DNA of 64,000 nucleotides from Candidatus Electrothrix communis (GTDB lineage: Bacteria; Desulfobacterota; Desulfobulbia; Desulfobulbales; Desulfobulbaceae). The position numbers and the translations under genes were made by a program. The notes below the pieces were generated by a model that worked only from the letters and a program-made list of their open reading frames with translations, searched no databases and was not told where the DNA came from. The stretch's first letter is position 1. Each line of letters starts with the position of its first letter. The stretch lies in assembly GCA_030644725.1 (NCBI GenBank), contig CP130629.1, positions 1,776,795 to 1,840,794 on the forward strand, given 5' to 3'. Shown here in pieces: positions 1 to 64,000 of the stretch.

Positions 1-120
1 TCTTGGGATACTGTTCGGGCCGCTAACGCTTGTGATAGCTGACATAGCGGGATAAGCAAACAGGACAGAAGAGAGAATTACTGCGGCATTAAGGATTCTG
101 ACAGGTTTAGCTAGGTACAT
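1..120 (-). CDS. Exported protein, N-terminal fragment (runs off the left edge)
   Basis: The reverse strand encodes 40 residues that run out of the window. The start is an ATG at 118-120, preceded by a strong ribosome-binding site (AGGAGG in an A-rich context, about 8 nt upstream). The peptide is a clear Sec signal: a basic start with K5 and R8, a hydrophobic core of about 15 residues, and an AMSA-type cleavage site near residue 28, after which mature sequence begins. Only the first dozen mature residues are visible, so function cannot be named. The 5' region is open to position 516, with no partner gene on this strand. Confidence 0.7.
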   Translation of the reverse strand, partial: MYLAKPVRILNAAVILSSVLFAYPAMSAITSVSGPNSIPR

Positions 121-171
121 AATATATTCCTCCTTTTTTTAATAAAAAACATAAAATTATCATATGATAAT

Positions 172-378
172 TCATATCTCAATCATATTAGCCATCAGGT
201 TAAGATTGTCAAGTGTTTCTTGACCTCTCTTTTCGACTCCGACCCTGAACGCTTTCTCACCAGAACAACAAATCATTCCGTGATAGATATGATCAGACTG
301 CGCAGTTGCGTAGATCTGATAGAGTGCAACGAAATCAGACGATTCGAGCAATACGTTGTCCGCTTTCGCTTCACTCAA
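172..378 (-). CDS. Possible small hypothetical protein (68 aa)
   Basis: A short reverse frame opens with TTG at 376-378 and ends at 172. The product is soluble, with two adjacent cysteines near residue 37 and no signal or membrane segment. Only a weak ribosome-binding site (TAGGT) lies upstream, and an in-frame stop occurs a few codons before the start. The composition looks like protein, but the frame also lies opposite a non-coding stretch upstream of the PHP-UvrD gene, so it may be chance. I do not recognise a family. Confidence 0.25.
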   Translation of the reverse strand: MSEAKADNVLLESSDFVALYQIYATAQSDHIYHGMICCSGEKAFRVGVEKRGQETLDNLNLMANMIEI

Positions 379-516
379 GCAGACCTACTTAGCTGTCTCT
401 GTTCCGCCTGACCTCTCCCTCTTTCAGTTGACATCCCCCCTACATGGCTTTAAGTTGCGCCCACGTAACCTCCCCAGCACCGGAAACCCAAGCAACCTTA
501 GCCAGCAGCGTACCCC

Positions 517-3500
517 ATGCCCTATATCGCCGACCTCCACATCCACTCCCGCTACTCCAGAGCCACCAGCAAGGCCAGTAACCTGCACGGCCTAGCAGCC
601 TGGGCAGCCATCAAAGGTATTGACGTTGTCGCCACCGGCGATTTCACCCATCCGGGTTGGTTCGCCCATCTGGCCGATAACCTGGAACCGGCAGAGCCTG
701 GTCTCTTCCGCCTCAAAAAGCACCCGAACTTTGACGAGCTGGCCCCGATTCTTCCACCCGGTGTACAGCCGGACACCTCGCATATCCGTTTCCTCCTCAG
801 TGCCGAAATCAGCTCAATCTATAAGCGAGGCGGCAAGGTGCGCAAGATCCATAACCTGCTCTATGCCCCTGATCTGGACGCGGCCCGGCGGATCAACACG
901 GTGCTGGCCGGGATCGGCAATCTCCATTCCGACGGACGGCCCATCCTCGGTCTGGATTCCAAGATCCTCCTGGAAATCCTGCTGGAACAGGCCCCGGAAG
1001 GTTTCCTGGTGCCCGCCCATATCTGGACCCCCTGGTTCTCCCTGTTCGGGTCCAAGTCCGGCTTTGACGCCATTGAGGAATGCTTTGACGACCTGAGCAG
1101 CGAGATCTTTGCTCTGGAGACCGGCCTGTCTTCAGACCCGGAGATGAACCGCCATATCTCGGCCCTGGATCGCTTTTCCCTGATCTCCAATTCCGACTGC
1201 CATTCCCCCTCCAAGCTGGGCCGGGAGGTCAATATCTTTGCCACGGACCTGAGCTTTCCCGCCCTCAAGGAGGCCCTGCGTAACCCCGTTGATGAGCAAG
1301 GCAAGCAACGCTTCCAGGCCACGGTGGAATTCTACCCGGAAGAGGGGAAGTACCATTGCGACGGCCACCGCAAATGCGGGGTCTGCCTGGAACCTGCCCA
1401 AACCGTAGAGGCAGAGGGTATCTGCCCACAATGCGGCAGACCCATGACCATAGGGGTGCTCTACCGGGTCATGGAGCTGGCTGATCGGGAGAAGCCGCAA
1501 TGGCCCGAGGGTTCTCCGGCGGTCCACAGCCTGATTCCGCTGGCCGAGATGCTGGGCGAACTCTTCAACTGCGGACCAACCACCAAGAAGGTGAACACGG
1601 TTTACGGCAAGCTGATCAATCAATTCGGTTCTGAATTCACCATCCTCTTGGATACACCCATTGAGGAGCTGAATACGGCCTCGCCCCTGCTGGGCACGGC
1701 TATCCAGCGGGTGCGGGAAAATAAGGTCATCCGCAAGCCCGGCTTTGACGGCGAGTTTGGAGTAATCCGGGTCTTTGAGGAGCATGAACAGGAGCAACTG
1801 GCTGGTCAGCTCAACCTTTTCGGCGTGACCCCGGCCAAGCCCCGCAAGAAAAAGACCAAAACAGCGGTGATCAGCAGGCAGAAGACCCAGGTCAGCCGCC
1901 TACCTGCCAAAAAAACACTGAACCCGGAACAGCAGGCTGCGGTGGAATCTGAGGCTGGCCGAATTATTGTCCAGGCGGGACCGGGTACCGGCAAGACCCA
2001 CACCCTGGTGCAGCGGGTTGTCCGGCTGTTGGCGCAGAAGCAGGGGGCGATCACGGTCATCACCTTTACCAATAAGGCAGCCGAAGAGCTCCGCCAGCGA
2101 CTGGCCTCGGTGAATGAAAAAGAACGCGGGGAAAACAAAGAACAATCTGTACGGGTGGATACCTTCCACGGCTTCTGTCTCCATTGGCTGCGCCAGCATA
2201 ATCCCGATCTGCAACTAGCCGGGCCGGAAATGCGGACCTGGATTTTCCGCAAACAGTATCCCCAGCTCAGCGAGCAGGAGCGCAAACAACTGCGCCGGGA
2301 GGCAGGTCTCTTTCTTGCTGAGCAGGCGGTCCTACAGAAACCGGCTGATTACCCGGAGGCCGCCCTCCACCTCCAGCCCTATTTCACCTCTCTTCGCGAA
2401 CAGAACCTGCTGGATCTGGATGAGATCGTCCCGGCCTGCACCGCCCTGTTACTCAACGACACAAATTTCGGTGAGGCGCTGCGTAAGTCCACGACCCATC
2501 TACTGGTGGATGAATTTCAAGACCTGAACGCGGCCCAGTACGAGCTGGTTCGCCTGCTGGCTGAAACAGCCACCGTCTTTGCCATCGGTGACCCGGATCA
2601 GGCCATTTACGGCTTTCGCGGTTCCCGGCCTGCCTGGTTCCAACGCTTTGTCACGGAAAAGCAGCCCGAGTTCCACCGGCTGACAACCAATTACCGCAAC
2701 GGGGCTGATATCCTCAAGGCTGCCGAGACGGTCATTGCGACCAATCATGCCAATCATGCGGAGAGGGAAGTGCGCGAGAAAAACGGGGCCGAGGCTGCCT
2801 CGGACAACACCGGTGCTCTCTTTCGCCACCTTGCCCCGAGTGCCAAGGCAGAGGCTAATTTCATTGCCGGGCAAATCCAACAGCTCATCGGCGGCACCTC
2901 CCACCGGGAGATTGATCGCATCAGTGGATCAACAAACAACGCGGATGGCGGCCTGGCCCTGTCCGACATTGCCGTGCTCTATCGCACCTCTCGGCAGGCC
3001 GAAGCCGTTGCCCAGGCCCTGGCCGAACGTACCCTTCCCTGCCAGCTGGTTGATATGCAGCCCTTTTACCTGCACGGCGAGATAAAACTCCTCTACTACC
3101 GGCTTCTGCTGGCCGCAGAGCGGATTGATGCAGCAGAGCTGCTCTTTCTTCTTGCTCAGGAAAAGGGTATCGGTGCCAAGACCCTGGCTGCTGCCGAGTC
3201 GGTGCTCAGCCAGGACAAGGGTAGGCAACCGCTGGCGGCCCTTTCTGCGTCTATGTTACCAAAAACGCTTGAGAAATGTGTCAGAAAGTTGAACGAGCTT
3301 GCGGCTCGACTGACCGAGCAAGAATCTGTTACTGATGCGGTGGATCTGCTCTGCGAAGAATACGCATTGGACCGGGAAGCGCCTGAGCTGATCCGCTTCC
3401 GCCAGATGGCCACCTCTGCCCCTTCCCTGCCCGCCTTTGCCGAGCATCTCCGCAAGCACCAGGACAGCCTGATCTACGATGAGCGGGCCGAGGCTGTGCT

Positions 3501-3840
3501 GCTGGCCACCCTGCATGCAGCCAAGGGACTGGAGTTCCGGGCCGTATTTATGGTCGGATGCGAAGAGGGGCTCCTGCCCCTGAGCCCGCGCAGCGAACTT
3601 ACCGCAGAGGCGGAGCAGGAGCATATTGCCGAGGAACGGCGGCTCTTCTTTGTCGGTATGACCAGGGCTGCTGAGGTGTTGTACCTGACTGGGGCCAAGG
3701 AGCGGCTGGGCTTTGCCGGAGTTGAGCAACGGACGCCGTCCCGCTTCCTGAGTGAGGTTCCGCCGGAGCTGTTGCAGGATCCGCTGATTGTGCAGAAGCA
3801 GCAGAAAAAGAAAGCAGGGAAGCAGTTGAGTTTGTTTTAA
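517..3840 (+). CDS. EndoQ-like PHP endonuclease fused to UvrD/Rep helicase
   Basis: This is a 1107-residue fusion. Residues 1-270 form a PHP metal-dependent phosphoesterase with the DLHIHSRYS motif at 6-14. A C4 zinc finger follows (CxxC at 287/290 and 303/306), then a helical segment to about 425. That order is the layout of endonuclease Q (TIGR00375-type), which nicks 5' of deaminated bases. Residues 460-1090 are an SF1A helicase with Walker A GPGTGKT at 488-494 and Walker B LLVDEFQD at 662-669. Two sliding-clamp-binding pentapeptides occur: QLNLF at 431-435 on the inter-domain linker and QLSLF at 1103-1107 on the extreme C-terminus. The start ATG lies five codons before the first PHP ligand, so it is well fixed despite a weak ribosome-binding site. 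A lesion-nicking and unwinding role on DNA is inferred. The gene stands alone. Confidence 0.9.
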   Translation: MPYIADLHIHSRYSRATSKASNLHGLAAWAAIKGIDVVATGDFTHPGWFAHLADNLEPAEPGLFRLKKHPNFDELAPILPPGVQPDTSHIRFLLSAEISSIYKRGGKVRKIHNLLYAPDLDAARRINTVLAGIGNLHSDGRPILGLDSKILLEILLEQAPEGFLVPAHIWTPWFSLFGSKSGFDAIEECFDDLSSEIFALETGLSSDPEMNRHISALDRFSLISNSDCHSPSKLGREVNIFATDLSFPALKEALRNPVDEQGKQRFQATVEFYPEEGKYHCDGHRKCGVCLEPAQTVEAEGICPQCGRPMTIGVLYRVMELADREKPQWPEGSPAVHSLIPLAEMLGELFNCGPTTKKVNTVYGKLINQFGSEFTILLDTPIEELNTASPLLGTAIQRVRENKVIRKPGFDGEFGVIRVFEEHEQEQLAGQLNLFGVTPAKPRKKKTKTAVISRQKTQVSRLPAKKTLNPEQQAAVESEAGRIIVQAGPGTGKTHTLVQRVVRLLAQKQGAITVITFTNKAAEELRQRLASVNEKERGENKEQSVRVDTFHGFCLHWLRQHNPDLQLAGPEMRTWIFRKQYPQLSEQERKQLRREAGLFLAEQAVLQKPADYPEAALHLQPYFTSLREQNLLDLDEIVPACTALLLNDTNFGEALRKSTTHLLVDEFQDLNAAQYELVRLLAETATVFAIGDPDQAIYGFRGSRPAWFQRFVTEKQPEFHRLTTNYRNGADILKAAETVIATNHANHAEREVREKNGAEAASDNTGALFRHLAPSAKAEANFIAGQIQQLIGGTSHREIDRISGSTNNADGGLALSDIAVLYRTSRQAEAVAQALAERTLPCQLVDMQPFYLHGEIKLLYYRLLLAAERIDAAELLFLLAQEKGIGAKTLAAAESVLSQDKGRQPLAALSASMLPKTLEKCVRKLNELAARLTEQESVTDAVDLLCEEYALDREAPELIRFRQMATSAPSLPAFAEHLRKHQDSLIYDERAEAVLLATLHAAKGLEFRAVFMVGCEEGLLPLSPRSELTAEAEQEHIAEERRLFFVGMTRAAEVLYLTGAKERLGFAGVEQRTPSRFLSEVPPELLQDPLIVQKQQKKKAGKQLSLF

Positions 3841-3944
3841 TTTATTTTGCTATAGCAACGCGCTTATTTCTGCTATGTTTCAATCTGTCTTACAACACTA
3901 CTGAAACAGATCAGGAGGAAAACTGGTGGATATTATTACTGCGG

Positions 3945-3952
3945 CGATTATC
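3945..3952. repeat. Left target-site duplication CGATTATC
   Basis: This 8-bp direct repeat abuts the left inverted repeat. Its partner at 5081-5088 abuts the right one. Joining them restores the reading frame of the interrupted gene. Confidence 0.85.
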
Positions 3953-5080
3953 GGCACTGGTTCCGTATGGTTACTAGCGTATATAGTTAATATTTTAGTT
4001 GATTACTGTGTTAGCTTGTGTTAGTCTCTACCTGAAAAAAGGAGACTAACATGAGCTTTATTAATAATCATTGTCCTGAATGTGAAGGGACTTCATACCG
4101 GATTTTAAAAAATATGTAATTCGTTGCGGGGAAGAACGCCAACTTTATAAATGTAATGATTGTTATTCTTGTTTTTCAGAAACAAGACATACGATGCTGG
4201 AAGGGTTGAAAACTCCTGTTTTCCGAATCATAATGATATTGACCGCATTGAGTGAAGGCCTGGGAATCAATGCGGCGACAAGAGTTTTTTCTGTTGGAAA
4301 AACAGTATTTATCGTTGGCAGAATCGATTGTCATCGTTACAACAAACCTTAATGCTGTATTCATTGTGTCAACAATTTATTCAATTAATTGTTGAAGGAG
4401 ATGAGCTGTATACCAAAATCGGCAAAAACGTTCCGCCAAGCGAATCTGAAGGATGGACCATAGTATTAATGGATAGAGCGTCTCGTTTTATTTGGGCGTT
4501 AGAGTGTGGAAAAAGGGATGAACGGCTGTTCAAAACAGCAATACGTATATTGCTTAAAGTCATCAGGAAGACAGATGATCTCACACTCTTGACTGATGGT
4601 GAACGACGTTATGGGAATATATTGTTTGAAATTTGTCATGAACTTTTGAAAACGGGAAAGAGGGGGCGTCCTCGTAAGACCCTGAAGAAAGGCGTTAAGG
4701 TAAGAGTGAAGAATAAAGGGTCGCAAAAAAGAAACCTGGACGCAAGCGAAAAAAATATCAGGCTCCACAATCAGAACATCCCGATACAACTCAAAATATA
4801 GAAAATCCCGACATTCATGCGAATCATGTGGAAGGATTCAATGCCGCTCTCAGGAGGATGTGCTCGGCTTTCCGTAGAAAAACTAATACTTACGCTAAAA
4901 AAGTTGAAAGACTCCAGGAGCGGTTGAATGTGATATGGATAATTCATAATTTTGTTCGCGTCCATTACACAACCAAAGAAGTTCCGGCGGTAACGCTAGG
5001 TGTTATTGAAGAAAGATTGACCCTTGAAGATATTTTAAGATTAAAAGGGGTTAACAGCTGAGCCAAGCGGAACCAGTGCC
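3953..5080 (+). mobile_element. IS1/IS1595-like insertion sequence, complete ends, decayed transposase
   Basis: The element is 1128 bp, bounded by perfect 13-bp inverted repeats (GGCACTGGTTCCG at 3953-3965 and its complement at 5068-5080). It is flanked by an 8-bp direct duplication CGATTATC (3945-3952 and 5081-5088). An 8-9 bp duplication and a zinc-ribbon DDE transposase fit the IS1 group in its long form, or the related IS1595 family. The first ~100 bp are non-coding leader. Confidence 0.88.
4051..5061 (+). pseudogene. IS1-like transposase, frameshifted
   Basis: The start ATG at 4051 has a GGAG ribosome-binding site ten bases upstream. The N-terminus carries a zinc ribbon (HCPEC, then YKCNDCYSC after the first break), then helix-turn-helix-like sequence, then a catalytic domain with an EGDELYTKIGK segment, LTDGERRYG, and a closing HVEGFNAALRRM block typical of IS1 transposases. 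Three frame breaks occur, near 4110, 4330 and 4725. The first and third lie on A6 runs and are cured by one extra A; the middle is cured by one extra base near 4331. No single open frame covers the catalytic residues, so the copy is defective unless frameshifting occurs. Confidence 0.8.
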
Positions 5081-5088
5081 CGATTATC
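5081..5088. repeat. Right target-site duplication CGATTATC
   Basis: Identical to 3945-3952, directly after the right inverted repeat of the IS1-like element. Confidence 0.85.
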
Positions 5089-5533
5089 GCCGCGCTGGGC
5101 AATCTGAGCACGCAGGCGGTCGGCGATGCCTATGAGGGCCTGAAAGCTGTGTTGCTGCGCAAGTTCGGAGCCGAGAGCGACCTGGCTGACGCGGTGGCAA
5201 AATTGGAGCAGACGCCGAACGCTCAATGGCGACAGGACGCCCTGCAGGAAGAGACGGCAGAGGCCGGAGCGGACAAGGATGCAGAGATCATCACGGAGGC
5301 CGAGGCGCTGCTGGCGGCGATCAAGGCGTTGCCGGGCGGTAAGGAGGCTGTTCAGCAGATCGTCAGCCAACAGGTGATTGGTAACGAAAATATCTTTTCC
5401 GGCACCGGAGATGTGACGTAACAGATTGCCTCCGTTTTTTTATTCGCTCTGTTGCGAGAGTTCCTGCCCACTCAGGGTGCCGACCGATAACACCCCTTTA
5501 GCAAAAACAATTCATACATTGCCGCAATAAAAA

Positions 5534-5560
5534 AAGGGGTACCGCAAAACGGTACCCCTT
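5534..5560 (-). terminator. Intrinsic terminator of transketolase gene
   Basis: A perfect 9-bp stem GGGGTACCG / CGGTACCCC (5536-5544 and 5550-5558) with a 5-nt loop is followed on the reverse strand by a run of seven T. It lies 44 bp past the tkt stop codon. Confidence 0.9.
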
Positions 5561-5603
5561 TGTCTGGAAAACTTTGCCCAGGAAAAATGAAAGCTGCGCA
5601 GTA

Positions 5604-7541
5604 TCAGCCAAGCAGCTCCTGCACAGTGGCGGCAATGGATGCACCGTCCATACCCTGCTGTTTGTACAGATCCGCAGGACTGCCAGAACCGCCATACTGC
5701 TTCACCCCGAGGCGACGCAGTTTCGGGGAAAGCCCCTTATCCATCAGAGTCACGGCAACAGAGGCACCCAGGCCGGTTGCTGCATGATGATCCTCCACCG
5801 TGACAATGGGACCAAGAGCAGCCGCATCAACAACAGCCTGCTCATCCATGGGTATCAGGGAGGCCATATTGAGTACACCCACGGATTTTCCGGCATCTTT
5901 CAAGATCTGCCAAGCCTCGATACAGGCCGGGGTGACCGCACCATAGGTGATAATGGTGGCATCAGCCCCCTGACGCAGCCAGTCGGCCTTGCCCGGTGTG
6001 AAGACATAATCCGCATCAAAAAAGACCGATCCGTCTTCCTTGGTGACGGTCGGCATCTTGGACCGCCCCATGCCGACAAAATGATTTCCTGGCGCACAGG
6101 CGATGTGACGGATAATCCGATCGGTCTGATTAGGATCACAGGGAACAAAGGCAGAAAAACGGAAGTAGTTTTTCATCAGCCCCAGGTAATCGATACACTG
6201 ATGGGTAGGTCCGTCCTCGCCTACATCCAGACCTATATGAGTTGCCACCACCTTGATATTGGTGTGATTAAAGTCGTTTAAGCGATTCTGGTTATAGACC
6301 TCAGAGACCGCAAAGGAACCAAAGGTGGAAAAGAAGGTGACCATATTCTCACAGCTCATGGCACCGGCAGTAGCCGCAGCATGATGCTCCTGAATACCCA
6401 GCTCCAAGTATCCTTCCGGCGAATGCTTGTGAAAATCACCCATCTTGACTGAGCCTTCCAGATCGCAGGACACCCCGACAATCACCGGCGGCTGGCCCGG
6501 CTTATTATTGGCCTCAGCCAAGCCCAACAGGGCATTGCCGTAACCGGAACGGCAGTCAGTCTTTTCATCAGCAGCATAGACGATGGGCGCACCCGGCTGT
6601 ATCTCAGGATAATCAGCCCGAGGCGGCATAATGGTCGCGGTGCTCACCGGCTCTTTGCGCCGCTCCTGCCATTGGGCAAAATCATTGTCCATGCCCAGCT
6701 CAGCCAGGGCATCAGCCAACATATCCGCAGGCAGGGGAGAGCCATGATATTTAGCCTTGTTCTCCATAAAGGAAATGCCCTTACCCATGACGGTCTTCAC
6801 GACTAGCACCGTAGGCACCCCGCTGATGTTGCGGTAGGCATCCCGCATGGCCTGATACAGGGCCTGATAATCATGACCCTCTTTGACGACCACGGCATTA
6901 AAGCCCAGACCGCCGTAGAGCTTCTGCATGCACTGCGGCATGATATCTTCAGTATTACCGCAAATCTGAAGTTTATTTCGGTCAATAAGCACGGTTAAGT
7001 TATCCAGCTTATACTTGACCGCATGGCGAATAGCCTCAGCAATCTGACCCTTCTGCTGCTCACCGTCCCCCATCAGACAGAAGACCCGATTTTTTTTGCC
7101 TTGGATCTTAAAGGCATGGGCCATACCCACGGCCGTAGACAGGCCTTGGCCCAGGTTGCCGGTATCCCATTCCACACCGGGCACGATGGATTCCACATGA
7201 CCGGGAAAACCCGAGCCGGTACGGCGGAAGCCGATCAAAAAATCCTCTTCGCTGAAATAACCGTTCTCAGCCAATACGCTGTACACACCCGGTGAAATAT
7301 GACCGATGGATTCCACCATCCGATCACGCTCCTCTGTACGAGGATTGGCCGGATCATGGTTGATCAAGCCATAGGCCACCAGCAGCATATCCAATGAGGA
7401 CAGGGACCCGCCCGGATGACCGGAGGCTGCCAGCGAGGTGGACAGCAGGATGCGGCGAGCGCAGCGGGTACGCATCTCCTTCAGGGTTGCGATTTCCTCA
7501 GCCGTCAATTCAGACGCAGCAGGATTAAACTTCAGAGACAT
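5604..7541 (-). CDS. tkt: Transketolase
   Basis: The full-length 645-residue enzyme moves two-carbon ketol units between sugar phosphates in the non-oxidative pentose phosphate pathway, using thiamine diphosphate. The N-terminal cofactor domain has SGHPGGSLS at 40-48 and the ThDP motif GDGEQQKG starting at 158 and closing at N189. The central pyrimidine domain follows at about 325-490, with a GIQEHHA catalytic glutamate segment, then the C-terminal domain. The ATG at 7539-7541 follows a good GAGGAG ribosome-binding site. It is a single-gene unit: a strong terminator lies behind it and about 190 bp separates it from the SET gene upstream. Confidence 0.95.
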   Translation of the reverse strand: MSLKFNPAASELTAEEIATLKEMRTRCARRILLSTSLAASGHPGGSLSSLDMLLVAYGLINHDPANPRTEERDRMVESIGHISPGVYSVLAENGYFSEEDFLIGFRRTGSGFPGHVESIVPGVEWDTGNLGQGLSTAVGMAHAFKIQGKKNRVFCLMGDGEQQKGQIAEAIRHAVKYKLDNLTVLIDRNKLQICGNTEDIMPQCMQKLYGGLGFNAVVVKEGHDYQALYQAMRDAYRNISGVPTVLVVKTVMGKGISFMENKAKYHGSPLPADMLADALAELGMDNDFAQWQERRKEPVSTATIMPPRADYPEIQPGAPIVYAADEKTDCRSGYGNALLGLAEANNKPGQPPVIVGVSCDLEGSVKMGDFHKHSPEGYLELGIQEHHAAATAGAMSCENMVTFFSTFGSFAVSEVYNQNRLNDFNHTNIKVVATHIGLDVGEDGPTHQCIDYLGLMKNYFRFSAFVPCDPNQTDRIIRHIACAPGNHFVGMGRSKMPTVTKEDGSVFFDADYVFTPGKADWLRQGADATIITYGAVTPACIEAWQILKDAGKSVGVLNMASLIPMDEQAVVDAAALGPIVTVEDHHAATGLGASVAVTLMDKGLSPKLRRLGVKQYGGSGSPADLYKQQGMDGASIAATVQELLG

Positions 7542-7727
7542 TATAAGCTCCTCTTATATAATAAAAAAGTTCGGACAAAAAAAATTGCTCGGTTAATTCG
7601 TATACTCTCGCCCTACAGGTACTACACGCAACCCGTTATAATACAATGTTCCAGAAAGACAATGAGAAAGAGCAGGAAGGGATGATTTGTCCGCCCGTGC
7701 TGGCGAGCCGCCGCTATGAAACGGTTC

Positions 7728-8105
7728 TCAGGAGATATCGTCCGCAGTAGTTCGGTGGTCTTCTAAAAAATAATCAACCGTGAGTTCAGTGCCTTCAGGA
7801 ATATCAACAAGAGCCCTATCGCCCTCATTATCCGGTTGAAGATTATGCTCAAAGCTATGATTCATATACTGAGCGTTATCAAGAGACATACAGTAATTGT
7901 CGGCTCCAAAGGGATAGGGAACCGCATGGGAGACGATAAAATCCTTTGCTGATTCCGGGAGTTCGTTGAGCTGCTCAGGGGGCATAATAATATCAATCAA
8001 GGGATCAAATTTCCAAACCAGGCTTCCTTTTGCGATAAACTCACCGGCAAAAACACCTACGCCGTGAATGAGGCTTTTATCAAGATAGGTTTTAACTAAC
8101 AGCAT
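7728..8105 (-). CDS. Small SET-domain protein (putative lysine methyltransferase)
   Basis: This 125-residue protein is essentially a bare SET domain. It shows GVGVFAGEFIAKGSLV at 15-30 (the G-x-G-x-FA entry strand), YMNHS at 80-84 (the NHS AdoMet-binding knot) and ELTVDYF at 107-113 (the catalytic D-Y). No pre-SET or post-SET cysteine cluster is present. SET enzymes methylate lysine side chains; the bacterial short forms have unknown substrates. The gene starts 25 bp after the second carboxynorspermidine dehydrogenase gene on the same strand and so ends the polyamine operon. The SET call is firm, the substrate unknown. Confidence 0.82.
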   Translation of the reverse strand: MLLVKTYLDKSLIHGVGVFAGEFIAKGSLVWKFDPLIDIIMPPEQLNELPESAKDFIVSHAVPYPFGADNYCMSLDNAQYMNHSFEHNLQPDNEGDRALVDIPEGTELTVDYFLEDHRTTADDIS

Positions 8106-8130
8106 CAGTGCTCCGCTTGTATTCGAAAGA

Positions 8131-9354
8131 TCAGGAGATCAAAGTTTGTGTTTCAGTGGGCAGGCCCATAGTCCCCAGCAGCTCAAGAAAAGGATCAGGG
8201 TCAAGCTCTTCCACATTTTTCATGGCCTGCACATCCCATCTGCCGTCAGCTATCAACAGAGCAGCAGCAACCGGCGGCACCCCGGCGGTATAGGAGATAG
8301 CCTGCGACTCAACGTCTTTATAACATTGCTGATGATCACAGATATTATAGATAAAAATCTTTTTCTCCCTACCGTCTTTTTCCCCTTTTATCAGGTTACC
8401 AATACAGGTTTTACCGGTATAACCGGGTGCCAAGGAAGCCGGGTCGGGCAGACAGGCCTTGAGCACCTTGAGCGGAACCACCTCCAATCCTTCAGCTGTT
8501 GTTACGGTTTTATGGTTTAATAAACCGATATTCTCAAGCACGTTGAAACAATTGATATAATGGTCGCTGAAGCCCATCCAGAAACGAACGGCATCCACAT
8601 CAAGGTTGACGGACAGAGAATGCACCTCGTCATGGCCCATCAGATAGAGTTTATGCCTGCCGACTTCCGGAAAATCATACTCCATTGACCGGCTGTGATG
8701 TTCACATTCCTTCCATTGCCGATCTTCCCAATAACCGACCTGCTCGACAATCTCCCGCAGGTTGATTTCAGGATCAAAATTGGTGGCAAAAAATTTACCG
8801 TGATCACCGGAGTTGACATCCATAATGTCAATCTCGTTGATTTTATCAAACTCATGCTTTAAAGCATACGCACTGTAGGCATTGACAACTCCCGGATCGA
8901 ATCCGGCTCCTAAAACAGCGGTAACTTTATTTTGTTCGCATAACGATCTGCGCTTCCATTCAAATTCAGCATACCAAGGATAGTCGGCATTAACCACCTC
9001 AACCTCCTCATGAACCGCCGTGTCAATATACGCAGCCCCGGTTTCAATACAGGCATCCAGAATGGGCATATTGACAAAGGCGGTGCCGACATTGATCACG
9101 ATTTCCGAACCGGTTTCCTTGATCAGCCGTACCACATTATCGATTTCACCGGCGTCCACCTGCTTGGCAGAGAGTTTTTTTCCAGTATCCTTAAGATTGC
9201 CTTTTTCCCTGATACCGGTAATAATCTTTTCGCATTTGCTTCGGGTTCGTGAGGCAAGGCAGATATCACCGAGCAAATCATTATATTGGCCGCATTTATG
9301 GGCTGCCACCGCCCCTACCCCGCCAGCCCCGATAATCAACACATTTTTTTTCAT
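8131..9354 (-). CDS. Carboxynorspermidine/carboxyspermidine dehydrogenase, paralogue 2
   Basis: A 407-residue member of the saccharopine dehydrogenase superfamily (CANSDH/CASDH). These enzymes condense aspartate beta-semialdehyde with diaminopropane or putrescine and reduce the Schiff base with NADPH to carboxynorspermidine or carboxyspermidine. The Rossmann motif IIGAGGVGAVAAHK lies at 7-20. The GAGFDPGVVNAY segment near 150 and PDPASLAPGYTGKT near 310 are family-wide. It begins 4 bp after the stop of a 407-residue paralogue that aligns without obvious gaps, so this is a tandem duplication in one operon with the matching decarboxylase. Which amine each copy prefers cannot be told from the sequence. 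Confidence 0.9.
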   Translation of the reverse strand: MKKNVLIIGAGGVGAVAAHKCGQYNDLLGDICLASRTRSKCEKIITGIREKGNLKDTGKKLSAKQVDAGEIDNVVRLIKETGSEIVINVGTAFVNMPILDACIETGAAYIDTAVHEEVEVVNADYPWYAEFEWKRRSLCEQNKVTAVLGAGFDPGVVNAYSAYALKHEFDKINEIDIMDVNSGDHGKFFATNFDPEINLREIVEQVGYWEDRQWKECEHHSRSMEYDFPEVGRHKLYLMGHDEVHSLSVNLDVDAVRFWMGFSDHYINCFNVLENIGLLNHKTVTTAEGLEVVPLKVLKACLPDPASLAPGYTGKTCIGNLIKGEKDGREKKIFIYNICDHQQCYKDVESQAISYTAGVPPVAAALLIADGRWDVQAMKNVEELDPDPFLELLGTMGLPTETQTLIS

Positions 9355-9358
9355 TTCA

Positions 9359-10582
9359 TCAAACCTGCTTTTCCTGAACTTGGGTAGATAATCCTATAGT
9401 ATCGAGCAGTTTGATAAGCGGATCAGGATCAAGCTCCTCCACATTAACCATCCGTTGGACATCCCACAGACCTTGGGCAATGAGTATTGCAGCGGCAACC
9501 GGGGGCACGCCTGCAGTATAGGAGATAGCCTGCGACCCGACCTCCTGATAGCATTCCGCGTGATCACAGGTATTATAGATAAAAATCTCCCGATCCTTGC
9601 CGTCTTTTTTTCCTTTGACGAGATTCCCGATATAGGTTTTGCCGGTATATCCCGGAGCCAAGGAAGCCGGATCAGGCAGGCAGGCCTTGACCACCTTGAG
9701 CGGCACCACCTCCAGCCCCTCTGCTGTCATCACCGGCTGCTCAGACAGCAGGCCGATATTTTTCAGGACGTTAAAGCAATTGATATAATGATCACTGAAA
9801 CCCATCCAAAAACGGATATGGTCGGCATCAATGTTTTTGGATAAGGAGTGGAGTTCATCATGGCCGGTGAGATAGATGGTCTGCTCACCGACTGTGGGAA
9901 AGTCATAGACCTGCTTTTCCGAATGGACCGGTTTAGCCACCCATTGCCGATCAATCCAGGTCCAGACCTGACCGGTGAATTCCCTGAAGTTGATCTCTGG
10001 GTCAAAATTAGTGGCAAAATACTTGCCGTGGTCACCGGCATTGACATCCATAATATCGATACTGTCAATGGTATCAAAATAATGTTTCACAGCATAGGCG
10101 CAATAGGCATTGACCACGCCCGGATCAAAACCGATCCCGAGAATGGCGGTCAGCCCTTTTTCCTGGCAGGCATCCAGGTATTTCCATTCATAATTGGCAT
10201 ACCAGGGCGGTTGCTCGCAGATCTTATCCGGCTCCTCATGGATGGCAGTATCTATATAAGCCGCCCCTGTTGCCAGACAGGCCTGCAAGACCGACATATT
10301 AACAAAAGAGGTCCCCAGGTTAATCACAATCTGTGAATCGGTCTCCTCAATCAACCGGCTGGTTGCCGGGATATCCAAGGCATCAATTTGTCGAGAGTAA
10401 AGCCGCCCCTTCTTCTCTTTCAGGCTCCCTTTTTCCTGGACACTCTCTATAATGGCCTCACATTTCTCCCGGTTTCTTGAGGCAATACATATGTCACCCA
10501 GGATATCGTTATGTTGGGCGCATTTATGAGCCGCAACCTTTGCAACCCCGCCCGCCCCGATAATTAATACATTTTTTTTCAT
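9359..10582 (-). CDS. Carboxynorspermidine/carboxyspermidine dehydrogenase, paralogue 1
   Basis: The first of two tandem 407-residue copies. It has the NADPH-binding IIGAGGVAKVAAHK at 7-20, where the last glycine of the usual GxGxxG is replaced by alanine (GGVA versus GGVG in the downstream copy). GIGFDPGVVNAY and the C-terminal PDPASLAPGYTGKT block are conserved. The paralogues differ most in the segment following the Rossmann fold (residues 40-130) and are nearly superimposable at residues 260-330. It lies about 60 bp downstream of the decarboxylase gene. The pair suggests two amine acceptors, for example putrescine and diaminopropane, or one copy drifting; neither can be settled by reading. 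Confidence 0.9.
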   Translation of the reverse strand: MKKNVLIIGAGGVAKVAAHKCAQHNDILGDICIASRNREKCEAIIESVQEKGSLKEKKGRLYSRQIDALDIPATSRLIEETDSQIVINLGTSFVNMSVLQACLATGAAYIDTAIHEEPDKICEQPPWYANYEWKYLDACQEKGLTAILGIGFDPGVVNAYCAYAVKHYFDTIDSIDIMDVNAGDHGKYFATNFDPEINFREFTGQVWTWIDRQWVAKPVHSEKQVYDFPTVGEQTIYLTGHDELHSLSKNIDADHIRFWMGFSDHYINCFNVLKNIGLLSEQPVMTAEGLEVVPLKVVKACLPDPASLAPGYTGKTYIGNLVKGKKDGKDREIFIYNTCDHAECYQEVGSQAISYTAGVPPVAAAILIAQGLWDVQRMVNVEELDPDPLIKLLDTIGLSTQVQEKQV

Positions 10583-10642
10583 CTTCTTCTGAAATACTCC
10601 TATAATACCGTCCCGCTCCGACGATCATAAGAACTCATTGCT

Positions 10643-11779
10643 TCAACCGAAACCACTCTTATGGGCAAAAGCTTCAGTTCCAAAATTCTGTTTAAAGTCC
10701 TGGTAAGAAAAAGTCTTCACTGTATCGTAGCTGCCGTCTAGCCGCTTGATAACAATTGAAGGCATGTTCAGGCCATTGAACCAATTCATCTTTACCATAG
10801 TATACCCACCGGCATCGGCAATCTGAAGCTGATCGCCCGGCCGTAGGGGAACATCACTGCGATATTCACCGAAAACATCCCCTGCCAGACAGGATCTTCC
10901 GGCAATGATGTACTGAAATGCTCCGTCGGGTGAGCCCCCTTTGATGCTCGCTGCTTCCTGATAGGTCAACAGATCAAGCATATGAGCCTCGATGGAGCTG
11001 TCCACGATGGCGATATCGCGTTCATTATGGACAATATCCAACACCGTGGTAACGAGCGTGGTGGATTCAGTGATTGCAGCCTCACCCGGCTCCAGATAAA
11101 GCTGTATATTGAATTGCTCGCTGAATGCCTTAAGTTTTTCAATGAATTTCCCCAGGGGATAATCATCACCGGTAAAAGAGACTCCACCGCCTAAACTCAG
11201 CCAATCCAACTGATGCAATAAATCTTTATACCTCTCCCCTATCTGCTCCAATACGGAGGAAAAATTATCAAAGTCATCGTTTTCACAGTTATAGTGCAAC
11301 ATAGCCCCGCTGATCAGCTCTGTCACCTCCGGCGGAGGAATATCAACAACCCCCAGCCTGGAATAGGGTCGGGCCGGATCGGCTAAATCATAATCTGAGA
11401 AACTGACCTGGGGGTTAAGGCGCAACCCTCTGGCCAGATGTTCTGTTTTCCCGGCAAACTGCTTCAGCTGAGTAACAGAGTTAAAAATGATTTTATCAGA
11501 GATCTTGCTTAACTCTTCAATCTCCTCTTCAGCAAAAGCAACGCTGTACGCGTGTACTTCCTTGCCGAATTCTTCATAGCCGAGCCGGGCCTCATACCAA
11601 GAGCTGCTCGTGGTGCCGTCCATATATTGACGCATGAGGTTGAAAACAGGCCAAGTGGAAAAACACTTCAGGGCCAGGACTGACTTCGCCCCGGCCTGTT
11701 CTCGAACCAGCTGAATCCGTTCCAGGTTCTTCAGCAGCCTCGCCTCGTCAATAAGATAGTAAGGCGTAGCAAGCTTCAT
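10643..11779 (-). CDS. nspC: Carboxynorspermidine decarboxylase
   Basis: A 378-residue PLP enzyme of the alanine-racemase-fold decarboxylase group. It releases CO2 from carboxynorspermidine or carboxyspermidine to give norspermidine or spermidine. The PLP lysine is K38 in VLALKCFSTW. SLGGGVSFTG near 190 is the phosphate-binding glycine loop, LYLEPGEA follows, and GRSCLAGDVFGEY near 290 supplies the C-x-x-D substrate region of the partner subunit. I place the start at ATG 11777-11779, which has GGGGGA about 5 nt upstream, rather than at an earlier in-frame codon that would overlap the previous gene. That leaves an 8-bp gap to the AdoMetDC-like gene. Confidence 0.9.
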   Translation of the reverse strand: MKLATPYYLIDEARLLKNLERIQLVREQAGAKSVLALKCFSTWPVFNLMRQYMDGTTSSSWYEARLGYEEFGKEVHAYSVAFAEEEIEELSKISDKIIFNSVTQLKQFAGKTEHLARGLRLNPQVSFSDYDLADPARPYSRLGVVDIPPPEVTELISGAMLHYNCENDDFDNFSSVLEQIGERYKDLLHQLDWLSLGGGVSFTGDDYPLGKFIEKLKAFSEQFNIQLYLEPGEAAITESTTLVTTVLDIVHNERDIAIVDSSIEAHMLDLLTYQEAASIKGGSPDGAFQYIIAGRSCLAGDVFGEYRSDVPLRPGDQLQIADAGGYTMVKMNWFNGLNMPSIVIKRLDGSYDTVKTFSYQDFKQNFGTEAFAHKSGFG

Positions 11780-11787
11780 CAATCCCC

Positions 11788-12195
11788 CTAGGCAGCTTTC
11801 CGCCATTGCCGAAATGCTCCTCGCTCCGGCAGCATTGCGCCGCGATCCAGAAAAGCAGAAAGTACTTTCTGCGGGGCAAAATGCCTTTCCACGACCTGAA
11901 TCACGATATCTTCAGCAAACTCCTTGCAGGAAAAAATATCCAGATAGGCATCTCGATTATTATCACTGAAATGTCCGGTAATTGCGGAAGTTTCAATGAG
12001 CTGAACCAGAGAATAACCGGCCGCTTCATAGCTGTGCTCGGCAAAATGGACAATCAAAGGTTCGCCATAGGCCTTCATGTCAATAGCCGGTACCAGCTCC
12101 CGGACAAAGTCGGCAATGGCTTCTTTCTCGCAAACATTTGCGTTACAACCAGCAAGATCCAAGAGCAGATGCTGCCCCCATATATTATTTTTCAT
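11788..12195 (-). CDS. AdoMetDC-like pyruvoyl decarboxylase (possible ornithine/arginine decarboxylase)
   Basis: A 135-residue protein with the size and layout of class 1b S-adenosylmethionine decarboxylase proenzymes. The self-cleavage region is QLIETSAITGHF, with candidate pyruvoyl serine S70, H75 and C90. The spacings S+5 to His and S+20 to Cys are those of the Thermotoga maritima enzyme (S63, H68, C83). The residue before the serine is Thr, not the usual Glu. It is the first gene of an operon whose next three genes make (nor)spermidine from aspartate semialdehyde, a route that does not use decarboxylated AdoMet. Homologues of this family recast as pyruvoyl ornithine or arginine decarboxylases are known, and putrescine supply is the better fit here. 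That function is inference. Confidence 0.8.
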   Translation of the reverse strand: MKNNIWGQHLLLDLAGCNANVCEKEAIADFVRELVPAIDMKAYGEPLIVHFAEHSYEAAGYSLVQLIETSAITGHFSDNNRDAYLDIFSCKEFAEDIVIQVVERHFAPQKVLSAFLDRGAMLPERGAFRQWRKAA

Positions 12196-12359
12196 AGTAA
12201 TCTCTGTTCACAATACGTTATCACGGTCAATCAACCGTAAAGAGGTAAAATACATCAAGCCGGAAAAATAACTCCGGCAGATATTGTCCCAATGCCCAAG
12301 ACGCCCAAAGTGATCAAAAATGATCCAAAATGGTCCCTTGAGCTGTGATATATAATTCT

Positions 12360-12780
12360 CTTCAGGGATTGCGGTTGCGGATAAAACGTTTTACTGATAA
12401 ACGATCTCCTTCCGCCCCGCCTTTCTCCTGACAGAGTCGTTTATCTGCCTGAAGCAACAGATCCTTTGGTTTTTCACCCGAAAAGACGCTGATGCGGCTG
12501 CTGACCAAGCAGAATAACAAAAAAACCTCCGTATCGCCCGAAGACAGCTGTTTCTCCAACAGATGTCCGCAGGGTTTTCGCCACAGTGACCAATATTTCG
12601 TCACCAGCCTTATAGCCGTAGAATCATTCATGCGTTTAAAGAAACCAAGGTCCAGCATCATGGCCGCCTGATCTCACGCTGTAAATCCTTCATCACCTTT
12701 ATCACTTTTCTGTGATTTAGCAGACGGGTTAGACCGTAGGAACAGCCATTTCCTCCATTCCATTCTGTTATTATTCATAA
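12360..12780 (-). pseudogene. Decayed GGDEF (diguanylate cyclase) domain
   Basis: Fragments in three reverse frames add up to a GGDEF domain. They run GLTRLLNHRKVIKVMKDL, then MMLDLGFFKRMND, then GYKAGDEILVTVAKTLRT, then FGRYGGFFVILL in place of the GG(D/E)EF signature, and finally PKDLLLQADKRLCQEKGG. The signature glutamate is lost as well as the frame. At least three indels or stops separate the pieces. No intact upstream sensor domain is visible, so this is a remnant of about 420 bp. Confidence 0.7.
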
Positions 12781-13394
12781 CTCCAAGCAGCATATTAGGT
12801 TAATTGGTTAACTGACCGATTTCCCGTCATCTATTTGCCGTATACGATGAGCGAAATAAGCACCTACTCATAGCCCCACATAAAAAGTTGCGCGTCCCTT
12901 TTCTATAATTTTTACCTTTTTGTCAACTTGAACAATCAGGCTCTTTTTGTTCTTCGTGTTGCAGGGTAAGAATGATGGATTCGTAAAAAGTCCCAAAAAC
13001 CCTTTTTTCGTATCGTAACTCATTGAGTTGTTGTCACCAAAAACGCAATTCCTGACTTTTTACCAGACCATCAAGAATAGCTTCGGAAAAAGTGAAGGGC
13101 AGACACTCGTATCCCATTAATTTCATAAATATTTTAAAAAACTCAAGTGCGATCCCCCTACCTCCTCATATCAAAAAAAAACGACCGATCAGCTGCCAAC
13201 GTACACATTCATAACTGGTCGAAAAATAAGCCCGATCTAACCATCGCTCCTAAGCGAAAAAAACCCTCAGAGTCAAGGACTACCGTTTTTGCAGCAATAT
13301 AGACGATTATCGGCTATATTCCAACAGCATATATGCAACTTTTGACAATTTCATTTTTTATTCTCAACGAAAGAAATACCACGCAATAGCAGTT
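12781..13394. other. Non-coding stretch, AT-rich, with one palindrome
   Basis: No frame with coding character is visible on either strand apart from chance openings. The only structure is the palindrome described separately. The dihydrouridine synthase promoter should lie in the last ~100 bp, but I see no convincing -35/-10 pair. Confidence 0.5.
12974..13072. repeat. MITE-like palindromic remnant
   Basis: Two 19-nt ends of the form GATGGnnnnGTAAAAAGTC face each other (12974-12992 and, inverted, 13054-13072). Ten bases at the core are perfectly complementary. The 61-bp interior has no coding sequence. The size and layout suit a miniature inverted-repeat element; no target duplication is clear. 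Confidence 0.45.
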
Positions 13395-14327
13395 ATGAAA
13401 ATCGCCTCTCTTGTTCTCGATAATCCATTCATCCTCGCGCCCCTTGCGGGCTACACCGATCTCTCCTTCCGTCTCCTCTGCCGGGAAATGGGAGCAGGTC
13501 TGGTCGTCTCCGAGATGATCAGTTGTCACGGCCTGGTCTACGGCCAAGAAAAAACCTTGCTCATGCTTAAAACGGTTCCGGAAGAACGCCCCTGGGCTAT
13601 CCAGCTCTTTGGCAACGAGCCGGAGCTCATGGGTCAGGCGGCTGCTCTTATCTCGGAGAGACCGATTGATTGCATTGATATCAATATGGGCTGTCCTGTA
13701 CGTAAAGTCATCAAAAAAGGTTCAGGGGCAGCCCTGATGAAAGAGGAAAACCTGGGGACCGCAGAAGAAATAATTCGGACGGTAGTCGCCAATACCCATT
13801 GTCCAGTGACGGTCAAATTTCGTAGCGGCTGGAACGACAGCAACATCATCGCCCCGGAGTTCGCGCAGATGGCCGAGGCTGCCGGGGCCGCCGCAGTCAC
13901 CATTCACGCCCGAACCTGGGCCCAACAATTTGGGGGCAAGGCGGACCGCCGGGTTATTGCTGCGGTGAAACAGGCGGTGAACATTCCGGTTATCGGCAAC
14001 GGGGATATCCTATGCTATGAAGACGGGCTGGAAATGATGGAGGAGACCGGTTGCGACGGGGTCATGGTCGGCCGTGGCGCATTGGGAAACCCCTGGGTTT
14101 TCGGCGCAGAAGGTATGCCAGAGAGTCTGGCTAGCCGCCTGCCTGTGATTCTGCGCTATTTGGAACTTGCCGGGGAGCATCTGGACACGGAACGCCTGCT
14201 TTTTCGCATTAAGAATCATACCTGTCGCTATTTTACCGGGCTCCGGGGTGCAGCTGAGATTCGTAAACAAATTATTGACTGCCATTCTCTTGATGAAATC
14301 AGGGAAACCCTGCGTAGCCATGCTTAA
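13395..14327 (+). CDS. dusB: tRNA-dihydrouridine synthase (DusB type)
   Basis: A 310-residue FMN TIM-barrel enzyme that reduces uridine to dihydrouridine in tRNA D-loops with NADPH. LAPLAGYTDLSFR at 14-26 is the FMN-binding start of the barrel and VVSEM lies at 37-41. NMGCPVRKV at 97-105 holds the catalytic cysteine C100. TVKFRSGW, IHARTWAQQFGG and VIGNGDI follow, and GVMVGRGALGNPW near 220 completes the phosphate site. Length and order are normal. It is followed by a 245-bp gap before selD and is probably its own unit. The DusB-over-DusA/C choice rests on overall resemblance. Confidence 0.92.
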   Translation: MKIASLVLDNPFILAPLAGYTDLSFRLLCREMGAGLVVSEMISCHGLVYGQEKTLLMLKTVPEERPWAIQLFGNEPELMGQAAALISERPIDCIDINMGCPVRKVIKKGSGAALMKEENLGTAEEIIRTVVANTHCPVTVKFRSGWNDSNIIAPEFAQMAEAAGAAAVTIHARTWAQQFGGKADRRVIAAVKQAVNIPVIGNGDILCYEDGLEMMEETGCDGVMVGRGALGNPWVFGAEGMPESLASRLPVILRYLELAGEHLDTERLLFRIKNHTCRYFTGLRGAAEIRKQIIDCHSLDEIRETLRSHA

Positions 14328-14358
14328 AGAATGATTAAGGAATGCAACAAGAAATACC

Positions 14359-14535
14359 TTACCGCTCGTCCTCTTCCGGCAGAGCATTGGTCTTTCCGGG
14401 GTCTTCCACTACCGTGAGCTTTATCTTGACAATCCCCTGCCCCGCTTTTACTCTGGAATGATCGGTCAGCTGCAAAGAAAAGAACACAGGGCCGACAAAT
14501 AAACGGGTCGGCACATAAATAGCGGGTGGCGAGCT
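14359..14535 (-). pseudogene. Possible gene fragment between dus and selD
   Basis: The reverse frame ending at TAA 14359-14361 reads as about 55 residues with alternating beta-strand character (FVGPVFFSLQLTD, GQGIVKIKLTVVED) and an acidic tail. An in-frame stop lies just upstream, and the only in-frame starts (GTG at 14512-14514) lack a ribosome-binding site. It looks like the C-terminal strand pair of a secreted beta-sandwich protein left behind by rearrangement. I do not recognise the family. Confidence 0.3.
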
Positions 14536-14572
14536 TTATCCATTTTTTCCATTGCACAAGGAGGTTCAACCA

Positions 14573-15622
14573 TTGTTGTTTAAGAAAAAAACTCTGACAG
14601 GTCTGGCTCGCACCTGCGGTTGAGCGGCTAAAATCGGTCCGACGGATCTGTCGGACGCGCTTGCCGGACTCACCCCCCCCAACGACCCCAACCTGCTGGT
14701 CGGTATAGAAACCTCCGATGATGCAGCGGTGTATCGTCTGAACGACGAGGTGGCCATGATCAACACGGTTGATTTTATCACCCCGCCGGTTGATGATCCG
14801 TACTGGTTCGGCCAGATTGCGGCGGCCAACTCTATCTCCGATGTCTATTCAATGGGTGGCAGACCGGTGACGGCCCTCAATGTCGTGATGTTTCCTTCCA
14901 AGCATCTTGACATGGGCTTTCTCAAAGAAATCCTTCGCGGCGGTCATGACAAGGTCGTGGAGGCAGGGGCCTGCCTTGTCGGCGGGCACACCGTGGATGA
15001 TGAGGAACCTAAATACGGACTCTGCGTTAACGGGACAGTCCATCCTGAACGGGTTATCACCAACGCAGGCTCTTTGCCCGGAGACGCCCTGATCCTGACC
15101 AAACCATTGGGCTCGGGTGTTCTGTTCAACGCTGTTCGTTCTGGAAAAATGCCTTTTAAGGAGGTTGAACGGAATATGCTGCCCTCTCTGGCCGCCCTGA
15201 ACGATACAGCCATAGAGACAGCCCTCCGCTTTGATCTGCGGGCATGCACTGATATTACCGGTTTCGGCATTCTCGGTCACCTGCTGGAAGTTGCTCACGG
15301 TGCCGACGCAAGGGTTTTGCTCAAACAGAGCGCATTGCCCTTTTATTCCGGTGCCCTGGATATGTATAAAAAAGGTGAGACAACCGGCAGCAATAAGGCA
15401 AACCGTGCCCTGGTGGCCAGACATAATCTGGAGATGCACGCCTCTCTCTCAGTTCATGAGGAAGAATTACTCTATGACCCCCAAACCTCAGGCGGCCTTC
15501 TCCTTTCTGTGCCTCAAGACCGGGCAGACGAGTTAGTAACAGCCCTGCACCGCAACGGTGTCCATTCAGCAGTTCGCATTGGTGAGGTGTTGGACGAGCC
15601 AACAGGCATCACCGTCGAGTAG
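14573..15622 (+). CDS. selD: Selenophosphate synthase, selenocysteine-containing
   Basis: SelD makes selenophosphate from selenide and ATP, the selenium donor for Sec-tRNA. An ordinary call would begin at an internal codon near 14729, but the true N-terminus lies upstream. AAGGAGG at 14558-14564 precedes TTG 14573, and codon 17 is an in-frame TGA (14621-14623) in the context RTC-G-U-AAKIGP. That is exactly the catalytic Cys/Sec-Gly-rich loop of SelD, with K20 as the conserved lysine. Read through, the protein is 349 residues, the normal family length. Later motifs include SDDAAVY, DFITPPVDDPYWFGQIAAAN and GGHTVDDEEPKYG. The selB gene elsewhere in the window supports UGA decoding. Confidence 0.93.
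14621..14656 (+). promoter_or_regulatory. Bacterial SECIS element with UGA-Sec codon
   Basis: The UGA at 14621-14623 is followed 13 nt later by a perfect 7-bp stem GTCCGAC / GTCGGAC (14637-14643 and 14650-14656) closing a 6-nt loop GGATCT. Position, size and a loop that starts with GG are what SelB needs for Sec insertion. Confidence 0.85.
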
Positions 15623-15763
15623 ATCGAGTAGGCAATGAGCAGGTGAGCAGGGAGGCCGACCGCCACCCTTCTTTTCCCCTGCAACGGTTTGAGATCCGAG
15701 GGGGCAAGCTTACCTGCCAACATTCATTACGTTCATTACAAAGACACTATGCGGTGTTGAAAA

Positions 15764-16543
15764 ATGGAATTGCAGCTCCTGATCGGTTGTCTCGGACTGT
15801 TTGTCGGATTTTTTTCCGGCCTGCTGGGGATTGGGGGCGGTATTCTCATGGCGCCGCTCCTCCTCTACATCCCCGGCTGGTTCGACCTTCAGCCGCTGCC
15901 TATGCGGGATATCGCTGGGTTGACCATTGTTCAGGGGTTGGTCGCCTGCCTGTCCGGTGCCCTGACCCATAAAAAATTTCATTTTGTCTCAAACCGCCTG
16001 ACTGCCTGGATGGGGATAACCATATTCCTGACCGCCCTGATCGGAGGGGCCGCAGCCAGGTACGTAACCAATACGCTCTTATTGGTTGTCTTCGCCCTCA
16101 TGGCCCTGCTTGCGGCTCTCCTTATCTTAATTCCGCCACGACAGGACAGCGAGTCTCCAGATATTACAAAATTTTCCTTCAGCCGAAGCAAGGCAATGCT
16201 TATTGCCGGTGCTGTCGGCCTAACAGGCGGGCTTGTCGGTCAGGGCGGGTCTTTTCTGCTTATCCCTTTGATGACTTCATTTATGCAAGTTCCCACCCGT
16301 ATTGCCATTGGCAGCAACCTTGCTATTGTTTTGCTTTCATCCCTGGCAGCTTTTTTGGGTAAGGCCCTGACCGGGCAGATTGTCTGGCCCTTGGCCCTGC
16401 CAATCATTCTGACCGTCATTCCGGCGGCTCATCTGGGCGGGGTGGTCAGCCGGCGAGTTCCGGTGGCCTCGTTGCGGCTCCTGCTCGCCTGCTGTATCGC
16501 CCTGGCAGCTTTACGGATCGGCTTTTCCGCTGCGGGATTTTAA
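15764..16543 (+). CDS. Sulfite exporter TauE/SafE family permease
   Basis: A 259-residue membrane protein with about eight hydrophobic segments in two similar halves, each opening with a glycine-rich signature: FFSGLLGIGGGILMAPLLL near 16-34 and GLTGGLVGQGGSFLLIPLM near 152-170. The internal two-fold repeat is the family hallmark. Members export or import small sulfur or organic anions (sulfite, taurine products, sulfoacetate); the substrate here is not evident. It lies 140 bp after selD on the same strand, so co-transcription is possible. Its 3' third also exists as a shortened copy at 19318-19492. Confidence 0.88.
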   Translation: MELQLLIGCLGLFVGFFSGLLGIGGGILMAPLLLYIPGWFDLQPLPMRDIAGLTIVQGLVACLSGALTHKKFHFVSNRLTAWMGITIFLTALIGGAAARYVTNTLLLVVFALMALLAALLILIPPRQDSESPDITKFSFSRSKAMLIAGAVGLTGGLVGQGGSFLLIPLMTSFMQVPTRIAIGSNLAIVLLSSLAAFLGKALTGQIVWPLALPIILTVIPAAHLGGVVSRRVPVASLRLLLACCIALAALRIGFSAAGF

Positions 16544-16620
16544 CTGCCCTTCCCGACAAGATGCTTCAGGCAGCAAAAACAAGGGGAATCCCCTGCCCCG
16601 ACAGGATACAGGCCGTTTTC

Positions 16621-17634
16621 TTATGCCTCTTCAAAACAGACCCGGTTCCGACCGCTCTGCTTGGCTGCATAGAGCTGCTTATCCGCCCGCCTGATATAGA
16701 TTTCCCGACTTTCTCCATAAGCGTATTCGGCAATACCGATGCTGACAGTGATCCGCCCGGCAGTGGAAAAAGTATGCTCGGCAATCCGTCTGCAGAGTCT
16801 GTCCGCGATCTCGAAAGCTGTACGAACAGGTGTTTTCGGCAGACAGGCCAGGAATTCCTCGCCGCCGTAGCGGATAACATAGTCCGAGTCCCTCAAACAA
16901 TACCGAATCAGGCGGACGGTTTCGATAAGCACCGCATCTCCGGCCTGATGACCGTAGGTATCGTTCACCTGTTTAAAGTGATCAATATCCAGCATAAGGA
17001 TGGACAGGGCATGCTTTTTTCGGTGGGCTGAATCCATTTCATAGCACATCACCTCTTCCAGCTTTCTTCGATTGAAGACACCGGTCAGATCGTCCGTGAT
17101 GGCGATCTGTTTGAGTTCCTCCTGGAGTTTGTACTTGGTATAATGATAGCTCTCCATAGTGATGACTATCTCCAGCATAATCATCTTGGTAATGGACTGG
17201 CAGGTTGCCGATTTATCCTCGGCATAGACATCAACCAATTTTTTTATTTCCTGAAGATAATTATTAAAAGCCCCGATATACCAGAGCGGAACAATATTCA
17301 ATGTGACATGAACATATCCGACATGAAGACGGGAGAGCATATATTCTTCATTATATTCACCGCTGAAGAGCTGGTCAAAGTAGGCCATTTGTTTGTCCTT
17401 CAGTCTTTGTACCGTTTCTTTATCCTTAAAATAGGCCCGAACATCGTCAAACGAAAGCAGATGCTGATAAAACGAGTCAAAGAGATCAACCGGGAGTTCC
17501 GGGATCGCCTCACGAAAGGCTTTGATCCTTCGGATATCTTCCGGGCCGATGTCGAGAAACGCCTTGCGTCGTTCGAAATCATCGGCAGTAATGTTGAGAT
17601 CCTCGGCAATCCGTTTTGCTGTGTGTCGATCCAT
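16621..17634 (-). CDS. Globin-coupled diguanylate cyclase
   Basis: A 337-residue two-domain signalling protein. Residues 1-165 are a globin-coupled sensor: RLHVGYVHV at 102-110 places a candidate proximal haem histidine at H109 (H104 less likely), followed by IVPLWYIGAF at 114-123. Residues 175-335 form a GGDEF domain with DDLTGVFNRRKL at 181-192 and an active GGEEF at 257-261. An RxxD product-inhibition site (R248-D251) stands exactly five residues before it. So the protein should sense O2 or NO through haem and make cyclic-di-GMP, as DosC/GReg-type proteins do. The gene converges with the TauE/SafE gene and is monocistronic. Confidence 0.9.
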   Translation of the reverse strand: MDRHTAKRIAEDLNITADDFERRKAFLDIGPEDIRRIKAFREAIPELPVDLFDSFYQHLLSFDDVRAYFKDKETVQRLKDKQMAYFDQLFSGEYNEEYMLSRLHVGYVHVTLNIVPLWYIGAFNNYLQEIKKLVDVYAEDKSATCQSITKMIMLEIVITMESYHYTKYKLQEELKQIAITDDLTGVFNRRKLEEVMCYEMDSAHRKKHALSILMLDIDHFKQVNDTYGHQAGDAVLIETVRLIRYCLRDSDYVIRYGGEEFLACLPKTPVRTAFEIADRLCRRIAEHTFSTAGRITVSIGIAEYAYGESREIYIRRADKQLYAAKQSGRNRVCFEEA

Positions 17635-17640
17635 AAGGTA

Positions 17641-17962
17641 TTTTTTACTTTTCTATATAACAACCATGACCTGCGGTCACAACAAAGTATGATAATGAAC
17701 AAGTGATCGGGACGAATCACCGATCATTTTCATATAAAATGCCTGTCGAAAAAAAAGGCGTGATGAATACAGATACTTATTCGGTATTTATTCGGCTCTC
17801 CTATTGTCGAAGAAGCACATGGCCTTGTCAAGAGAGAAAGGCGTTCGCAGTGCTAACGACGACAGGAAAAGCCCAACTTTTTTTGACAAAGACGCATCGT
17901 GGAGAGTATAATATAATCGTAAGGATAGAAAAGAAAAAGGCTGCCTTTACGGAGGTTGTTCC
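17641..17962. other. Divergent intergenic region
   Basis: No coding frame is convincing in this 320-bp gap between the leftward cyclase gene and the rightward thioredoxin/CcdA-like gene. It holds the strong promoter listed separately. Confidence 0.5.
17883..17912 (+). promoter_or_regulatory. Consensus sigma-70 promoter
   Basis: TTGACA at 17883-17888 and TATAAT at 17907-17912 are both perfect consensus boxes, 18 bp apart. They stand about 50 bp before the start of the thioredoxin/CcdA-like gene. Confidence 0.75.
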
Positions 17963-19189
17963 ATGAAAAAAACACCTTTTCTTTCGCTGCCGGTCTGGCT
18001 GCAGGAAATCTTCAGCGATCCGTTTAAAAAATATCTTGTCCTCTTCCTCTGCTGCCTCGGCATAGGGATCTCTCTTGCCGAGCAATACGCCTCCCGCCAT
18101 GCGGATTTCACGGATCATGAAATCGTCTTCTTTTTTCATCGCCAATGCCCCCACTGTCAGGAGCAAAAAAAATTCAACCCCTACCTGAAGGCCAAGTACC
18201 CGGAACTGCATTGGGCGGAATATGATACCGCGAACAGGGACCATGCCCGGCTCTTTGCCCGATATACCCGACAAAGGGACATGCAGCAGCAGTATATCGG
18301 TGTCCCGACAACCTTTATCGGCCCTTACGTCATTTCCGGCTTTGACAGCAAAGAAACAACCGGTGCCGCGCTTGAAAAGGCGATTCTGGCCTATCTGCAA
18401 AACGACCCTTCTCTGGTGGAGGAGGCAAATCTCAACTGGAAGGGAACACAGACTGTAGATCTGCCCATTCTGGGAGAAATCAAGTACACCGAGTATTCTC
18501 TTTTCTCCCTGGCCGTCGTTCTGGGGTTGGTGGACGGGTTCAATCCCTGCGCTATGTGGGTGCTGGTCTACCTGATCTCCATCGTCCTGACCTTAAAGAG
18601 CCGCAAAAAAATCTGGCTGCTGGTCGGCACCTTTGTCGGCGCGTCCGGGGCACTCTACTTCCTTTTTATGACCGCCTGGCTCAACGCCTTTCTTTTTCTG
18701 GGTTATCTCCGTATCCTGACCCTGATCATCGGCCTGATGGCCATAGGTTTCGGCACCTTGAACATCCGGGAATACCTACGGACCAAGGGAGAACTGGTCT
18801 GCACAATCGGGAATGCCGCATCCAAAAAAAAGACAATGAGCCGAATTGATCGGATCGCACAGGCTCGACTCAGCCTGTTCACGGTCTTCAACATCATTAT
18901 CCTGGCCTTTGTCATAAACTCCATTGAGTTCGCCTGCTCAGCCGCTCTGCCAGCTATTTATACCCATGCCCTTTCCCTGAAGGCATTGCCTGCGATTCAG
19001 TACTATGGCTACATCCTGCTCTATGACTTTTTCTTTATGCTGGATGATCTGATCATTTTCAGCCTTGCTGTTCTGGCGCTCAACACCGATCTCGGTCAAC
19101 GCTATGCAAAATACTGCAAGATCATCGGTGGCATTGTTCTGCTGGTCCTGGGATGCATGATGGTTTTTTTCCCTGATCTGCTCAGGTAA
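17963..19189 (+). CDS. Thioredoxin-like domain fused to CcdA/DsbD-like membrane protein
   Basis: This 408-residue protein has an N-terminal signal-anchor (residues 24-40), then a periplasmic thioredoxin-fold domain with the redox pair CPHC at 62-65 and a VPTTFIG cis-proline loop near 115. A membrane domain of about six helices follows from residue 175. That domain carries paired cysteines in NPCAMW and EFACSAALP, the arrangement of DsbD/CcdA electron-carrying cores. It should pass reducing power from the cytoplasm through the membrane cysteines to the attached CPHC domain, in reverse domain order to DsbD. A consensus promoter and GGAGG ribosome-binding site precede it. Confidence 0.82.
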   Translation: MKKTPFLSLPVWLQEIFSDPFKKYLVLFLCCLGIGISLAEQYASRHADFTDHEIVFFFHRQCPHCQEQKKFNPYLKAKYPELHWAEYDTANRDHARLFARYTRQRDMQQQYIGVPTTFIGPYVISGFDSKETTGAALEKAILAYLQNDPSLVEEANLNWKGTQTVDLPILGEIKYTEYSLFSLAVVLGLVDGFNPCAMWVLVYLISIVLTLKSRKKIWLLVGTFVGASGALYFLFMTAWLNAFLFLGYLRILTLIIGLMAIGFGTLNIREYLRTKGELVCTIGNAASKKKTMSRIDRIAQARLSLFTVFNIIILAFVINSIEFACSAALPAIYTHALSLKALPAIQYYGYILLYDFFFMLDDLIIFSLAVLALNTDLGQRYAKYCKIIGGIVLLVLGCMMVFFPDLLR

Positions 19190-19207
19190 TAAACGATATC
19201 TTTTTCC

Positions 19208-19311
19208 TGGTTCCCAAGCTCCGGCTTGGGAACCCTTATCCCTGAAGCTCTGCTTCCCTGTATGAAGCGGAGCTTCACGGGATGAGTCCCCAAACAGAGC
19301 TTGGGGACCAG
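19208..19311. repeat. Dispersed hairpin repeat, copy 1
   Basis: The ~104-bp block consists of nested palindromes: GTTCCCAAGCTCCGGCTTGG at the left, AAGCGGAGCTTC in the middle, and CCCCAAACAGAGCTTGGGGA at the right. A second, related copy lies at 61873-61978 near hcp. Short palindromic blocks with these AAGCTCCGGCTT cores resemble multi-copy intergenic repeats of several environmental lineages. Confidence 0.75.
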
Positions 19312-19317
19312 CGGAAT

Positions 19318-19492
19318 CTCCAGATATAAAAAAATTTCCTTCAGCCGAAGCAAGGCGGTGCTTATTGCCGGTGCTGTCGGCCTGACAGGCGGGCTCGTCG
19401 GCCACCGAGTCCTGACCTCGTTACGGCTTCTGCTCGCCTGCTGCATTGCCCTGGCAGCCCTACGGATCGGCTTTTCCGCTGCGGGATTCTAA
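19318..19492 (+). pseudogene. Deletion copy of the TauE/SafE gene
   Basis: This 175-bp fragment matches the upstream TauE/SafE gene closely at the nucleotide level in two blocks. One corresponds to roughly residues 134-158 (FSRSKA-LIAGAVGLTGGLVG) and the other to the last ~25 residues (SLRLLLACCIALAALRIGFS). About 75 codons between them are missing. It has no ribosome-binding site and begins right after a dispersed repeat. It looks like a duplication followed by internal deletion, probably linked to the repeat. Confidence 0.85.
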
Positions 19493-19849
19493 TCAGCGAT
19501 CTATCATGCGAAACCTGGTTTCAATCGCCTCGACCTGATCAAGCATAATCAGGGCATCAAAATAACTTTTACCCTCCAACTGTTCCAAATGCAGCAGATC
19601 CTCCCCAACATCTTTGACAGTGCCAGTAACGGACTTCCCTGAAACAAGAAAAACAGAAATACTCTTACCTATAAAGGTCTTAAGGTTATCTTTAAACCGA
19701 ACTTTCACATTATAACTTGCCCCCTTCACCGGTACAACCTTACTCTTTGCCACAGCCTTCTGGGGCAGCACAAACAATGCCGCAGCGAGCAGAAGCCCTA
19801 CTGCCGCTATCCCTGTTGATCCTGCACCGATTATACTTCTTGTCCTCAT
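19493..19849 (-). CDS. Exported protein with a small SH3/Sm-like beta domain
   Basis: A 118-residue protein with a signal peptide (R3-R5, hydrophobic 11-29, VAKS cleavage site near 34). The mature part has four or five short beta strands: KGASYNVKVRFKD, GKSISVFLVSGKSVTGTVKD, DLLHLEQLEG and ALIMLDQVEAIETRF. The G-K-x-V-x-G-x-V pattern is that of Sm-fold or SH3-like modules, but export argues against RNA binding. The ATG at 19847-19849 has a GGAG ribosome-binding site. No known family is claimed. It is a single gene, converging with the TauE/SafE remnant. Confidence 0.7.
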   Translation of the reverse strand: MRTRSIIGAGSTGIAAVGLLLAAALFVLPQKAVAKSKVVPVKGASYNVKVRFKDNLKTFIGKSISVFLVSGKSVTGTVKDVGEDLLHLEQLEGKSYFDALIMLDQVEAIETRFRMIDR

Positions 19850-19918
19850 TATATTCTCCTTTATGATGTGTTGCGTTATCTTCTCACGAAACGTATCTCT
19901 TACGGCATAGGGAAACCA

Positions 19919-21001
19919 TCAAACCTGAACAATAACCCCATCCTCTGAAGTGACGAGATAAACTGTCAGTGGCAGACCAGAGCACTCCCCCGCGTATTGC
20001 TGTGCCTTGCAACAGACAGCCCGGACCAGACCATCCTCACCCTCTTTCTGTAAACGCTGCAAAATTTCCCGGGCCGTATTCGCATTGGTCATGCAAGCAA
20101 CACTCTCCTGATCCAGTCCCAACTCCCCCAACAGACCGGCGGCCTGCTCCATTTCCAAAGCCCCGTTGCGAACATGGGTCTGCGGGATACAGAGGGCGCA
20201 TTTCAGGATCTTGGCCCACATGCCGGCCAGATGTATCCTGCTGAACCCATGCCTGCTTGCAGCCTTCAGGGCGTATTCTAAATAATCACCCATCATCACC
20301 TGAGCTTCCTCTGGGAGGAGAAGAAGCTTTTGCACTGCGACCTCTGAGGTACGACCTGTGGAAAGGATGACCTGATTCAGCCCGGCAGCCCGAGCCACCT
20401 TCATAGAGGCATCAATGGTGTCGGTCCAGGCCTTGGCCGAGATCGGTCGGACAATCCCGGTGGTCCCTAGGATGGAAAGACCTCCGAGAATCCCCAAGCG
20501 TCGATTCAGGGTTTTTTCTGCCAGTTCTTCACCGTTGCACACAGAGATCGTAACAACAAGACGCACCGGTTCAACCGAGGGATCTATCACTTCGGTTATT
20601 GCTTCGGCCACTGCCTCCCGGATCATCTGCCGGGGCACGGGATTAATGGCTGGCTCCCCCACTGGAATGGACAAGCCCGGCTTGGTCACCGTTCCTACGC
20701 CGAAACCGGCTTTAATTTCTACGGAGCCCTCGCCCTCCCCTGCTGTATTCCTGCTGATAACGGCAATGATCTCGGCCCCGTTGGTCACATCTGGATCGTC
20801 TCCGGCATCCTTGATCACCGAGGCCCTTGCCGTCTCGCCCTCAAGGCCACAGGAGTGCAGGAGGAAACTATGGCGTTCGTCTCCTGGAAAAGGAATTTCA
20901 ACGCGGTCAGGACATTGCCCTCTCAGTAAAACAAGGGTTGCAGCTTTAGCCGCCACAGCAGCACAGGCACCGGTGGTATAGCCGGATCGGAGTTTACTCA
21001 T
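19919..21001 (-). CDS. cbiD: Cobalt-precorrin-5B C1-methyltransferase
   Basis: CbiD methylates C1 of the corrin ring during ring contraction in anaerobic cobalamin synthesis. The start is set at ATG 20999-21001 because the family signature RSGYTTGACAAVAAKA begins at residue 5. Longer in-frame extension has no ribosome-binding site and low coding character. GGLSILGTTGIVRP, ILSTGRTSEVAVQ and LAGMWAKILKCALCIPQTHV are conserved blocks toward the C-terminus. At 360 residues the length is normal. No other cobalamin genes flank it, and no B12 riboswitch was recognised upstream, where the IS91-type element now lies. Confidence 0.92.
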   Translation of the reverse strand: MSKLRSGYTTGACAAVAAKAATLVLLRGQCPDRVEIPFPGDERHSFLLHSCGLEGETARASVIKDAGDDPDVTNGAEIIAVISRNTAGEGEGSVEIKAGFGVGTVTKPGLSIPVGEPAINPVPRQMIREAVAEAITEVIDPSVEPVRLVVTISVCNGEELAEKTLNRRLGILGGLSILGTTGIVRPISAKAWTDTIDASMKVARAAGLNQVILSTGRTSEVAVQKLLLLPEEAQVMMGDYLEYALKAASRHGFSRIHLAGMWAKILKCALCIPQTHVRNGALEMEQAAGLLGELGLDQESVACMTNANTAREILQRLQKEGEDGLVRAVCCKAQQYAGECSGLPLTVYLVTSEDGVIVQV

Positions 21002-21230
21002 TTTTTTCGTTCGTATTTTCGAAGGGCCTTGCTGAATGCCGAGACTGTATCCTAGCCGAGGCAGCTGATGAAGACGGTGATCTCTCCACTGCCCCCGAGC
21101 AGCGAGCGGTTGCAGCATTGACGATGGCATCGACACGGAGGGTTGTTGGACGAAGCCGCTACGCGGCAGACAAACCCCGTACATCCACCTCTGCGGTGAA
21201 TATCTTGTAGCAGCCTATATCTTTTGCAAT

Positions 21231-21272
21231 AATAGTATAACGGCAATGCAAGTGCACTGCCATTATCCTATT
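21231..21272. repeat. Imperfect palindrome before the recombinase gene
   Basis: AATAGTATAACGGCA and the reverse complement of CTGCCATTATCCTATT pair over about 13 of 15 positions around a central ATGCAAGTGCA. It ends 20 bp before the recombinase ATG and could be an operator or part of the element's left end. Confidence 0.45.
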
Positions 21273-21292
21273 ATTACACAGAGGAGGTTACA

Positions 21293-22200
21293 ATGAACTG
21301 CACGATGCCAAGCGATCCACACTTCAATCTGCTTTATCAAAAACATATCAAACATCTGAAACTTAACGGCTTACAACCAAAGACCATTGATGCCTATTCA
21401 CGGTCGATCAGGCGAATCGGCAATTATTTCGAGTGTCAAATCGACAATCTCACATCCGACCAGCTCCTTGATTACTTTAACGAACTTTTGGATTGTCGCT
21501 CATGGAGCGCAGTCAAGCTCGACCTGTATGGGCTGAAGTTCTTTTATTCCAGGGTGCTGAACAGAACCTGGGAGGATATCCCCTGATCAAACCGCCCAAG
21601 GTTTCAAGGATTCCAGATATTCTCACGGTCGAGCAGCTCCATCAACTGGTTGCCGCCACCGGCAAACTGAGCTACAAGGTCTTTTTTCACAGCCTACTCA
21701 CTGGGGCTGCGCCTCGGCGAGGGCATTGCCCTGAAAACAAGCGACATTGACGCCAGCAATATGCGGGTCCACATTCGCGACGCCAAAGGCAACAAGGACA
21801 GGCTGGTTCCTTTGCCTGAAAAAACCCTTCAGATTCTAAGAAATTTCTGGTCCGTTCACCAGCACCCCAAATTCCTCTTTCCAAACAGGAAACGGGGACT
21901 GAAAAACGTCCACTTGGTTGAAACGCCTTTAAATCGAGGAGGTATTCAAGCTGCCATGAAGGCTGTGGTTGGACAGCTCAACATAAAAAAATCTCATGCC
22001 ATTCCCTGCGCCACAGTTATGCCACCCATATGTTGGAAGCCGGGGTTGACCTTGTTGAACTCCAACAGATACTCGGTCATGTCAGCATCCTGACCACATC
22101 CCGATATACCCATCTTACCGCTGTCACCAACAGCAACGCCCGTCAGGCCGTCAACTCCCTGACCGATACCTTTGATATCACTTGGGAGGGCGTCAAATGA
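21293..22200 (+). pseudogene. Tyrosine recombinase of IS91-type element, frameshifted
   Basis: The start ATG 21293 has GAGGAGG upstream. The first 97 residues are a SAM-like core-binding domain (LQPKTIDAYSRSIRRIGNYF). Three frame changes follow (near 21580, 21685 and 22015). Across them the catalytic domain can be read: GLRLGEGIAL with the first arginine, [13 protein letters not shown] with the H-x-x-R box, LGHVSILTT, and a tyrosine in SRYTHL. All five catalytic elements are present but in different frames, so the gene is dead as it stands. It ends with TGA overlapping the transposase ATG. Confidence 0.85.
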
Positions 22201-23284
22201 TTTTGCTCTCCACGATTATTAATCGATTCAAGGAACAGTTTTTAGCGCAATATCAGGCTTTCGTTCTGCCCAGCCACAAAAAAGCGCTGTGGGCCATGGC
22301 CAAGTGCAGGACGGAACACAGCCTGCAGATGCTTGCGCGGTGTGCGAACCATGAATGCGGAACAGAAATCTATATTCCTCATTCCTGCGGCCATAGAAAC
22401 TGTCCGCACTGTCAGAACCATGAAAGCAGCAACTGGATCGAAAAGCAACTGAACAAGCGGCTGCCGGCTCCCTATTTTCTGGTTACCTTTACCCTGCCTG
22501 CTCAACTCAGGGATCTTGCCTGGAGAAATCAGAAAATCGTTTATTCACAGATGTTCGCTTCGGTCAAAGAGACTCTGAAAACCTTTACTGCAAATGACAA
22601 AAAACTCGGCGGAGAAGCGGGATTTACCGCTATCCTCCATACCCATGCAAGAAATCTTGATCATCACCCCCACATCCATGTGGTCATGCCCGGAGCAAGC
22701 ATCAACAAAAAACAGGGTTGTGGCATAAAAAGGGGGCTGAATACCTCTTTAACCACAAGGCCTTGGCAAAGGTTTTTCGGGCAAAGATGCTTACGGCCAT
22801 AGTTGAGCAAGGCCTGAAACTGCCAAAGGATTGCCCGGAAAAGTGGGTTGTCGACTGCAAGAGCGTCGGCAACGGAGACAAGGCGATCATCTATCTCGGC
22901 AAATATCTCTACCGGGGCGTAATTCAGGAAAAGGATATCCTGAAGTGCGAAAACGGCATGGTTACCTTCAGGTATCTTCACGCCAAAACCGGCAAATACA
23001 GGTCCAGGGAGGTGACCGGAGAAGAATTCCTCTCTCTGCTCATGCTGCACGTCTTGCCCAAAGGGTTTCGCAGGGCACGCTGTTACGGTTTTCTGCATCC
23101 GTGCAGCAAAAAGCTCATCCGATTTCTCCAACTGGTGCTTAGGGTCAACCCGTTTACATTATTCAGTGCTGAGCAACCCAAAAAAGCTGCTATCATCTGC
23201 CCGAACTGCGGGGCGGAAATGAAAATCATTCGGACTAGGGTGAGGAAGCCGCCTCCTCTCCGGCCAGCTGTTTGCATCGCATAA
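22197..23284 (+). pseudogene. IS91-family HUH/Y2 transposase, frameshifted
   Basis: The frame opens at ATG 22197 (ATGA overlap with the recombinase stop). A zinc-binding region CGHRNCPHCQN is followed by YFLVTFTLP, then the HUH metal site in HHPHIHVVMP near residue 165. One base is missing at an A6 run near 22708-22713. In the next frame the protein continues GLWHKKGAEYLF and reaches the Y-x-x-x-Y pair in AIIYLGKYLYRG, then the C-terminal CPNCGAEM zinc pair. Adding one A restores a protein of about 360 residues with every catalytic motif. Confidence 0.85.
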
Positions 23285-23622
23285 AAATGGAGGTGTGCAT
23301 GGTTATGTAACCCTGAAGCGACATCGCCAGCTTTCGAAAAAACCGGTTCAACCGGCGCTGGATACCTGTACTTAAAAAATACTATTTTTCACCGACTACA
23401 GCTTTATGCATAGGGAAAATCAATTTCAAAGATCAAATTCTCGGTTCCAAAACAGCCTTCCGGTCCATCTGTCTGACTAGGCAGCCTTCAGCCAAAAAAG
23501 ATGTTTTCTATATAATGCCGGGCTTGTCCAACAAACGGTTCAGATTGTGGCTCGCTGCGCTCGCACAATCTAACCTTATTCGTTATATTTGCGTTGATTG
23601 CTTTAATCATGATGGTGCCATT
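23285..23622. other. Right end of IS91-type element and spacer
   Basis: Non-coding. It holds the candidate element end at 23526-23534 and the 8-bp-stem hairpin at 23542-23571. That hairpin could also serve as a weak terminator for the leftward GGDEF-EAL gene, though no T-run follows. Confidence 0.45.
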
Positions 23623-25719
23623 TCATTTGTTAACGTCGCTTAAGGCAAGCAGCTCAGCAACCCCCTCCGGTGGCAGCGGTCTGCTAAAATAATACCCCTG
23701 CACCTCTTCACATCCCATCTTCTTAAGAAGCTCCAACTGTCCCCTGGTCTCAACTCCTTCAGCAACGACCTTCAGGTTCAGGCTCTCCGCCATTGACAGA
23801 ATAGAAGCAACAATGGCCGCATCATTGACATCCCGGACGATATCAGCGATGAAGGCCTGATCAATCTTCAAGGTATTGACCGGAAACTTTTTCAAATAGG
23901 CAAGCGAAGAGTAACCAGTGCCGAAATCATCAATCGCTATCCGCACCCCAAGATCCCTGATATCTTGGAGCAACTTCGCGGCTGCATCAGGATTCTCCAT
24001 AAGAACACTTTCCGTGATCTCCAGCTCCAAGGCCTCCGGCTTCATTCCGTTCTCAGCAAGGGTTTCAATAACAAGCCGCAACAACTCTTTATCCTGAAAC
24101 TGCTTTGAAGAGAGATTAGCCGCCACAGACAAAGCCCCCACCCCCTGGTCCTGCCAGACCTTGACCTGACGGCAGGCTTCCCTGAGTCCCCACTCTCCAA
24201 GAGCAAGAATGAGGCTGCTTTCTTCAGCAACCGGAATAAATTCAGCCGGAGAGATAATTCCCTTTTTCGGGTGCCGCCAGCGCATGAGTGCTTCCACTCC
24301 GGTCATTCTTCCCGTCGTCAATGCATATTTAGGCTGGTAATACAGGATAAATTCTTCATATTCTAAGGCATGGCGTAATTCTCTTTCCACCGTAACCCGG
24401 TGCATCAAATTCTCATTCATCTGCGCCCGAAAATACTGATAATTTCCCTGCCCTCTCTTTTGCGCAAAATTCATCGCAATATCCGCATTCCTGACCAAAC
24501 ATTCCGCATCTCGGCCATCTTCTGGATAGACACTGATACCTATACAGGCATCTACAAAAACCTCCTCACCTACAATATGAAAGGGCTGTTGCAAGACATG
24601 CAGTAAATGGCGAGCCAGGTGACCCACACAATCCTTCAGCTTCACTTCGGAAAGAAGAACCATGAATTCATCACCGCATAACCTGGATACAGTATCGGTT
24701 CCCCGCACACAGCTTCGAATTCTTTTAGAAACCTGTATCAGCAGATCGTCACCGGCCTTATAACCGAGGGTGTCATTGATATCCTTAAATCGATTCAGAT
24801 CAATACAGAGAAGAACCAAAGGTTCATCATGAAACTGGCTATTCAGCAGGGCTTGGGCAAGAAGTTCCTCAAAAAGAGTACGGTTAGGCAGGTTTGTGAG
24901 AGGATCGTAAAAAAGCAGGTTTTTCAGCTGCTTCTCCACCTTTCTCTTCTCTGTTATATCAGCAAAAATACCGACATAATTTATCGTCTCACCCGTATCG
25001 TCATATATTGCATTGATGATCAGCCATTTCTGATACACCTCACCGTTCTTGCGCCGATCCCAGATTTCTCCCGACCATTTTCCCGTCTCCAGTAAGTCCT
25101 TCCACATAACCTCATAAAAGGTCTGATCATGGTGGCCGGACTTACAGACCCTTGGATTCTCCCCAACTATTTCCCTGCGCTCATAGCCTGTAATCCGGGT
25201 ATAGGCCCTGTTGACATCCACAATCGAAGCATCAACATCTGTAATAACAACGGCTTCTCCGGTATTTTCCAATATTTTCTGATCTAATCGCAGCTGATAT
25301 TCCAACTCTTTTTGATCAGTAATATCGGTTTCAATATAACCAAACCCACAGCCTCTCTGTCCGCAGGAGGTCAAGGGAACACGAGATGAAGCCAACACCC
25401 TTTTCTCATTGTTTATACAGGTCAGATTCTTCCGGTTTTTTTTCACTTCATCCCGGCAGGAACGCAGTAAAAAAAAGCTACATAACAGGTAGGCAAAAAA
25501 GAGCAGCAGATGCTGAAACAACCAGAGAAGATGCCATTGAGAGAAAAAAAGCGAGAGGAGAGAGACCAGGGCAAAAAGGAAAATCCCGGTTGCCGGAAGC
25601 CGGTTCAGCCCAGGAGCACCCCCTTGACGAGTACAGAGAAAAATCAGCCATGCAACGAGAAAACAGATACCACCAACAGCGGTAAAAAATTGGGTGATTG
25701 CGTGCAGACTGCTGCTCAT
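23623..25719 (-). CDS. Membrane PAS-GGDEF-EAL protein (likely c-di-GMP phosphodiesterase)
   Basis: A 698-residue protein with two N-terminal hydrophobic hairpins (about 8-30 and 40-85), a partial PAC-like segment, a full PAS domain (about 140-265), a GGDEF domain (280-430) and an EAL domain (440-690). The cyclase signature reads RLCGDEF, with the first glycine replaced by cysteine, so synthesis is doubtful. The EAL site looks complete: EALMRW, ELEITESVLMEN, IAIDDFGTGYSSLAYLKKF, TLKIDQAFI and VVAEGVET. The likely role is sensory c-di-GMP breakdown. Its ATG (25717-25719) overlaps the selB stop codon as ATGA, so the two are translationally coupled. Confidence 0.9.
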   Translation of the reverse strand: MSSSLHAITQFFTAVGGICFLVAWLIFLCTRQGGAPGLNRLPATGIFLFALVSLLSLFFSQWHLLWLFQHLLLFFAYLLCSFFLLRSCRDEVKKNRKNLTCINNEKRVLASSRVPLTSCGQRGCGFGYIETDITDQKELEYQLRLDQKILENTGEAVVITDVDASIVDVNRAYTRITGYERREIVGENPRVCKSGHHDQTFYEVMWKDLLETGKWSGEIWDRRKNGEVYQKWLIINAIYDDTGETINYVGIFADITEKRKVEKQLKNLLFYDPLTNLPNRTLFEELLAQALLNSQFHDEPLVLLCIDLNRFKDINDTLGYKAGDDLLIQVSKRIRSCVRGTDTVSRLCGDEFMVLLSEVKLKDCVGHLARHLLHVLQQPFHIVGEEVFVDACIGISVYPEDGRDAECLVRNADIAMNFAQKRGQGNYQYFRAQMNENLMHRVTVERELRHALEYEEFILYYQPKYALTTGRMTGVEALMRWRHPKKGIISPAEFIPVAEESSLILALGEWGLREACRQVKVWQDQGVGALSVAANLSSKQFQDKELLRLVIETLAENGMKPEALELEITESVLMENPDAAAKLLQDIRDLGVRIAIDDFGTGYSSLAYLKKFPVNTLKIDQAFIADIVRDVNDAAIVASILSMAESLNLKVVAEGVETRGQLELLKKMGCEEVQGYYFSRPLPPEGVAELLALSDVNK

Positions 25720-27659
25720 CCCCTGTTCTTTCGCAGAATACGCTTATCGCCGACTCGGATGGTCAATTTAATTTTGTCAAAGTACTCCAATAAAGGGATG
25801 GAGTATTTGCGGGAAAGCCCGGTCAGATCTTTAAAACCTGGGGCATCAATCTCCCCTTCCCTGCCCAGATAGTCCTGCAGGGTATCAGCCAGCCGATTAA
25901 GTTCCTCGGCATGGAAGAACAAGGCCTCATTGATTTTGACCAAAGTACCATTCTGCAACAGCAAATCAATGACCTGGCGAATCTGCTTTTCTGGGAATTC
26001 CGCAAACAAGGCCAATACATCCTTCAGATTAGGTGGACGTAAACCAGCCTCCTTGTACAGCCTGCCGATTTTCTCCTGCATTTCCTGTTCGTCGACCTGC
26101 AGGGTCACCTCATGAGTACTCAGACGGACCTCCGCCCCTTCCTGGACAATGAGGCCGTTCTTGGCAAGGCTGGTCATCAGATACTGAAACAGCTTCTGAT
26201 CCACCGGCGGCCTAAGTCGGGAGCGTATTTCTTCCCGTGCCAAACCTGTCTTCAACGGGTTTTCCTTATGATATTGCTCCAACAAACCAAGAACGGCTTG
26301 ATTAAGCTGTTCGATCACCTGTGCGGCAACCAAACGCTGACTTTCCGACTCCACCACCAGTACTTTTTTCGAGGAAACAGGTACCTGGAGCTGCTTTTTC
26401 AGTTTTTTGCCGAATACTCCCAACCGGGTGGAAAGCTGGTCCGCTGTAATTCCCTGTCTTCCGCTTTCTTCAAGAAAGAGGAGCATCTTTGCAATAATGC
26501 CAGCCCCGTCGTTACCTGCCTTATAAATAGAAAAAACCGTATGATTACATTCTCTGTCGCGGTCCGTGGTGCGTTTCCTCTTTGGCGGTGCATTATTGAG
26601 GATCACTCCGCCGCCCAAGGTGGCAACCGGTGAATAACTACGCAGGACAAAACGATCGCCCGGCCAGACAGCCACAGGGTCCTGGACGATGAGCTGGATA
26701 TCGGCATTTTCTCCTGGCTCCACGGTATCCTTTTCCATCAAAATCACACGGGCGAGGATTTCACGGGTTCCCACATGCAGACGCACCTGTGTCCTGTTCT
26801 TCAACTTTCTCGAATTATGAGCCAGAAAATGAAAATCAGCATCCAACAGGGTTGAGGACTGCATGGTGCCGGGGGTGGCTGCAAGATCGCCCCGATTGAT
26901 CTCCTCTTTTTCAATACCTTGCAGGTTAATAGCCGTACGATGCCCGGCCTCGACAACCTCCTGCTCTTTGCCATGCACCTGAATTCCCCGGATCTTGGCG
27001 GTCAGCCCACCCGGATAAAACATCAGGTCTTCTCCCACGGCAACCCGTCCAGAAAGGGAAGAACCGGTGATGACGGTCCCGAAACCCTTCATGGAAAACA
27101 CCCGATCCACTGCTAAACGAAACGGCCCGAATTCCTCTTGAAAATTGACCTTACGTACCTTTTCATCCAGCACCGCTTTCACAGCGTCGATGCCTTCACC
27201 AGTGGTGGAGGATACCGGCAGAATCGGGGCTTCTTCCAGAAAACTATCTGCAAAAAACTCCCTGACCTCTTCCTTCACCATTTCCAGCCATTCTTCCTCG
27301 ACCATGTCTTTTTTGGTCAGAATAATCAGGCCGTCTTTCACGCCGAGCAGTTTGCAGATATCAAAATGCTCTCTGGTTTGGGGCATGATCCCCTCGTCCG
27401 CCGCCACAATAAAGGCCACCATGTCCATGCCCGAGGCTCCGGCCACCATATTGCGGACAAATTTTTCATGGCCCGGCACGTCAACAATGCCCAGGCGATG
27501 CCCACAGGCAAGATCAATATAGGCAAAGCCCAGCTCAATGGTAATGCCCCGCTTTTTCTCTTCCTGCAACCGGTCAGTTTCAATACCGGTCAACGCGCGG
27601 ATCAGACTTGTTTTGCCGTGGTCGACATGGCCAGCAGTGCCGAGGATTATTTCACGCAT
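25716..27659 (-). CDS. selB: Selenocysteine-specific elongation factor SelB
   Basis: A 647-residue EF-Tu-like GTPase that brings Sec-tRNA to UGA codons next to a SECIS hairpin. G1 is GHVDHGKT at 10-17, G3 DVPGHE at 60-65 and G4 TKKD near 115-118. EF-Tu-like domains II and III follow to about residue 350. The C-terminal half has four winged-helix repeats (about 390-647) that bind the SECIS RNA. The ATG at 27657-27659 precedes a full-length frame with no gaps. It stands 12 bp downstream of the haem protein gene and overlaps the EAL gene by 4 bp, so all are probably one transcript. Its client in this window is selD. Confidence 0.95.
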
Positions 27660-27671
27660 AAATATTTCTGT

Positions 27672-27983
27672 TTATTTTTCACTGTCGGCCTGCGAACTCT
27701 TCCGATTGGCCAGATAATCAATAACAATCTCTTTTTCCTTCTGATTCAAAAAATCCATCCGGTCTGAATAGCGCATCATCTTTTCTACGGTCTTCACCCA
27801 CTCCGAATGATTCTTGCTTGCCCCGTACGCCCTATCTATACTGTGGCAAACGGAACATTTCTGCTCAACCAAAGCTTTTCCAGCATCGTCCTCATCCTTG
27901 GCAAAAGACGAGTCCGTCACTATCAACGTCAAAAGGAGTACAGCGCAACAGGAACAGTAAAAGAACACTTTTTGTTTTTTCAC
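27672..27983 (-). CDS. Exported monohaem c-type cytochrome, small
   Basis: The start is placed at GTG 27981-27983, because GGAGGG stands 7 nt upstream and the signal peptide begins there ([12 protein letters not shown], hydrophobic to 22, SFAKD cleavage). The 103-residue product has a single haem motif CSVCH at 43-47. A conserved [14 protein letters not shown] segment follows, whose methionines are candidate distal ligands. The domain is the same as the two at the C-terminus of the next gene upstream, so it arose by duplication. It should carry electrons in the periplasm. Confidence 0.85.
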
Positions 27984-28020
27984 GGCATCACCCTCCATAA
28001 TTTTTTTTATATTGCCCCGA

Positions 28021-28923
28021 TCATTTTTCCTTCTCCGACCGGGAGGAACTCCGGCTGAACAAAAACTCAAGAATAGCCTCTTTTTCCTGTGGGCTCATAA
28101 AATCCGCCTGTTCGGAATAACCAATCATCTTTTCCACGGTCTGCACCCATTCTTCAGGTTTTTTTTCTGCCATATAAATCCTATCCAGTCCGTGACAAAA
28201 GGAACATTTCTGCTCAACCATGTTCCTCCCGATCTTCCCCTGAGCTCTGGGACCTTCAGTAACCAAATTTTCCCGTCGTTGCTGCTGATTAATAAGATAG
28301 TTGAGAATCTGCTGACCTTGAGCTTCGCTGATATTGGGCGAATCAAAAGATATCATACGATTAACAGTCTCTGTCCAGTCCTGATCGGATTTAAGGGCCT
28401 TGAAAACCCGCTCTAAGGTATGGCATTTCCCACATTTTTGCACCACCAGTTTTTGTTCTTTATTCTTATTCAGCACAGCTGCATCCTCTTCAGGCAAGGA
28501 CAACTCACCAATATCGCTCTGATGAAGAAAATAATAGCCGGCAGTCATACTATTAAGTAAAAAAAGCGCCAGAAAAACAGCCAGCCCGATACCTGGAACT
28601 TGCTTTTCAAATCGTTTAAAACGCCGAATAATAAGGATTTTAAAAAAAAGAAGCGGGATAACCAGAAGCGCCAGCGAAATGTGCAGGATGGTCCTTGGTG
28701 AAAACTCTTCCTGATAGGTTCCAGCCTTGGAAAGCATGACAGCTAAGATGGCAATAAAAAAGGCGATAAAGATATACCCTGTCACCTTATGTGCCGTAAT
28801 CAAACGCTGATTGACCTTACTGTCCTCCCTGGGATTGCCCCGCAGTTCCAGCATCAGGAGCATCGCACAAGCCCCGGTCAGGGTAGCTGCCAATCCAGCT
28901 ATGGAAGTCATTATCGGGCTCAT
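28021..28923 (-). CDS. Membrane-anchored dihaem cytochrome c
   Basis: This 300-residue protein begins with four membrane helices (about 5-26, 45-64, 78-98 and 111-130). H45 and H81 are at positions where b-haem ligands could sit. Two tandem periplasmic c-type domains follow, with haem motifs CGKCH at 164-168 and CSFCH at 240-244. Each is followed by a WxxTVxxM segment supplying a possible axial methionine. The second domain is the closer relative of the separate monohaem protein encoded 37 bp downstream. A quinol-to-cytochrome or electron-sink role is likely but unproven. The ATG has an AGAGGGA ribosome-binding site. Confidence 0.85.
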   Translation of the reverse strand: MSPIMTSIAGLAATLTGACAMLLMLELRGNPREDSKVNQRLITAHKVTGYIFIAFFIAILAVMLSKAGTYQEEFSPRTILHISLALLVIPLLFFKILIIRRFKRFEKQVPGIGLAVFLALFLLNSMTAGYYFLHQSDIGELSLPEEDAAVLNKNKEQKLVVQKCGKCHTLERVFKALKSDQDWTETVNRMISFDSPNISEAQGQQILNYLINQQQRRENLVTEGPRAQGKIGRNMVEQKCSFCHGLDRIYMAEKKPEEWVQTVEKMIGYSEQADFMSPQEKEAILEFLFSRSSSRSEKEK

Positions 28924-28984
28924 AAAAAATCCCTCTGCTGCTGCATTTATCTCTGCTCCTTATTTCGCGTGCTCAAACAGCAAA

Positions 28985-30151
28985 TCAAACTAAAGGCGTT
29001 TCAAAATCAAGAAGGAGACGAAGTATCTCTCCTTCTTCCTGATAGCGCAGTCGTTCTCCCATTTCCCTTCTCATCATAGGCACACCGCGCCCAAGGCCAT
29101 CGATGAATTTCATATTATCCAAATATTTAAGAAGAAAATGATTCCTCGGAGCCGAGTTACCTGTCAGAATTTTTTCCACTGTCAGGGTATTGGGAAGTCT
29201 GCCCGGTGAAATAATCTCCAAGCGGTCACGAAAGATATAAACAGCCGTCTTCCTGTTGGCAATGGAATAGTCGCGATGACAGACTGCATTCACGACAGCC
29301 TCTCTGATGACATTATCTGAAACAGCAGGTCGCTCTTCACGTTGAAGGCCGGAAAAGGTTGCCGGACGTGGAAGGAAGGTGCGTATCTTTACCTTTGTTT
29401 GGCGAATCAGCTCAGGGAGGGTTCCAACGATTTCCTGTTTATCAAGCAAATCATCTATGAGTTCAACACCATCAAAGACAGCGAACACAATAGCACTCTG
29501 CGGCAGTCTTCGTTGCGGTTCACGACCGAACAACAGCAGCCCCCCGACGCTTACCTGATCCTCATCTTCCCGGTTGAGCAGAATATCAGCGTTCAGCAGT
29601 AAACGTCGTCTATCAACCTCTTCCAAAGCAAGATAATCAATATTGTAGTAATCCGACCAGTAGTCATGCAGTTTTCTTTCATCCAGATCCGCTCTCTGCG
29701 TTCCTTCCAACGGAGCAATATCATAATGTACCAATCCGGCCTGCTGAAAAAGTCGGCTCAATTCCTCCTTGGTTGCCATACGGTTGGTGGAACCGACCCT
29801 AACCCAGAACTTACCATCAATGGTTTGATACGGTTTATCAGGACCGCGCGGAACCTCAATAATCAACAGCTGCTTACCACCGAACATGCATAGAGAAATT
29901 TCCTGTCGGGTTGCCGGAACGACATTATTGCGCACAACATTGGCGGTCCATTCTTCAATATTCTTTCTGCTATCAATGCCAATCACAGTGCCGTTATCAT
30001 CTACACCGACCAAGATACTTCCGCCGTTGGTATTGGAAAAAGCAGTAATCTCCCTTGCCAGACTCTCAGGGCGAACATCCGCTCGCTTAAACTCAACAGC
30101 CCCGTTTTCACCCTGCTCTATCAGCGATTGAATTTCTGATATACTCCTCAT
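28985..30151 (-). CDS. AlbA_2 / divergent-AAA ATP-binding protein
   Basis: A 388-residue protein of the 'helix-turn-helix/Schlafen AlbA_2' group. The N-terminal domain has AVEFKRAD at 18-25 and FSNTNGGSILVGVDDNG at 38-54, the defining strand-loop of AlbA_2. The C-terminal part, from about 280, has IREAVVNAVCHRDYS and GLGRGVPMM, matching the GHKL-type ATPase domain that usually accompanies it. Such proteins are called putative transcriptional regulators and often sit near mobile DNA or defence genes, but their activity is poorly defined. The neighbours are not functionally linked. Confidence 0.85.
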   Translation of the reverse strand: MRSISEIQSLIEQGENGAVEFKRADVRPESLAREITAFSNTNGGSILVGVDDNGTVIGIDSRKNIEEWTANVVRNNVVPATRQEISLCMFGGKQLLIIEVPRGPDKPYQTIDGKFWVRVGSTNRMATKEELSRLFQQAGLVHYDIAPLEGTQRADLDERKLHDYWSDYYNIDYLALEEVDRRRLLLNADILLNREDEDQVSVGGLLLFGREPQRRLPQSAIVFAVFDGVELIDDLLDKQEIVGTLPELIRQTKVKIRTFLPRPATFSGLQREERPAVSDNVIREAVVNAVCHRDYSIANRKTAVYIFRDRLEIISPGRLPNTLTVEKILTGNSAPRNHFLLKYLDNMKFIDGLGRGVPMMRREMGERLRYQEEGEILRLLLDFETPLV

Positions 30152-30232
30152 GTGTCACCTCGAAAATGCATTACGCAGCAAAGAAGTTTTCGGTCAATGA
30201 GTATAACCAAGACGATCGCTCTTCCGGCCCTA

Positions 30233-30877
30233 TCAAAAATAAGGATTCCCTTCCGCCTCATCCCCGATAGTCGATTGAAAACCGCCATAGCCGTGCCCAG
30301 GCCAAACAACCGTTTCCAAGGGCAAGGTCAGCAAGCGCTCTTTAATGGACCGAGAAAGCTCCGGCATGGAACCACCAGGAAAATCGGTACGCCCGACTCC
30401 ACCGACAAAAAGAGTGTCACCGGTAAAACAATCCGGTTCATTATAGAGGCAGACCCCGCCCGGAGTATGCCCCGGAGTATGAATCACGGTCAACGTTTCT
30501 TCACCAATGGTGATCTTTTCACCGTGTTCAATCAAGATATCTGCCGGAGGTGATTCTGGCAGGCCGAGCATAGAAAAATAGCTTTTTGCGTCTGCTGTGC
30601 TGAAAAACTCAGCATCGGATCGATGCATGATAATCTGCGCCCCTGTGGCCTGCCGAACAGGCCCATTACAGCATACATGGTCTGGATGACCGTGGGTATT
30701 GATGATGTATATCACATCAAGATTATGCTCTTTGCAGGCGGCGAGAATTTTTTCTTCATCTCCGCCCGGATCAATGACTGCTGCCTTGCCTGTCTTTTCA
30801 CAGGAAATAATATAGCAGCAAACGCCCATCATACCGACTGTCAGCTGTTGTATTTTCATGGTAACGGGTGTGCTCAC
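30233..30877 (-). CDS. Metallo-beta-lactamase-fold hydrolase (glyoxalase II-like)
   Basis: A 214-residue single-domain protein with the zinc motif THGHPDH at 61-67, then HTPGHTPGG near 135, FTGDTLF near 150 and PGHGYG near 195. This set fits the YcbL/GloB-like thiolesterases that hydrolyse S-lactoylglutathione-type substrates. Lacking the C-terminal substrate domain of GloB, its real substrate is open. The start may be GTG 30875-30877 or the internal ATG six codons on; neither has a strong ribosome-binding site. It lies 100 bp after the Mrp gene on the same strand. Confidence 0.85.
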   Translation of the reverse strand: MSTPVTMKIQQLTVGMMGVCCYIISCEKTGKAAVIDPGGDEEKILAACKEHNLDVIYIINTHGHPDHVCCNGPVRQATGAQIIMHRSDAEFFSTADAKSYFSMLGLPESPPADILIEHGEKITIGEETLTVIHTPGHTPGGVCLYNEPDCFTGDTLFVGGVGRTDFPGGSMPELSRSIKERLLTLPLETVVWPGHGYGGFQSTIGDEAEGNPYF

Positions 30878-30977
30878 TTCTGTTCAGGTGGATCGGGTAT
30901 CAACCCAAAGCCATCCCGGTGATTCCAGCTTAGCTTCAGGTTGTAAAAAAACTTTGTATAAACAGCCTTCCGTGGAC

Positions 30978-31943
30978 TCAGCAATCACATTTATCCGGAT
31001 CACATCCTCCGCCGCCGCAACCGCAGCCGCCGGTGGATACAGTGGCGTTCTGCAAGCCGGTTGCGAGTTTCAAACCTTTTTCTGACTTGTTGATCGGCAA
31101 GCGTCGTTCAATGGCTTCCACCACAACAGCAAAGGCCTGCACCGCCAGACTGTCCTCATCAGAGGAGAGATAGGGTTTCCCGCTGTCACCGCCGACGACT
31201 ACTCGTGGATCCATAGGTACTCTGCCGAGAAAGGGTAACTCAAAGTCACGGGCGGTCTTTTCCCCCCCCCCGGAGCTGAAAATATCCATGGATTCTTCAC
31301 AATGGGGACAGATAAAACCGGACATATTTTCCACTACTCCGGCAATGGGCATTTCAACGGTCTTGCAAAAATTTATAGACTTACGAACATCAGCCAAGGC
31401 CACAGCCTGGGGGGTTGTGACAACCACGGCCTGCACATTGGGAATGGTTTGTGCCACGGACAAAGGCTCATCACCGGTTCCCGGAGGGGCGTCAACAACA
31501 AGATAGTCCAGTTCGCCCCAGTCCATGTCAGCGACAAACTGACGAATAGCCTGGATTTTCAGCGGTCCGCGCCAGATAATAGCCTCATCCCTGTCCTTCA
31601 TCATGTATTCTAGGGAAACGACTTTCACATTCTCATTATACAGCAACGGCGGCACTAAGCCATTTGCTGACTGGCGTGGTTCCAAGGATTCGGTTAAATC
31701 AAGCATTCGGCAGATATCCGGTCCGTGCAGATCGACATCCATAAGGCCGACTTTATACCCCTTTTTAGCAAGACCTAGAGCGAGATTCACAGCAACGGTG
31801 GATTTCCCAACGCCCCCCTTACCGCTCATAACCAAAATTTTATGCCTGATCTTACCAAGCGATCGGGTAATGGCAATATCCTGCTGGGCGACTTGTGCGC
31901 CCTTAGAATGGTCCTCACTCTCACATGAACCGCATGAACTCAT
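30978..31943 (-). CDS. mrp: Mrp/Nbp35-type Fe-S cluster carrier ATPase
   Basis: The start is placed at the ATG 31941-31943 that follows GGAGG by 5 nt, giving 321 residues. The protein binds ATP through the deviant Walker A GKGGVGKS (41-48) and has VDAPPGTGDEPLS near 150. Its CPHC pair (212/215) is the bridging Fe-S ligand set of ApbC/Nbp35 carriers. The N-terminus has CGSCESE, and the C-terminus a glycine-cysteine tail CGCGGGGCDPDKCDC. Extra cysteine clusters at both ends suggest it can bind more than the bridging cluster. The role is assembly and transfer of 4Fe-4S clusters to apo-proteins, useful for the Fe-S enzymes encoded nearby. Confidence 0.92.
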   Translation of the reverse strand: MSSCGSCESEDHSKGAQVAQQDIAITRSLGKIRHKILVMSGKGGVGKSTVAVNLALGLAKKGYKVGLMDVDLHGPDICRMLDLTESLEPRQSANGLVPPLLYNENVKVVSLEYMMKDRDEAIIWRGPLKIQAIRQFVADMDWGELDYLVVDAPPGTGDEPLSVAQTIPNVQAVVVTTPQAVALADVRKSINFCKTVEMPIAGVVENMSGFICPHCEESMDIFSSGGGEKTARDFELPFLGRVPMDPRVVVGGDSGKPYLSSDEDSLAVQAFAVVVEAIERRLPINKSEKGLKLATGLQNATVSTGGCGCGGGGCDPDKCDC

Positions 31944-32326
31944 CATATCCTCCATTAAATAACGAGATAAAAACTAAGAAAAAAAGGCGCGTCAGCAATC
32001 TTCCCGATCAATCGCCTTTGAAAAATGAATCATCCGCCTCCTGAAGGCGGGTCTCAAAATATGCAGCCTGAGCCTCCTGTTCGACACAGAGCCTAACGCA
32101 GCTCACAGAACAACCTCATAGAGTAACATAGGTCAGGATGCAATATAACATTTATGTCATGCTCGTACGGCTTGCATTCTAACGCTGACCACTCGAAAAG
32201 CAATAAAAAAACTTCCGTATTCGCACCCCATTATAATATCGCAACAAATGAAAGGAAAAACACAGAAGATCTGTGTACAAGGCAGCATTCCCTACTGCCG
32301 GATTCGCGCCAAAGGATAATAGCGGT
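31944..32326. other. Intergenic region, nothing recognised
   Basis: No coding frame of good character and no riboswitch was recognised. A short GC hairpin CCGCC/GGCGG (about 32036-32052) lies in it without a T-run. It separates mrp from the end of the isomerase gene on the same strand. Confidence 0.4.
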
Positions 32327-34663
32327 TCAAATCAAAAAGCCCTGCCTCCACCGGTTGCTCCTGGAAAAACGCTGCTGAAACCAATCATACTCCTGCCAAA
32401 ATTGGGGGTCAGCCCGGTTGACACCATACCTGACAAACCGGTCAATCTCCGCCTCGTCCACTTTCTTTTTACTGGCCAGCATGGTCAAAAAATCAGGGAG
32501 ATTTTTTTCATGCATTTTGAAAAAATAATTGGGATACGACCCGACAAAACCGGGCAGAATATCCATTCTATCCCTTGAGGAATCCAATACTCCTTTTTCC
32601 ATTATCATAGCAAAATACGAAACATTATCATGCCAACGGTTCACCACGATGGTGAAACAGACATCCTCTCTCTTGTCACGCTCAATTCGAACAAAGGCCA
32701 AATTGGCATTATAGTTGTTAAAATATGATAACAACGACGAATCCGGCCCGGTCACCGAACGAAATCCCCTCAAAATATCCTGATCTGTTTCCAAGCGAGC
32801 AGGTACTTGTGGATAGGCTCCGTCAGCCTTGATATAATTTACCGGATCAAAACGTATTCCTGCTGACTCCATGATCTCTTTACTCATAATATGCTCGACA
32901 AATTCTCTTTTCGGGTCATCCGAGGTAAAGGGAATTGCAGCTGGCATAAAAGAAGCTGTGACATCAAGTAAGGTGTTCTCCGCACCGATGTACCAGGACC
33001 GCTGCATCTTCATCCGCTGTTCCATCGGCATGAAATTAAGAAAACCAAGCTCACCTTCCCGACGTAACTTATCCATATACAGGCGCACTGCTGCCTGATG
33101 GCCCACATTGCCGTATACATCAAAGCCAGCAACTAGAGAATAATAAATTCGCTCAAGCAAGGGATAATCAATCACCCAAAGCGTTCGGGGCAGACTCCCC
33201 AGGACGCCCCGATGCACGGATGCGCTGTCAAAATGACGATACACTGTCAACAGAGGTGCATCTTTAACCCGTTCTCCTTTCCAGATCGCCTCATAGCCCA
33301 GGCCTTTATCATAATTGGCTGTATAAAAATGCTGCCTGGAGCGAAGATACCGAAGCGAAGCCTGGTGATATTGATTATTAAGCAGCCTGCCGATGGAAAA
33401 TTCAGAGCCCCGCTCAATGGGCATGATAAGATTATCCTGATGCATGCGAATAAAACCTGGATACTTGACGCTCAGATCAAATTCAGGACCAAGGAACATA
33501 ACCCAGAAATGGTCGTGGATCACATTAAGCGCAACCTGACCTCGACAGACCGGTCCACGAATGAACGTCTTAATAATATAATGCGCATTATCCAGGAGGA
33601 AGCGATATCGTGAGGCTGCCGGAATCTGCTCAAAAGCAACAAAGGGATTGGCACTGAGCTTGGTCCCGTAGCCGACAAGATGCGGCTCCTGCAACCATTT
33701 CGGCGCAATAAATAATGCCTTAAAGCGAGCCAGCATCCAGTAGTCAAAATGGACCACCATATGGGTTTTATGAACAATGGTGGAATGAATTTTCCGGAAA
33801 CGATAAAACAAGGTGTCGGTTTCCGGATCATCATAGGGCCGTACAGTAGCAATCAAATCAATGGGCTGACCTGAAGGAGTCCGGGACCGCACCAGTTCAT
33901 AATATTCATGAGTATCGGTCTCAAACTTAATATGGGCAAGAAAATAATGTTCATAGAGGTAACGCGACGTCACTCTATGCTTCGGATCAGCGGCATTCAG
34001 AAAGGCTTCCCAACGCTCTATCTGTCTCTGATCCGCCGATTTCGGGGTGACGAGCTCCTGCTGCTGTTCCAGGGTTGGCCCTTTCCCGCCCTGGGCCAGC
34101 CAACCGGCAACAAGCTCGAACTCCTCTTTCTTTAACGGAGGAAAACCAAAGGGCATTCCTCTATTGGGATGTGTATCCAGATAACTCCCCAACTCATGTC
34201 CATTTTCAGCACAGGTCAAGTCTTCTGCTTCTGACTGATACTCACCGCTGCTGTCAGGATGTTCCATCTTATGGGCAAGCAACTGCAAGAGAATAGAATT
34301 ATTCAAACCGGGTTCAGCAGTATTCTCTATTACTGTGTAGAACCCCTTGTCTCTCCATTTTTCAGTTGTCCGGGCATCAAAAAAGAGGCGGGTGGGATCC
34401 ATCGTTTGCAGACGATCAGCATTATAGATAGCCTCCTTGCTCGCTCCTCGGTCTAACCCTTCGTAAGAACTGAGCTTCAGCTGGCAGGGAGAATTATAGC
34501 AGGAATGGCAGACCACGCAGCGTTTGTCCAGCAGCGGTTTGACTTCACGCAAATAGTCGATGGGATGGTCCGGAAGCTGCACTTGAACAGGAGAAGGTGG
34601 TGTTGCGCAGGCGGTCAGCAAGGAAAAAAGGAGCGCGTATAAAAAAAGCTTCATGGCGGACAT
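32327..34663 (-). CDS. cti: Fatty acid cis/trans isomerase, haem lipoprotein
   Basis: The 778-residue protein matches periplasmic Cti enzymes, which convert cis double bonds of membrane phospholipid acyl chains to trans without energy input, stiffening the membrane under solvent, heat or toxic stress. A lipoprotein signal ends in LLTAC (C19). The covalent haem motif CVVCH lies at 49-53, followed by CYNSPCQLKLSS, a Cti hallmark. NRGMPFGFPPL near 170 is a further conserved block. Length is normal. The gene stands alone, with a GGAG ribosome-binding site and a palindromic region upstream that it shares with the divergent small secreted protein gene. Confidence 0.9.
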   Translation of the reverse strand: MSAMKLFLYALLFSLLTACATPPSPVQVQLPDHPIDYLREVKPLLDKRCVVCHSCYNSPCQLKLSSYEGLDRGASKEAIYNADRLQTMDPTRLFFDARTTEKWRDKGFYTVIENTAEPGLNNSILLQLLAHKMEHPDSSGEYQSEAEDLTCAENGHELGSYLDTHPNRGMPFGFPPLKKEEFELVAGWLAQGGKGPTLEQQQELVTPKSADQRQIERWEAFLNAADPKHRVTSRYLYEHYFLAHIKFETDTHEYYELVRSRTPSGQPIDLIATVRPYDDPETDTLFYRFRKIHSTIVHKTHMVVHFDYWMLARFKALFIAPKWLQEPHLVGYGTKLSANPFVAFEQIPAASRYRFLLDNAHYIIKTFIRGPVCRGQVALNVIHDHFWVMFLGPEFDLSVKYPGFIRMHQDNLIMPIERGSEFSIGRLLNNQYHQASLRYLRSRQHFYTANYDKGLGYEAIWKGERVKDAPLLTVYRHFDSASVHRGVLGSLPRTLWVIDYPLLERIYYSLVAGFDVYGNVGHQAAVRLYMDKLRREGELGFLNFMPMEQRMKMQRSWYIGAENTLLDVTASFMPAAIPFTSDDPKREFVEHIMSKEIMESAGIRFDPVNYIKADGAYPQVPARLETDQDILRGFRSVTGPDSSLLSYFNNYNANLAFVRIERDKREDVCFTIVVNRWHDNVSYFAMIMEKGVLDSSRDRMDILPGFVGSYPNYFFKMHEKNLPDFLTMLASKKKVDEAEIDRFVRYGVNRADPQFWQEYDWFQQRFSRSNRWRQGFLI

Positions 34664-34888
34664 GGGTGCTCCGGGTTACAGTTAACGAACAGGTCAAGAG
34701 AACACACCTCTTACCGAAAAATCGAACGGATGACAATCTTTTCATTTTTCCGCACCCTTTCCGGTCACCTCGGCAGGGTATAAAAAAAGCAGAAAGGGTA
34801 AAAAAGGGCTGAGAGAGATCATTCATGAGGATTGTTCTCCTGCCTTGCCTTATACCCTGAGACCATCACATCATTCAAGGAGAACACC

Positions 34889-35215
34889 GTGAAAAAACAA
34901 ACAGCAATTTTCGTTCTGGCCCTGCTGAGCATCTGCTCGGTGCATACTTTTGCTGCCGATGATTCACGACGTGGAAAAGGAGGGGAGGAACGACATCACC
35001 AGCCGCCATCGGAGGCGTACACTGCTTGTGAAGGAATGAAGAGCGGAGATCAGGCTGAGCTCACCGGGCCTCGGGGAGACACCGTCACAGGTACTTGCGT
35101 CCAAGAAAAGGACGGTGATCGTCTTTTTCTTCGACCGGACCGACCACCTAAAGGGTCTAAACCGCCTGAAGGGTCCAAGGACCGCCGAGGCGGTGAAAAA
35201 CAACCAAGAAATTAA
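34889..35215 (+). CDS. Small secreted basic protein (108 aa)
   Basis: The start is GTG 34889, with AAGGAG 7 nt upstream; the ATG further 5' has none. A signal peptide (KKQTAIFVLALLSICSV, cleavage after HTFAA) leads to a mature part. That part has YTACEGMKSGDQAEL and GDTVTGTCVQEKDGDRLFL, a two-cysteine module seen in other small secreted proteins, and ends in a lysine/proline/glycine-rich repeat tail (PPKGSKPPEGSK). Function is unknown. It diverges from cti. Confidence 0.75.
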   Translation: MKKQTAIFVLALLSICSVHTFAADDSRRGKGGEERHHQPPSEAYTACEGMKSGDQAELTGPRGDTVTGTCVQEKDGDRLFLRPDRPPKGSKPPEGSKDRRGGEKQPRN

Positions 35216-35282
35216 AACGTAGGGGGCACGGCGTGCCGTACCCTTACAATACCCTTTCAAACCAACAATCTGTCCACTACGC

Positions 35283-35783
35283 CTACTTCCTTATACTGAC
35301 TTCCCTTGCAAAGGCCGGAAAAACCTCACGCAGCAGATGCTCGTCAACCTGTTCCATGAGCTGCACCTCGTATTCATCTTCAGAAAAATGATGCACGGCT
35401 CCATTGTCTGGTTCCGGGGCAGTTGATCTCACGACAAAATCAGAGGACAGAGGAACAGACTCTATGTCATCGAGGCATGAACGATTATTCTCTATCCAGC
35501 GCTGACAGTCGTCGTGACTACCGATATAGGTAAAGATCAGGCGATGTTCCCGTTTCAGGCCAACCAAACGAAATCCGCAGGACAGACTGTATTTCCGGCA
35601 ATCTTTCAGGCGAAATTCTCCGTTATAGGTACGTCTGCATTCCGCTTTCTCGTCCAGAGGATTCTGTTGCAAACGGGTCATGATGGTCTCCGCCCGGAGC
35701 AAGATATCCCGCTCTTTTTTTCCACCCTTACGCATGGCTTCGAACTGCTTTACAAGATTCCTGGTTTGATGAATTTCCAGCAT
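35283..35783 (-). CDS. Hypothetical protein with RelE-like N-terminal region
   Basis: A 166-residue cytoplasmic protein. Residues 1-100 (EIHQTRNLVKQFEAMRK, RLKDCRKYSLSCGFRLVGL, HRLIFTYIGSHDDCQRWIE) have the helix-helix-strand pattern and basic strand of ParE/RelE-type folds, though the tyrosine and cysteine content is unusual. The C-terminal third is acidic (HHFSEDEYEVQLMEQVDEHLL) and could be a self-contained antitoxin-like tail or a partner-binding arm. No antitoxin gene lies beside it. The toxin-fold suggestion is weak. Confidence 0.6.
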   Translation of the reverse strand: MLEIHQTRNLVKQFEAMRKGGKKERDILLRAETIMTRLQQNPLDEKAECRRTYNGEFRLKDCRKYSLSCGFRLVGLKREHRLIFTYIGSHDDCQRWIENNRSCLDDIESVPLSSDFVVRSTAPEPDNGAVHHFSEDEYEVQLMEQVDEHLLREVFPAFAREVSIRK

Positions 35784-35906
35784 GATAGGAGCTCCTTCTC
35801 GTGGTCACCGACAGTCTGGCAACTTTGCCCACTTCGCCTTAATGACAGAAGAAGAGATACCAGTACAGTGAGATACATTCGTTCAGACGACGCGTTGTTC
35901 GCCTGA

Positions 35907-36065
35907 TTTGCCGGGAAGAAAAAGCAAGCCGAAGATGATCATATCACCAAGGCTGTGAGATTAAGGCGTGACAGGCAGGAACAACGTCGCCGTGTTATTT
36001 TGCCGTCCCGGACCGGGCCAGCTATTATTACGGCAGACTCAGATGCAGAGATGATGGGCGGGTAA
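35907..36065 (+). pseudogene. Possible C-terminal gene fragment
   Basis: A 52-codon frame after an in-frame TGA reads KKKQAEDDHITKAVRLRRD then a basic stretch and RVILPSRTGPAIITADSDAE before its stop. The charge pattern looks like real protein, but there is no start codon or ribosome-binding site. It is the only coding-like piece in the 380-bp gap 35784-36167. Confidence 0.25.
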
Positions 36066-36167
36066 CATTATGTCGTTCCTCAGAAAATGTTCTTCTCCTG
36101 AGCCTTTCTGGATCAGTCAGGTTCAGGAGAAGAGGGGGGTAGCAATAAGGTCAAAATGAGGTCAGAA

Positions 36168-36995
36168 TTATTTTTTCTTTTCTTCCTTCTCCTTCTCCTT
36201 CTCCTTCTCCTTGAGGGAGGATATAATCTGATCCGCCTTTTTAAATCCAGGGAGAACTCGTCCGTCAGGCATAATCAAAGTCGGCGTGGAGGTTATGTAG
36301 AGCTCTTTGGCTAAAGCGATATTCTTATCAACGACATCACTGTCGCAATCCGGTGCAGCCAGAGGCTTCTTGGCCAGGCTGTCTTCCAGAAGCTCTACGG
36401 CCTTGTCATTTTCTCCTTTCAGTCGGGCACAAACGATGGTTTGCGCCTTGGACTTGGCATTCGGGTGCATAGCCAAAGGAAACATTTTAATAAAAAAAGC
36501 GATATCGGGCTGCTGCTCAATAACTTTTTTCATTTCTGAATGAAGCTTGCTACAGTAAGTACACTCTGGATCATCAAATACTATGATCTTATTTTCCGCA
36601 GCAGAATCGCCAAGAACAAGGGCATCATCCAAGGGGATCTTCGAGCGATCAATCTTGTTCATTTTAACAAAATTTTCCTGTGTCACATTTTCATTACTCT
36701 TCAGCCTGATCACGTTACCGCTGATCAGATAGCTCTTGGAGAAATCAAGATAAAAGGGAAGCTTTTGACCATTATAAACAGCCTCCACATCCCAAAGCCC
36801 TGGCACTTCGCTGCGCTTAACATCCAGGACATCCGTAACCTTGCCTTTGAGCAATTGGGCAACCTCCTCGCGGTTAACGGAATGACAATCCCGACAATCG
36901 CCAGCACCGCAACCCGCTTTTTGAAAAGCTATTGCCTGGCTACCAGAGAGCAAAGTAACAATAAAAAAAGAAAGAAAAATTTTATGGTGTTTCAT
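36168..36995 (-). CDS. DsbC-like periplasmic disulfide isomerase with N-terminal CxxCH
   Basis: The start is set at ATG 36993-36995, where the signal peptide begins (KHHKIFLSFFIVTLLSG, cleavage near AIAFQ). The mature protein opens with CGAGDCRDCHS (29-39): a CxxCH that could bind haem c or zinc. A cystatin-like dimerisation domain spans 40-125, then a thioredoxin fold with redox pair CTYC at 145-148 and cis-proline TSTPTLIMPDG near 247. That order is DsbC/DsbG, which reshuffles wrong disulfides. The C-terminal tail is a (KE)n run coded by a 6-bp repeat. At 275 residues it is slightly longer than DsbC. Confidence 0.85.
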   Translation of the reverse strand: MKHHKIFLSFFIVTLLSGSQAIAFQKAGCGAGDCRDCHSVNREEVAQLLKGKVTDVLDVKRSEVPGLWDVEAVYNGQKLPFYLDFSKSYLISGNVIRLKSNENVTQENFVKMNKIDRSKIPLDDALVLGDSAAENKIIVFDDPECTYCSKLHSEMKKVIEQQPDIAFFIKMFPLAMHPNAKSKAQTIVCARLKGENDKAVELLEDSLAKKPLAAPDCDSDVVDKNIALAKELYITSTPTLIMPDGRVLPGFKKADQIISSLKEKEKEKEKEEKKK

Positions 36996-37208
36996 AATAG
37001 CTATAAAAAATAATAGGTTTTTTCGCTTACTCGACAAAACAGTGTTTATCTTCTGTCGTTTTGGCAAGACATGAATTGATTCCAGCACTGCATACATATG
37101 ATCCAGTCTACCGTTTTTCATCCGTAAAAGCAAGGTTGGTTCATGTGTTTAAACCTCCTGGTGTTTTTGATATTTTTCATTCTCAAGCAGGCATAGAAAG
37201 ATAGGCAT
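36996..37208. other. Spacer between dsbC-like gene and terminator
   Basis: Nothing coding is recognised. Together with the terminator it separates the isomerase gene from the small gene at 37347. Confidence 0.4.
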
Positions 37209-37239
37209 AAAAAAAGGTCGCAAGCTTTTGCCCGCGACC
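37209..37239 (-). terminator. Intrinsic terminator
   Basis: The stem GGTCGC / GCGACC (37216-37221 and 37234-37239) has a 12-nt loop and is followed on the reverse strand by seven T. It ends transcription of the 78-residue gene and possibly of the upstream exopolysaccharide genes. Confidence 0.75.
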
Positions 37240-37346
37240 ATTTGCTTACGTCCAATCATCTACTTCTTTACCGACTCAAGAGCTGAGCATGGCACAACAA
37301 GCCTCAGATACGTCTCAAGACACCTCAGAATCGTAAAAAAATCCTT

Positions 37347-37583
37347 TTATTCCTTTTTCCCTTTCTCTATACGAACGTCCAAACCGGCCTTCCGGTACGC
37401 CTGAGAAAACTTTTCTACTTTCGCTTTATCATCGGAACTGAAAAGTTTACGAGGGCGCCCATTCAACAGCGTCTTACGAACCTGCTCCTCAGACAATTTC
37501 GTGATTCGCTGAATCATCACGATACAGTCCTTTTCCTTGGCTCCGGTAAACAAACGTCCCTGAGAAATCAAACGGTATTCCAT
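37347..37583 (-). CDS. Small conserved-looking protein (78 aa)
   Basis: A 78-residue basic cytoplasmic protein with an ATG start. It contains LSEEQVRKTLLNGRPRKLFSS and a helix KAKVEKFSQAYRKAGLDVRIE that resembles the last helix-strand of RRM-like or ribosomal-protein-type ferredoxin folds. I do not recognise the family. It lies 140 bp after the polymerase gene on the same strand and is closed by a terminator. Confidence 0.65.
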   Translation of the reverse strand: MEYRLISQGRLFTGAKEKDCIVMIQRITKLSEEQVRKTLLNGRPRKLFSSDDKAKVEKFSQAYRKAGLDVRIEKGKKE

Positions 37584-37720
37584 CGACAGCCCCTATCTTC
37601 AAACCATTTAAAAAAATGACTCTTAATTAACATATGTGTTCTGCTGATACAAAACAACTTATCTTACAGGCTTTTATCTCTTCCGGCAACAATCTTCTCT
37701 TTATCAGCGCACGCTACTTA

Positions 37721-40204
37721 TCAATCCTGTTGCAACTTCAAGGCTCTATCTTGCAGACCTTCATTCTCGGGATCAAGCAGCAAGGCCTGCTCGTATTCTT
37801 TCATCGCCTGATCTTTATCCCCTCTCTTTAAATATATCTCACCGAGAAGGATATGAAAAGGTGCATAACTCGGCAGATGCCGAATACCGAGCCGCAGCAC
37901 CTCTTCCGCCCTTGCCTCTTTTTTTTCTGTGCGATAATAACGGGCCACCTCGCTAAAATAGCGTAAGGACACCTTGGGTTCGTTATCAATGAAATCGAGA
38001 GAATGTTCCAAAAAAAAATCATACTCTTCTATTCCGCCCTCCCTCTTCATTTGATCCCAAAAGCCTATCCAGGCGGATGTCCGCTCCGGCAGCACTGCGG
38101 CTACTTCCTGCTGATCAAGCCGATACTTACTCAACAAGGGATAAAGAGGCCGCAGAAGTCTGGAATCCAATTCAAGCTCTTTTCTTAATCTTTTCAGTCC
38201 TTGTTTCCTGGGATAATGAGAAAGCTCAAATTCCGCCCATGTTTGAAAAGAGAGGGACTTTTGATTAGCCCTCCTATAGCCGGTCTCCAGTAATTGCTGA
38301 GCTCTACTTGGATCAGCAAGAGTGATCAAATGACCAAGCTGTTGCAGATAAGCAAAATTCAGAGGCTCCCGCATCACAGCTTCTGAGGATAAAGAAACAG
38401 CCTCCTCATGCCTCTGCTGCAATCCTCTCATGTTCGCCAAGGCGTATGCATACAATCCGGTTAATGGATCGGTGGTGTTGGCCTCTTCAAGCAACCCGAC
38501 CATTTTTTCTATTTTAACAACCGATCTCATTTTGGCCCGTGATGAGACCAACCTTGCCTGTTGATAATACCTTTCAGCCAAAGAAATTCTCTCGTGAAAA
38601 AAAATAGTTCCACAGAAAAAAACAAGCAATGCTACGAAAGCTGCCCCTCTCATTCGCAAGCTTGACGTAACAGGAACCAGCAAGGTTGGGGAGTTCTGAT
38701 AATACCTCCGGGTATTGCCAGCTGATATCAGTAGGCCACAAAAAAAAGCAAAATACAGCCCATTTGCTCCATTATGAAGATTAAAATCAACTATGCTGTA
38801 CACAAGAATCCCGGCAAGACCGCTGAATGCGCCCGTTGCAAGCAAAACAGAGACCTTATCCTTCCGTAAACGAATTTGCCCATACCCTGCTTTTAATACG
38901 CTCATGATAAACCAGATACCTAGCCCACCGGCAAGCAATCCACCATCAGTGAGCAACTCCAAAAAATCATTATGCGCATGTTCATACAGAAGGTCATCAG
39001 GGAGGGTCTTGTAGCCGGGAAAGATATCCACAAAGGTTCCAAAACCGCTGCCGGTAAAAGGAAAAGCAGTTATTATCTTTAGGGCGTCTGCCCAGACCAG
39101 CAGTCGATCATCCTTTATCTCTCCATTTCCACTGTCAATAATACTGCTGAAGCGCTCCAAAATAGGCTCCCAGCTATACCACCCAACGACAATCACTAAT
39201 CCGGTTAGAAGAAGGAGCAGCGGGAGTTTCCCCGATCTTTCCTGCTGCCGGGAAAGAAGAAGAAAGAAGAGCAATACCCCACAAATAATACTGAGAATGC
39301 CACCACGTGATTGGGTGAGAAAAACTGAGGAGAGGATGACAATGCTCCCAAAACCCCAAAAGAGGTGTTCCGTAGCTCGGTTCTCCGAAAAAAAAGCAAG
39401 AATCTTTTCTCTGATTGTATCGAAATGGTCCAACGAAGGACGGTGGATCAAAAATTGCGCCAGTACGAGCGGACAGAGCATAACCATGAAGCCCGCATAG
39501 TGATTTTTATAGACCCAAGGACCGAAGGCTGTTTTTCCTTCAGTCAATTTGCGCAACCAGAAAAGAGTATCAGGCGCTGTTATTCGTTGTATAACAGAAA
39601 GGAAGGCGATACAGAGCGCTAATCCACAGACAAACTTAATTGTTCTCAATAACCTCCTGCTGCTCGTGAGCAGTTGAACGGTCACCAAATAAAAAAACGC
39701 GTATGAACTGATCCGAAAGGCCTCCAGCAGGGTCGCCTTACGATTGACTGTCAGCGGGATCCAATTATCAAGGGAACGCTGTCCGGGCAGGTCAAGAACC
39801 GGTTGATAGGCCTGAAAAATATTCGGTGCAAGCACGCGCACAACCGGAAGAGGGAGGGGAAGGGTTTGAAAAAATATCCAGGCAAGCAGCAACAGCAATG
39901 GCAGAAAGCCTGGAACTCGAAAGTATACTGTTTTCTCGTTGGAATGAGGGGAAAAATAAAAGCATCCAGTGAGAGCAATAAGCAACTCCACCGTGATCAT
40001 TGACCATGTTTCTGTCGTACCAAAGGCCAGTGGAGCAAAAAATAAGGTAAGCAAAAAGAGAAAAAAGGCAGTTTTTCCTTTCGTGCCCCCCTCTTGCCCT
40101 TTAGCCTTAGTCTTAGTTTTAGGACTTCTTCTGTTCCGTATAATACCCACCCTTCCCTTTGTGTGAATAGTAGGAATAATACCCGTAATATCCCTGCCCA
40201 GCAT
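37721..40204 (-). CDS. O-antigen ligase/Wzy-type polymerase with C-terminal TPRs
   Basis: An 827-residue membrane protein. About eleven hydrophobic helices fill residues 45-520, with a long periplasmic loop around 370-410 (the region GSGFGTFVDIFPGYK plus HAHNDFLELLTDGG), the signature of the Wzy_C/WaaL family. The C-terminal 300 residues are helical repeats that end in a clear TPR pair (APFHILLGEIYLKRGDKDQA). It should polymerise or transfer lipid-linked repeat units of the exopolysaccharide. The longest frame overlaps the BY-kinase gene by 86 bp. A GTG near 40150, just behind AAAGGGAAGG, is a more likely start. Confidence 0.82.
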   Translation of the reverse strand: MLGRDITGIIPTIHTKGRVGIIRNRRSPKTKTKAKGQEGGTKGKTAFFLFLLTLFFAPLAFGTTETWSMITVELLIALTGCFYFSPHSNEKTVYFRVPGFLPLLLLLAWIFFQTLPLPLPVVRVLAPNIFQAYQPVLDLPGQRSLDNWIPLTVNRKATLLEAFRISSYAFFYLVTVQLLTSSRRLLRTIKFVCGLALCIAFLSVIQRITAPDTLFWLRKLTEGKTAFGPWVYKNHYAGFMVMLCPLVLAQFLIHRPSLDHFDTIREKILAFFSENRATEHLFWGFGSIVILSSVFLTQSRGGILSIICGVLLFFLLLSRQQERSGKLPLLLLLTGLVIVVGWYSWEPILERFSSIIDSGNGEIKDDRLLVWADALKIITAFPFTGSGFGTFVDIFPGYKTLPDDLLYEHAHNDFLELLTDGGLLAGGLGIWFIMSVLKAGYGQIRLRKDKVSVLLATGAFSGLAGILVYSIVDFNLHNGANGLYFAFFCGLLISAGNTRRYYQNSPTLLVPVTSSLRMRGAAFVALLVFFCGTIFFHERISLAERYYQQARLVSSRAKMRSVVKIEKMVGLLEEANTTDPLTGLYAYALANMRGLQQRHEEAVSLSSEAVMREPLNFAYLQQLGHLITLADPSRAQQLLETGYRRANQKSLSFQTWAEFELSHYPRKQGLKRLRKELELDSRLLRPLYPLLSKYRLDQQEVAAVLPERTSAWIGFWDQMKREGGIEEYDFFLEHSLDFIDNEPKVSLRYFSEVARYYRTEKKEARAEEVLRLGIRHLPSYAPFHILLGEIYLKRGDKDQAMKEYEQALLLDPENEGLQDRALKLQQD

Positions 40205-42425
40205 GTTTTTTTGTTACGCGATTAAGGACAAATCCCAGCAGTTGAGCCTGACTTTCCCGTAATTTCTTTATGCCACTGTCCAGCATATCAAAGGTTGTTT
40301 TTCCAGAGCGTAGGACAGTAACAGTACCGTCGACGAGACCGGCTAACAGGAGACCGTCTGTCACCTGTTGCACTGGTGGGGAATCAAGAAGAACAAAATC
40401 AAAGCGCTCTATTGACTTCTTCAGCAAGGTTTTCATTCTTTTTGACCCCAACAACTCCGCCGGGTTTGGAGGTATTGGCCCAGAGGGGAGCACCGAAATT
40501 CCGCTGTCCGGCAATTGTTTGATCAAGCTCGGTTGCTGCTCATCTGTGTTGCCGGAAAGATAATTACTCAGTCCGTAAGAATTATCCACCTCAAACATGG
40601 AATGCTGTCTTGGACGCCGCATATCGCAGTCGACAATTAAAACCTTTTTATCATTCTGTGCTAAAATAAAGGCAAGATTCTTGGTTGTGGTACTTTTCCC
40701 CTCCTGTTGCATCATACTGGTAATGAGAAGGGTACGCGGTGGCCGATCCGGAGTGGAAAGGAGCAGGCTGGAGCGAATAAGCCTGTAGCTTTCTGTAAAT
40801 GCAGAAAGGGGGTTATCTTGAATAAATGTTTCAACATTCTTGCTCTTCTTGGGAAGATCCTCCACAGCACCGAGAACGTTCAGGCCGTACCTTTTTTCCA
40901 GCTCTTCGCCAGCTGAGACCGTATTATCGAGGTAATCAAGAAAAAAGACCAAGGCAATACCAACACTCAGACCAATGGCCAACCCGAGCATCAATTCTTT
41001 CTTTTTATTTGGCTCTGAGGGAGCTAGTGGAAGATCTGCCTTCTTGATCGCCCAAATTCTAATATCCATGGCCTGCGCTGTGACATTGGTTTTCTTGATA
41101 CTGCTGGACAAGGCATCGTACACGGTCCGGTTCATCTCCTTATCTCGATTCAGGATGGTATACTGAACAAAGCGCTCATTCATATTCAGCATTTCCGCCT
41201 TTGTCTCCTCCATCATCTTGGCCAAATCTCTGACTCGAGTTTTTGCGAGTTCATAGCTATTTTTGGCTACTTCAATAACTCGCTCAACCTCAAATTTCTT
41301 ATTTTTCTGCAAAAGCCCCTGATCTGCCCGGGCCTTTATCATCATCGGATGCTTTTCACCATACCTTTTGGATAGCTCTCTCAAGTTCTGTTCAGCAGCA
41401 AAAAGTTCACCTCGAAGAGTCTGCAGCTCGCTATTACTGGAAAGCAAAGGGATAGCCTCAAGCTTTTTATCATTCTTCCCGGCTTCCTTTATCTGACGAT
41501 AGACAGCAGCATGCTTTTTTTCCTCTGTTTGCGCCGCAGATAGCTCTGAGCTAAACCGGGAAAGGCGTTCAGGAAGAACAGTCAGTTTATTCTCAACAGT
41601 CACAATATCGTTTTTCCGCATGTACTTCTGCAAGGCTCTTTCCGAATCCTCTAACTTTTTCCTTTCCTCATCTGCCTTGACAGTCATCCAGTTCAGGCTA
41701 TGCCTCGTGGTACTTGTTTTGATATCCAAAGTTTCTTCAATATAGGCCTGGACCAAGCCGTTAGCAACAAGCTGGGCAATTTCCGGCACCCGATGCGTAT
41801 AGCTTATTTTGACAATCTTTGTATCGCGCACAGGAGTAAGCGTGAGCGCACTTTGAACCATGGCAGCAATCTGTTCTGCATCACTTTTCGACGCACTCTT
41901 GGGTATTTTTTTATCCTGGCTATCCCCATCAGCTGTATCGGGAATATCCAGAGCTACGTCAAAACTTATTAATGACGACAAAAAGGATATTGTCGACGAG
42001 ACAGTGCCGGTAAAAAAAGATGTTGCAGACTTTTTGACCGACTCAAGTAAACCAAAAGGAGCAGAAGTACTTCCTAAAAAATAATGTCTGTATTCTGTAT
42101 CAAGCTGCTGATTCTGCACAACCCTGAGAGCCACATTGAAACTGCGTATCAGCTCAAACTGGGTTGCCTTAAAATCAGGATCCCATGCAATATAGGTCGA
42201 CAGCCCCTCAAGACGACCCTTCTCCTGATTTTTTTCAACCAAAACGTCAGTAGTTGCCGTGTACAGCGGTATTTTTGAAAAAGTAGATAATGCCGTTGTC
42301 AGAAAAATTATTGCTGCAACTGTCAAGACCAGCCATTTCCACTTCTGGATAATACGAAGATAATCAATAAGACGCTTTGAAGTTACCTGCTGAACACTTT
42401 CTGTTGTGGATTCTTCTGGATACAT
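40119..42425 (-). CDS. Wzc-like polysaccharide co-polymerase with BY-kinase domain
   Basis: A 768-residue inner-membrane protein. Residues 15-120 form the Wzz-type N-terminus with the first helix (WLVLTVAAIIFLTTALSTF). A periplasmic coiled coil fills about 220-440, and the second helix lies near 478-500. The tyrosine kinase follows: P-loop MMQQEGKST, Walker A' VLIVDCDMRRP and Walker B FDFVLLDSPP. The C-terminus is a tyrosine cluster (GYYGYYSYYS then GGYY) for autophosphorylation. It controls chain length and opens export by cycles of phosphorylation. No separate phosphatase gene is present in the window. Confidence 0.92.
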   Translation of the reverse strand: MYPEESTTESVQQVTSKRLIDYLRIIQKWKWLVLTVAAIIFLTTALSTFSKIPLYTATTDVLVEKNQEKGRLEGLSTYIAWDPDFKATQFELIRSFNVALRVVQNQQLDTEYRHYFLGSTSAPFGLLESVKKSATSFFTGTVSSTISFLSSLISFDVALDIPDTADGDSQDKKIPKSASKSDAEQIAAMVQSALTLTPVRDTKIVKISYTHRVPEIAQLVANGLVQAYIEETLDIKTSTTRHSLNWMTVKADEERKKLEDSERALQKYMRKNDIVTVENKLTVLPERLSRFSSELSAAQTEEKKHAAVYRQIKEAGKNDKKLEAIPLLSSNSELQTLRGELFAAEQNLRELSKRYGEKHPMMIKARADQGLLQKNKKFEVERVIEVAKNSYELAKTRVRDLAKMMEETKAEMLNMNERFVQYTILNRDKEMNRTVYDALSSSIKKTNVTAQAMDIRIWAIKKADLPLAPSEPNKKKELMLGLAIGLSVGIALVFFLDYLDNTVSAGEELEKRYGLNVLGAVEDLPKKSKNVETFIQDNPLSAFTESYRLIRSSLLLSTPDRPPRTLLITSMMQQEGKSTTTKNLAFILAQNDKKVLIVDCDMRRPRQHSMFEVDNSYGLSNYLSGNTDEQQPSLIKQLPDSGISVLPSGPIPPNPAELLGSKRMKTLLKKSIERFDFVLLDSPPVQQVTDGLLLAGLVDGTVTVLRSGKTTFDMLDSGIKKLRESQAQLLGFVLNRVTKKHAGQGYYGYYSYYSHKGKGGYYTEQKKS

Positions 42426-42613
42426 TATAGAATCTTATGCATAATAAAAGGATAAACTCCATGTTATGCCTGATGAAATCTTTCACCAATTACCTCGCTC
42501 AAAAGGCAGGCGTAAACCTCGAAGTTTCGCATGAGGGCTATGCTGATAGGCAGGAGACGTCAGGTATACATGATGTATAGATTTCTTCTCTCTTCATATC
42601 AAGAGCAAAGGTA

Positions 42614-42850
42614 TCAAAAAAAGCTTTCTGGTACGACAATAACATCCTCAGGCTGAACCAAGGTGTCATGCTCAACATCTTCCAGTATCTGCTTTGTGCC
42701 GTTGACCATCCGATTGATTTTGATACTTGATTCCGAAGCTATGCCGGTAAAACTACCTGCTAACGAAACCATTTTCAGGACCGTGGTATTCCTACCGCAA
42801 GGATATGCTCCGGGTTTCCTGACCTGCCCGGTGATATAGCATACCGCTTC
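42614..42850 (-). pseudogene. Fifth SLBB module of the export protein, out of frame
   Basis: Beyond the third frame break a reverse frame reads AVCYITGQVRKPGAYPC, SLAGSFTG, KINRMVNGTKQILEDV and ends PEDVIVVPESFF-stop at 42614-42616. It is the natural C-terminus of the SLBB export protein: strand order and length match the four modules before it. It has no start of its own, and is expressed only if the A6-run slip described for this gene occurs. Confidence 0.8.
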
Positions 42851-43071
42851 TTTTGCGGTTTTTTAGCAAAACTTGCAGGCACGATAACAACATCTTCCGG
42901 CAACAATAACGTGTCCTTGCTCACAGCTTTGAGGACGCGTTTGCTGCCATTAACCTGCCGATTAATCTCAATTCCTGACTCAAGGGCTTTGTCAGTAAAA
43001 CCGCCTGCTCGAGTCAACAGCTTAAGGATACTTGTATTTCTAAAACAAGGATAAGCACCAGGTCGACTCAC
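42775..43071 (-). CDS. SLBB module 4 of the polysaccharide export protein (separate frame)
   Basis: A 98-residue frame holds one SLBB module (RPGAYPCFRNTSILKLLTRA, then the VNGSKRVLKAV strand pair and LPEDVVIVPAS), then runs into a shifted, meaningless tail after an A6 run. No ribosome-binding site stands before it. It is nearly identical to the module upstream because of a tandem 248-bp duplication. It is best seen as part of one long export protein. Confidence 0.7.
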   Translation of the reverse strand: MSRPGAYPCFRNTSILKLLTRAGGFTDKALESGIEINRQVNGSKRVLKAVSKDTLLLPEDVVIVPASFAKKPQKKRYAISPGRSGNPEHILAVGIPRS

Positions 43072-43332
43072 TTCCCCTGTAATGTAGCATACCGCTTCTT
43101 TTGCGGTTTTTTAGCAAAACTTGCAGGCACGATAACAACATCTTCCGGCAACAATAACGTGTCCTTGCTCACAGCTTTGAGGACGCGTTTGCTGCCATTA
43201 ACCTGCCGATTAATCTCAATCCCTGATTCAAGGGCTTTTTCAGTAAAACCGCCCGCCCGAGTCAACAACTTCAGGATACTCGTATTTCCAGAACATGGGT
43301 ACGCACCAGGTCGACTCACTTCACCGCTTACA
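42837..43332. repeat. Tandem 248-bp repeat inside the SLBB gene
   Basis: Two direct copies (42837-43084 and 43085-43332) are almost identical over ~245 bp and encode modules 3/4. The period of 248 is one base short of 83 codons, so each copy shifts the frame once, at the same A6 run (near 42857 and 43105). Confidence 0.85.
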
Positions 43333-43661
43333 AAACAAAGCTTTTCTTCTTCCTTACTTACTGTCCGTTCAGGCACAATAATAACATCATCGGGCTGCAC
43401 AATCGTGTCCTGATCCACATTTTGCACAACACGCTTAACCCCATTCACCGTTCGATTAATCTTAATTCCTGATTCAAGAGCTTTTTCAGTAAAACTTCCA
43501 GCAAGAGAGATGACTTTGAGAATCGTGGCATTACGACTACAGGGATACTCTCCCGGCTGATTCACTTCGCCAGTAACGAAGCAAACAGCGCCTTCAGCGA
43601 TTGAGACCGTATCTCCTCCCTGAATTTGAATATTCTGCTGAATATCTCCGTTTTTTATCAA
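43068..43661 (-). CDS. SLBB modules 2-3 of the polysaccharide export protein (separate frame)
   Basis: A 197-residue frame. It carries two SLBB modules, each with the same plan: a (C/V)F(V/S)(T/S)GEV strand, PG-YPC turn, ILK--(S/T)-AG(S/G)FTEKAL helix, NR-VNG-KR hairpin, and a closing PDDVIIVPE or PEDVVIVPA strand. The first codons (IKNGDIQQNIQIQGGD) continue the 'GD--QN--L--GD-I-V' strand of a Wza-type protein rather than starting a new one. Both ends of the frame lie at A6 runs. Confidence 0.75.
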   Translation of the reverse strand: MIKNGDIQQNIQIQGGDTVSIAEGAVCFVTGEVNQPGEYPCSRNATILKVISLAGSFTEKALESGIKINRTVNGVKRVVQNVDQDTIVQPDDVIIVPERTVSKEEEKLCFVSGEVSRPGAYPCSGNTSILKLLTRAGGFTEKALESGIEINRQVNGSKRVLKAVSKDTLLLPEDVVIVPASFAKKPQKKRYATLQGK

Positions 43662-44326
43662 CCGATCAAGATCAATCGCAATTTTTTCTGCGCTCCATTT
43701 TCCTGTCTTTTTATCGTTGCGATTTGTCCTGCATTATCTTTTAATCCACCGACCTGAGAAAGCAACTCAAGCAACGTTATTGGGCCATTCAACTCAACAA
43801 GTCCCGGATTATGCACCGGTCCTAGAACCACAACTTTTTTGCTCTTAAACTGCTCTATAAAGATTGTCACCTGAGGTTCAACAATATACCCATCTGCCAG
43901 CGCCTTCTCTATGCGCTCTGCCGCTCCTGTTATCCCGAGTCCGCCGACATGAACTGCACCGATCAAAGGAAAATCGATTGTTCCTGTCTCGGACACCCGT
44001 ACCTTTACTGTTAATTCCTCATGATCGTAGACTTTGATAGCAAGAACATCTCCTGCCCCGATCGCATAGTCAGTCTTCTTCTTCGTGGCTGTTGTTCCAC
44101 TGAACTGCCGAGGGTTTATTGAAGGGAGTTTTATCTGGGGTACCACAATTGGTGGTGCCCCAGTTCGGTGTACTGGCTTCACCCCACGAATATTACCTGG
44201 CGATCCTACATACCCGGCTGCCAAGGCCTGAGTTACTGCTAGCGAGACCAAAAAAGAAATGATGGTCAGCAAAATTCCAAGTCGCACTGTTCTACTTCTC
44301 GACCAACCTGTTCTTTTCTTCAACAT
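43658..44326 (-). CDS. Wza-like polysaccharide export protein, N-terminal part
   Basis: A 222-residue frame has a signal peptide (LGILLTIISFLVSLAVTQA), then the Poly_export domain YAIGAGDVLAIKVYDHEELT with TIDFPLIGAVHVGGL, and the first SLBB module (KKVVVLGPVHNPGLVEL). This is the start of an outer-membrane or periplasmic channel protein for exopolysaccharide. No lipobox cysteine is seen after the signal. The frame ends early at an A6 run (43682-43687). Adding one A gives KKIAIDLDRLIKNGD and joins modules 2-5, for a total of five SLBB modules. Confidence 0.85.
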   Translation of the reverse strand: MLKKRTGWSRSRTVRLGILLTIISFLVSLAVTQALAAGYVGSPGNIRGVKPVHRTGAPPIVVPQIKLPSINPRQFSGTTATKKKTDYAIGAGDVLAIKVYDHEELTVKVRVSETGTIDFPLIGAVHVGGLGITGAAERIEKALADGYIVEPQVTIFIEQFKSKKVVVLGPVHNPGLVELNGPITLLELLSQVGGLKDNAGQIATIKRQENGAQKKLRLILIG

Positions 44327-44400
44327 GACTCTCGCTATTTTTGCATAAAATTATCAGCGTTTATTAACAAAATAGAGACACTTACCTTCTCTTGAAACCA

Positions 44401-45918
44401 TTAAAAAGAACCACGGGCACCGATACCCAAGGTATTGGTTTCGTAATCCAGCTCATCAAAATTAGAATCTTTCTTATCAAAACTATAATTGAGGGTAAAA
44501 GACAACCATTTTTTCAGTGCGAAATCAAGGCTCGGGCTAAAATTCCACCGCTCATCAAGCCGAGAGCTGCCATCAAATTGGGCATAGTCTGAATCTTCAT
44601 AAATAAAACTCAATGCTCCTCTGATGCGACCGGTAAAACGATATCCATAGGCTAACCGAGAGGACCAAACGGTTTTATTCAGGGCGTACTGACTGTCTGA
44701 CTGTTCAATATTATACTTTGAGTTCAACAAAAATTCACTTTTACGGGTAGCCTGCCACGTCCCCTGCGCCTCAAAATGAAATGTATCTTCCCCATCGTCT
44801 AAGGTATCAGCAATAGCTTCAGATCCATCATTATTCCAATCTTCATCATAATCTACCGTCTGATAGCCAGCTTTAAGCATAAAAGCCGTCTTAACAGTGG
44901 CCTGCCAGTTCATTCCTGCATGCAAAAAGATATTATCATTATCCGGCATATCCTCTTCTTCATAACCAGCCGTCAGCAGGGAGCCTCCAATAAAGAAATT
45001 TGTTTTCGGGCTATAATCATAGGACAGTGCCCCATCAAAACCATCATCGGAACGATCCATGAAGTTATTAACATCAAGATCATAAAGCAACACATGGTTT
45101 GTATATCCTATTTGTACGGATATTTTATCGGTAAGACGCCAGTCGATCCCGGCTTTTAAAACATTGGTATCGTAAACCCTATTATTTTCTGAAGTTGCCT
45201 CTGTGATATTAAAAATATCCTGGCTATGAGAGTAGTTATCCATGAGCTGCAAGGTTAGGCGCTCATACGGCTTATATATCATTTGCCCCTGTAACCCGCT
45301 TTCAGCATGATCAAGTTCTGAATCTGCCGAATAGGTCATAAAATCCATTTTTCCGGCAAGGTAGATCTCAAACTTATTATAAACATCATATTCTGACTGA
45401 CTGTATTGCAAACCACCCACCACTGTATTATCAGCAGCAACTTGGACCGGCCGCCTGCTTCTTCTCGGCCACGTCAACCACACAGATGGAGAGATTCTCG
45501 TCAGAAAATTTTCTTCTTTCTCTGTATCGGTATTATACAGATTATCGGTCCACTCACCGTTCACCCCTAAGGCAGCATGGAGATATCCATTTCGATAACC
45601 GAACACTCTGCCGTCGGAGCCAATCTCTTCCTCCTCCGCAACCTTGCTCTGATTAACGTCAGCCTCGCTCTCCGGCGCAGATATTTCCGGCTCATTTATT
45701 ACAGAGGGTTCTGTATCTTGAGCTTGAGTTTGATCCTTGTGTACAGGAGGTACTTGGTCTTGAATTTGGTCATTATATTTCACTGTTGCCATCGGCAGAT
45801 CAGAGCTGGATGACGTCCCGACCTTATTATTGTACTCCTGTGCCTCTGAAAAATTCGCTTGCGAGCTCAACAACAGCAACAATGCACTGCTCATATATTT
45901 TTTCGATCGACTATCCAT
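44401..45918 (-). CDS. Outer-membrane beta-barrel protein of the exopolysaccharide locus
   Basis: A 505-residue exported protein. The signal peptide (SSALLLLLSSQANFSEAQ) is followed by an unstructured acidic stretch (30-110). The rest is about 380 residues of alternating strands typical of a BBP2/EpsL-type barrel, such as DWRLTDKISVQIGYTNHVLLYD and KWLSFTLNYSFDKKDSNFD. It ends in IGARGSF, with the terminal phenylalanine needed for Bam-dependent assembly. Position just before the SLBB export gene suggests it forms or stabilises the exit pore. Confidence 0.85.
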   Translation of the reverse strand: MDSRSKKYMSSALLLLLSSQANFSEAQEYNNKVGTSSSSDLPMATVKYNDQIQDQVPPVHKDQTQAQDTEPSVINEPEISAPESEADVNQSKVAEEEEIGSDGRVFGYRNGYLHAALGVNGEWTDNLYNTDTEKEENFLTRISPSVWLTWPRRSRRPVQVAADNTVVGGLQYSQSEYDVYNKFEIYLAGKMDFMTYSADSELDHAESGLQGQMIYKPYERLTLQLMDNYSHSQDIFNITEATSENNRVYDTNVLKAGIDWRLTDKISVQIGYTNHVLLYDLDVNNFMDRSDDGFDGALSYDYSPKTNFFIGGSLLTAGYEEEDMPDNDNIFLHAGMNWQATVKTAFMLKAGYQTVDYDEDWNNDGSEAIADTLDDGEDTFHFEAQGTWQATRKSEFLLNSKYNIEQSDSQYALNKTVWSSRLAYGYRFTGRIRGALSFIYEDSDYAQFDGSSRLDERWNFSPSLDFALKKWLSFTLNYSFDKKDSNFDELDYETNTLGIGARGSF

Positions 45919-46020
45919 TTTTGTCCTCTCACCTCATAAAATAAAAAAGGGCCACCCGTCCTAACGTACGGGTACAAAAGTAGAAAACTCTGTAACCATG
46001 CCGTGTAATGATCGAATCAG

Positions 46021-46620
46021 TTATGGCACCGAAGGGCTCGCGGATGGAGGATCTACGGGAGGTTCAATCAGCACTGGAGGTAGTACAGGCTCCGGCCGAG
46101 GTACAGGCTCCGGCCGAGGTACAGGCTCCGGCCGAGGTGCAGGCTCCGGCCGAGGTGCAGGCTCCGGCCGAAGTGCAGGCCCCTGCGGTGGTGGAGGCTC
46201 CGGCGGTGGAGGTGCAATATCCTGATCACTCAGCCCAAGTCTATTTCCCGCCCCACCATCAAAAAGATCCCGGTCAGTTAAGGTCTGTTTGTCTCCGCAC
46301 TCCGCAATACTTTCTTCAAGGGCTACACTCACGTCTTCTACAGTAATACCGAGTTTGTTTGCCGCCTCTCGAACAGCATCCCTATCAGCACCAGCGCAGT
46401 AAAGAGCCTTTAATCCCTTTTTCGCTTCAAATTTTTCGCTATTACTAATGATGAAAGTAAGAATTGCATTCGGACTCACATCATCGTTCAAGGCATTTTC
46501 CACAGCCACACTCATGCCGAACTCATCATATTCCGCTATAAAATCGTCTGTCCATGCAGCCTGCGCAACCCCGGCACCCAGCAGAATAAATACCAAAATT
46601 GCGTAATAAATATTCCTCAT
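46021..46620 (-). CDS. Exported protein with proline-rich repeat tail
   Basis: The start is ATG 46618-46620 with GGAGGGGA 4-5 nt upstream. The 199-residue product has a signal peptide (cleavage near AQAAW), a helical domain of about 100 residues with two cysteines (ALYCAGADRDAV and SIAECGD), and a tail of PEPAPR/PEPVPR repeats encoded by about six 18-bp units (46081-46190). Such tails usually span cell wall or bind SH3-like partners. The family is not recognised. It is the first gene of the exopolysaccharide unit. Confidence 0.75.
   Translation of the reverse strand: MRNIYYAILVFILLGAGVAQAAWTDDFIAEYDEFGMSVAVENALNDDVSPNAILTFIISNSEKFEAKKGLKALYCAGADRDAVREAANKLGITVEDVSVALEESIAECGDKQTLTDRDLFDGGAGNRLGLSDQDIAPPPPEPPPPQGPALRPEPAPRPEPAPRPEPVPRPEPVPRPEPVLPPVLIEPPVDPPSASPSVP
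46081..46190. repeat. 18-bp tandem repeat (about six units)
   Basis: Units of the form CAGGCTCCGGCCGAGGTA repeat with few changes and code for PEP(A/V)PR on the reverse strand. Copy number is likely to vary between strains. Confidence 0.85.
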
Positions 46621-46791
46621 TTTCCCCTCCAGCCAATATTTAAGAGTTCTTTCCAGGAACAGCAGTACAAAATATTTTACCTCATGAGCAAGCAAAAGTA
46701 AATGCATCTTTCCTCGTACATTACCTCAAAAAACCCAAGCAAACCATAAGCACCCTGCCCATAATAATGGACCTACCAGCGCAGCGCATTA

Positions 46792-47289
46792 TCAATCGTC
46801 CCTGAACGTAAGTAATACCGCATCACGCTCAGTTATGAACTGTCTATACAACACGCCGGATTTTTCCAACATAATCTTCGAGGCCTTTACCGAATCAGTC
46901 TGCTTATACTTATCAGAGAGAAAGATAATTTCTCCAATACCTGACTGGATAATCACCTTTGTGCATTCATTGCAGGGAAAGAGAGCTACATAGATTCGGC
47001 AGCCAGAAAGATTGCGAGAGGTCGCGTTCAAAACCGCATTCAATTCAGCATGGCAAACATAAGGATATTTGGTATCCAGATAACTCCCCTCACGACTCCA
47101 AGGCAGTTCATCATCTGAACAGCCCCAAGGAAAACCATTATAGCCAACCCCAACAATCTTATTATCAGAATCTGCTACACAGGCTCCGACTCGTGTATTT
47201 GGATCCTTTGAACGCTGCCCGGAAAGCAAAGCAACAGCCATAAAATACTCATCCCATGACAGACAATCTGTCCGTTTTTCACTTCCCAT
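46792..47289 (-). CDS. Deoxycytidylate deaminase family protein
   Basis: The start is placed at ATG 47287-47289, because GGAG lies just upstream and the homologous part starts with SWDEYFMAVALLS. A much longer frame upstream overlaps the next gene. The 165-residue enzyme has the zinc site H80-A-E82 and PCNEC (105-109), with NTRVGACVAD at 31-40. It should convert dCMP to dUMP for thymidylate synthesis. The insert between the NGFPWGCSDDELPW loop and the HAE motif is typical of ComEB-like dCMP deaminases. Confidence 0.88.
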   Translation of the reverse strand: MGSEKRTDCLSWDEYFMAVALLSGQRSKDPNTRVGACVADSDNKIVGVGYNGFPWGCSDDELPWSREGSYLDTKYPYVCHAELNAVLNATSRNLSGCRIYVALFPCNECTKVIIQSGIGEIIFLSDKYKQTDSVKASKIMLEKSGVLYRQFITERDAVLLTFRDD

Positions 47290-47410
47290 ACTCTCCGGTC
47301 TTCTCAACGCTTCTTTACAAATATCTTTTCTACCTGAATCGCACCGATCGACAGGTTCTCTCCGATTTTCTCTAATTTCCCCTAATCTTATCAGATCCTG
47401 CGCCAGGTTC

Positions 47411-48337
47411 CTACTCAACAGCGGCCCGATCCTGCTTAAATCTTTTCCTCCGATTCCGCCAGTCCGAATCCCCGGTAGTTTTTTCAATAAACTGCTGAAT
47501 AGCCATAAAATAATATTTCCCACCAATACTAATGAGGGAATTATGATCAGCACCGGGCACCACCTGAAGCTCCTTAACACGGGCACCGCTGTCAGCATGT
47601 AATTTTTCCGCCTGCCAAAGCGGAATCAGGGTATCGCGTTGACCGTGCAGGAGGAATGTAGGCTTTGTGACGTCCTTTATTTTGCCTCTATTATTAAAGG
47701 TCTGCTCCTCAATGACATCAATCGCCGACATGTCAGCTCCAAGGGTTTCCGCCAAAGGCAGGGTCTCGGCAAAGCCGCTCTCAATGATCAACCCACTGAT
47801 ATCCCTGTTATATTCCCGTGCAAGTTCTATGGCCGGAGCAGAGCCCAAAGATCTTCCCATGATAAAGACTGTCGTTCTGTATTCCCTTTCCGCCAGAATC
47901 TTTTTCAACTCGGCATACAAGATATGGCTGTCAGCAAGCAGAGTGGAAAAAGAGGGCTCACCGTCACTCCATCCATAGCCGCGATAATCCGTGACGAGCA
48001 CATTCAGTCCATATCGCACATATTCCGGACCAATCACATCGTAATCCGAAACGATTTCGCCGTTTCCGTGAAAGAAAAGGATGGTCGGCTTCTCTTTGCC
48101 TGCTGCAAAAAAACGACACCCGATAACGACACCGGGTTCGACCTCAATATCAATATCTTCAGCCCCTGCGGGCAAAGGGGTCTGCTCCGCTGTTCGAGGA
48201 TGAAACAAAACACGTTGCACTTCAGGACGATCCATAGGGTTCTCCGTTCGCTTTTCCGGGCTGCCACAACTCCACATCAAACTCCACACCATCAGATAGG
48301 GCAACACAGAGAGCAGCGATTGTCGGAAAAATTTCAT
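47411..48337 (-). CDS. Exported alpha/beta hydrolase
   Basis: A 308-residue alpha/beta hydrolase of the BEM46/YqiA-like group. The signal region ends in SLMWSC, a possible but weak lipobox (C24). The oxyanion segment FFHGNGE lies at 88-94, the nucleophile elbow GRSLGS at 161-166 with S163, the acid in GQRDTLIP near 245, and the histidine in GADHNSL near 275. Substrate unknown; esterases or lipases of this group act on small acyl esters at the envelope. Its neighbours are unrelated. Confidence 0.85.
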   Translation of the reverse strand: MKFFRQSLLSVLPYLMVWSLMWSCGSPEKRTENPMDRPEVQRVLFHPRTAEQTPLPAGAEDIDIEVEPGVVIGCRFFAAGKEKPTILFFHGNGEIVSDYDVIGPEYVRYGLNVLVTDYRGYGWSDGEPSFSTLLADSHILYAELKKILAEREYRTTVFIMGRSLGSAPAIELAREYNRDISGLIIESGFAETLPLAETLGADMSAIDVIEEQTFNNRGKIKDVTKPTFLLHGQRDTLIPLWQAEKLHADSGARVKELQVVPGADHNSLISIGGKYYFMAIQQFIEKTTGDSDWRNRRKRFKQDRAAVE

Positions 48338-48406
48338 TATATTTTTTCTTGATATTTTTCTTGATATTTTCTTGAGATCCCAAGGGGCAGGAGCAGGCTG
48401 CCGCTG

Positions 48407-48667
48407 TCATTTCTTGTCAACGCGGAATCTGTTCATAAGCCGAATAAGCTTGAAAAACAACAGAGCAAGAGGCAGTCCATGATAGAACAGATCAAAGATA
48501 TCAAGAGGCCTTTTCAAGGTACCGGCTGCCAGCATACGAATTTTTTCAAGAAGATGCGGCTCAGGAACAAACGGGGCAAGCCCCAGAATAAGCGCAACAA
48601 CCAAGAGTGGTGCTAAAGGTATGGCGTCCAGCCATCCACCGATTCTTCCCATCCGCCCCGGATTCAT
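48407..48667 (-). CDS. Small membrane protein (86 aa)
   Basis: The product has one strong membrane helix (PLAPLLVVALILGLAPF) and a second weaker one (FYHGLPLALLFFKLIRLM), joined by a short amphipathic loop (LLEKIRMLAAGTLKRPLDIFD). Short proteins with the 'GLAPFxPEPHLxEK' motif are common in Gram-negative genomes, but I know of no assigned role. Its ATG overlaps the PpsR stop (ATGA), so it is coupled to that gene. Confidence 0.75.
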   Translation of the reverse strand: MNPGRMGRIGGWLDAIPLAPLLVVALILGLAPFVPEPHLLEKIRMLAAGTLKRPLDIFDLFYHGLPLALLFFKLIRLMNRFRVDKK

Positions 48668-49479
48668 CTTTTCTTCTTTGATATACCAAGGATCTGGGTC
48701 ACCTGAACAGAAAGTTCTTCAATAGACTTTCCCTCGGTACTCACCGTTTTGATCCCATGCTGCATATAGAGCTGGTCAGCCTGTCGTATTTCAGCTCGGC
48801 AGGTTGCCAATTGGGCATACGTGCTCCCCTTATAGCGTTCCTCTCTGATCTTATGGAGGAACTGAGGAGAAATAGTCAAACCAACTGTCCGATTGCGATT
48901 ACGGATAATATCCATTGGCAGCTCGTACGCTGCCAAATGATCGGCTGTCATCGGAAAATTGGCCGCTTTCAGCCCCATATGGGTAGCCAAGTAGACACTG
49001 ACTGGGGTTTTCCCTGTCCTGGAAACTCCTACCAAAATGATTTCTGCCTGGTCATACCCGCCGGTTCTCTGTCCGTCGTCATGCTCAATGGTGTAATGGA
49101 TAGCCTCCACCCGTTTATCCGGCTGAGCATCATCACGGTTTCTAAAGAATCCAGGCTGGCGCAGGGCCTTGGCTTCCAGCTTCCGTTCGAGCCTGTCCAA
49201 GAGCCCACCATAGAGGTCAAACATCTCAATCTCAGCTCTGTCAAAAACAGCGCACACATCCGAATCTATAATGGTACAAAATACCAAAGGCTGCAGGCCG
49301 CCCGACTGTTCCATGATATGGGCAATTGCTTTTTCGGCATCATATCGCGTTTTGACAAAGGGGATCTTCTCCTCATTCAAACCGATTGCCGGAAATTGAC
49401 AGAGGAGAGACTTCCCTATGTCTTCTGTCAGCAAGGCAGTTGAATCAGAGACATAATATACATCTTTAACAGTCCACAT
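48664..49479 (-). CDS. PEP synthase regulatory kinase/pyrophosphorylase (PpsR/PSRP family)
   Basis: A 271-residue DUF299-family protein. These bifunctional enzymes inactivate phosphoenolpyruvate synthase or pyruvate,phosphate dikinase by ADP-dependent phosphorylation and reactivate it by phosphorolysis. YYVSDSTALLTEDIG at 8-22 and the P-loop GVSRTGKTP at 151-159 are characteristic; MDIIRNRNRTVGLTISP follows. The target enzyme is not in the window. Translationally coupled to the small membrane protein downstream. Confidence 0.92.
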   Translation of the reverse strand: MWTVKDVYYVSDSTALLTEDIGKSLLCQFPAIGLNEEKIPFVKTRYDAEKAIAHIMEQSGGLQPLVFCTIIDSDVCAVFDRAEIEMFDLYGGLLDRLERKLEAKALRQPGFFRNRDDAQPDKRVEAIHYTIEHDDGQRTGGYDQAEIILVGVSRTGKTPVSVYLATHMGLKAANFPMTADHLAAYELPMDIIRNRNRTVGLTISPQFLHKIREERYKGSTYAQLATCRAEIRQADQLYMQHGIKTVSTEGKSIEELSVQVTQILGISKKKR

Positions 49480-49488
49480 GGCCCTGCC

Positions 49489-49782
49489 TCACTCGCCTGT
49501 CTCAAGTTGTCTAATCTGATCAACCCGCTTATGACAGAACAAACACCGATAGGGCTGCGGATGTTTTTCCGATAAAGGCTTTATTTTTTCAGCACCATGA
49601 CATTCCAGACAGAAACCTTCAGCCTGCTTGCGATCCATATCCATGAATTGCTCATGATTCTTGTCACGCGGCATGCGCGGTGTTGTTTCCGGGGGAGCGC
49701 TCCATAAAAAATAAAAAAGCCCGCCGCAAATTAAAATAAAAAAAACATGATAGACAAGAAGATTCTTTTTCTTTTCCGCCAT
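49489..49782 (-). CDS. Membrane-anchored small dihaem protein (NapC/NrfH-like or NapB-like fragment)
   Basis: Starting from ATG 49780-49782, which removes a basic extension without a ribosome-binding site, the protein has 97 residues. One membrane helix (LLVYHVFFILICGGLFYFLW) anchors it, and two haem motifs follow, CLECH (58-62) and CLFCH (80-84). It is too short for NrfH (four haems). It may pass electrons between a quinol oxidase and a soluble cytochrome. It lies 9 bp upstream of the PpsR gene on the same strand. Confidence 0.78.
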   Translation of the reverse strand: MAEKKKNLLVYHVFFILICGGLFYFLWSAPPETTPRMPRDKNHEQFMDMDRKQAEGFCLECHGAEKIKPLSEKHPQPYRCLFCHKRVDQIRQLETGE

Positions 49783-50083
49783 TGGGATAAAATCCAAGAG
49801 TAAGCGTTCAGCACGTGAACGACAGGATTGTCGCAGCATACAACATTATTTACACAACGTTTCCAACGCAGCATGCTGATTTCTGATTGTATATTACCTG
49901 CACAGCTATTAACCTAAACATGATGCGTTTTCTTCCAACAGCAACATCTTGTCAGCTCACGTCAACGTATACGGCAAGGTATAAATAGATAAAAATTGCA
50001 GTATACACGAACCGAGAAAAATATAAAATAACTCATCCGTACTTTCTTGTTTCTTTCACCAAACAGCGAAAAATTATATCTCC
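49783..50083. other. Divergent intergenic region
   Basis: No gene is visible between the leftward dihaem gene and pepN. The 100 bp before pepN is AT-rich and should hold its promoter; no consensus boxes stood out. Confidence 0.4.
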
Positions 50084-52750
50084 ATGAAACAGCACACGAC
50101 AAAGCATTTGAAAGATTACCACCCTTTCCCTTTCACACTCTCCACAGTTGACCTTCTTTTTGAACTGGCCCCGGAGCAGACACGGGTACTTACCCGCACT
50201 GTTATGGAGCGTAATCCGCTGAGCAAGCTGAGCACGGGCAGCAGCTCAGGCCTTGAACTCCATGGCGAACATCTTGAACTGGTTTCCGTTACAATTGACA
50301 AGCGCCTACTGACAGACGATGAATACACATACGATGCTCACAGACTCCAGATTCCCAAAGTGCCGGATCAATTCACCCTGGAAGTTGAGACCCTCATCAA
50401 CCCTGAGGCTAACACAGCCCTAGAAGGCCTCTATCTCTCATCAGGAAATTACTGCACTCAATGCGAAGCCCAAGGATTTCGCCGCATTACCTGTTATCCG
50501 GACCGGCCCGATGTCTTAGCTGTTTTTACCACCACGGTCATCGGCCCCCGAGACAGTTGTCCGGTCCTGCTGGCCAACGGCAACCTGACTCATCAGGGCA
50601 AACTTGATGGCGGCCGTCATTTTGCCACCTGGCATGACCCCTTTCCCAAGCCCAGCTATCTCTTTGCCCTGGTCGCTGGCAACCTGACCTGCCTTGAAGA
50701 TCATTTTACCACCATGTCTGGTCGCGAGGTTACCTTGCATATCTATGTTGAGCATCGAAACAGGGAAAAATGCAGCCATGCTATGGCATCTCTGAAAAAC
50801 TCCATGCGCTGGGACGAGCAGGCCTTTGGCCGGGAATACGATCTTGACATCTACATGATCGTGGCGGTGGATGATTTCAACATGGGGGCTATGGAAAACA
50901 AGGGCTTAAACGTCTTTAACTCCAAATATGTTCTGGCCCGCCCGGCAACAGCAACAGATGCTGATTACGAGGGGATCGAAGGAGTTATCGGGCACGAGTA
51001 TTTCCATAACTGGACAGGCAATAGAGTCACCTGCCGGGACTGGTTCCAGCTCAGCCTCAAGGAAGGCCTGACCGTGTTTCGAGATCAGGAATTTTCTGCG
51101 GATATGGGTTCCAGAGCGGTCAAACGGATTCGGGACGCCGATATTATGCGATCTTTTCAGTTTAGGGAAGACAGCGGCCCCATGGCCCATCCGGTCAGGC
51201 CCGCATCCTATATGGAGATCAATAATTTCTACACCCTGACCGTCTATAATAAGGGTGCCGAAGTGATCCGGATGCTCCACACCCTGTTGGGACCGGAAGA
51301 CTTTCGCAAGGGCATGGATCTCTATTTTGCACGACATGACAGTCAGGCAGTGACCTGCGATGACTTTATCCAAGCCATGCAGGATGCTCAAGTAGGAGAG
51401 ACCATCTTGGATTTCGAGCACTTCAAACGCTGGTACAGCCAGGCTGGAACACCGACGGTCACAGTTTCGCAGGATTACAACCCAGCAACACAGGAATACA
51501 CCCTGACAGCAGAGCAGAGCTGCCCAGATACACCGGATCAACAGGCCAAGGACAAGCAACCTTTCCTCATGCCCCTGTGTATTGGTCTCTTGGACAGCAA
51601 GGGCCAAGATATAGAGTTGCATCTGCACGATGAGGGCAGGAACAACGGGCCCCTGGTGCTTCGCCAAGAAAAGCAGCAATTCCGCTTCACCGGGGTTGAA
51701 GAACGACCCGTGCTTTCCATGAATCGAAATTTTTCAGCACCGATCAACATTGTCTCAGATCTCGGCGAAGAAGATCTGGCCTTTCTCATGGCCCATGACC
51801 CTGATCCCTTTAATCGCTGGGATGCCGGGCAACAGCTGGGCCTGCGCTATCTCCTGGCCGGAATCGACGATTGGCACCAAGGGAAGGGCTTTACCGTACC
51901 CTCCTTATTTCATCAGGCATTTGAACGCCTTTTATGCGACAAAAAAACCGACCCGGCCTTTCTGGCCTCTGCGCTGATCCTGCCCTCGGAAACATGGCTC
52001 AGTCAGCAGCTCAATATCATCGAACCGGAGGCCGTACACGTCACCCGTCAAGCTTTCCGCCAGCAGCTGAGTTGGCTGCACCGGGACAACCTCTACGGAA
52101 ATTATTACACACTGGGAACTGAGGAACCTTACAGATACTCTGCAAAAGAAGCGGCCCGACGGGCCCTGCGAAACTGCTGTCTCACCTACCTGCTTGTCCC
52201 GGAAACAGGTGAAAAAATTCCTGATGAGATTTTGCACATCGGTACGGAGCAATACCAACAGGCAGATAATATGACAGATGCATTAGCAGCACTGAGAGCG
52301 GTGACCAATGTGGATCGGGCAGCTGGAGACAAACTCCTTGCCGATTTTCACAGTCGCTGGCAGGATGACCCCTTAGTGATGGATAAATGGCTCGTCCTTC
52401 AGGCCACATGCACCCTACCCGGCACCTTAGAACGAGTCCAGGAATTGATGCGGCACCCGGCCTTCAGTATGAAAAACCCTAACAAGGTGCGCTCACTTAT
52501 CGGGGCCTTTTGCGGCAACCAGCATCAATTCCATGCCAAGGACGGCAAGGGCTACAGCTTTCTGGTCCAATGTATTACCGAGCTTGACCCCATAAATCCG
52601 CAGGTGGCGGCACGGATGCTCCCTCCGCTCACAAGATGGAAGCAATATGATGAGCATCGGCAGCAATTGATGAAGGCGGCCCTTGAACGGATCGCTAAAC
52701 TGCCAGGCCTGTCCCGCGATACAGGGGAAATTGTCCAAAAGAGCTTGTGA
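50084..52750 (+). CDS. pepN: Aminopeptidase N (M1 family)
   Basis: An 888-residue zinc aminopeptidase that removes N-terminal residues from peptides in the cytoplasm. GAMENKGLNVF near 265-275 is the substrate anchor. HEYFH (304-308) plus the downstream glutamate in SLKEGL form the HExxH-x18-E zinc site, and the flanking NWTGNRVTCRDWFQ is the exact signature of the gamma-proteobacterial PepN type. DFKHWY-like (FEHFKRWYSQAGTP) and C-terminal HEAT-type repeats complete it. Length is normal (870-890). It starts with ATG 50084 and is monocistronic. Confidence 0.96.
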   Translation: MKQHTTKHLKDYHPFPFTLSTVDLLFELAPEQTRVLTRTVMERNPLSKLSTGSSSGLELHGEHLELVSVTIDKRLLTDDEYTYDAHRLQIPKVPDQFTLEVETLINPEANTALEGLYLSSGNYCTQCEAQGFRRITCYPDRPDVLAVFTTTVIGPRDSCPVLLANGNLTHQGKLDGGRHFATWHDPFPKPSYLFALVAGNLTCLEDHFTTMSGREVTLHIYVEHRNREKCSHAMASLKNSMRWDEQAFGREYDLDIYMIVAVDDFNMGAMENKGLNVFNSKYVLARPATATDADYEGIEGVIGHEYFHNWTGNRVTCRDWFQLSLKEGLTVFRDQEFSADMGSRAVKRIRDADIMRSFQFREDSGPMAHPVRPASYMEINNFYTLTVYNKGAEVIRMLHTLLGPEDFRKGMDLYFARHDSQAVTCDDFIQAMQDAQVGETILDFEHFKRWYSQAGTPTVTVSQDYNPATQEYTLTAEQSCPDTPDQQAKDKQPFLMPLCIGLLDSKGQDIELHLHDEGRNNGPLVLRQEKQQFRFTGVEERPVLSMNRNFSAPINIVSDLGEEDLAFLMAHDPDPFNRWDAGQQLGLRYLLAGIDDWHQGKGFTVPSLFHQAFERLLCDKKTDPAFLASALILPSETWLSQQLNIIEPEAVHVTRQAFRQQLSWLHRDNLYGNYYTLGTEEPYRYSAKEAARRALRNCCLTYLLVPETGEKIPDEILHIGTEQYQQADNMTDALAALRAVTNVDRAAGDKLLADFHSRWQDDPLVMDKWLVLQATCTLPGTLERVQELMRHPAFSMKNPNKVRSLIGAFCGNQHQFHAKDGKGYSFLVQCITELDPINPQVAARMLPPLTRWKQYDEHRQQLMKAALERIAKLPGLSRDTGEIVQKSL

Positions 52751-52975
52751 GCCTTTTTCGAAGTTATAAATGAGAACTTCTTCTTTTTTCGCTGCCCCAG
52801 AGGCCAAAATCCTCTAGCGGGTAAAAAAACATAAGTAGCTCCCTGTTCCATCAAGAGAAAAATTGTTTTTATGTTGCAAGTAGGGTATAAATAATTATAT
52901 CAAGTCAAATAAAAGTATAATTACTTAGATCCTACTTATACATAAAACAATTCTTCACTTTCTCAGGGAGGAATT
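52751..52975. other. Intergenic region with AT-rich inverted repeat
   Basis: AAGTAGG (about 52879-52885) and CCTACTT (about 52931-52937) pair in inverted order around an AT-rich centre, just upstream of the two-CW gene. It could be an operator or a cruciform; nothing else is seen. Confidence 0.35.
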
Positions 52976-53254
52976 ATGGAAACAGAGCATTTGAACTGTT
53001 GGGAATTCAAGGAATGCGGCAGGGAACCAAACGGGAAAAATGTTGCCTTGTTCGGCGTATGCCCTGTTGCAACTGACAGCAGAGCTGACGGTATCCATAA
53101 TGGCAAAAACGGCGGGAGGTGCTGTTGGGTTTTCAATTCCCCTGATGGGAAAAAAAATACGGCGGGTTGCTACACCGGTATCTTTACAACATGCAGCGAA
53201 TGTGATTTTTACAGAGCTGTTCGGACCTCTTCTCGTCTTCTTGTTTTTCTTTAA
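52976..53254 (+). CDS. Two-CW domain protein
   Basis: A 92-residue protein starts at ATG 52976 behind GGGAGGAA. Its cysteine/tryptophan pattern (NCWEFKECGREPNGK, then GVCPVATD, then GRCCWVFNSPDGKK, then CSECDFY) is that of the small 'two-CW domain' proteins, which are frequent in sulfate reducers and other anaerobes and usually fused to or next to PAS or methyl-accepting proteins. Metal or cluster binding is likely but not shown. The last residues (RTSSRLLVFL) depart from the usual end. It is followed by a terminator and stands alone. Confidence 0.82.
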   Translation: METEHLNCWEFKECGREPNGKNVALFGVCPVATDSRADGIHNGKNGGRCCWVFNSPDGKKNTAGCYTGIFTTCSECDFYRAVRTSSRLLVFL

Positions 53255-53269
53255 ATGTTTCTTCAAATT

Positions 53270-53305
53270 GCCGGGTCCGCACGCTGTACTCGCCCGGCTT
53301 TTTTA
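53270..53305 (+). terminator. Intrinsic terminator
   Basis: Stem GCCGGG / CCCGGC (53270-53275 and 53293-53298) is followed by six T. It lies 16 bp past the two-CW stop codon. Confidence 0.85.
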
Positions 53306-53965
53306 TTCTGACGACGGGGAATTGATCTCGACCACCCCTCGCTGCCTCCTCCTTACTCCGTCCTCCGGTTTTGATCCGCGATACAAATTTTGGTATTTTT
53401 ACTCAACGTAAAAAAATCGAGCCGAACGCTCTTCCCTTCGATAAACACAACATTTCCCCTTCTCCCTCAATTAAAAAACGATTCGTTCTCACCCACCTTA
53501 AGCATTCATCGCAAAATAAAAATGTTGGCATGTTTATTTCAGATATATCCCTGATGAGCTCTAAGTGCATAATGCTCATGAACAGGCATCCTGTGAGAAC
53601 AAAAATAACAAAGAAGGGGAGCTGCTGCTATCATCTTCACCTCGCCGGGTGCGTGCTCAACGCGTGCCTCGGTTTCTTCGAGTCTGGGATTCGAACCCGC
53701 AACCCCGACCAGTAACCCGCAGCACTGCGCGGTTTAAGAAAAAACACTCTTACACCGCCGTGGTTACTTTTCGGGAAAGAAGCTACACGGCAGTAAATTT
53801 CATTCCTCTATATCAATAAAAAGCAACATGTTAATACTATATACTATAGACAAATAGAGGTTGACTTGCATTGTACATTCATGTTAAATAGGGATGAAAT
53901 ATTAATCCCTTACCTAAATAACTAGTTAATTTCACTTTGTATGCATTGGAGGTTGAAAATTTATT
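53306..53965. other. Non-coding accessory stretch
   Basis: AT-rich with only chance frames apart from the tRNA-like repeat. It forms the left border of the restriction-modification island. Confidence 0.4.
53639..53735 (-). repeat. tRNA-like repeat, copy 1
   Basis: On the reverse strand the block reads GCGCAGTGCTGCGGGTTA, then a T-arm-like GGGTTCGAATCCC, then a palindromic tail with GCACGC and CACCCGGCGAGG. A related copy lies about 595 bp downstream in the same orientation. The acceptor and D-arm parts are not recognisable, so it is not a working tRNA. Confidence 0.6.
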
Positions 53966-54163
53966 GTGAACAGAGCCAAAAAAAATTCCAGAAAATCCAA
54001 GGTAAGCAATCGTGAGCGAAGAGAAATTCTTTTTTTTATACTTCTGGTAATTATAGCTACCTCCCTTTTGCACTCGTCTTTTGACAGGATCGCAGAAAAA
54101 AACGTGATAATGATTTCTGGCTTAGTGACGCGCAGCCCTACCATGGAAAAAATAATCAAGTGA
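53966..54163 (+). CDS. Possible small membrane protein (65 aa)
   Basis: The frame begins with GTG 53966, with GGAGG about 13 nt before it. The product has a basic N-terminus (NRAKKNSRKSKVSNRERR) and one hydrophobic helix (EILFFILLVIIATSLL). It lies between the two tRNA-like repeats. The weak start spacing and lack of known relatives keep this tentative. Confidence 0.3.
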   Translation: MNRAKKNSRKSKVSNRERREILFFILLVIIATSLLHSSFDRIAEKNVIMISGLVTRSPTMEKIIK

Positions 54164-54230
54164 CTTGCGTCCAGCCCATGCGCCCTTTGATTATTATTAT
54201 CAGCAAGGGGTATTGATTATCCTCATTGAC

Positions 54231-54330
54231 TTGGCCGGGTACGTGCATAGCGTATGACCCGATTTTTTGCCCTGCCCCTGGAATTCGAACCTGTGCCCCC
54301 GCTCTATAACCCGCATCACTGCGCCCTCTG
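54231..54330 (-). repeat. tRNA-like repeat, copy 2
   Basis: It shares with copy 1 GCGCAGTGATGCGGGTTA, a GGTTCGAATTCC core at the same spacing and a downstream palindrome with GCACGTACCCGGCC. Overall identity is moderate, so the two are old relatives rather than fresh att duplicates. Confidence 0.6.
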
Positions 54331-54461
54331 ATTTTTTCCTGTGAATTCATATATACTTTTTGCCTAGTTGGAACAAAGTTGTTGTTTACATTTGCAAGCC
54401 GGAATGGTTAGCTCTCCGCAATAATATCCAACCGGTTTTTTCAATTAAGGAACTCCTGAGT

Positions 54462-56519
54462 ATGCTCCTGTCATGGAATGAAATCCGCAACCGGGCCTTT
54501 GCCTTTGCTGCGGAATGGAAGGACGAAACCAGCGAAAACGCTGAAGCAAAATCTTTCTGGGATGATTTTTTTAATGTGTTCGGAATATCCCGAAGGCGTG
54601 TTGCTTCCTTTGAAAAACACGTCAAAAAGGGAGATGGAAAAACCGGTTTCATTGATCTGCTCTGGAAAGGTACCCTGCTGATTGAACATAAATCAAAAGG
54701 AAAAGATCTTGACCGCGCCCATCATCAGGCAACTGATTATTTTTCCGGGCTGACGGATAAAGAGCTGCCCAAGTTCATTCTGATTTCCGATTTTGAGCGG
54801 TTCCGGCTCTATGATTTTGACCAGGACGGTGAAATCGTTGCCGAGTTCCAGCTTGCCGATCTTCCCGCCAATATAAAACATTTCGCCTTCATGGCGGGCT
54901 ATACAGTAACGGAAGTTCGCCCAGAAGATCCTGTCAATATCAAGGCGGCGGAAAAAATGGGCTGCCTGCATGATGCGCTCAAGGCCATCGGATATACAGG
55001 GCATGAGCTGGAGCGGTACCTTGTCCGCTTGCTCTTCTGTCTCTTTGCCGAAGATACCGGCATTTTCGAGAAAAATCTGCTCCGTGACCTTGTCCGGCTG
55101 CATACCGCTGAAGACGGCTCCGACCTTGCCGACCGGCTCAACCATCTTTTTCAGGTGCTCAATACGCCCCATGAACAACGACTGGCAACCTTGCCGGAAC
55201 ATTTGGCCGCCTTTGAATATATCAACGGTGACCTGTTCGCCGAATCCTTGTCCGTTGCCGGTTTTAATACCGATATGCGGAATATGCTGCTTGATGCCTG
55301 CGAGCTGGATTGGGCCGGGATTTCTCCGGCTATCTTTGGCAGCCTCTTTCAGTCGGTCATGGATGCGGAAGAGCGGCGAAACCTTGGAGCGCATTACACT
55401 TCTGAAGCCAATATTCTCAAGCTGATCAATCCTCTTTTTCTAGATGACCTGAAAGCCGAGTTTGCACGGGTCAGGAAAACGAAAAAGAAGCTGACCGAAT
55501 TCCACGCCAAACTGTCCCGCCTCACCTTTCTTGACCCGGCCTGCGGCTGCGGTAATTTTCTGGTTATCACCTACAGGGAATTGCGGCTCCTGGAGCTGGA
55601 AGTACTGAAAGTTCTCTATCCGGGCGGTCAGGGGGTTATTGATGTGGGGATGCTGATCCGGGTGAATGTGGATCAGTTTTTCGGTATTGAATACGAAGAG
55701 TTCCCGGCCCAGATTGCCCAGGTCGCCATGTGGCTGGTTGATCATCAGATAAACCTCAAGGTTTCCGAAGCCTTCGGCATGTACTTTGCCCGTATCCCCT
55801 TAAAATCCAGCGCTAATATTGTTCATGGAAATGCGTTGGAAATCCCTTGGGAAAGCGTGGTTGAGCAGGAGCGACTTTCCTATATTCTTGGTAATCCGCC
55901 CTTTATCGGTTCCAAATATCAGCAGCCGGAGCAACGGGCGGAGATTGCCGTTGTCAGCGGCAAGATAAAAGGCTGCGGTATTCTGGATTATGTCACGGGC
56001 TGGTATTTTCTTGCTGCGCAATATATTCAGGGCACCGGGATTGAATGCGCCTTTGTTTCGACAAATTCAATCGCCCAGGGAGAGCAGGTCGGGGTTTTAT
56101 GGAAAAAACTGGCTGTGGAAAATATCAGCATCAACTTTGCCCATCGCACCTTTCAGTGGAACAGCGAAGCAAGAGGCAAGGCCGCTGTGCATTGCGTGAT
56201 TATCGGTTTTGCCGCATTCAGCCGCAAGGAAAAGAGGATTTATGAGTATGATGATATTCGTTCGGACCCCCATGAAATAAAGGCGGCGAACATCAACGCC
56301 TATCTTGTTGATGGCCCTTCCGTTGTTCTTGAGAATCGAAGGAATCCCTTATGCGATGCGCCCAAGGTCGGCATTGGCAATCAGCCGATTGACGGCGGTC
56401 ATTATCTGTTCACGCCGGAAGAAAAAGCGGCATTTCTTGAAAGAGAACCCAAGGCAGCTCCATTTTTCAAACAATGGATAGGGGCAAGAGAATTTCTCAA
56501 TGGAATGAAAAAAAATTAA
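54462..56519 (+). pseudogene. MmeI-like type IIL restriction-methyltransferase, 5' part
   Basis: I start at ATG 54462 (AAGGA upstream), where homologues begin with SWNEIRNRAFAFA. An N-terminal PD-(D/E)xK nuclease has FIDLLWKGTLLIEHKSKG (D-x-ExK). A helical connector follows, then the gamma-class N6-adenine methyltransferase: LTFLDPACGCGNFL (motif I), GIEYEEFPAQIAQVAMWL, and YILGNPPFIGSKY (NPPF, motif IV). The frame continues to residue ~680 (WIGAREFLNG), where an ISAzo13-type element enters; the last four codons before the stop (MKKN) come from the element. The rest of the enzyme, the target recognition domain, lies at 57794-58472. Disrupted, the protein may keep neither cutting nor full specificity. 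Confidence 0.9.
56498..56502. repeat. Left target duplication CAATG of ISAzo13-type element
   Basis: A 5-bp direct repeat, with partner at 57794-57798. The next base G is shared with the element end, so the duplication could be counted as 5 or 6 bp. Confidence 0.7.
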
Positions 56520-56558
56520 CTTCCCGATTTGCTCCACTGTTGTTAAATACCCTGTATT

Positions 56559-56762
56559 ATGAAAACAGAACATTACACATCAGAAATAGAAGAGGGTATG
56601 CAGCTATTTGCAGCAACACTTAATGAACGAGATTTTCGCCGTTATGCGGCAATCGAAGCTCTTAAGTTGGAGCACGGCGGTATTAGCTACATTTCAAAAT
56701 TATTATCCATTGATCCCAAAACAATTACCAAAGGGATCAAGGAGATCCAAAAAAAACATTAA
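56559..56762 (+). CDS. ISAzo13-type transposase, first frame (N-terminal HTH)
   Basis: A 67-residue frame starts at ATG 56559. It has helices typical of the N-terminal DNA-binding part of ISAzo13 transposases (LNERDFRRYAAIEALKLEHGG, then ISYISKLLSIDPKTITKGIKEI). It stops shortly after an A8 run (56749-56756). Slipping back one base there continues LTHEYIRKPGGGRSYID and leads without a stop into the second frame, so the whole transposase is about 400 residues by -1 frameshift. Confidence 0.8.
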   Translation: MKTEHYTSEIEEGMQLFAATLNERDFRRYAAIEALKLEHGGISYISKLLSIDPKTITKGIKEIQKKH

Positions 56763-56875
56763 CCCATGAATATATCAGAAAACCTGGAGGAGGTCGTTCG
56801 TATATTGATGAGAAATATCCAAATCTTCATGAGGTTTTTCTGACGATAATTAAAGAACATACCGCTGGATGCCCT

Positions 56876-57766
56876 ATGAATGATGACATTCGCTGGACGT
56901 ATTTGACCCATCAAGAGATTGTCGGAAAGTTAGCCGAGAAAGAAATTTATATCAGCCCGCCCACTGTTGCTGATCTGCTCAAGTTGCATAACTTCAAGAA
57001 GCGCAAAATGAGCCAATGCAAAACCATCAAAGATGTTGAGAATAGAGACGAACAATTTATAAATATAGACAGGTTACGAAGTTCCTATACCCAGGAAGGA
57101 GAACCGGTTGTCAGCGTTGATAGCAAGAAGAAAGAACCGTTTGGCAGTTTGTATCGAGAAGGTAAAGTCTATTCAACAACAGCCCCTGAAGTATATGATC
57201 ATAGCTTTGCTTCCTTACAAACCGGTTTATCGGTACCTCACGGCATCCTTGATATCAACAAGAATAAAGCCTGCGTTAATATTGGGTTATCTCGTGATAC
57301 CGCCGAATTTTTTTATGACAGTATGGTTTTGTGGTGGGAAACATACGGAAAGGTCGAATACCCTGATGCTACAAAACTATTAATTCTTTGTGATGGTGGA
57401 GGATCAAACGGTTGCAGACATTATGTTTTTAAGGAAGCTGTGCAAAAATTGGCCGACACGCTCGGTATCACTGTTCGCATTGCCCATTATCCGGCCTATT
57501 GCTCAAAGTATAACCCCATAGAACATAGACTTTTCCCTCATGTAACCAGAGCGTTATCAGGTGTCGTTTTAGATAGTGTACAGACGGTGAAAGATTTAAT
57601 TGAGAGTAGGGCTAAAACAAAAAAAGGTTTAGAGACCTACGCTAATATAGTGGATAAAATTTACGAAACAGGCAGAAAGGCATCTGAGTTGTTTATGGAG
57701 AATATGCCTATCGTTTTTGATCAGTTCCTGCCGAAATGGAATTATAAGGCCGTGCCAGTTTTTTGA
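56876..57766 (+). CDS. ISAzo13-type transposase, second frame (DDE domain)
   Basis: A 296-residue frame holds the catalytic core. The three acidic positions look intact: VVSVDSKKKEPFG (first D), LLILCDGGGSNGCR (second D) and CSKYNPIEHRLFPHV (E). IYISPPTVADLLKL near the start is the last DNA-binding helix. The natural N-terminus lies in the frame upstream (through the A8-run shift), since the coding character continues back past this ATG to about 56757. With all motifs preserved, the element may still be mobile if frameshifting works. Confidence 0.85.
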   Translation: MNDDIRWTYLTHQEIVGKLAEKEIYISPPTVADLLKLHNFKKRKMSQCKTIKDVENRDEQFINIDRLRSSYTQEGEPVVSVDSKKKEPFGSLYREGKVYSTTAPEVYDHSFASLQTGLSVPHGILDINKNKACVNIGLSRDTAEFFYDSMVLWWETYGKVEYPDATKLLILCDGGGSNGCRHYVFKEAVQKLADTLGITVRIAHYPAYCSKYNPIEHRLFPHVTRALSGVVLDSVQTVKDLIESRAKTKKGLETYANIVDKIYETGRKASELFMENMPIVFDQFLPKWNYKAVPVF

Positions 57767-57793
57767 AATCTGGAAGTTATTAATTTTTTATTC

Positions 57794-57798
57794 CAATG
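57794..57798. repeat. Right target duplication CAATG of ISAzo13-type element
   Basis: Matches 56498-56502 directly after the right inverted repeat. Confidence 0.7.
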
Positions 57799-58472
57799 GT
57801 ATTGAACGGTGGTGTTTGTGGTTGGGAGATTGCTCACCGGCTGAACTGAAGAAAATGCCCGCCTGTATTGAACGAATTAAGAAAGTCCAAGCTCTCAGGA
57901 AGGAGAGTAAAAGAAAATCTACATTGAGATTGGCAGAGACACCAACGCGGTTTTGTGTAGAAAATATGCCGAGTGGAAACTATCTCCTCATTCCTGGCGT
58001 TTCATCAGAAAGGCGGAAGTATATTCCGTTCGGGTTTATTTCGCCTGAAATCATGGCAAGCAACTTGGTCAATATTTCCCAGAGTGCAGAGCCATACCAT
58101 TTCGGCATACTCTCTTCCACTATGCACATGGCTTGGATGCGCTATACCGCAGGCAGATTAAAAAGCGACTATCGCTATTCCATCGGCCTTGTTTACAACA
58201 ACTACCCCTGGCCCATCAACGCAACAGATAAACAGAAAGCAAAGGTGGAACAGGCAGCCCAGGCCGTGCTTGCTGCCCGCGCCCTATTCCCAGACAGCAC
58301 CCTTGCCGACCTCTATGACCCGCTGACCATGCCCGCGCAACTCACCAAGGCCCATGCCGCCTTAGACAAGGCCGTTGATACATGCTACCGCTCCCAACCC
58401 TTTACCAACGAGCTGAACAGAATGCAGTTCCTTTTTGCCCTGTACGAGGAATTAACAGAGCTGGATTCATAG
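57799..58472 (+). pseudogene. MmeI-like restriction-methyltransferase, 3' part (target recognition domain)
   Basis: After the IS, the enzyme resumes with GIERWCLWLGDCSPAELKK and runs about 224 codons to TAG 58470-58472. It includes FCVENMPSGNYLLIPGVSSE, HMAWMRYTAGRLKSDYRYS and NYPWP, blocks that belong to the target recognition and C-terminal helical domains of MmeI-like enzymes. Fused to the 5' part, the intact protein would be about 900 residues, the usual length. With no start signal it is probably silent. Confidence 0.88.
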
Positions 58473-58522
58473 ATAGCGTCGAAAGGTCGCACAAGGAATG
58501 TTATGTGAAATGTCCAAAACAA

Positions 58523-58641
58523 CAAAGGCCACCAGCACATATGCTAGCGGCCTTTTCTTCACGCAAATTAAGAACGTCCTGCCCTAAAAAAATTCTCCCA
58601 CCCCTACCGTTCATCTATAATCTGCCCCTGCGTGGAATCAA
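58523..58641. repeat. Duplicated gene 3' end with terminator, copy A
   Basis: A bidirectional hairpin AAGGCC / GGCCTT (58525-58530 and 58549-58554) with flanking A and T runs. It is followed by GAACGTCCTGCCCTA and ATAATCTGCCCCTG, which match the 3' end of the ferredoxin gene at 59686. Read leftward it codes DSTQGQIIDER-stop, against VVSTQGQIIDERAW in the intact gene. It is a diverged copy of the 105-bp block at 59626-59729. Confidence 0.75.
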
Positions 58642-58810
58642 GCGAATCCAGACCGACCAACGGGATTGGTAACCCAATTCATAATGAGTTTTTATTGACT
58701 TTTTAAGATCACCATGCTTTTTTCGTAAAATCAAACCTTAAATTTTTCTTTCTCATGCAAAGGCTGACGCCACAGACAATGGACAACGATATGTTTTGGT
58801 TAATCGGGAT

Positions 58811-59605
58811 ATGAACAAAAGCGATATTATTGAAAAAACAGCAAAAGAGGCGGGAATCAGCAAAGTAAAAGCTGAAAAGCTGGTAAACGGCATAGCCGGG
58901 TTACTTCTCGGCGAACTGTATAATTTTAAGGGAAAAATAACAACAAAGTATAGCAAGCCAGAAATCAACATAAGTAAATTGACCGAATACATGATATCCA
59001 CCCCGGCAAGACGTCAAACAATAGTAAAAAATCAGAAAAGAAAAAAAGCATTCTTTACTGAGTATCATAATGAAGCAAAAGAAATAATTTCAAAATTTAT
59101 ATCTAACGAGATAAGTGAAGAAAAATATTGGGAAGAATTCTACAGGGTAAAAAACAAAAAAATCCATACAGATATCTCAGAGATACGGCAAGATATCTGT
59201 CTTTCAGCCTTAGAAGAATTCGAGAGGATAATATATGATGTGAACTTTCCTGAATATCAAAAAAAACTAGGGGATAAAAAACAAAAAAAAGCGACCTTAC
59301 ATAGAATAAAAATAGAGGTTAACCCGGAGATTTTATTATACAACAACGAGGGATCCCCAGTCGGTGCCATAAAATTACTTTTCAACAGAAACAAAGGAGG
59401 AAAAAGCAATGAACATGAATACTTATCGACAGTTCTTCTTCAGTACATGAGAGTATTATACGACATGAACATCAAGAATACAGACTGTTACATCATAGAC
59501 ATATCCGAAGGAACTATAAAGAATGCCCCCATGTCCTATAAGAAAATAATGATAGATATAAAAGCGTCATGTGATGAAATAAAAGACACGTGGAAAAGAG
59601 TATAA
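58811..59605 (+). CDS. AT-rich hypothetical gene: HU-like N-terminus plus conserved C-terminal domain
   Basis: From ATG 58811 the product is 264 residues. Residues 1-45 (MNKSDIIEKTAKEAGISKVK, then AEKLVNGIAGLLLGEL) match the helical first half of HU/IHF proteins. The beta-arm half is absent. The C-terminal ~110 residues have IEVNPEILLYNNEGSPVGAI then KLLFNRNKGG, QYMRVLYDMNIKNTDCYII, and IKASCDEIKDTW at the end. From memory these resemble a family of uncharacterised bacterial proteins with 'VGAIKLxF' and 'ACEEIxxxW' blocks and a possible PD-(D/E)xK-like core. Codon use is strongly A/T-ending, unlike the flanks, so recent acquisition is likely. Function unknown. Confidence 0.75.
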   Translation: MNKSDIIEKTAKEAGISKVKAEKLVNGIAGLLLGELYNFKGKITTKYSKPEINISKLTEYMISTPARRQTIVKNQKRKKAFFTEYHNEAKEIISKFISNEISEEKYWEEFYRVKNKKIHTDISEIRQDICLSALEEFERIIYDVNFPEYQKKLGDKKQKKATLHRIKIEVNPEILLYNNEGSPVGAIKLLFNRNKGGKSNEHEYLSTVLLQYMRVLYDMNIKNTDCYIIDISEGTIKNAPMSYKKIMIDIKASCDEIKDTWKRV

Positions 59606-59625
59606 AACACCTCATGCTTTTCCAA

Positions 59626-59658
59626 AAAGGGCGCTAACTCAAAGCGTAGCAGCCCTTT
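59626..59658. terminator. Bidirectional terminator, copy B
   Basis: AAAGGGC / GCCCTTT (59626-59632 and 59652-59658) flanked by A and T. It serves the rightward AT-rich gene and the leftward ferredoxin gene. It heads the second copy of the duplicated block (to 59729). Confidence 0.7.
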
Positions 59659-59685
59659 CTTCGTGCAAAACCAGAACGTCCTGCC

Positions 59686-60414
59686 CTACCAAGCCCGCTC
59701 ATCAATAATCTGCCCCTGTGTAGAAACAACTATCTGTCGCACCGAAACCTCAGCTCCAGCATCGGTATAGGCTTTTTTGACGATCTGGAGCATAGCTGAG
59801 CAGCACGGAACTTCCATAATCAAGAGAGTAACGGAGTTCAGCTTGCGGGTTCTGAATAACTCGGCAAAGCGCTCCACATACATCTGCTGGTCGTCAAACT
59901 TGGGGCAGCCCATCATTACGACCCTGCCCTGAATGAAATCCTGTTGCAGGCCTGCGTAGGAAACCGCTGTGCAATCGGCAGCGATCAGTAAATCGCAATT
60001 CTCCAAGAACGGTGCTGTGGGAGGAATCAGACGAATCTGCACCGGCCAGTGGGAAAGTTGCGATAAAGCCGAACCTGCCTGTGAGGTTGCTTCATTGGCT
60101 GCCTGACAGGGATTGATCGGCTGTAGGGTCTTCAACTGTGCAGACGGGCATCCGCCACCACCCTGCTTTTTTTTCTGCTCCGCCAGAAATTCCTCCACCG
60201 CCTCTTCGTCAAAGGCATCAGCATCCCGCTCAATAATCTGCAAGGCCCCTGTGGGGCAGGAGCCCAGACAAGCACCGAGGCCGTCGCAGAGCTTATCCGC
60301 TACCAGCTTGGCCTTACCGTCAATGATCTGCAAAGAACCTTCTGCACAGTCAGGTACGCATTCGCCGCAGCCGGTACAGAGTTCCTCATTAATCTCAATA
60401 ATTTTTCTTTTCAT
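59686..60414 (-). CDS. 4Fe-4S ferredoxin-type protein of the Hcp cluster
   Basis: A 242-residue cytoplasmic protein. The N-terminal 60 residues are a two-cluster ferredoxin: C13-x2-C16-x2-C19-x3-C23 and C43-x5-C49-x3-C53-P. The second site lacks one cysteine of the usual four, as is common in this subfamily (CDGLGACxGxCPTGA). From about 110 an additional domain has NCDLLIAADCTAVSYAGLQ, MMGCPKFDDQQMYVERF and EVPCCSAML, with cysteines that could hold another cluster. Such proteins sit beside Hcp and probably feed it electrons. The ATG overlaps no neighbour; 10 bp separate it from the HD gene upstream. Confidence 0.88.
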   Translation of the reverse strand: MKRKIIEINEELCTGCGECVPDCAEGSLQIIDGKAKLVADKLCDGLGACLGSCPTGALQIIERDADAFDEEAVEEFLAEQKKKQGGGGCPSAQLKTLQPINPCQAANEATSQAGSALSQLSHWPVQIRLIPPTAPFLENCDLLIAADCTAVSYAGLQQDFIQGRVVMMGCPKFDDQQMYVERFAELFRTRKLNSVTLLIMEVPCCSAMLQIVKKAYTDAGAEVSVRQIVVSTQGQIIDERAW

Positions 60415-60424
60415 GCCCGCTTCC

Positions 60425-61180
60425 TCATCCTTTCTCTTTGAATTTTCCCAGCACTTTCAGCCCCTGATCCGCCCCAGATGTGGTCAAAAAGAGTGCCAAT
60501 AACCGATCAAGCTGATCCTGTGTCGGTGGTGTTTCCTGATACTGCTCAAGCTTGTTCACGATCAGGTCAGCATCGTACAGCACCTTAAAATTGGTTGTTT
60601 CCTCATCGCGTGGCGCATGATGATGATTGATAATATCGCAGACCTCATCCACCAGCTCCGGCTTTGCCTTAAGCCGGGTCAGAATTTCCCGAGCCACCGG
60701 CGGGCCTTCGCTCTGCTGGTACCGTGCCGATGAGGAGTTAAATTTGCGCTCCGCTTCCCGGATCCCGATATCGTGCAGATAGGCAGCAGCCATGATGACC
60801 ATTATATCCCCGCCCTGCTCTGCGGCCTGTTCTGCCTTAGCAATAATCTCAGCCTGCTGAGCAACAGCTTCAGCATGGCGGATACGTCGCCTATCCTCGC
60901 CGAAATACTTACGCATGGCTATGGCTATCCGATCTTTGAACAGATCACCCTGCGCCTCCACCACGTCCGGCGGCAGAGAACCAAGGCATTGTTCCGCATG
61001 GGGGCAATAGGAGGCGCAACCAAAGTCAATCTTCGGGTTCAGCATCCTATGGCCGCAATGACCGCAGGTCCGCTGACTGTCGTCCTTGAAGAACTCCACC
61101 CCGTGACCGCATTTCGGGCAGTTGCTTTCAAACACATTCTCACCACTCCAATAGCGACTATCTTGGCCTGGACATTGCAT
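60425..61180 (-). CDS. HD-domain phosphohydrolase with N-terminal zinc ribbon
   Basis: A 251-residue protein. The first 65 residues are cysteine-rich: CPKC (21-24) and CGHC (39-42) form a zinc ribbon, followed by C55, C59 and C65 in FGCASYCPHAEQCLG, a possible third metal or Fe-S site. Residues 95-240 are an HD domain with RHAE at 101-104, LHDIG at 135-139 and INHHHAPRDEE near 190. It should hydrolyse a nucleotide or phosphate ester. Its place in the Hcp operon suggests a role in nitrosative stress or a redox-linked signal, which is inference. Confidence 0.85.
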   Translation of the reverse strand: MQCPGQDSRYWSGENVFESNCPKCGHGVEFFKDDSQRTCGHCGHRMLNPKIDFGCASYCPHAEQCLGSLPPDVVEAQGDLFKDRIAIAMRKYFGEDRRRIRHAEAVAQQAEIIAKAEQAAEQGGDIMVIMAAAYLHDIGIREAERKFNSSSARYQQSEGPPVAREILTRLKAKPELVDEVCDIINHHHAPRDEETTNFKVLYDADLIVNKLEQYQETPPTQDQLDRLLALFLTTSGADQGLKVLGKFKEKG

Positions 61181-61207
61181 ATCTGCCTCCTCTGATTATC
61201 CGCTCAC

Positions 61208-61837
61208 CTATCCCAGCACATTTCGTTTCACTTCTTCAATACCGACTCGTTCAACAAAACGCGCCGTTCTGGCCTTGGGTTTTGCCGTGTTCATGTAATA
61301 GTTCAGTATTTTTTTCACCAGCTCAAGAGCCTCGTCACCAGTCAGCCCTTCTGCTATTAAATCGCCGATACGAGGTTTCCCTGCCGCATTCCCACCAAAG
61401 GTTAAGCGCCAGCCTTTTTTCTCCGCAGTTAAACCGATATCACGCATCCAGGACTCGCAGCAGCAGCGGACACAGCCGGAAAGAGCGACCTTGACCTTGG
61501 CAGGAAGCGGGCCATCCAGCTCCATATCCATCAGGGCCTTTGTAAGCGGCTCTGTGGCGCTGGTTGCGCAATCGCACCAGGTCTTACCCGGACATGCCTG
61601 GACATAATTGACCCGGTTTCTGGCATGGGGCGGGGTCGCGGGAATGCTCAGCTCCTGTTTCAATGCCTCCAGCTTCTTGGGCTCAAGCCCTTGAAAGAAG
61701 AGCCGTTGCCCACCAGTTACCTTCACCATAGGGACTTCATATTTCTGGGCAAGGTCAGAGACCCGCTCCAGGTCCTTCAGGGTGAATATTCCGGCATTGA
61801 TTCCGGGCATCGGGCAAAATGTTTTATGATTTTCCAT
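61208..61837 (-). CDS. Small siroheme/Fe-S sulfite-nitrite reductase-like protein
   Basis: A 209-residue protein, about the size of the low-molecular-weight assimilatory-type sulfite reductases of sulfate reducers. An N-terminal ferrodoxin-reductase-like half-domain (residues 10-65) is followed by the cluster motif C82-x5-C88 in ACPGKTWC and C122-x3-C126 in SGCVRCC, the standard 4Fe-4S/siroheme ligand set. It therefore probably reduces sulfite or nitrite by six electrons, or detoxifies NO/nitrite alongside Hcp. It is in the same direction as the HD and ferredoxin genes, with a gap of 270 bp to hcp filled with repeats. Confidence 0.85.
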   Translation of the reverse strand: MENHKTFCPMPGINAGIFTLKDLERVSDLAQKYEVPMVKVTGGQRLFFQGLEPKKLEALKQELSIPATPPHARNRVNYVQACPGKTWCDCATSATEPLTKALMDMELDGPLPAKVKVALSGCVRCCCESWMRDIGLTAEKKGWRLTFGGNAAGKPRIGDLIAEGLTGDEALELVKKILNYYMNTAKPKARTARFVERVGIEEVKRNVLG

Positions 61838-61872
61838 ACAACAGTAATAACTCGTTTTTTAATAAATTTTAC

Positions 61873-61978
61873 TGATGCCCAAGCTCTGCATGGGCATCTT
61901 GAATACAGAAGCTCCGGCTTCGGGAAATAAAGCGGAGCTTCTGAGAAAGCAGTTCCCAAGCCGGAGCTTGGGAACCAG
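61873..61978. repeat. Dispersed hairpin repeat, copy 2
   Basis: It has the same palindrome plan as the block at 19208-19311: TGCCCAAGCTCTGCATGGGC, then AAGCTCCGGCTT, AAGCGGAGCTT, and TTCCCAAGCCGGAGCTTGGG. Together they make a compact folded RNA in either direction. Confidence 0.75.
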
Positions 61979-61998
61979 ACAAAAAAAGCCTCTTCCCC

Positions 61999-62092
61999 GG
62001 CGATAAATCACCGGGCTATTGGCAAATGTCCCTCCGGGACACCTCGTCCCGAAGGGACTGACCCATCATAGCCCACCGTTTCAACGGTGGGC
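61999..62092. repeat. Hairpin array between siroheme gene and hcp
   Basis: Three further palindromes follow the dispersed repeat: CCGG...CCGG (about 62000-62017), GTCCC-TCC-GGGAC plus GTCCCGAAGGGAC (62028-62061), and GCCCACCGTTTCAACGGTGG (62070-62091). No coding frame is present. They may attenuate or stabilise the transcript between hcp and the downstream genes. Confidence 0.65.
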
Positions 62093-62104
62093 AAGGCAAA
62101 CAGA

Positions 62105-63736
62105 TTATCCCAAAATAGCCTTCAAATCCTCTTCCGGTGTGGCCGCAACTGGTTTGATATCAAAGGTCGCAACCAGAAAATCAAGAATCGCCGGGCTGAT
62201 AAAGGCAGGCAAGGAGGGTCCGAGGCGGATGTCCTTGATGCCGAGATAGAGCAAGGTCAGCAGAATTGCTGCTGCTTTCTGCTCGTACCAGGAGATAATC
62301 ATGGACAGGGGCAGATCATTAACCTCGCACTCAAAGGCACCGGCCAAGGCCACCGCAATCTGGATCGCTGAATAGGCATCATTACACTGACCCACATCAA
62401 GCAGACGCGGAATCCCGCCGATGTCACCAAGGTCTTTATCAAAGAAACGGAACTTACCACAGGCCAAGGTCAAGACCACGCAGTCATCAGGCACCTGCTC
62501 AACAAATTTGGTGAAATAATCCCGGCCCGGCTTGGCACCGTCGCAGCCGCCGACCAGAAAGAAATGACGGATATCTTTATTTTTCACCGCCTCAATCACC
62601 TTATCAGCAACCCCGAGCACTGCATTGCGGGCAAAGCCGACCATGACAGAGCCGTTATCCGCATCGTCCTGCCAGCCATCCATAGCCAGGGCCTTGTCAA
62701 TGACCGAGGTGAAATCCTTCCCCACAATATGAGCGACTCCGGGCCAGCCAACTAGACCGGTGGTAAAGATACGATCCTTATATTCATCCTTGGGTTTCTG
62801 GATGCAGTTGGTTGTGAACAGCACCGGTCCGGGAAAATTCGGGAATTCCTTATGCTGATTCTGCCAAGCAGTGCCAAAGTGACCGTAAAAATGATCGTAT
62901 TTTTTCAGCTCAGGATACCCATGACAGGGCAGCATCTCGCCGTGGGTGTACACATCAATGCCCTTGCCTTGGGTCTGCTCAAGAAGTAGCTGGAGATCGT
63001 GCAGATCATGACCGGTGATCAGAATACATTTATTAGGACGATGACCCAGCGGCACCGAAGCAGGAACCGGATGACCGTAGGTGCCTGTATTACCTGCATC
63101 AAGCAACTCCATCGCCCGCAGGTTAATCTCACCGGCCTTCATAGCCACAGGCACGCAGTCCGCAATGGTCAGTCCTTCAGCCAGCAAGGCGGACAGGGCT
63201 TCGTAGGTGAACCCGGCAATGGCCGGATCATTCTGGCCGAGAATAGAGGCATGATCTGTGTAGGCGGCAATACCCTTGAGCCCGTACAACAGGGTCTGCT
63301 TCAGGGAGCGAATATTTTCATCACTGTCCAGATTCGGGATAAATTGCAGCTCAGCACCCTGTTGAACTAGGCCAGCCATTGAATCCGCCGGGCTAAAAGA
63401 TGCTGCCGGATGATCAAAGTCAACCGTACCGCCAGCCTCAGCAATCCGTGTTTTCAGGGATTCACGCAGGTCCACAACCTTATTAATCAGAACAACAAAG
63501 CGTTCCGGGTCAAAGTTCACATTGGTCAGCGTGGAGAAAATCGCCTCCATTGTGAAACGATCAATCTTATCATCAATAATTCCCTTCTGCCGCGCTTCAT
63601 GGGCAAACAGGGACATACCGCACAGGGCATAGATCAGGACATCTTCGATTTCTGCAACTTCTTCGTTTTTACCGCATACGCCCACAGTGGTACAGGCGAT
63701 GCCCTTGGCTGTCTGTTCGCATTGATTGCAATACAT
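62105..63736 (-). CDS. hcp: Hybrid cluster protein (hydroxylamine reductase)
   Basis: A 543-residue Hcp. The N-terminal cubane ligands follow the C3-x2-C6-x8-C15-x5-C21 spacing of the anaerobe (class I) type with a 4Fe-4S cluster. Hybrid-cluster ligands appear in GHDLHDLQ (H/E region), NCIQKP, GGCDGAKPGR and CNDAYSAIQIA. Such enzymes reduce hydroxylamine to ammonia in vitro and are thought to act as NO reductases or S-nitrosylases in cells. The gene is first in the cluster; its ATG at 63734-63736 has a GGAGAG ribosome-binding site. An FNR/HcpR-like site lies about 100 bp upstream. Confidence 0.96.
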   Translation of the reverse strand: MYCNQCEQTAKGIACTTVGVCGKNEEVAEIEDVLIYALCGMSLFAHEARQKGIIDDKIDRFTMEAIFSTLTNVNFDPERFVVLINKVVDLRESLKTRIAEAGGTVDFDHPAASFSPADSMAGLVQQGAELQFIPNLDSDENIRSLKQTLLYGLKGIAAYTDHASILGQNDPAIAGFTYEALSALLAEGLTIADCVPVAMKAGEINLRAMELLDAGNTGTYGHPVPASVPLGHRPNKCILITGHDLHDLQLLLEQTQGKGIDVYTHGEMLPCHGYPELKKYDHFYGHFGTAWQNQHKEFPNFPGPVLFTTNCIQKPKDEYKDRIFTTGLVGWPGVAHIVGKDFTSVIDKALAMDGWQDDADNGSVMVGFARNAVLGVADKVIEAVKNKDIRHFFLVGGCDGAKPGRDYFTKFVEQVPDDCVVLTLACGKFRFFDKDLGDIGGIPRLLDVGQCNDAYSAIQIAVALAGAFECEVNDLPLSMIISWYEQKAAAILLTLLYLGIKDIRLGPSLPAFISPAILDFLVATFDIKPVAATPEEDLKAILG

Positions 63737-63836
63737 GATTACTCTCTCCGGTAAAGTTTATGCAGCATTTATGTATAGATTCACACAGTACGTTTTCATT
63801 ATGTATGAACAATACAGTGAATATTTCTTGCCTACA

Positions 63837-63850
63837 TTGACTTGTATCAA
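63837..63850. promoter_or_regulatory. CRP/FNR-family (HcpR/FNR-like) operator
   Basis: TTGACTTGTATCAA is a palindrome of TTGA-N6-TCAA form, intermediate between the FNR box (TTGAT-N4-ATCAA) and the HcpR-type box (TTGAC-N4-GTCAA). It lies 101-114 bp before the hcp start and is the only such site in this region. Confidence 0.55.
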
Positions 63851-63965
63851 AAAAACGAAAATATGCCTAAGCAAATCCAAAATCGTATCAACAGCATGAA
63901 CCTCATTGTAATAAATCGCAATTTAGCAACTCGGTAATTAGGGGGTTGACAGGCAGAACGTTATC

Positions 63966-63984
63966 CATAATGATAAGCATCTCC
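63966..63984. promoter_or_regulatory. Fur-box-like sequence at the right edge
   Basis: CATAATGATAAGCATCTCC matches about 14 of 19 positions of the Fur consensus. A possible -35 TTGACA stands at 63944-63949 and runs rightward into it. It probably controls a gene beyond the window. Confidence 0.35.
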
Positions 63985-64000
63985 GTTCTCAGCTGATAAC

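Follow-up and report, generated by a model that had tools for sequence, protein, structure and literature searches.

The closest described systems to the gene analyzed here are Endonuclease Q (EndoQ; TIGR00375, COG1379), represented by PfuEndoQ, TkoEndoQ and Bacillus pumilus EndoQ, and UvrD, PcrA and Rep, members of the SF1A superfamily of DNA helicases, which unwinds DNA in the 3'-5' direction. A nuclease and an SF1A helicase also cooperate in Gabija GajB, AddAB, AdnAB and RecBCD, similar to the two parts described below, yet there the nuclease fold and the purpose differ. In the portions of the EndoQ literature available to us, the enzyme is described as restricted to Euryarchaea and a few bacteria, and the steps after incision are presented as a proposal. 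The pathway schemes include a helicase step (PMC4357722, legend of figure 10; PMC8438529). In PfuEndoQ, Glu76 is a zinc ligand whose exchange (E76A) inactivates the enzyme, His84 is a metal-site residue, His139 acts as ligand and steric gate, and Gly169 and Ser171 belong to a base pocket shutting out T and A (PMC8307549). For T. kodakarensis EndoQ, both the binding of PCNA through a C-terminal PIP box and the stimulation of nicking have been measured (PMC4858679). Bacterial clamp-binding motifs follow the consensus QL[S/D]LF or QxxLF, with positions 1, 4 and 5 mattering most for binding (PMC12309361).

In Candidatus Electrothrix communis, a window of 64,000 nucleotides (the whole stretch of DNA analyzed; contig CP130629.1, positions 1,776,795 to 1,840,794) carries one gene in which both enzymes are joined:

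517..3840, + strand: whole gene of the EndoQ-UvrD fusion, a single intact open reading frame with ATG start, 1107 amino acids plus stop
517..1806, + strand: EndoQ half, residues 1-430, with PHP catalytic domain, zinc-binding part and helical part (TIGR00375; PfuEndoQ 5zb8/7k30 by sequence and by fold)
1810..1908, + strand: disordered linker, residues 432-464 (pLDDT <50 at 432-439 and 442-464)
1912..3786, + strand: SF1A UvrD/PcrA/Rep-type helicase, residues 466-1090 (profile and sequence matches, the helicase match spanning 465-1092; full-length fold)

The first-pass annotation had read this gene as an EndoQ-type nuclease joined to a UvrD helicase in one chain, and sequence, fold and conservation confirm it. 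The predicted structure of the whole protein has a mean pLDDT of 87.5, and structure comparison recovered both folds within this single model. The fused architecture was found in 68 of 80 named loci, which are the best-scoring of 588 and therefore a sample biased to query-like, fused forms. The fusion is a recurring protein type and not an oddity; its uniqueness was rejected, as the same design occurs across many bacteria. The design itself seems to be undescribed so far, since no description was found in the literature searched, which comprised open-licence papers only. For further comparison, a set of 62 rows was made from the 68 fused loci by leaving out five that were cut at contig ends and one with a shortened frame (L011); the contig-cut L072 was left out of the standalone set.

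The EndoQ half matches PfuEndoQ 5zb8 with an E-value of 1.4e-53, and in the predicted model the whole EndoQ fold is present (Z 41.4 against 5zb8 over 385 aligned residues). Its TIGR00375 score of 180.6 bits lies below the curated cut-off of 326.6, which was reached by 0/395 Desulfobacterota genomes and by 2/14 control genomes. We therefore name the protein EndoQ-like by fold and residues, and not as a TIGR00375 equivalog. The following residues of the active site and base pocket were each retained in 68/68 fused proteins:

532..546, + strand: PHP motif D6-L-H8-I-H10, with D6, H8 and H10 (numbering identical in PfuEndoQ) presumably metal ligands
805..807, + strand: E97, equivalent of PfuEndoQ Glu76 by alignment
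850..852, + strand: H112, equivalent of PfuEndoQ His84 by alignment
1018..1020, + strand: H168, equivalent of PfuEndoQ His139 by alignment
1123..1131, + strand: G203 and S205, equivalents of PfuEndoQ Gly169 and Ser171 by alignment
1195..1203, + strand: D227 and H229 of the PHP motif, which we take to be metal ligands

The alignment of residues 1-430 to PfuEndoQ, proposed in the first-pass annotation, thus lost no PHP metal ligand, and the retention of all recorded catalytic and pocket residues supports the identity of the N-terminal half as EndoQ. Known EndoQs share the full fold length and these residues with the fusion, which alone carries a helicase. Relative to PfuEndoQ, the alignment places 21 extra residues before E97 and seven between E97 and H112. 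A further difference concerns the zinc site:

1366..1434, + strand: probable His-Cys3 zinc site, H284, C287, C303 and C306 (alignment with PfuEndoQ, conservation)

The annotated “C4 zinc finger” needs a correction, as its ligands are probably others. The column of the fourth cysteine, C290, is variable (Cys in just 37/68 fused proteins), while H284 (His in 67/68), C287, C303 and C306 align with the PfuEndoQ cysteines 249, 252, 268 and 271, three of the four cysteines being retained. A His-Cys3 site is therefore likelier than the Cys4 site of known EndoQ, and the histidine at the first position could still bind zinc.

The helicase half is matched by the Pfam families UvrD-helicase (189 bits) and UvrD_C (129 bits) and by E. 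coli UvrD 3lfu (E 3e-55). In the predicted model it aligns over the full length with UvrD, PcrA and Rep chains (Z 30.3-39.5), best with D. radiodurans UvrD (Z 39.5, 582 residues aligned). Its signature residues are:

1978..1998, + strand: Walker A GPGTGKT, residues 488-494 (K493 and T494 in 68/68 fused proteins)
2509..2523, + strand: Walker B DEFQD, residues 665-669 (D665, E666 and Q668 in 68/68; D669 invariant in the 63-row alignment)
3664..3666, + strand: R1050 of a C-terminal helicase motif, presumably motif VI (68/68 fused proteins)

With the helicase residues checked in Walker A, Walker B and the arginine motifs unchanged in 68/68 fused proteins, and with a complete fold, the description as an intact SF1A helicase holds. 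The equivalog models for pcrA, uvrD and rep scored 274, 259 and 261 bits, all far below their cut-offs of 911, 1144 and 951, so that the helicase half is a superfamily member for which orthology to any of the three is unsupported. The examined signature residues and the fold are shared with UvrD, PcrA and Rep, from which the fusion differs by its EndoQ at the N-terminus and its clamp motif at the C-terminus; no such C-terminal motif was seen in E. coli UvrD, E. coli Rep or the two UvrD-like helicases of the same genome that were examined.

Two pentapeptides of the clamp-binding type, at exactly the residues given in the first-pass annotation, lie in disordered places of the protein and agree with the clamp consensus:

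1807..1821, + strand: linker clamp-binding motif QLNLF, residues 431-435 (QxxLF-type in 36/63 fused proteins)
3823..3837, + strand: C-terminal clamp-binding motif QLSLF, residues 1103-1107, the final residues of the protein (column conservation)

Of these two motifs, conservation is higher for the C-terminal one. It sits on a tail (1094-1107) that is disordered in the predicted model, and its column identities (Q 0.95, L 0.86, S 0.33, L 0.95, F 0.84) stand out from 0.21 in the preceding tail. Clamp binding depends most on positions 1, 4 and 5 (PMC12309361), the ones that are conserved here. The motif occurs in 53/63 fused proteins (query included) versus 0/706 mechanical control frames, and in 13 of 14 representatives sharing less than 50% identity. 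In two loci where the halves are split (L043 and L076), the separate helicase frame retains it. Two canonical pentapeptides in one protein arose in 0 of 20000 shuffles of the query protein. Overall, the clamp-type motifs are well above chance. The linker motif follows the last EndoQ element, as does the clamp-binding motif of known EndoQ, and resembles the C-terminal motif of standalone bacterial EndoQs; 22 of the 30 fetched from Desulfobacterota end in a clamp-type motif. Its strict form is found in only 9/63 fused proteins, and residues 436-466 of the linker have 13% column identity. The “two clamp contacts” of the first-pass annotation are therefore no general property: the C-terminal one stands well above chance, but the linker motif is missing from 8/8 Desulfovibrionales-type rows, 4/4 Actinomycetes and most other rows outside Desulfobacterota.

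EndoQ was detected in 255/395 Desulfobacterota genomes and in 52/97 genomes from the order to which a Gastranaerophilales member (the genome of L037) belongs, and long frames are plentiful in both. Sorting 229 of the 255 EndoQ-positive genomes by open-frame length gave 95 fused and 134 standalone forms; the helicase was directly confirmed in 16/16 long frames fetched from sampled genomes. The fusion occurs under many phylum labels, certain of which depend on a single MAG contig. Eleven complete close relatives carry no helicase on the EndoQ chain and a strict clamp motif at their end in 0/11 cases. The flanking DNA fetched for nine of these showed no helicase frame either, so that in these cases the enzyme does without the helicase or draws on one from another source.

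The distances of the EndoQ half and the helicase half are correlated (Mantel r 0.85; null maximum 0.09). In a quick, unrooted EndoQ tree, all 63 fused rows form one group of 75 together with 12 unfused ones (SH-aLRT 96) with 12 changes between the fused and unfused state. In the helicase tree, fused helicases are not separated from UvrD/Rep, the forks are weak and the Desulfovibrionales branch is long, which makes a second helicase acquisition in Desulfovibrionales possible. The fusion may have arisen once or more than once. Because their positions in the EndoQ tree disagree with their labels, misbinning or transfer is possible for L078 (Rickettsiales) and L073 (Endomicrobium), both placed among Gastranaerophilales, and for L032 (Proteobacteria), placed beside a Desulfobacterales row.

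The co-occurrence with other enzymes acting on deaminated DNA differs between groups. In a Desulfovibrionales-like family (f43), EndoQ is present in 16/16 genomes, 15 of them with long frames, and uracil-DNA glycosylase (UDG) and EndoV were each detected in 0/16. In the family of the query, 7/7 genomes have a frame of 1078-1188 amino acids and 0/7 have EndoV, so EndoV is not required as a partner there; the genome of the window retains a UDG. Among the 395 genomes of Desulfobacterota, those without UDG have EndoQ less often (21/42) than those with UDG (234/353; p 0.04), and leaving out f43 the figures are 5/26 versus 234/353 (p 3e-6). An inverse relation of EndoQ to UDG as a general rule was therefore rejected for Desulfobacterota, the overall trend being opposite. 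Outside f43, glycosylase loss and EndoQ are not coupled, and the f43 pattern may represent one evolutionary event. In the order of the Gastranaerophilales member, EndoQ was found in 7/8 UDG-negative versus 45/89 UDG-positive genomes (two-sided p 0.065, uncorrected for kinship). Fused and standalone forms do not differ clearly in their co-occurrence with EndoV (35/95 versus 64/134; p 0.11), and the helicase as a replacement of EndoV was rejected.

We consider it probable, with moderate confidence, that the fusion acts on deaminated DNA as an enzyme of alternative excision repair. This is the best explanation because the pocket and catalytic residues are kept, both folds are present, the clamp motif is conserved, the two halves diverge together and f43 has EndoQ without UDG or EndoV. 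It is weakened by the rarity of EndoQ where UDG is missing, the UDG of the own genome, the similar EndoV co-occurrence of fused and standalone forms, the unfused relatives, the limited spread of the linker motif and the helicase tree. We infer nicking, unwinding and its direction, clamp binding and the following order of steps. The lesion, be it uracil, hypoxanthine or an abasic nucleotide, would be flipped into the pocket of the EndoQ half, which would nick 5' of it and leave a 3'-OH and a 5'-phosphate. The UvrD half would then load at the nick, travel 3' to 5' on the intact strand and peel off the lesion-bearing 5' end. A clamp-bound DNA polymerase would refill from the 3'-OH, and a flap nuclease and a ligase would complete the repair. 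Throughout, the protein would stay attached to the beta clamp by its C-terminal QLxLF tail, joined in many Desulfobacterota by the linker QxxLF, and would in this way pass the incision to the polymerase. The first-pass annotation had suggested a self-contained repair machine for deaminated DNA at replication forks; the EndoQ identity, the SF1A helicase and the clamp-type motifs agree with this reading, but “self-contained” is too strong, since the repair would also depend on polymerase, flap nuclease and ligase. The step sequence is identical to that of the proposed Thermococcales EndoQ pathway with polymerase, FEN1 and helicase, the helicase being unnamed and separate in the available parts of those sources and of the UvrD type on the same chain here (PMC4357722, PMC8438529).

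A bolder form of this reading, which we put forward tentatively, is that one clamp-tethered chain both incises and displaces the strand in place of base excision repair initiated by a glycosylase, that it is the sole recognizable starter of uracil and hypoxanthine repair in f43 among those searched for, and that it generally represents the missing helicase of the EndoQ pathway. That the fusion occurs under many phylum labels suggests that a UvrD-type helicase takes the step after EndoQ incision, and the conserved tail suggests the sliding clamp as the site where the factors meet. Family f43, in which neither UDG nor EndoV was seen, offers a natural test of deaminated-DNA repair without those enzymes.

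The order of events could also be reversed. SF1A helicases work at forks, and the clamp motif on the helicase side is the better conserved one, as might be expected if the UvrD half, with the clamp or from gaps, remodeled stalled forks while the EndoQ half inspected and nicked the exposed single strand, fork processing thereby outweighing lesion excision. EndoQ also cleaves U and Hx in single-stranded DNA (PMC11354406). Nicking a single strand at a fork would, however, presumably break the fork, and a hand-over after the nick would fit equally well with the order of the two halves and with a linker that is long and flexible, so that the helicase-first order is rather unlikely. The disordered and divergent linker, the separate halves of L043 and L076 and the nine close relatives without a nearby helicase would fit a simple co-recruitment, in which two repair enzymes are brought to the clamp and act independently, without mechanical coupling; the occurrence of the fusion under many phylum labels and the correlated divergence of its halves make this improbable.

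That the protein cuts and unwinds phage genomes containing deaminated bases appears very improbable. An anti-phage role has been raised for Bacillus EndoQ (PMC8307549), PADLOC models of the GajB helicase match the helicase half, and an MmeI-type restriction-modification gene lies about 50 kb away within the window. Yet the match to E. coli UvrD is far stronger than that to GajB (3e-55 versus 5e-14), so the GajB matches reflect general UvrD kinship and an identity as Gabija GajB was rejected. Furthermore, EndoQ is present throughout the own family and f43, as for a housekeeping gene, and among the genes that follow, the first three to match a Pfam family encode a transketolase, a SET protein and a saccharopine dehydrogenase. 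No conserved operon partner emerged, the largest clusters of flanking frames resembling antisense shadows or general histidine kinases. The recurrent readable neighbors, named by eye, were obg-, proA/proB- and nadD-like frames, found at 5 to 9 loci.

An EndoQ-type nuclease joined to a UvrD helicase had been proposed in the first-pass annotation, and this observation is confirmed here, with two corrections. The gene concerned is:

517-3840, + strand, EndoQ-UvrD fusion gene, ATG start, 1107 residues in an unbroken frame

The joint identity is borne out by the intact frame, by profile and PDB matches, and by both folds appearing in one model. With hmmscan, the Pfam domains UvrD-helicase (189 bits) and UvrD_C (129 bits) were found at residues 468-1060, and the EndoQ family model TIGR00375 at residues 107-417, with 180.6 bits, below its curated cut-off of 326.6. 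When the first 430 residues were searched against the PDB by sequence, the PfuEndoQ entries were the sole matches (E 1.4e-53), and a 12-sequence profile of the EndoQ half matched PfuEndoQ over profile positions 5-414 (E 1.4e-69). The helicase part matched E. coli UvrD, PcrA and Rep (sequence search, E 3e-55 to 7e-51). An AlphaFold2 model built from 63 fused proteins (mean pLDDT 87.5) predicts the PfuEndoQ fold for residues 1-431 (Z 41.4) and the UvrD fold for residues 465-1093 (Z 39.5; both Foldseek, VIA-align), and leaves residues 432-464 and 1094-1107 disordered. Among the matches listed from NCBIfam, Pfam and PADLOC (25 of 52 for PADLOC), none was a model specific to the fusion, and no published description was found in literature searches.

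The recorded metal and base-pocket residues of EndoQ are all kept on alignment. According to a review (PMC8307549), Glu76, His84 and His139 of PfuEndoQ bind zinc, and changing any of them to alanine abolishes activity; the steric gate is formed by His139, Gly169 and Ser171. The aligned residues E97, H112, H168, G203 and S205 are invariant across 68 fused proteins (the query, 62 named loci and five loci of family f43, a group of Desulfobacterota genomes), as are D6, H8, H10, D42, H45, D227 and H229, and the eight helicase residues checked. Because the column of C290 has Cys in only 37/68 proteins, while H284, at the position of Pfu Cys249, is His in 67/68, a His-Cys3 site is more probable than the C4 zinc finger of the first-pass annotation.

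Two clamp-binding motifs had also been claimed, and the C-terminal one stands, while the linker one is not general. The consensus is QL[S/D]LF or QxxLF, in which positions 1, 4 and 5 matter most (PMC12309361). Scored as Q[LMI]xL[FL] within the last nine residues, the C-terminal motif was present in 53/63 fused proteins (query included) and in 13 of 14 representatives below 50% identity, versus 0/706 control frames, which were the remaining mechanical frames of those loci with a length of 200 aa or more, antisense included. A looser form gave 59/63 versus 2/706. Column identities at 1103-1107 were Q 0.95, L 0.86, S 0.33, L 0.95 and F 0.84, with 0.21 in the preceding tail. In the linker, 36/63 proteins carry a QxxLF-like motif, nine of them strictly (Q 0.59 at position 1, L 0.78 at position 4, F 0.75 at position 5; surrounding linker 0.13), and it is missing from 8/8 Desulfovibrionales-type rows, 4/4 Actinomycetes and 5/6 Gastranaerophilales. 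Since a strict motif occurs at the very end of 22 of 30 standalone EndoQs fetched from the phylum, the motif in the linker is best interpreted as a former EndoQ C-terminus; earlier work (PMC4858679) had noted such motifs in the C-terminal part of EndoQ homologues from bacteria. At two loci, L043 (about 50-3534) and L076 (about 5998-8926), EndoQ and helicase occupy separate frames that overlap, and the separate helicase frames end in QLKLF and QLTLF, respectively. This arrangement may be a real split, a frameshift or an assembly fault.

The fusion is widely distributed. The 80 named loci, the best 80 of 588 relatives confirmed in genome_contigs, comprise 68 fused and 12 unfused cases, one of the latter truncated at a contig end. 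The 62 complete fused loci are labeled Thermodesulfobacteriota (26), 'Myxococcota' (11, mostly unplaced Deltaproteobacteria), Melainabacteria (6), Actinomycetota (4), Binatota (3), Pseudomonadota (2), and Bacteroidota, Spirochaetota, Calditrichota, Elusimicrobiota, Planctomycetota and Poribacteria (one each), with four lacking a phylum; several of the single labels are MAG contigs and may be misplaced. EndoQ is present in 255/395 Desulfobacterota genomes. Among the best 150 of these 255 rows, the frame is 870 aa or longer in 93 and below 600 aa in 57, and all 16 long frames fetched carry the helicase. In the order of L037's genome, a Gastranaerophilales member, EndoQ occurs in 52/97 genomes, and in 40 of these its frame reaches 870 aa or more, frame length serving as a proxy for fusion.

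A single fusion followed by repeated loss is possible: a quick, unrooted EndoQ tree gathers all 63 fused rows into a single group (SH-aLRT 96) that also contains 12 unfused rows and shows 12 state changes. The distances of the two halves correlate (Mantel r 0.85). More than one fusion event is also possible, because the helicase tree does not set the fused helicases apart from UvrD/Rep. Nine EndoQs within the fused group (L017, L018, L019, L020, L023, L024, L026, L038 and L065) end in or before the linker, with no strict clamp motif at their end and no helicase frame in the fetched flank.

The window's genome has one EndoQ, one match to the uracil-DNA glycosylase (UDG) superfamily, no EndoV match and, apart from the fusion, a PcrA-like helicase of 771 aa and another that is Rep-like. 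Family f43 comprises 16 genomes, each listed as 99 or 100% complete (G040, G076, G109, G138, G165, G190, G213, G235, G256, G277, G297, G317, G335, G353, G372 and G391). This family appears Desulfovibrionales-like, judging by the nearest named relatives of six fetched genes (Desulfovibrio, Pseudodesulfovibrio, Desulfovibrionales or an unplaced delta proteobacterium). EndoQ is present in all 16, and in 15 of them its frame reaches 1087 aa or more, sufficient to hold the fusion; the sixteenth match begins 39 bases from a contig end. UDG (PF03167) and EndoV (PF04493) were each found in 0/16, versus UDG in 353/379 Desulfobacterota genomes outside f43. Among named genomes, whose completeness is not stated, UDG gave no match in seven of nine Desulfovibrionales-or-close ones, including Nitratidesulfovibrio oxamicus (the two with a match are L029 and L079), and in two of the other eleven (L037 and L064). 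A general rule that EndoQ occurs where UDG is missing is opposed by the full sample, with EndoQ in 21/42 UDG-negative versus 234/353 UDG-positive genomes, and in 5/26 UDG-negative genomes without f43; of 15 listed UDG-negative genomes outside f43, ten are below 90% complete. For the order to which L037's genome belongs, the counts were 7/8 UDG-negative versus 45/89 UDG-positive (p 0.065).

UvrD-type motors travel 3' to 5'. On the unbroken strand, such a motor would displace the lesion-bearing 5' end, and the clamp motifs could couple displacement to repair synthesis. EndoQ products carry 3'-OH and 5'-P (PMC4858679). A legend in a 2015 paper (PMC4357722) drew two routes, strand displacement with Fen1 and double incision involving EndoV and a helicase, and a 2021 review listed a helicase together with FEN1 (PMC8438529). 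Double incision is less likely than displacement with subsequent flap cleavage in the window's own family and in f43, since neither shows EndoV. The first-pass suggestion of a repair machine for deaminated DNA is plausible, with more support than its reader could know, and is a role that we infer for this protein.

Four further features of the window were observed:

4328-4801, + strand, 157-aa frame 3' of the fusion gene, by eye resembling an IS transposase remnant, with no Pfam match

7728-8105, - strand, small stand-alone SET-domain protein (PF00856), in a bacterium

54360-56519, + strand, MmeI-type restriction-modification protein, possibly a broken gene, its target-recognition domain shortened to 68/207 profile positions

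32327-34663, - strand, fatty acid cis/trans isomerase (CTI), 778 aa
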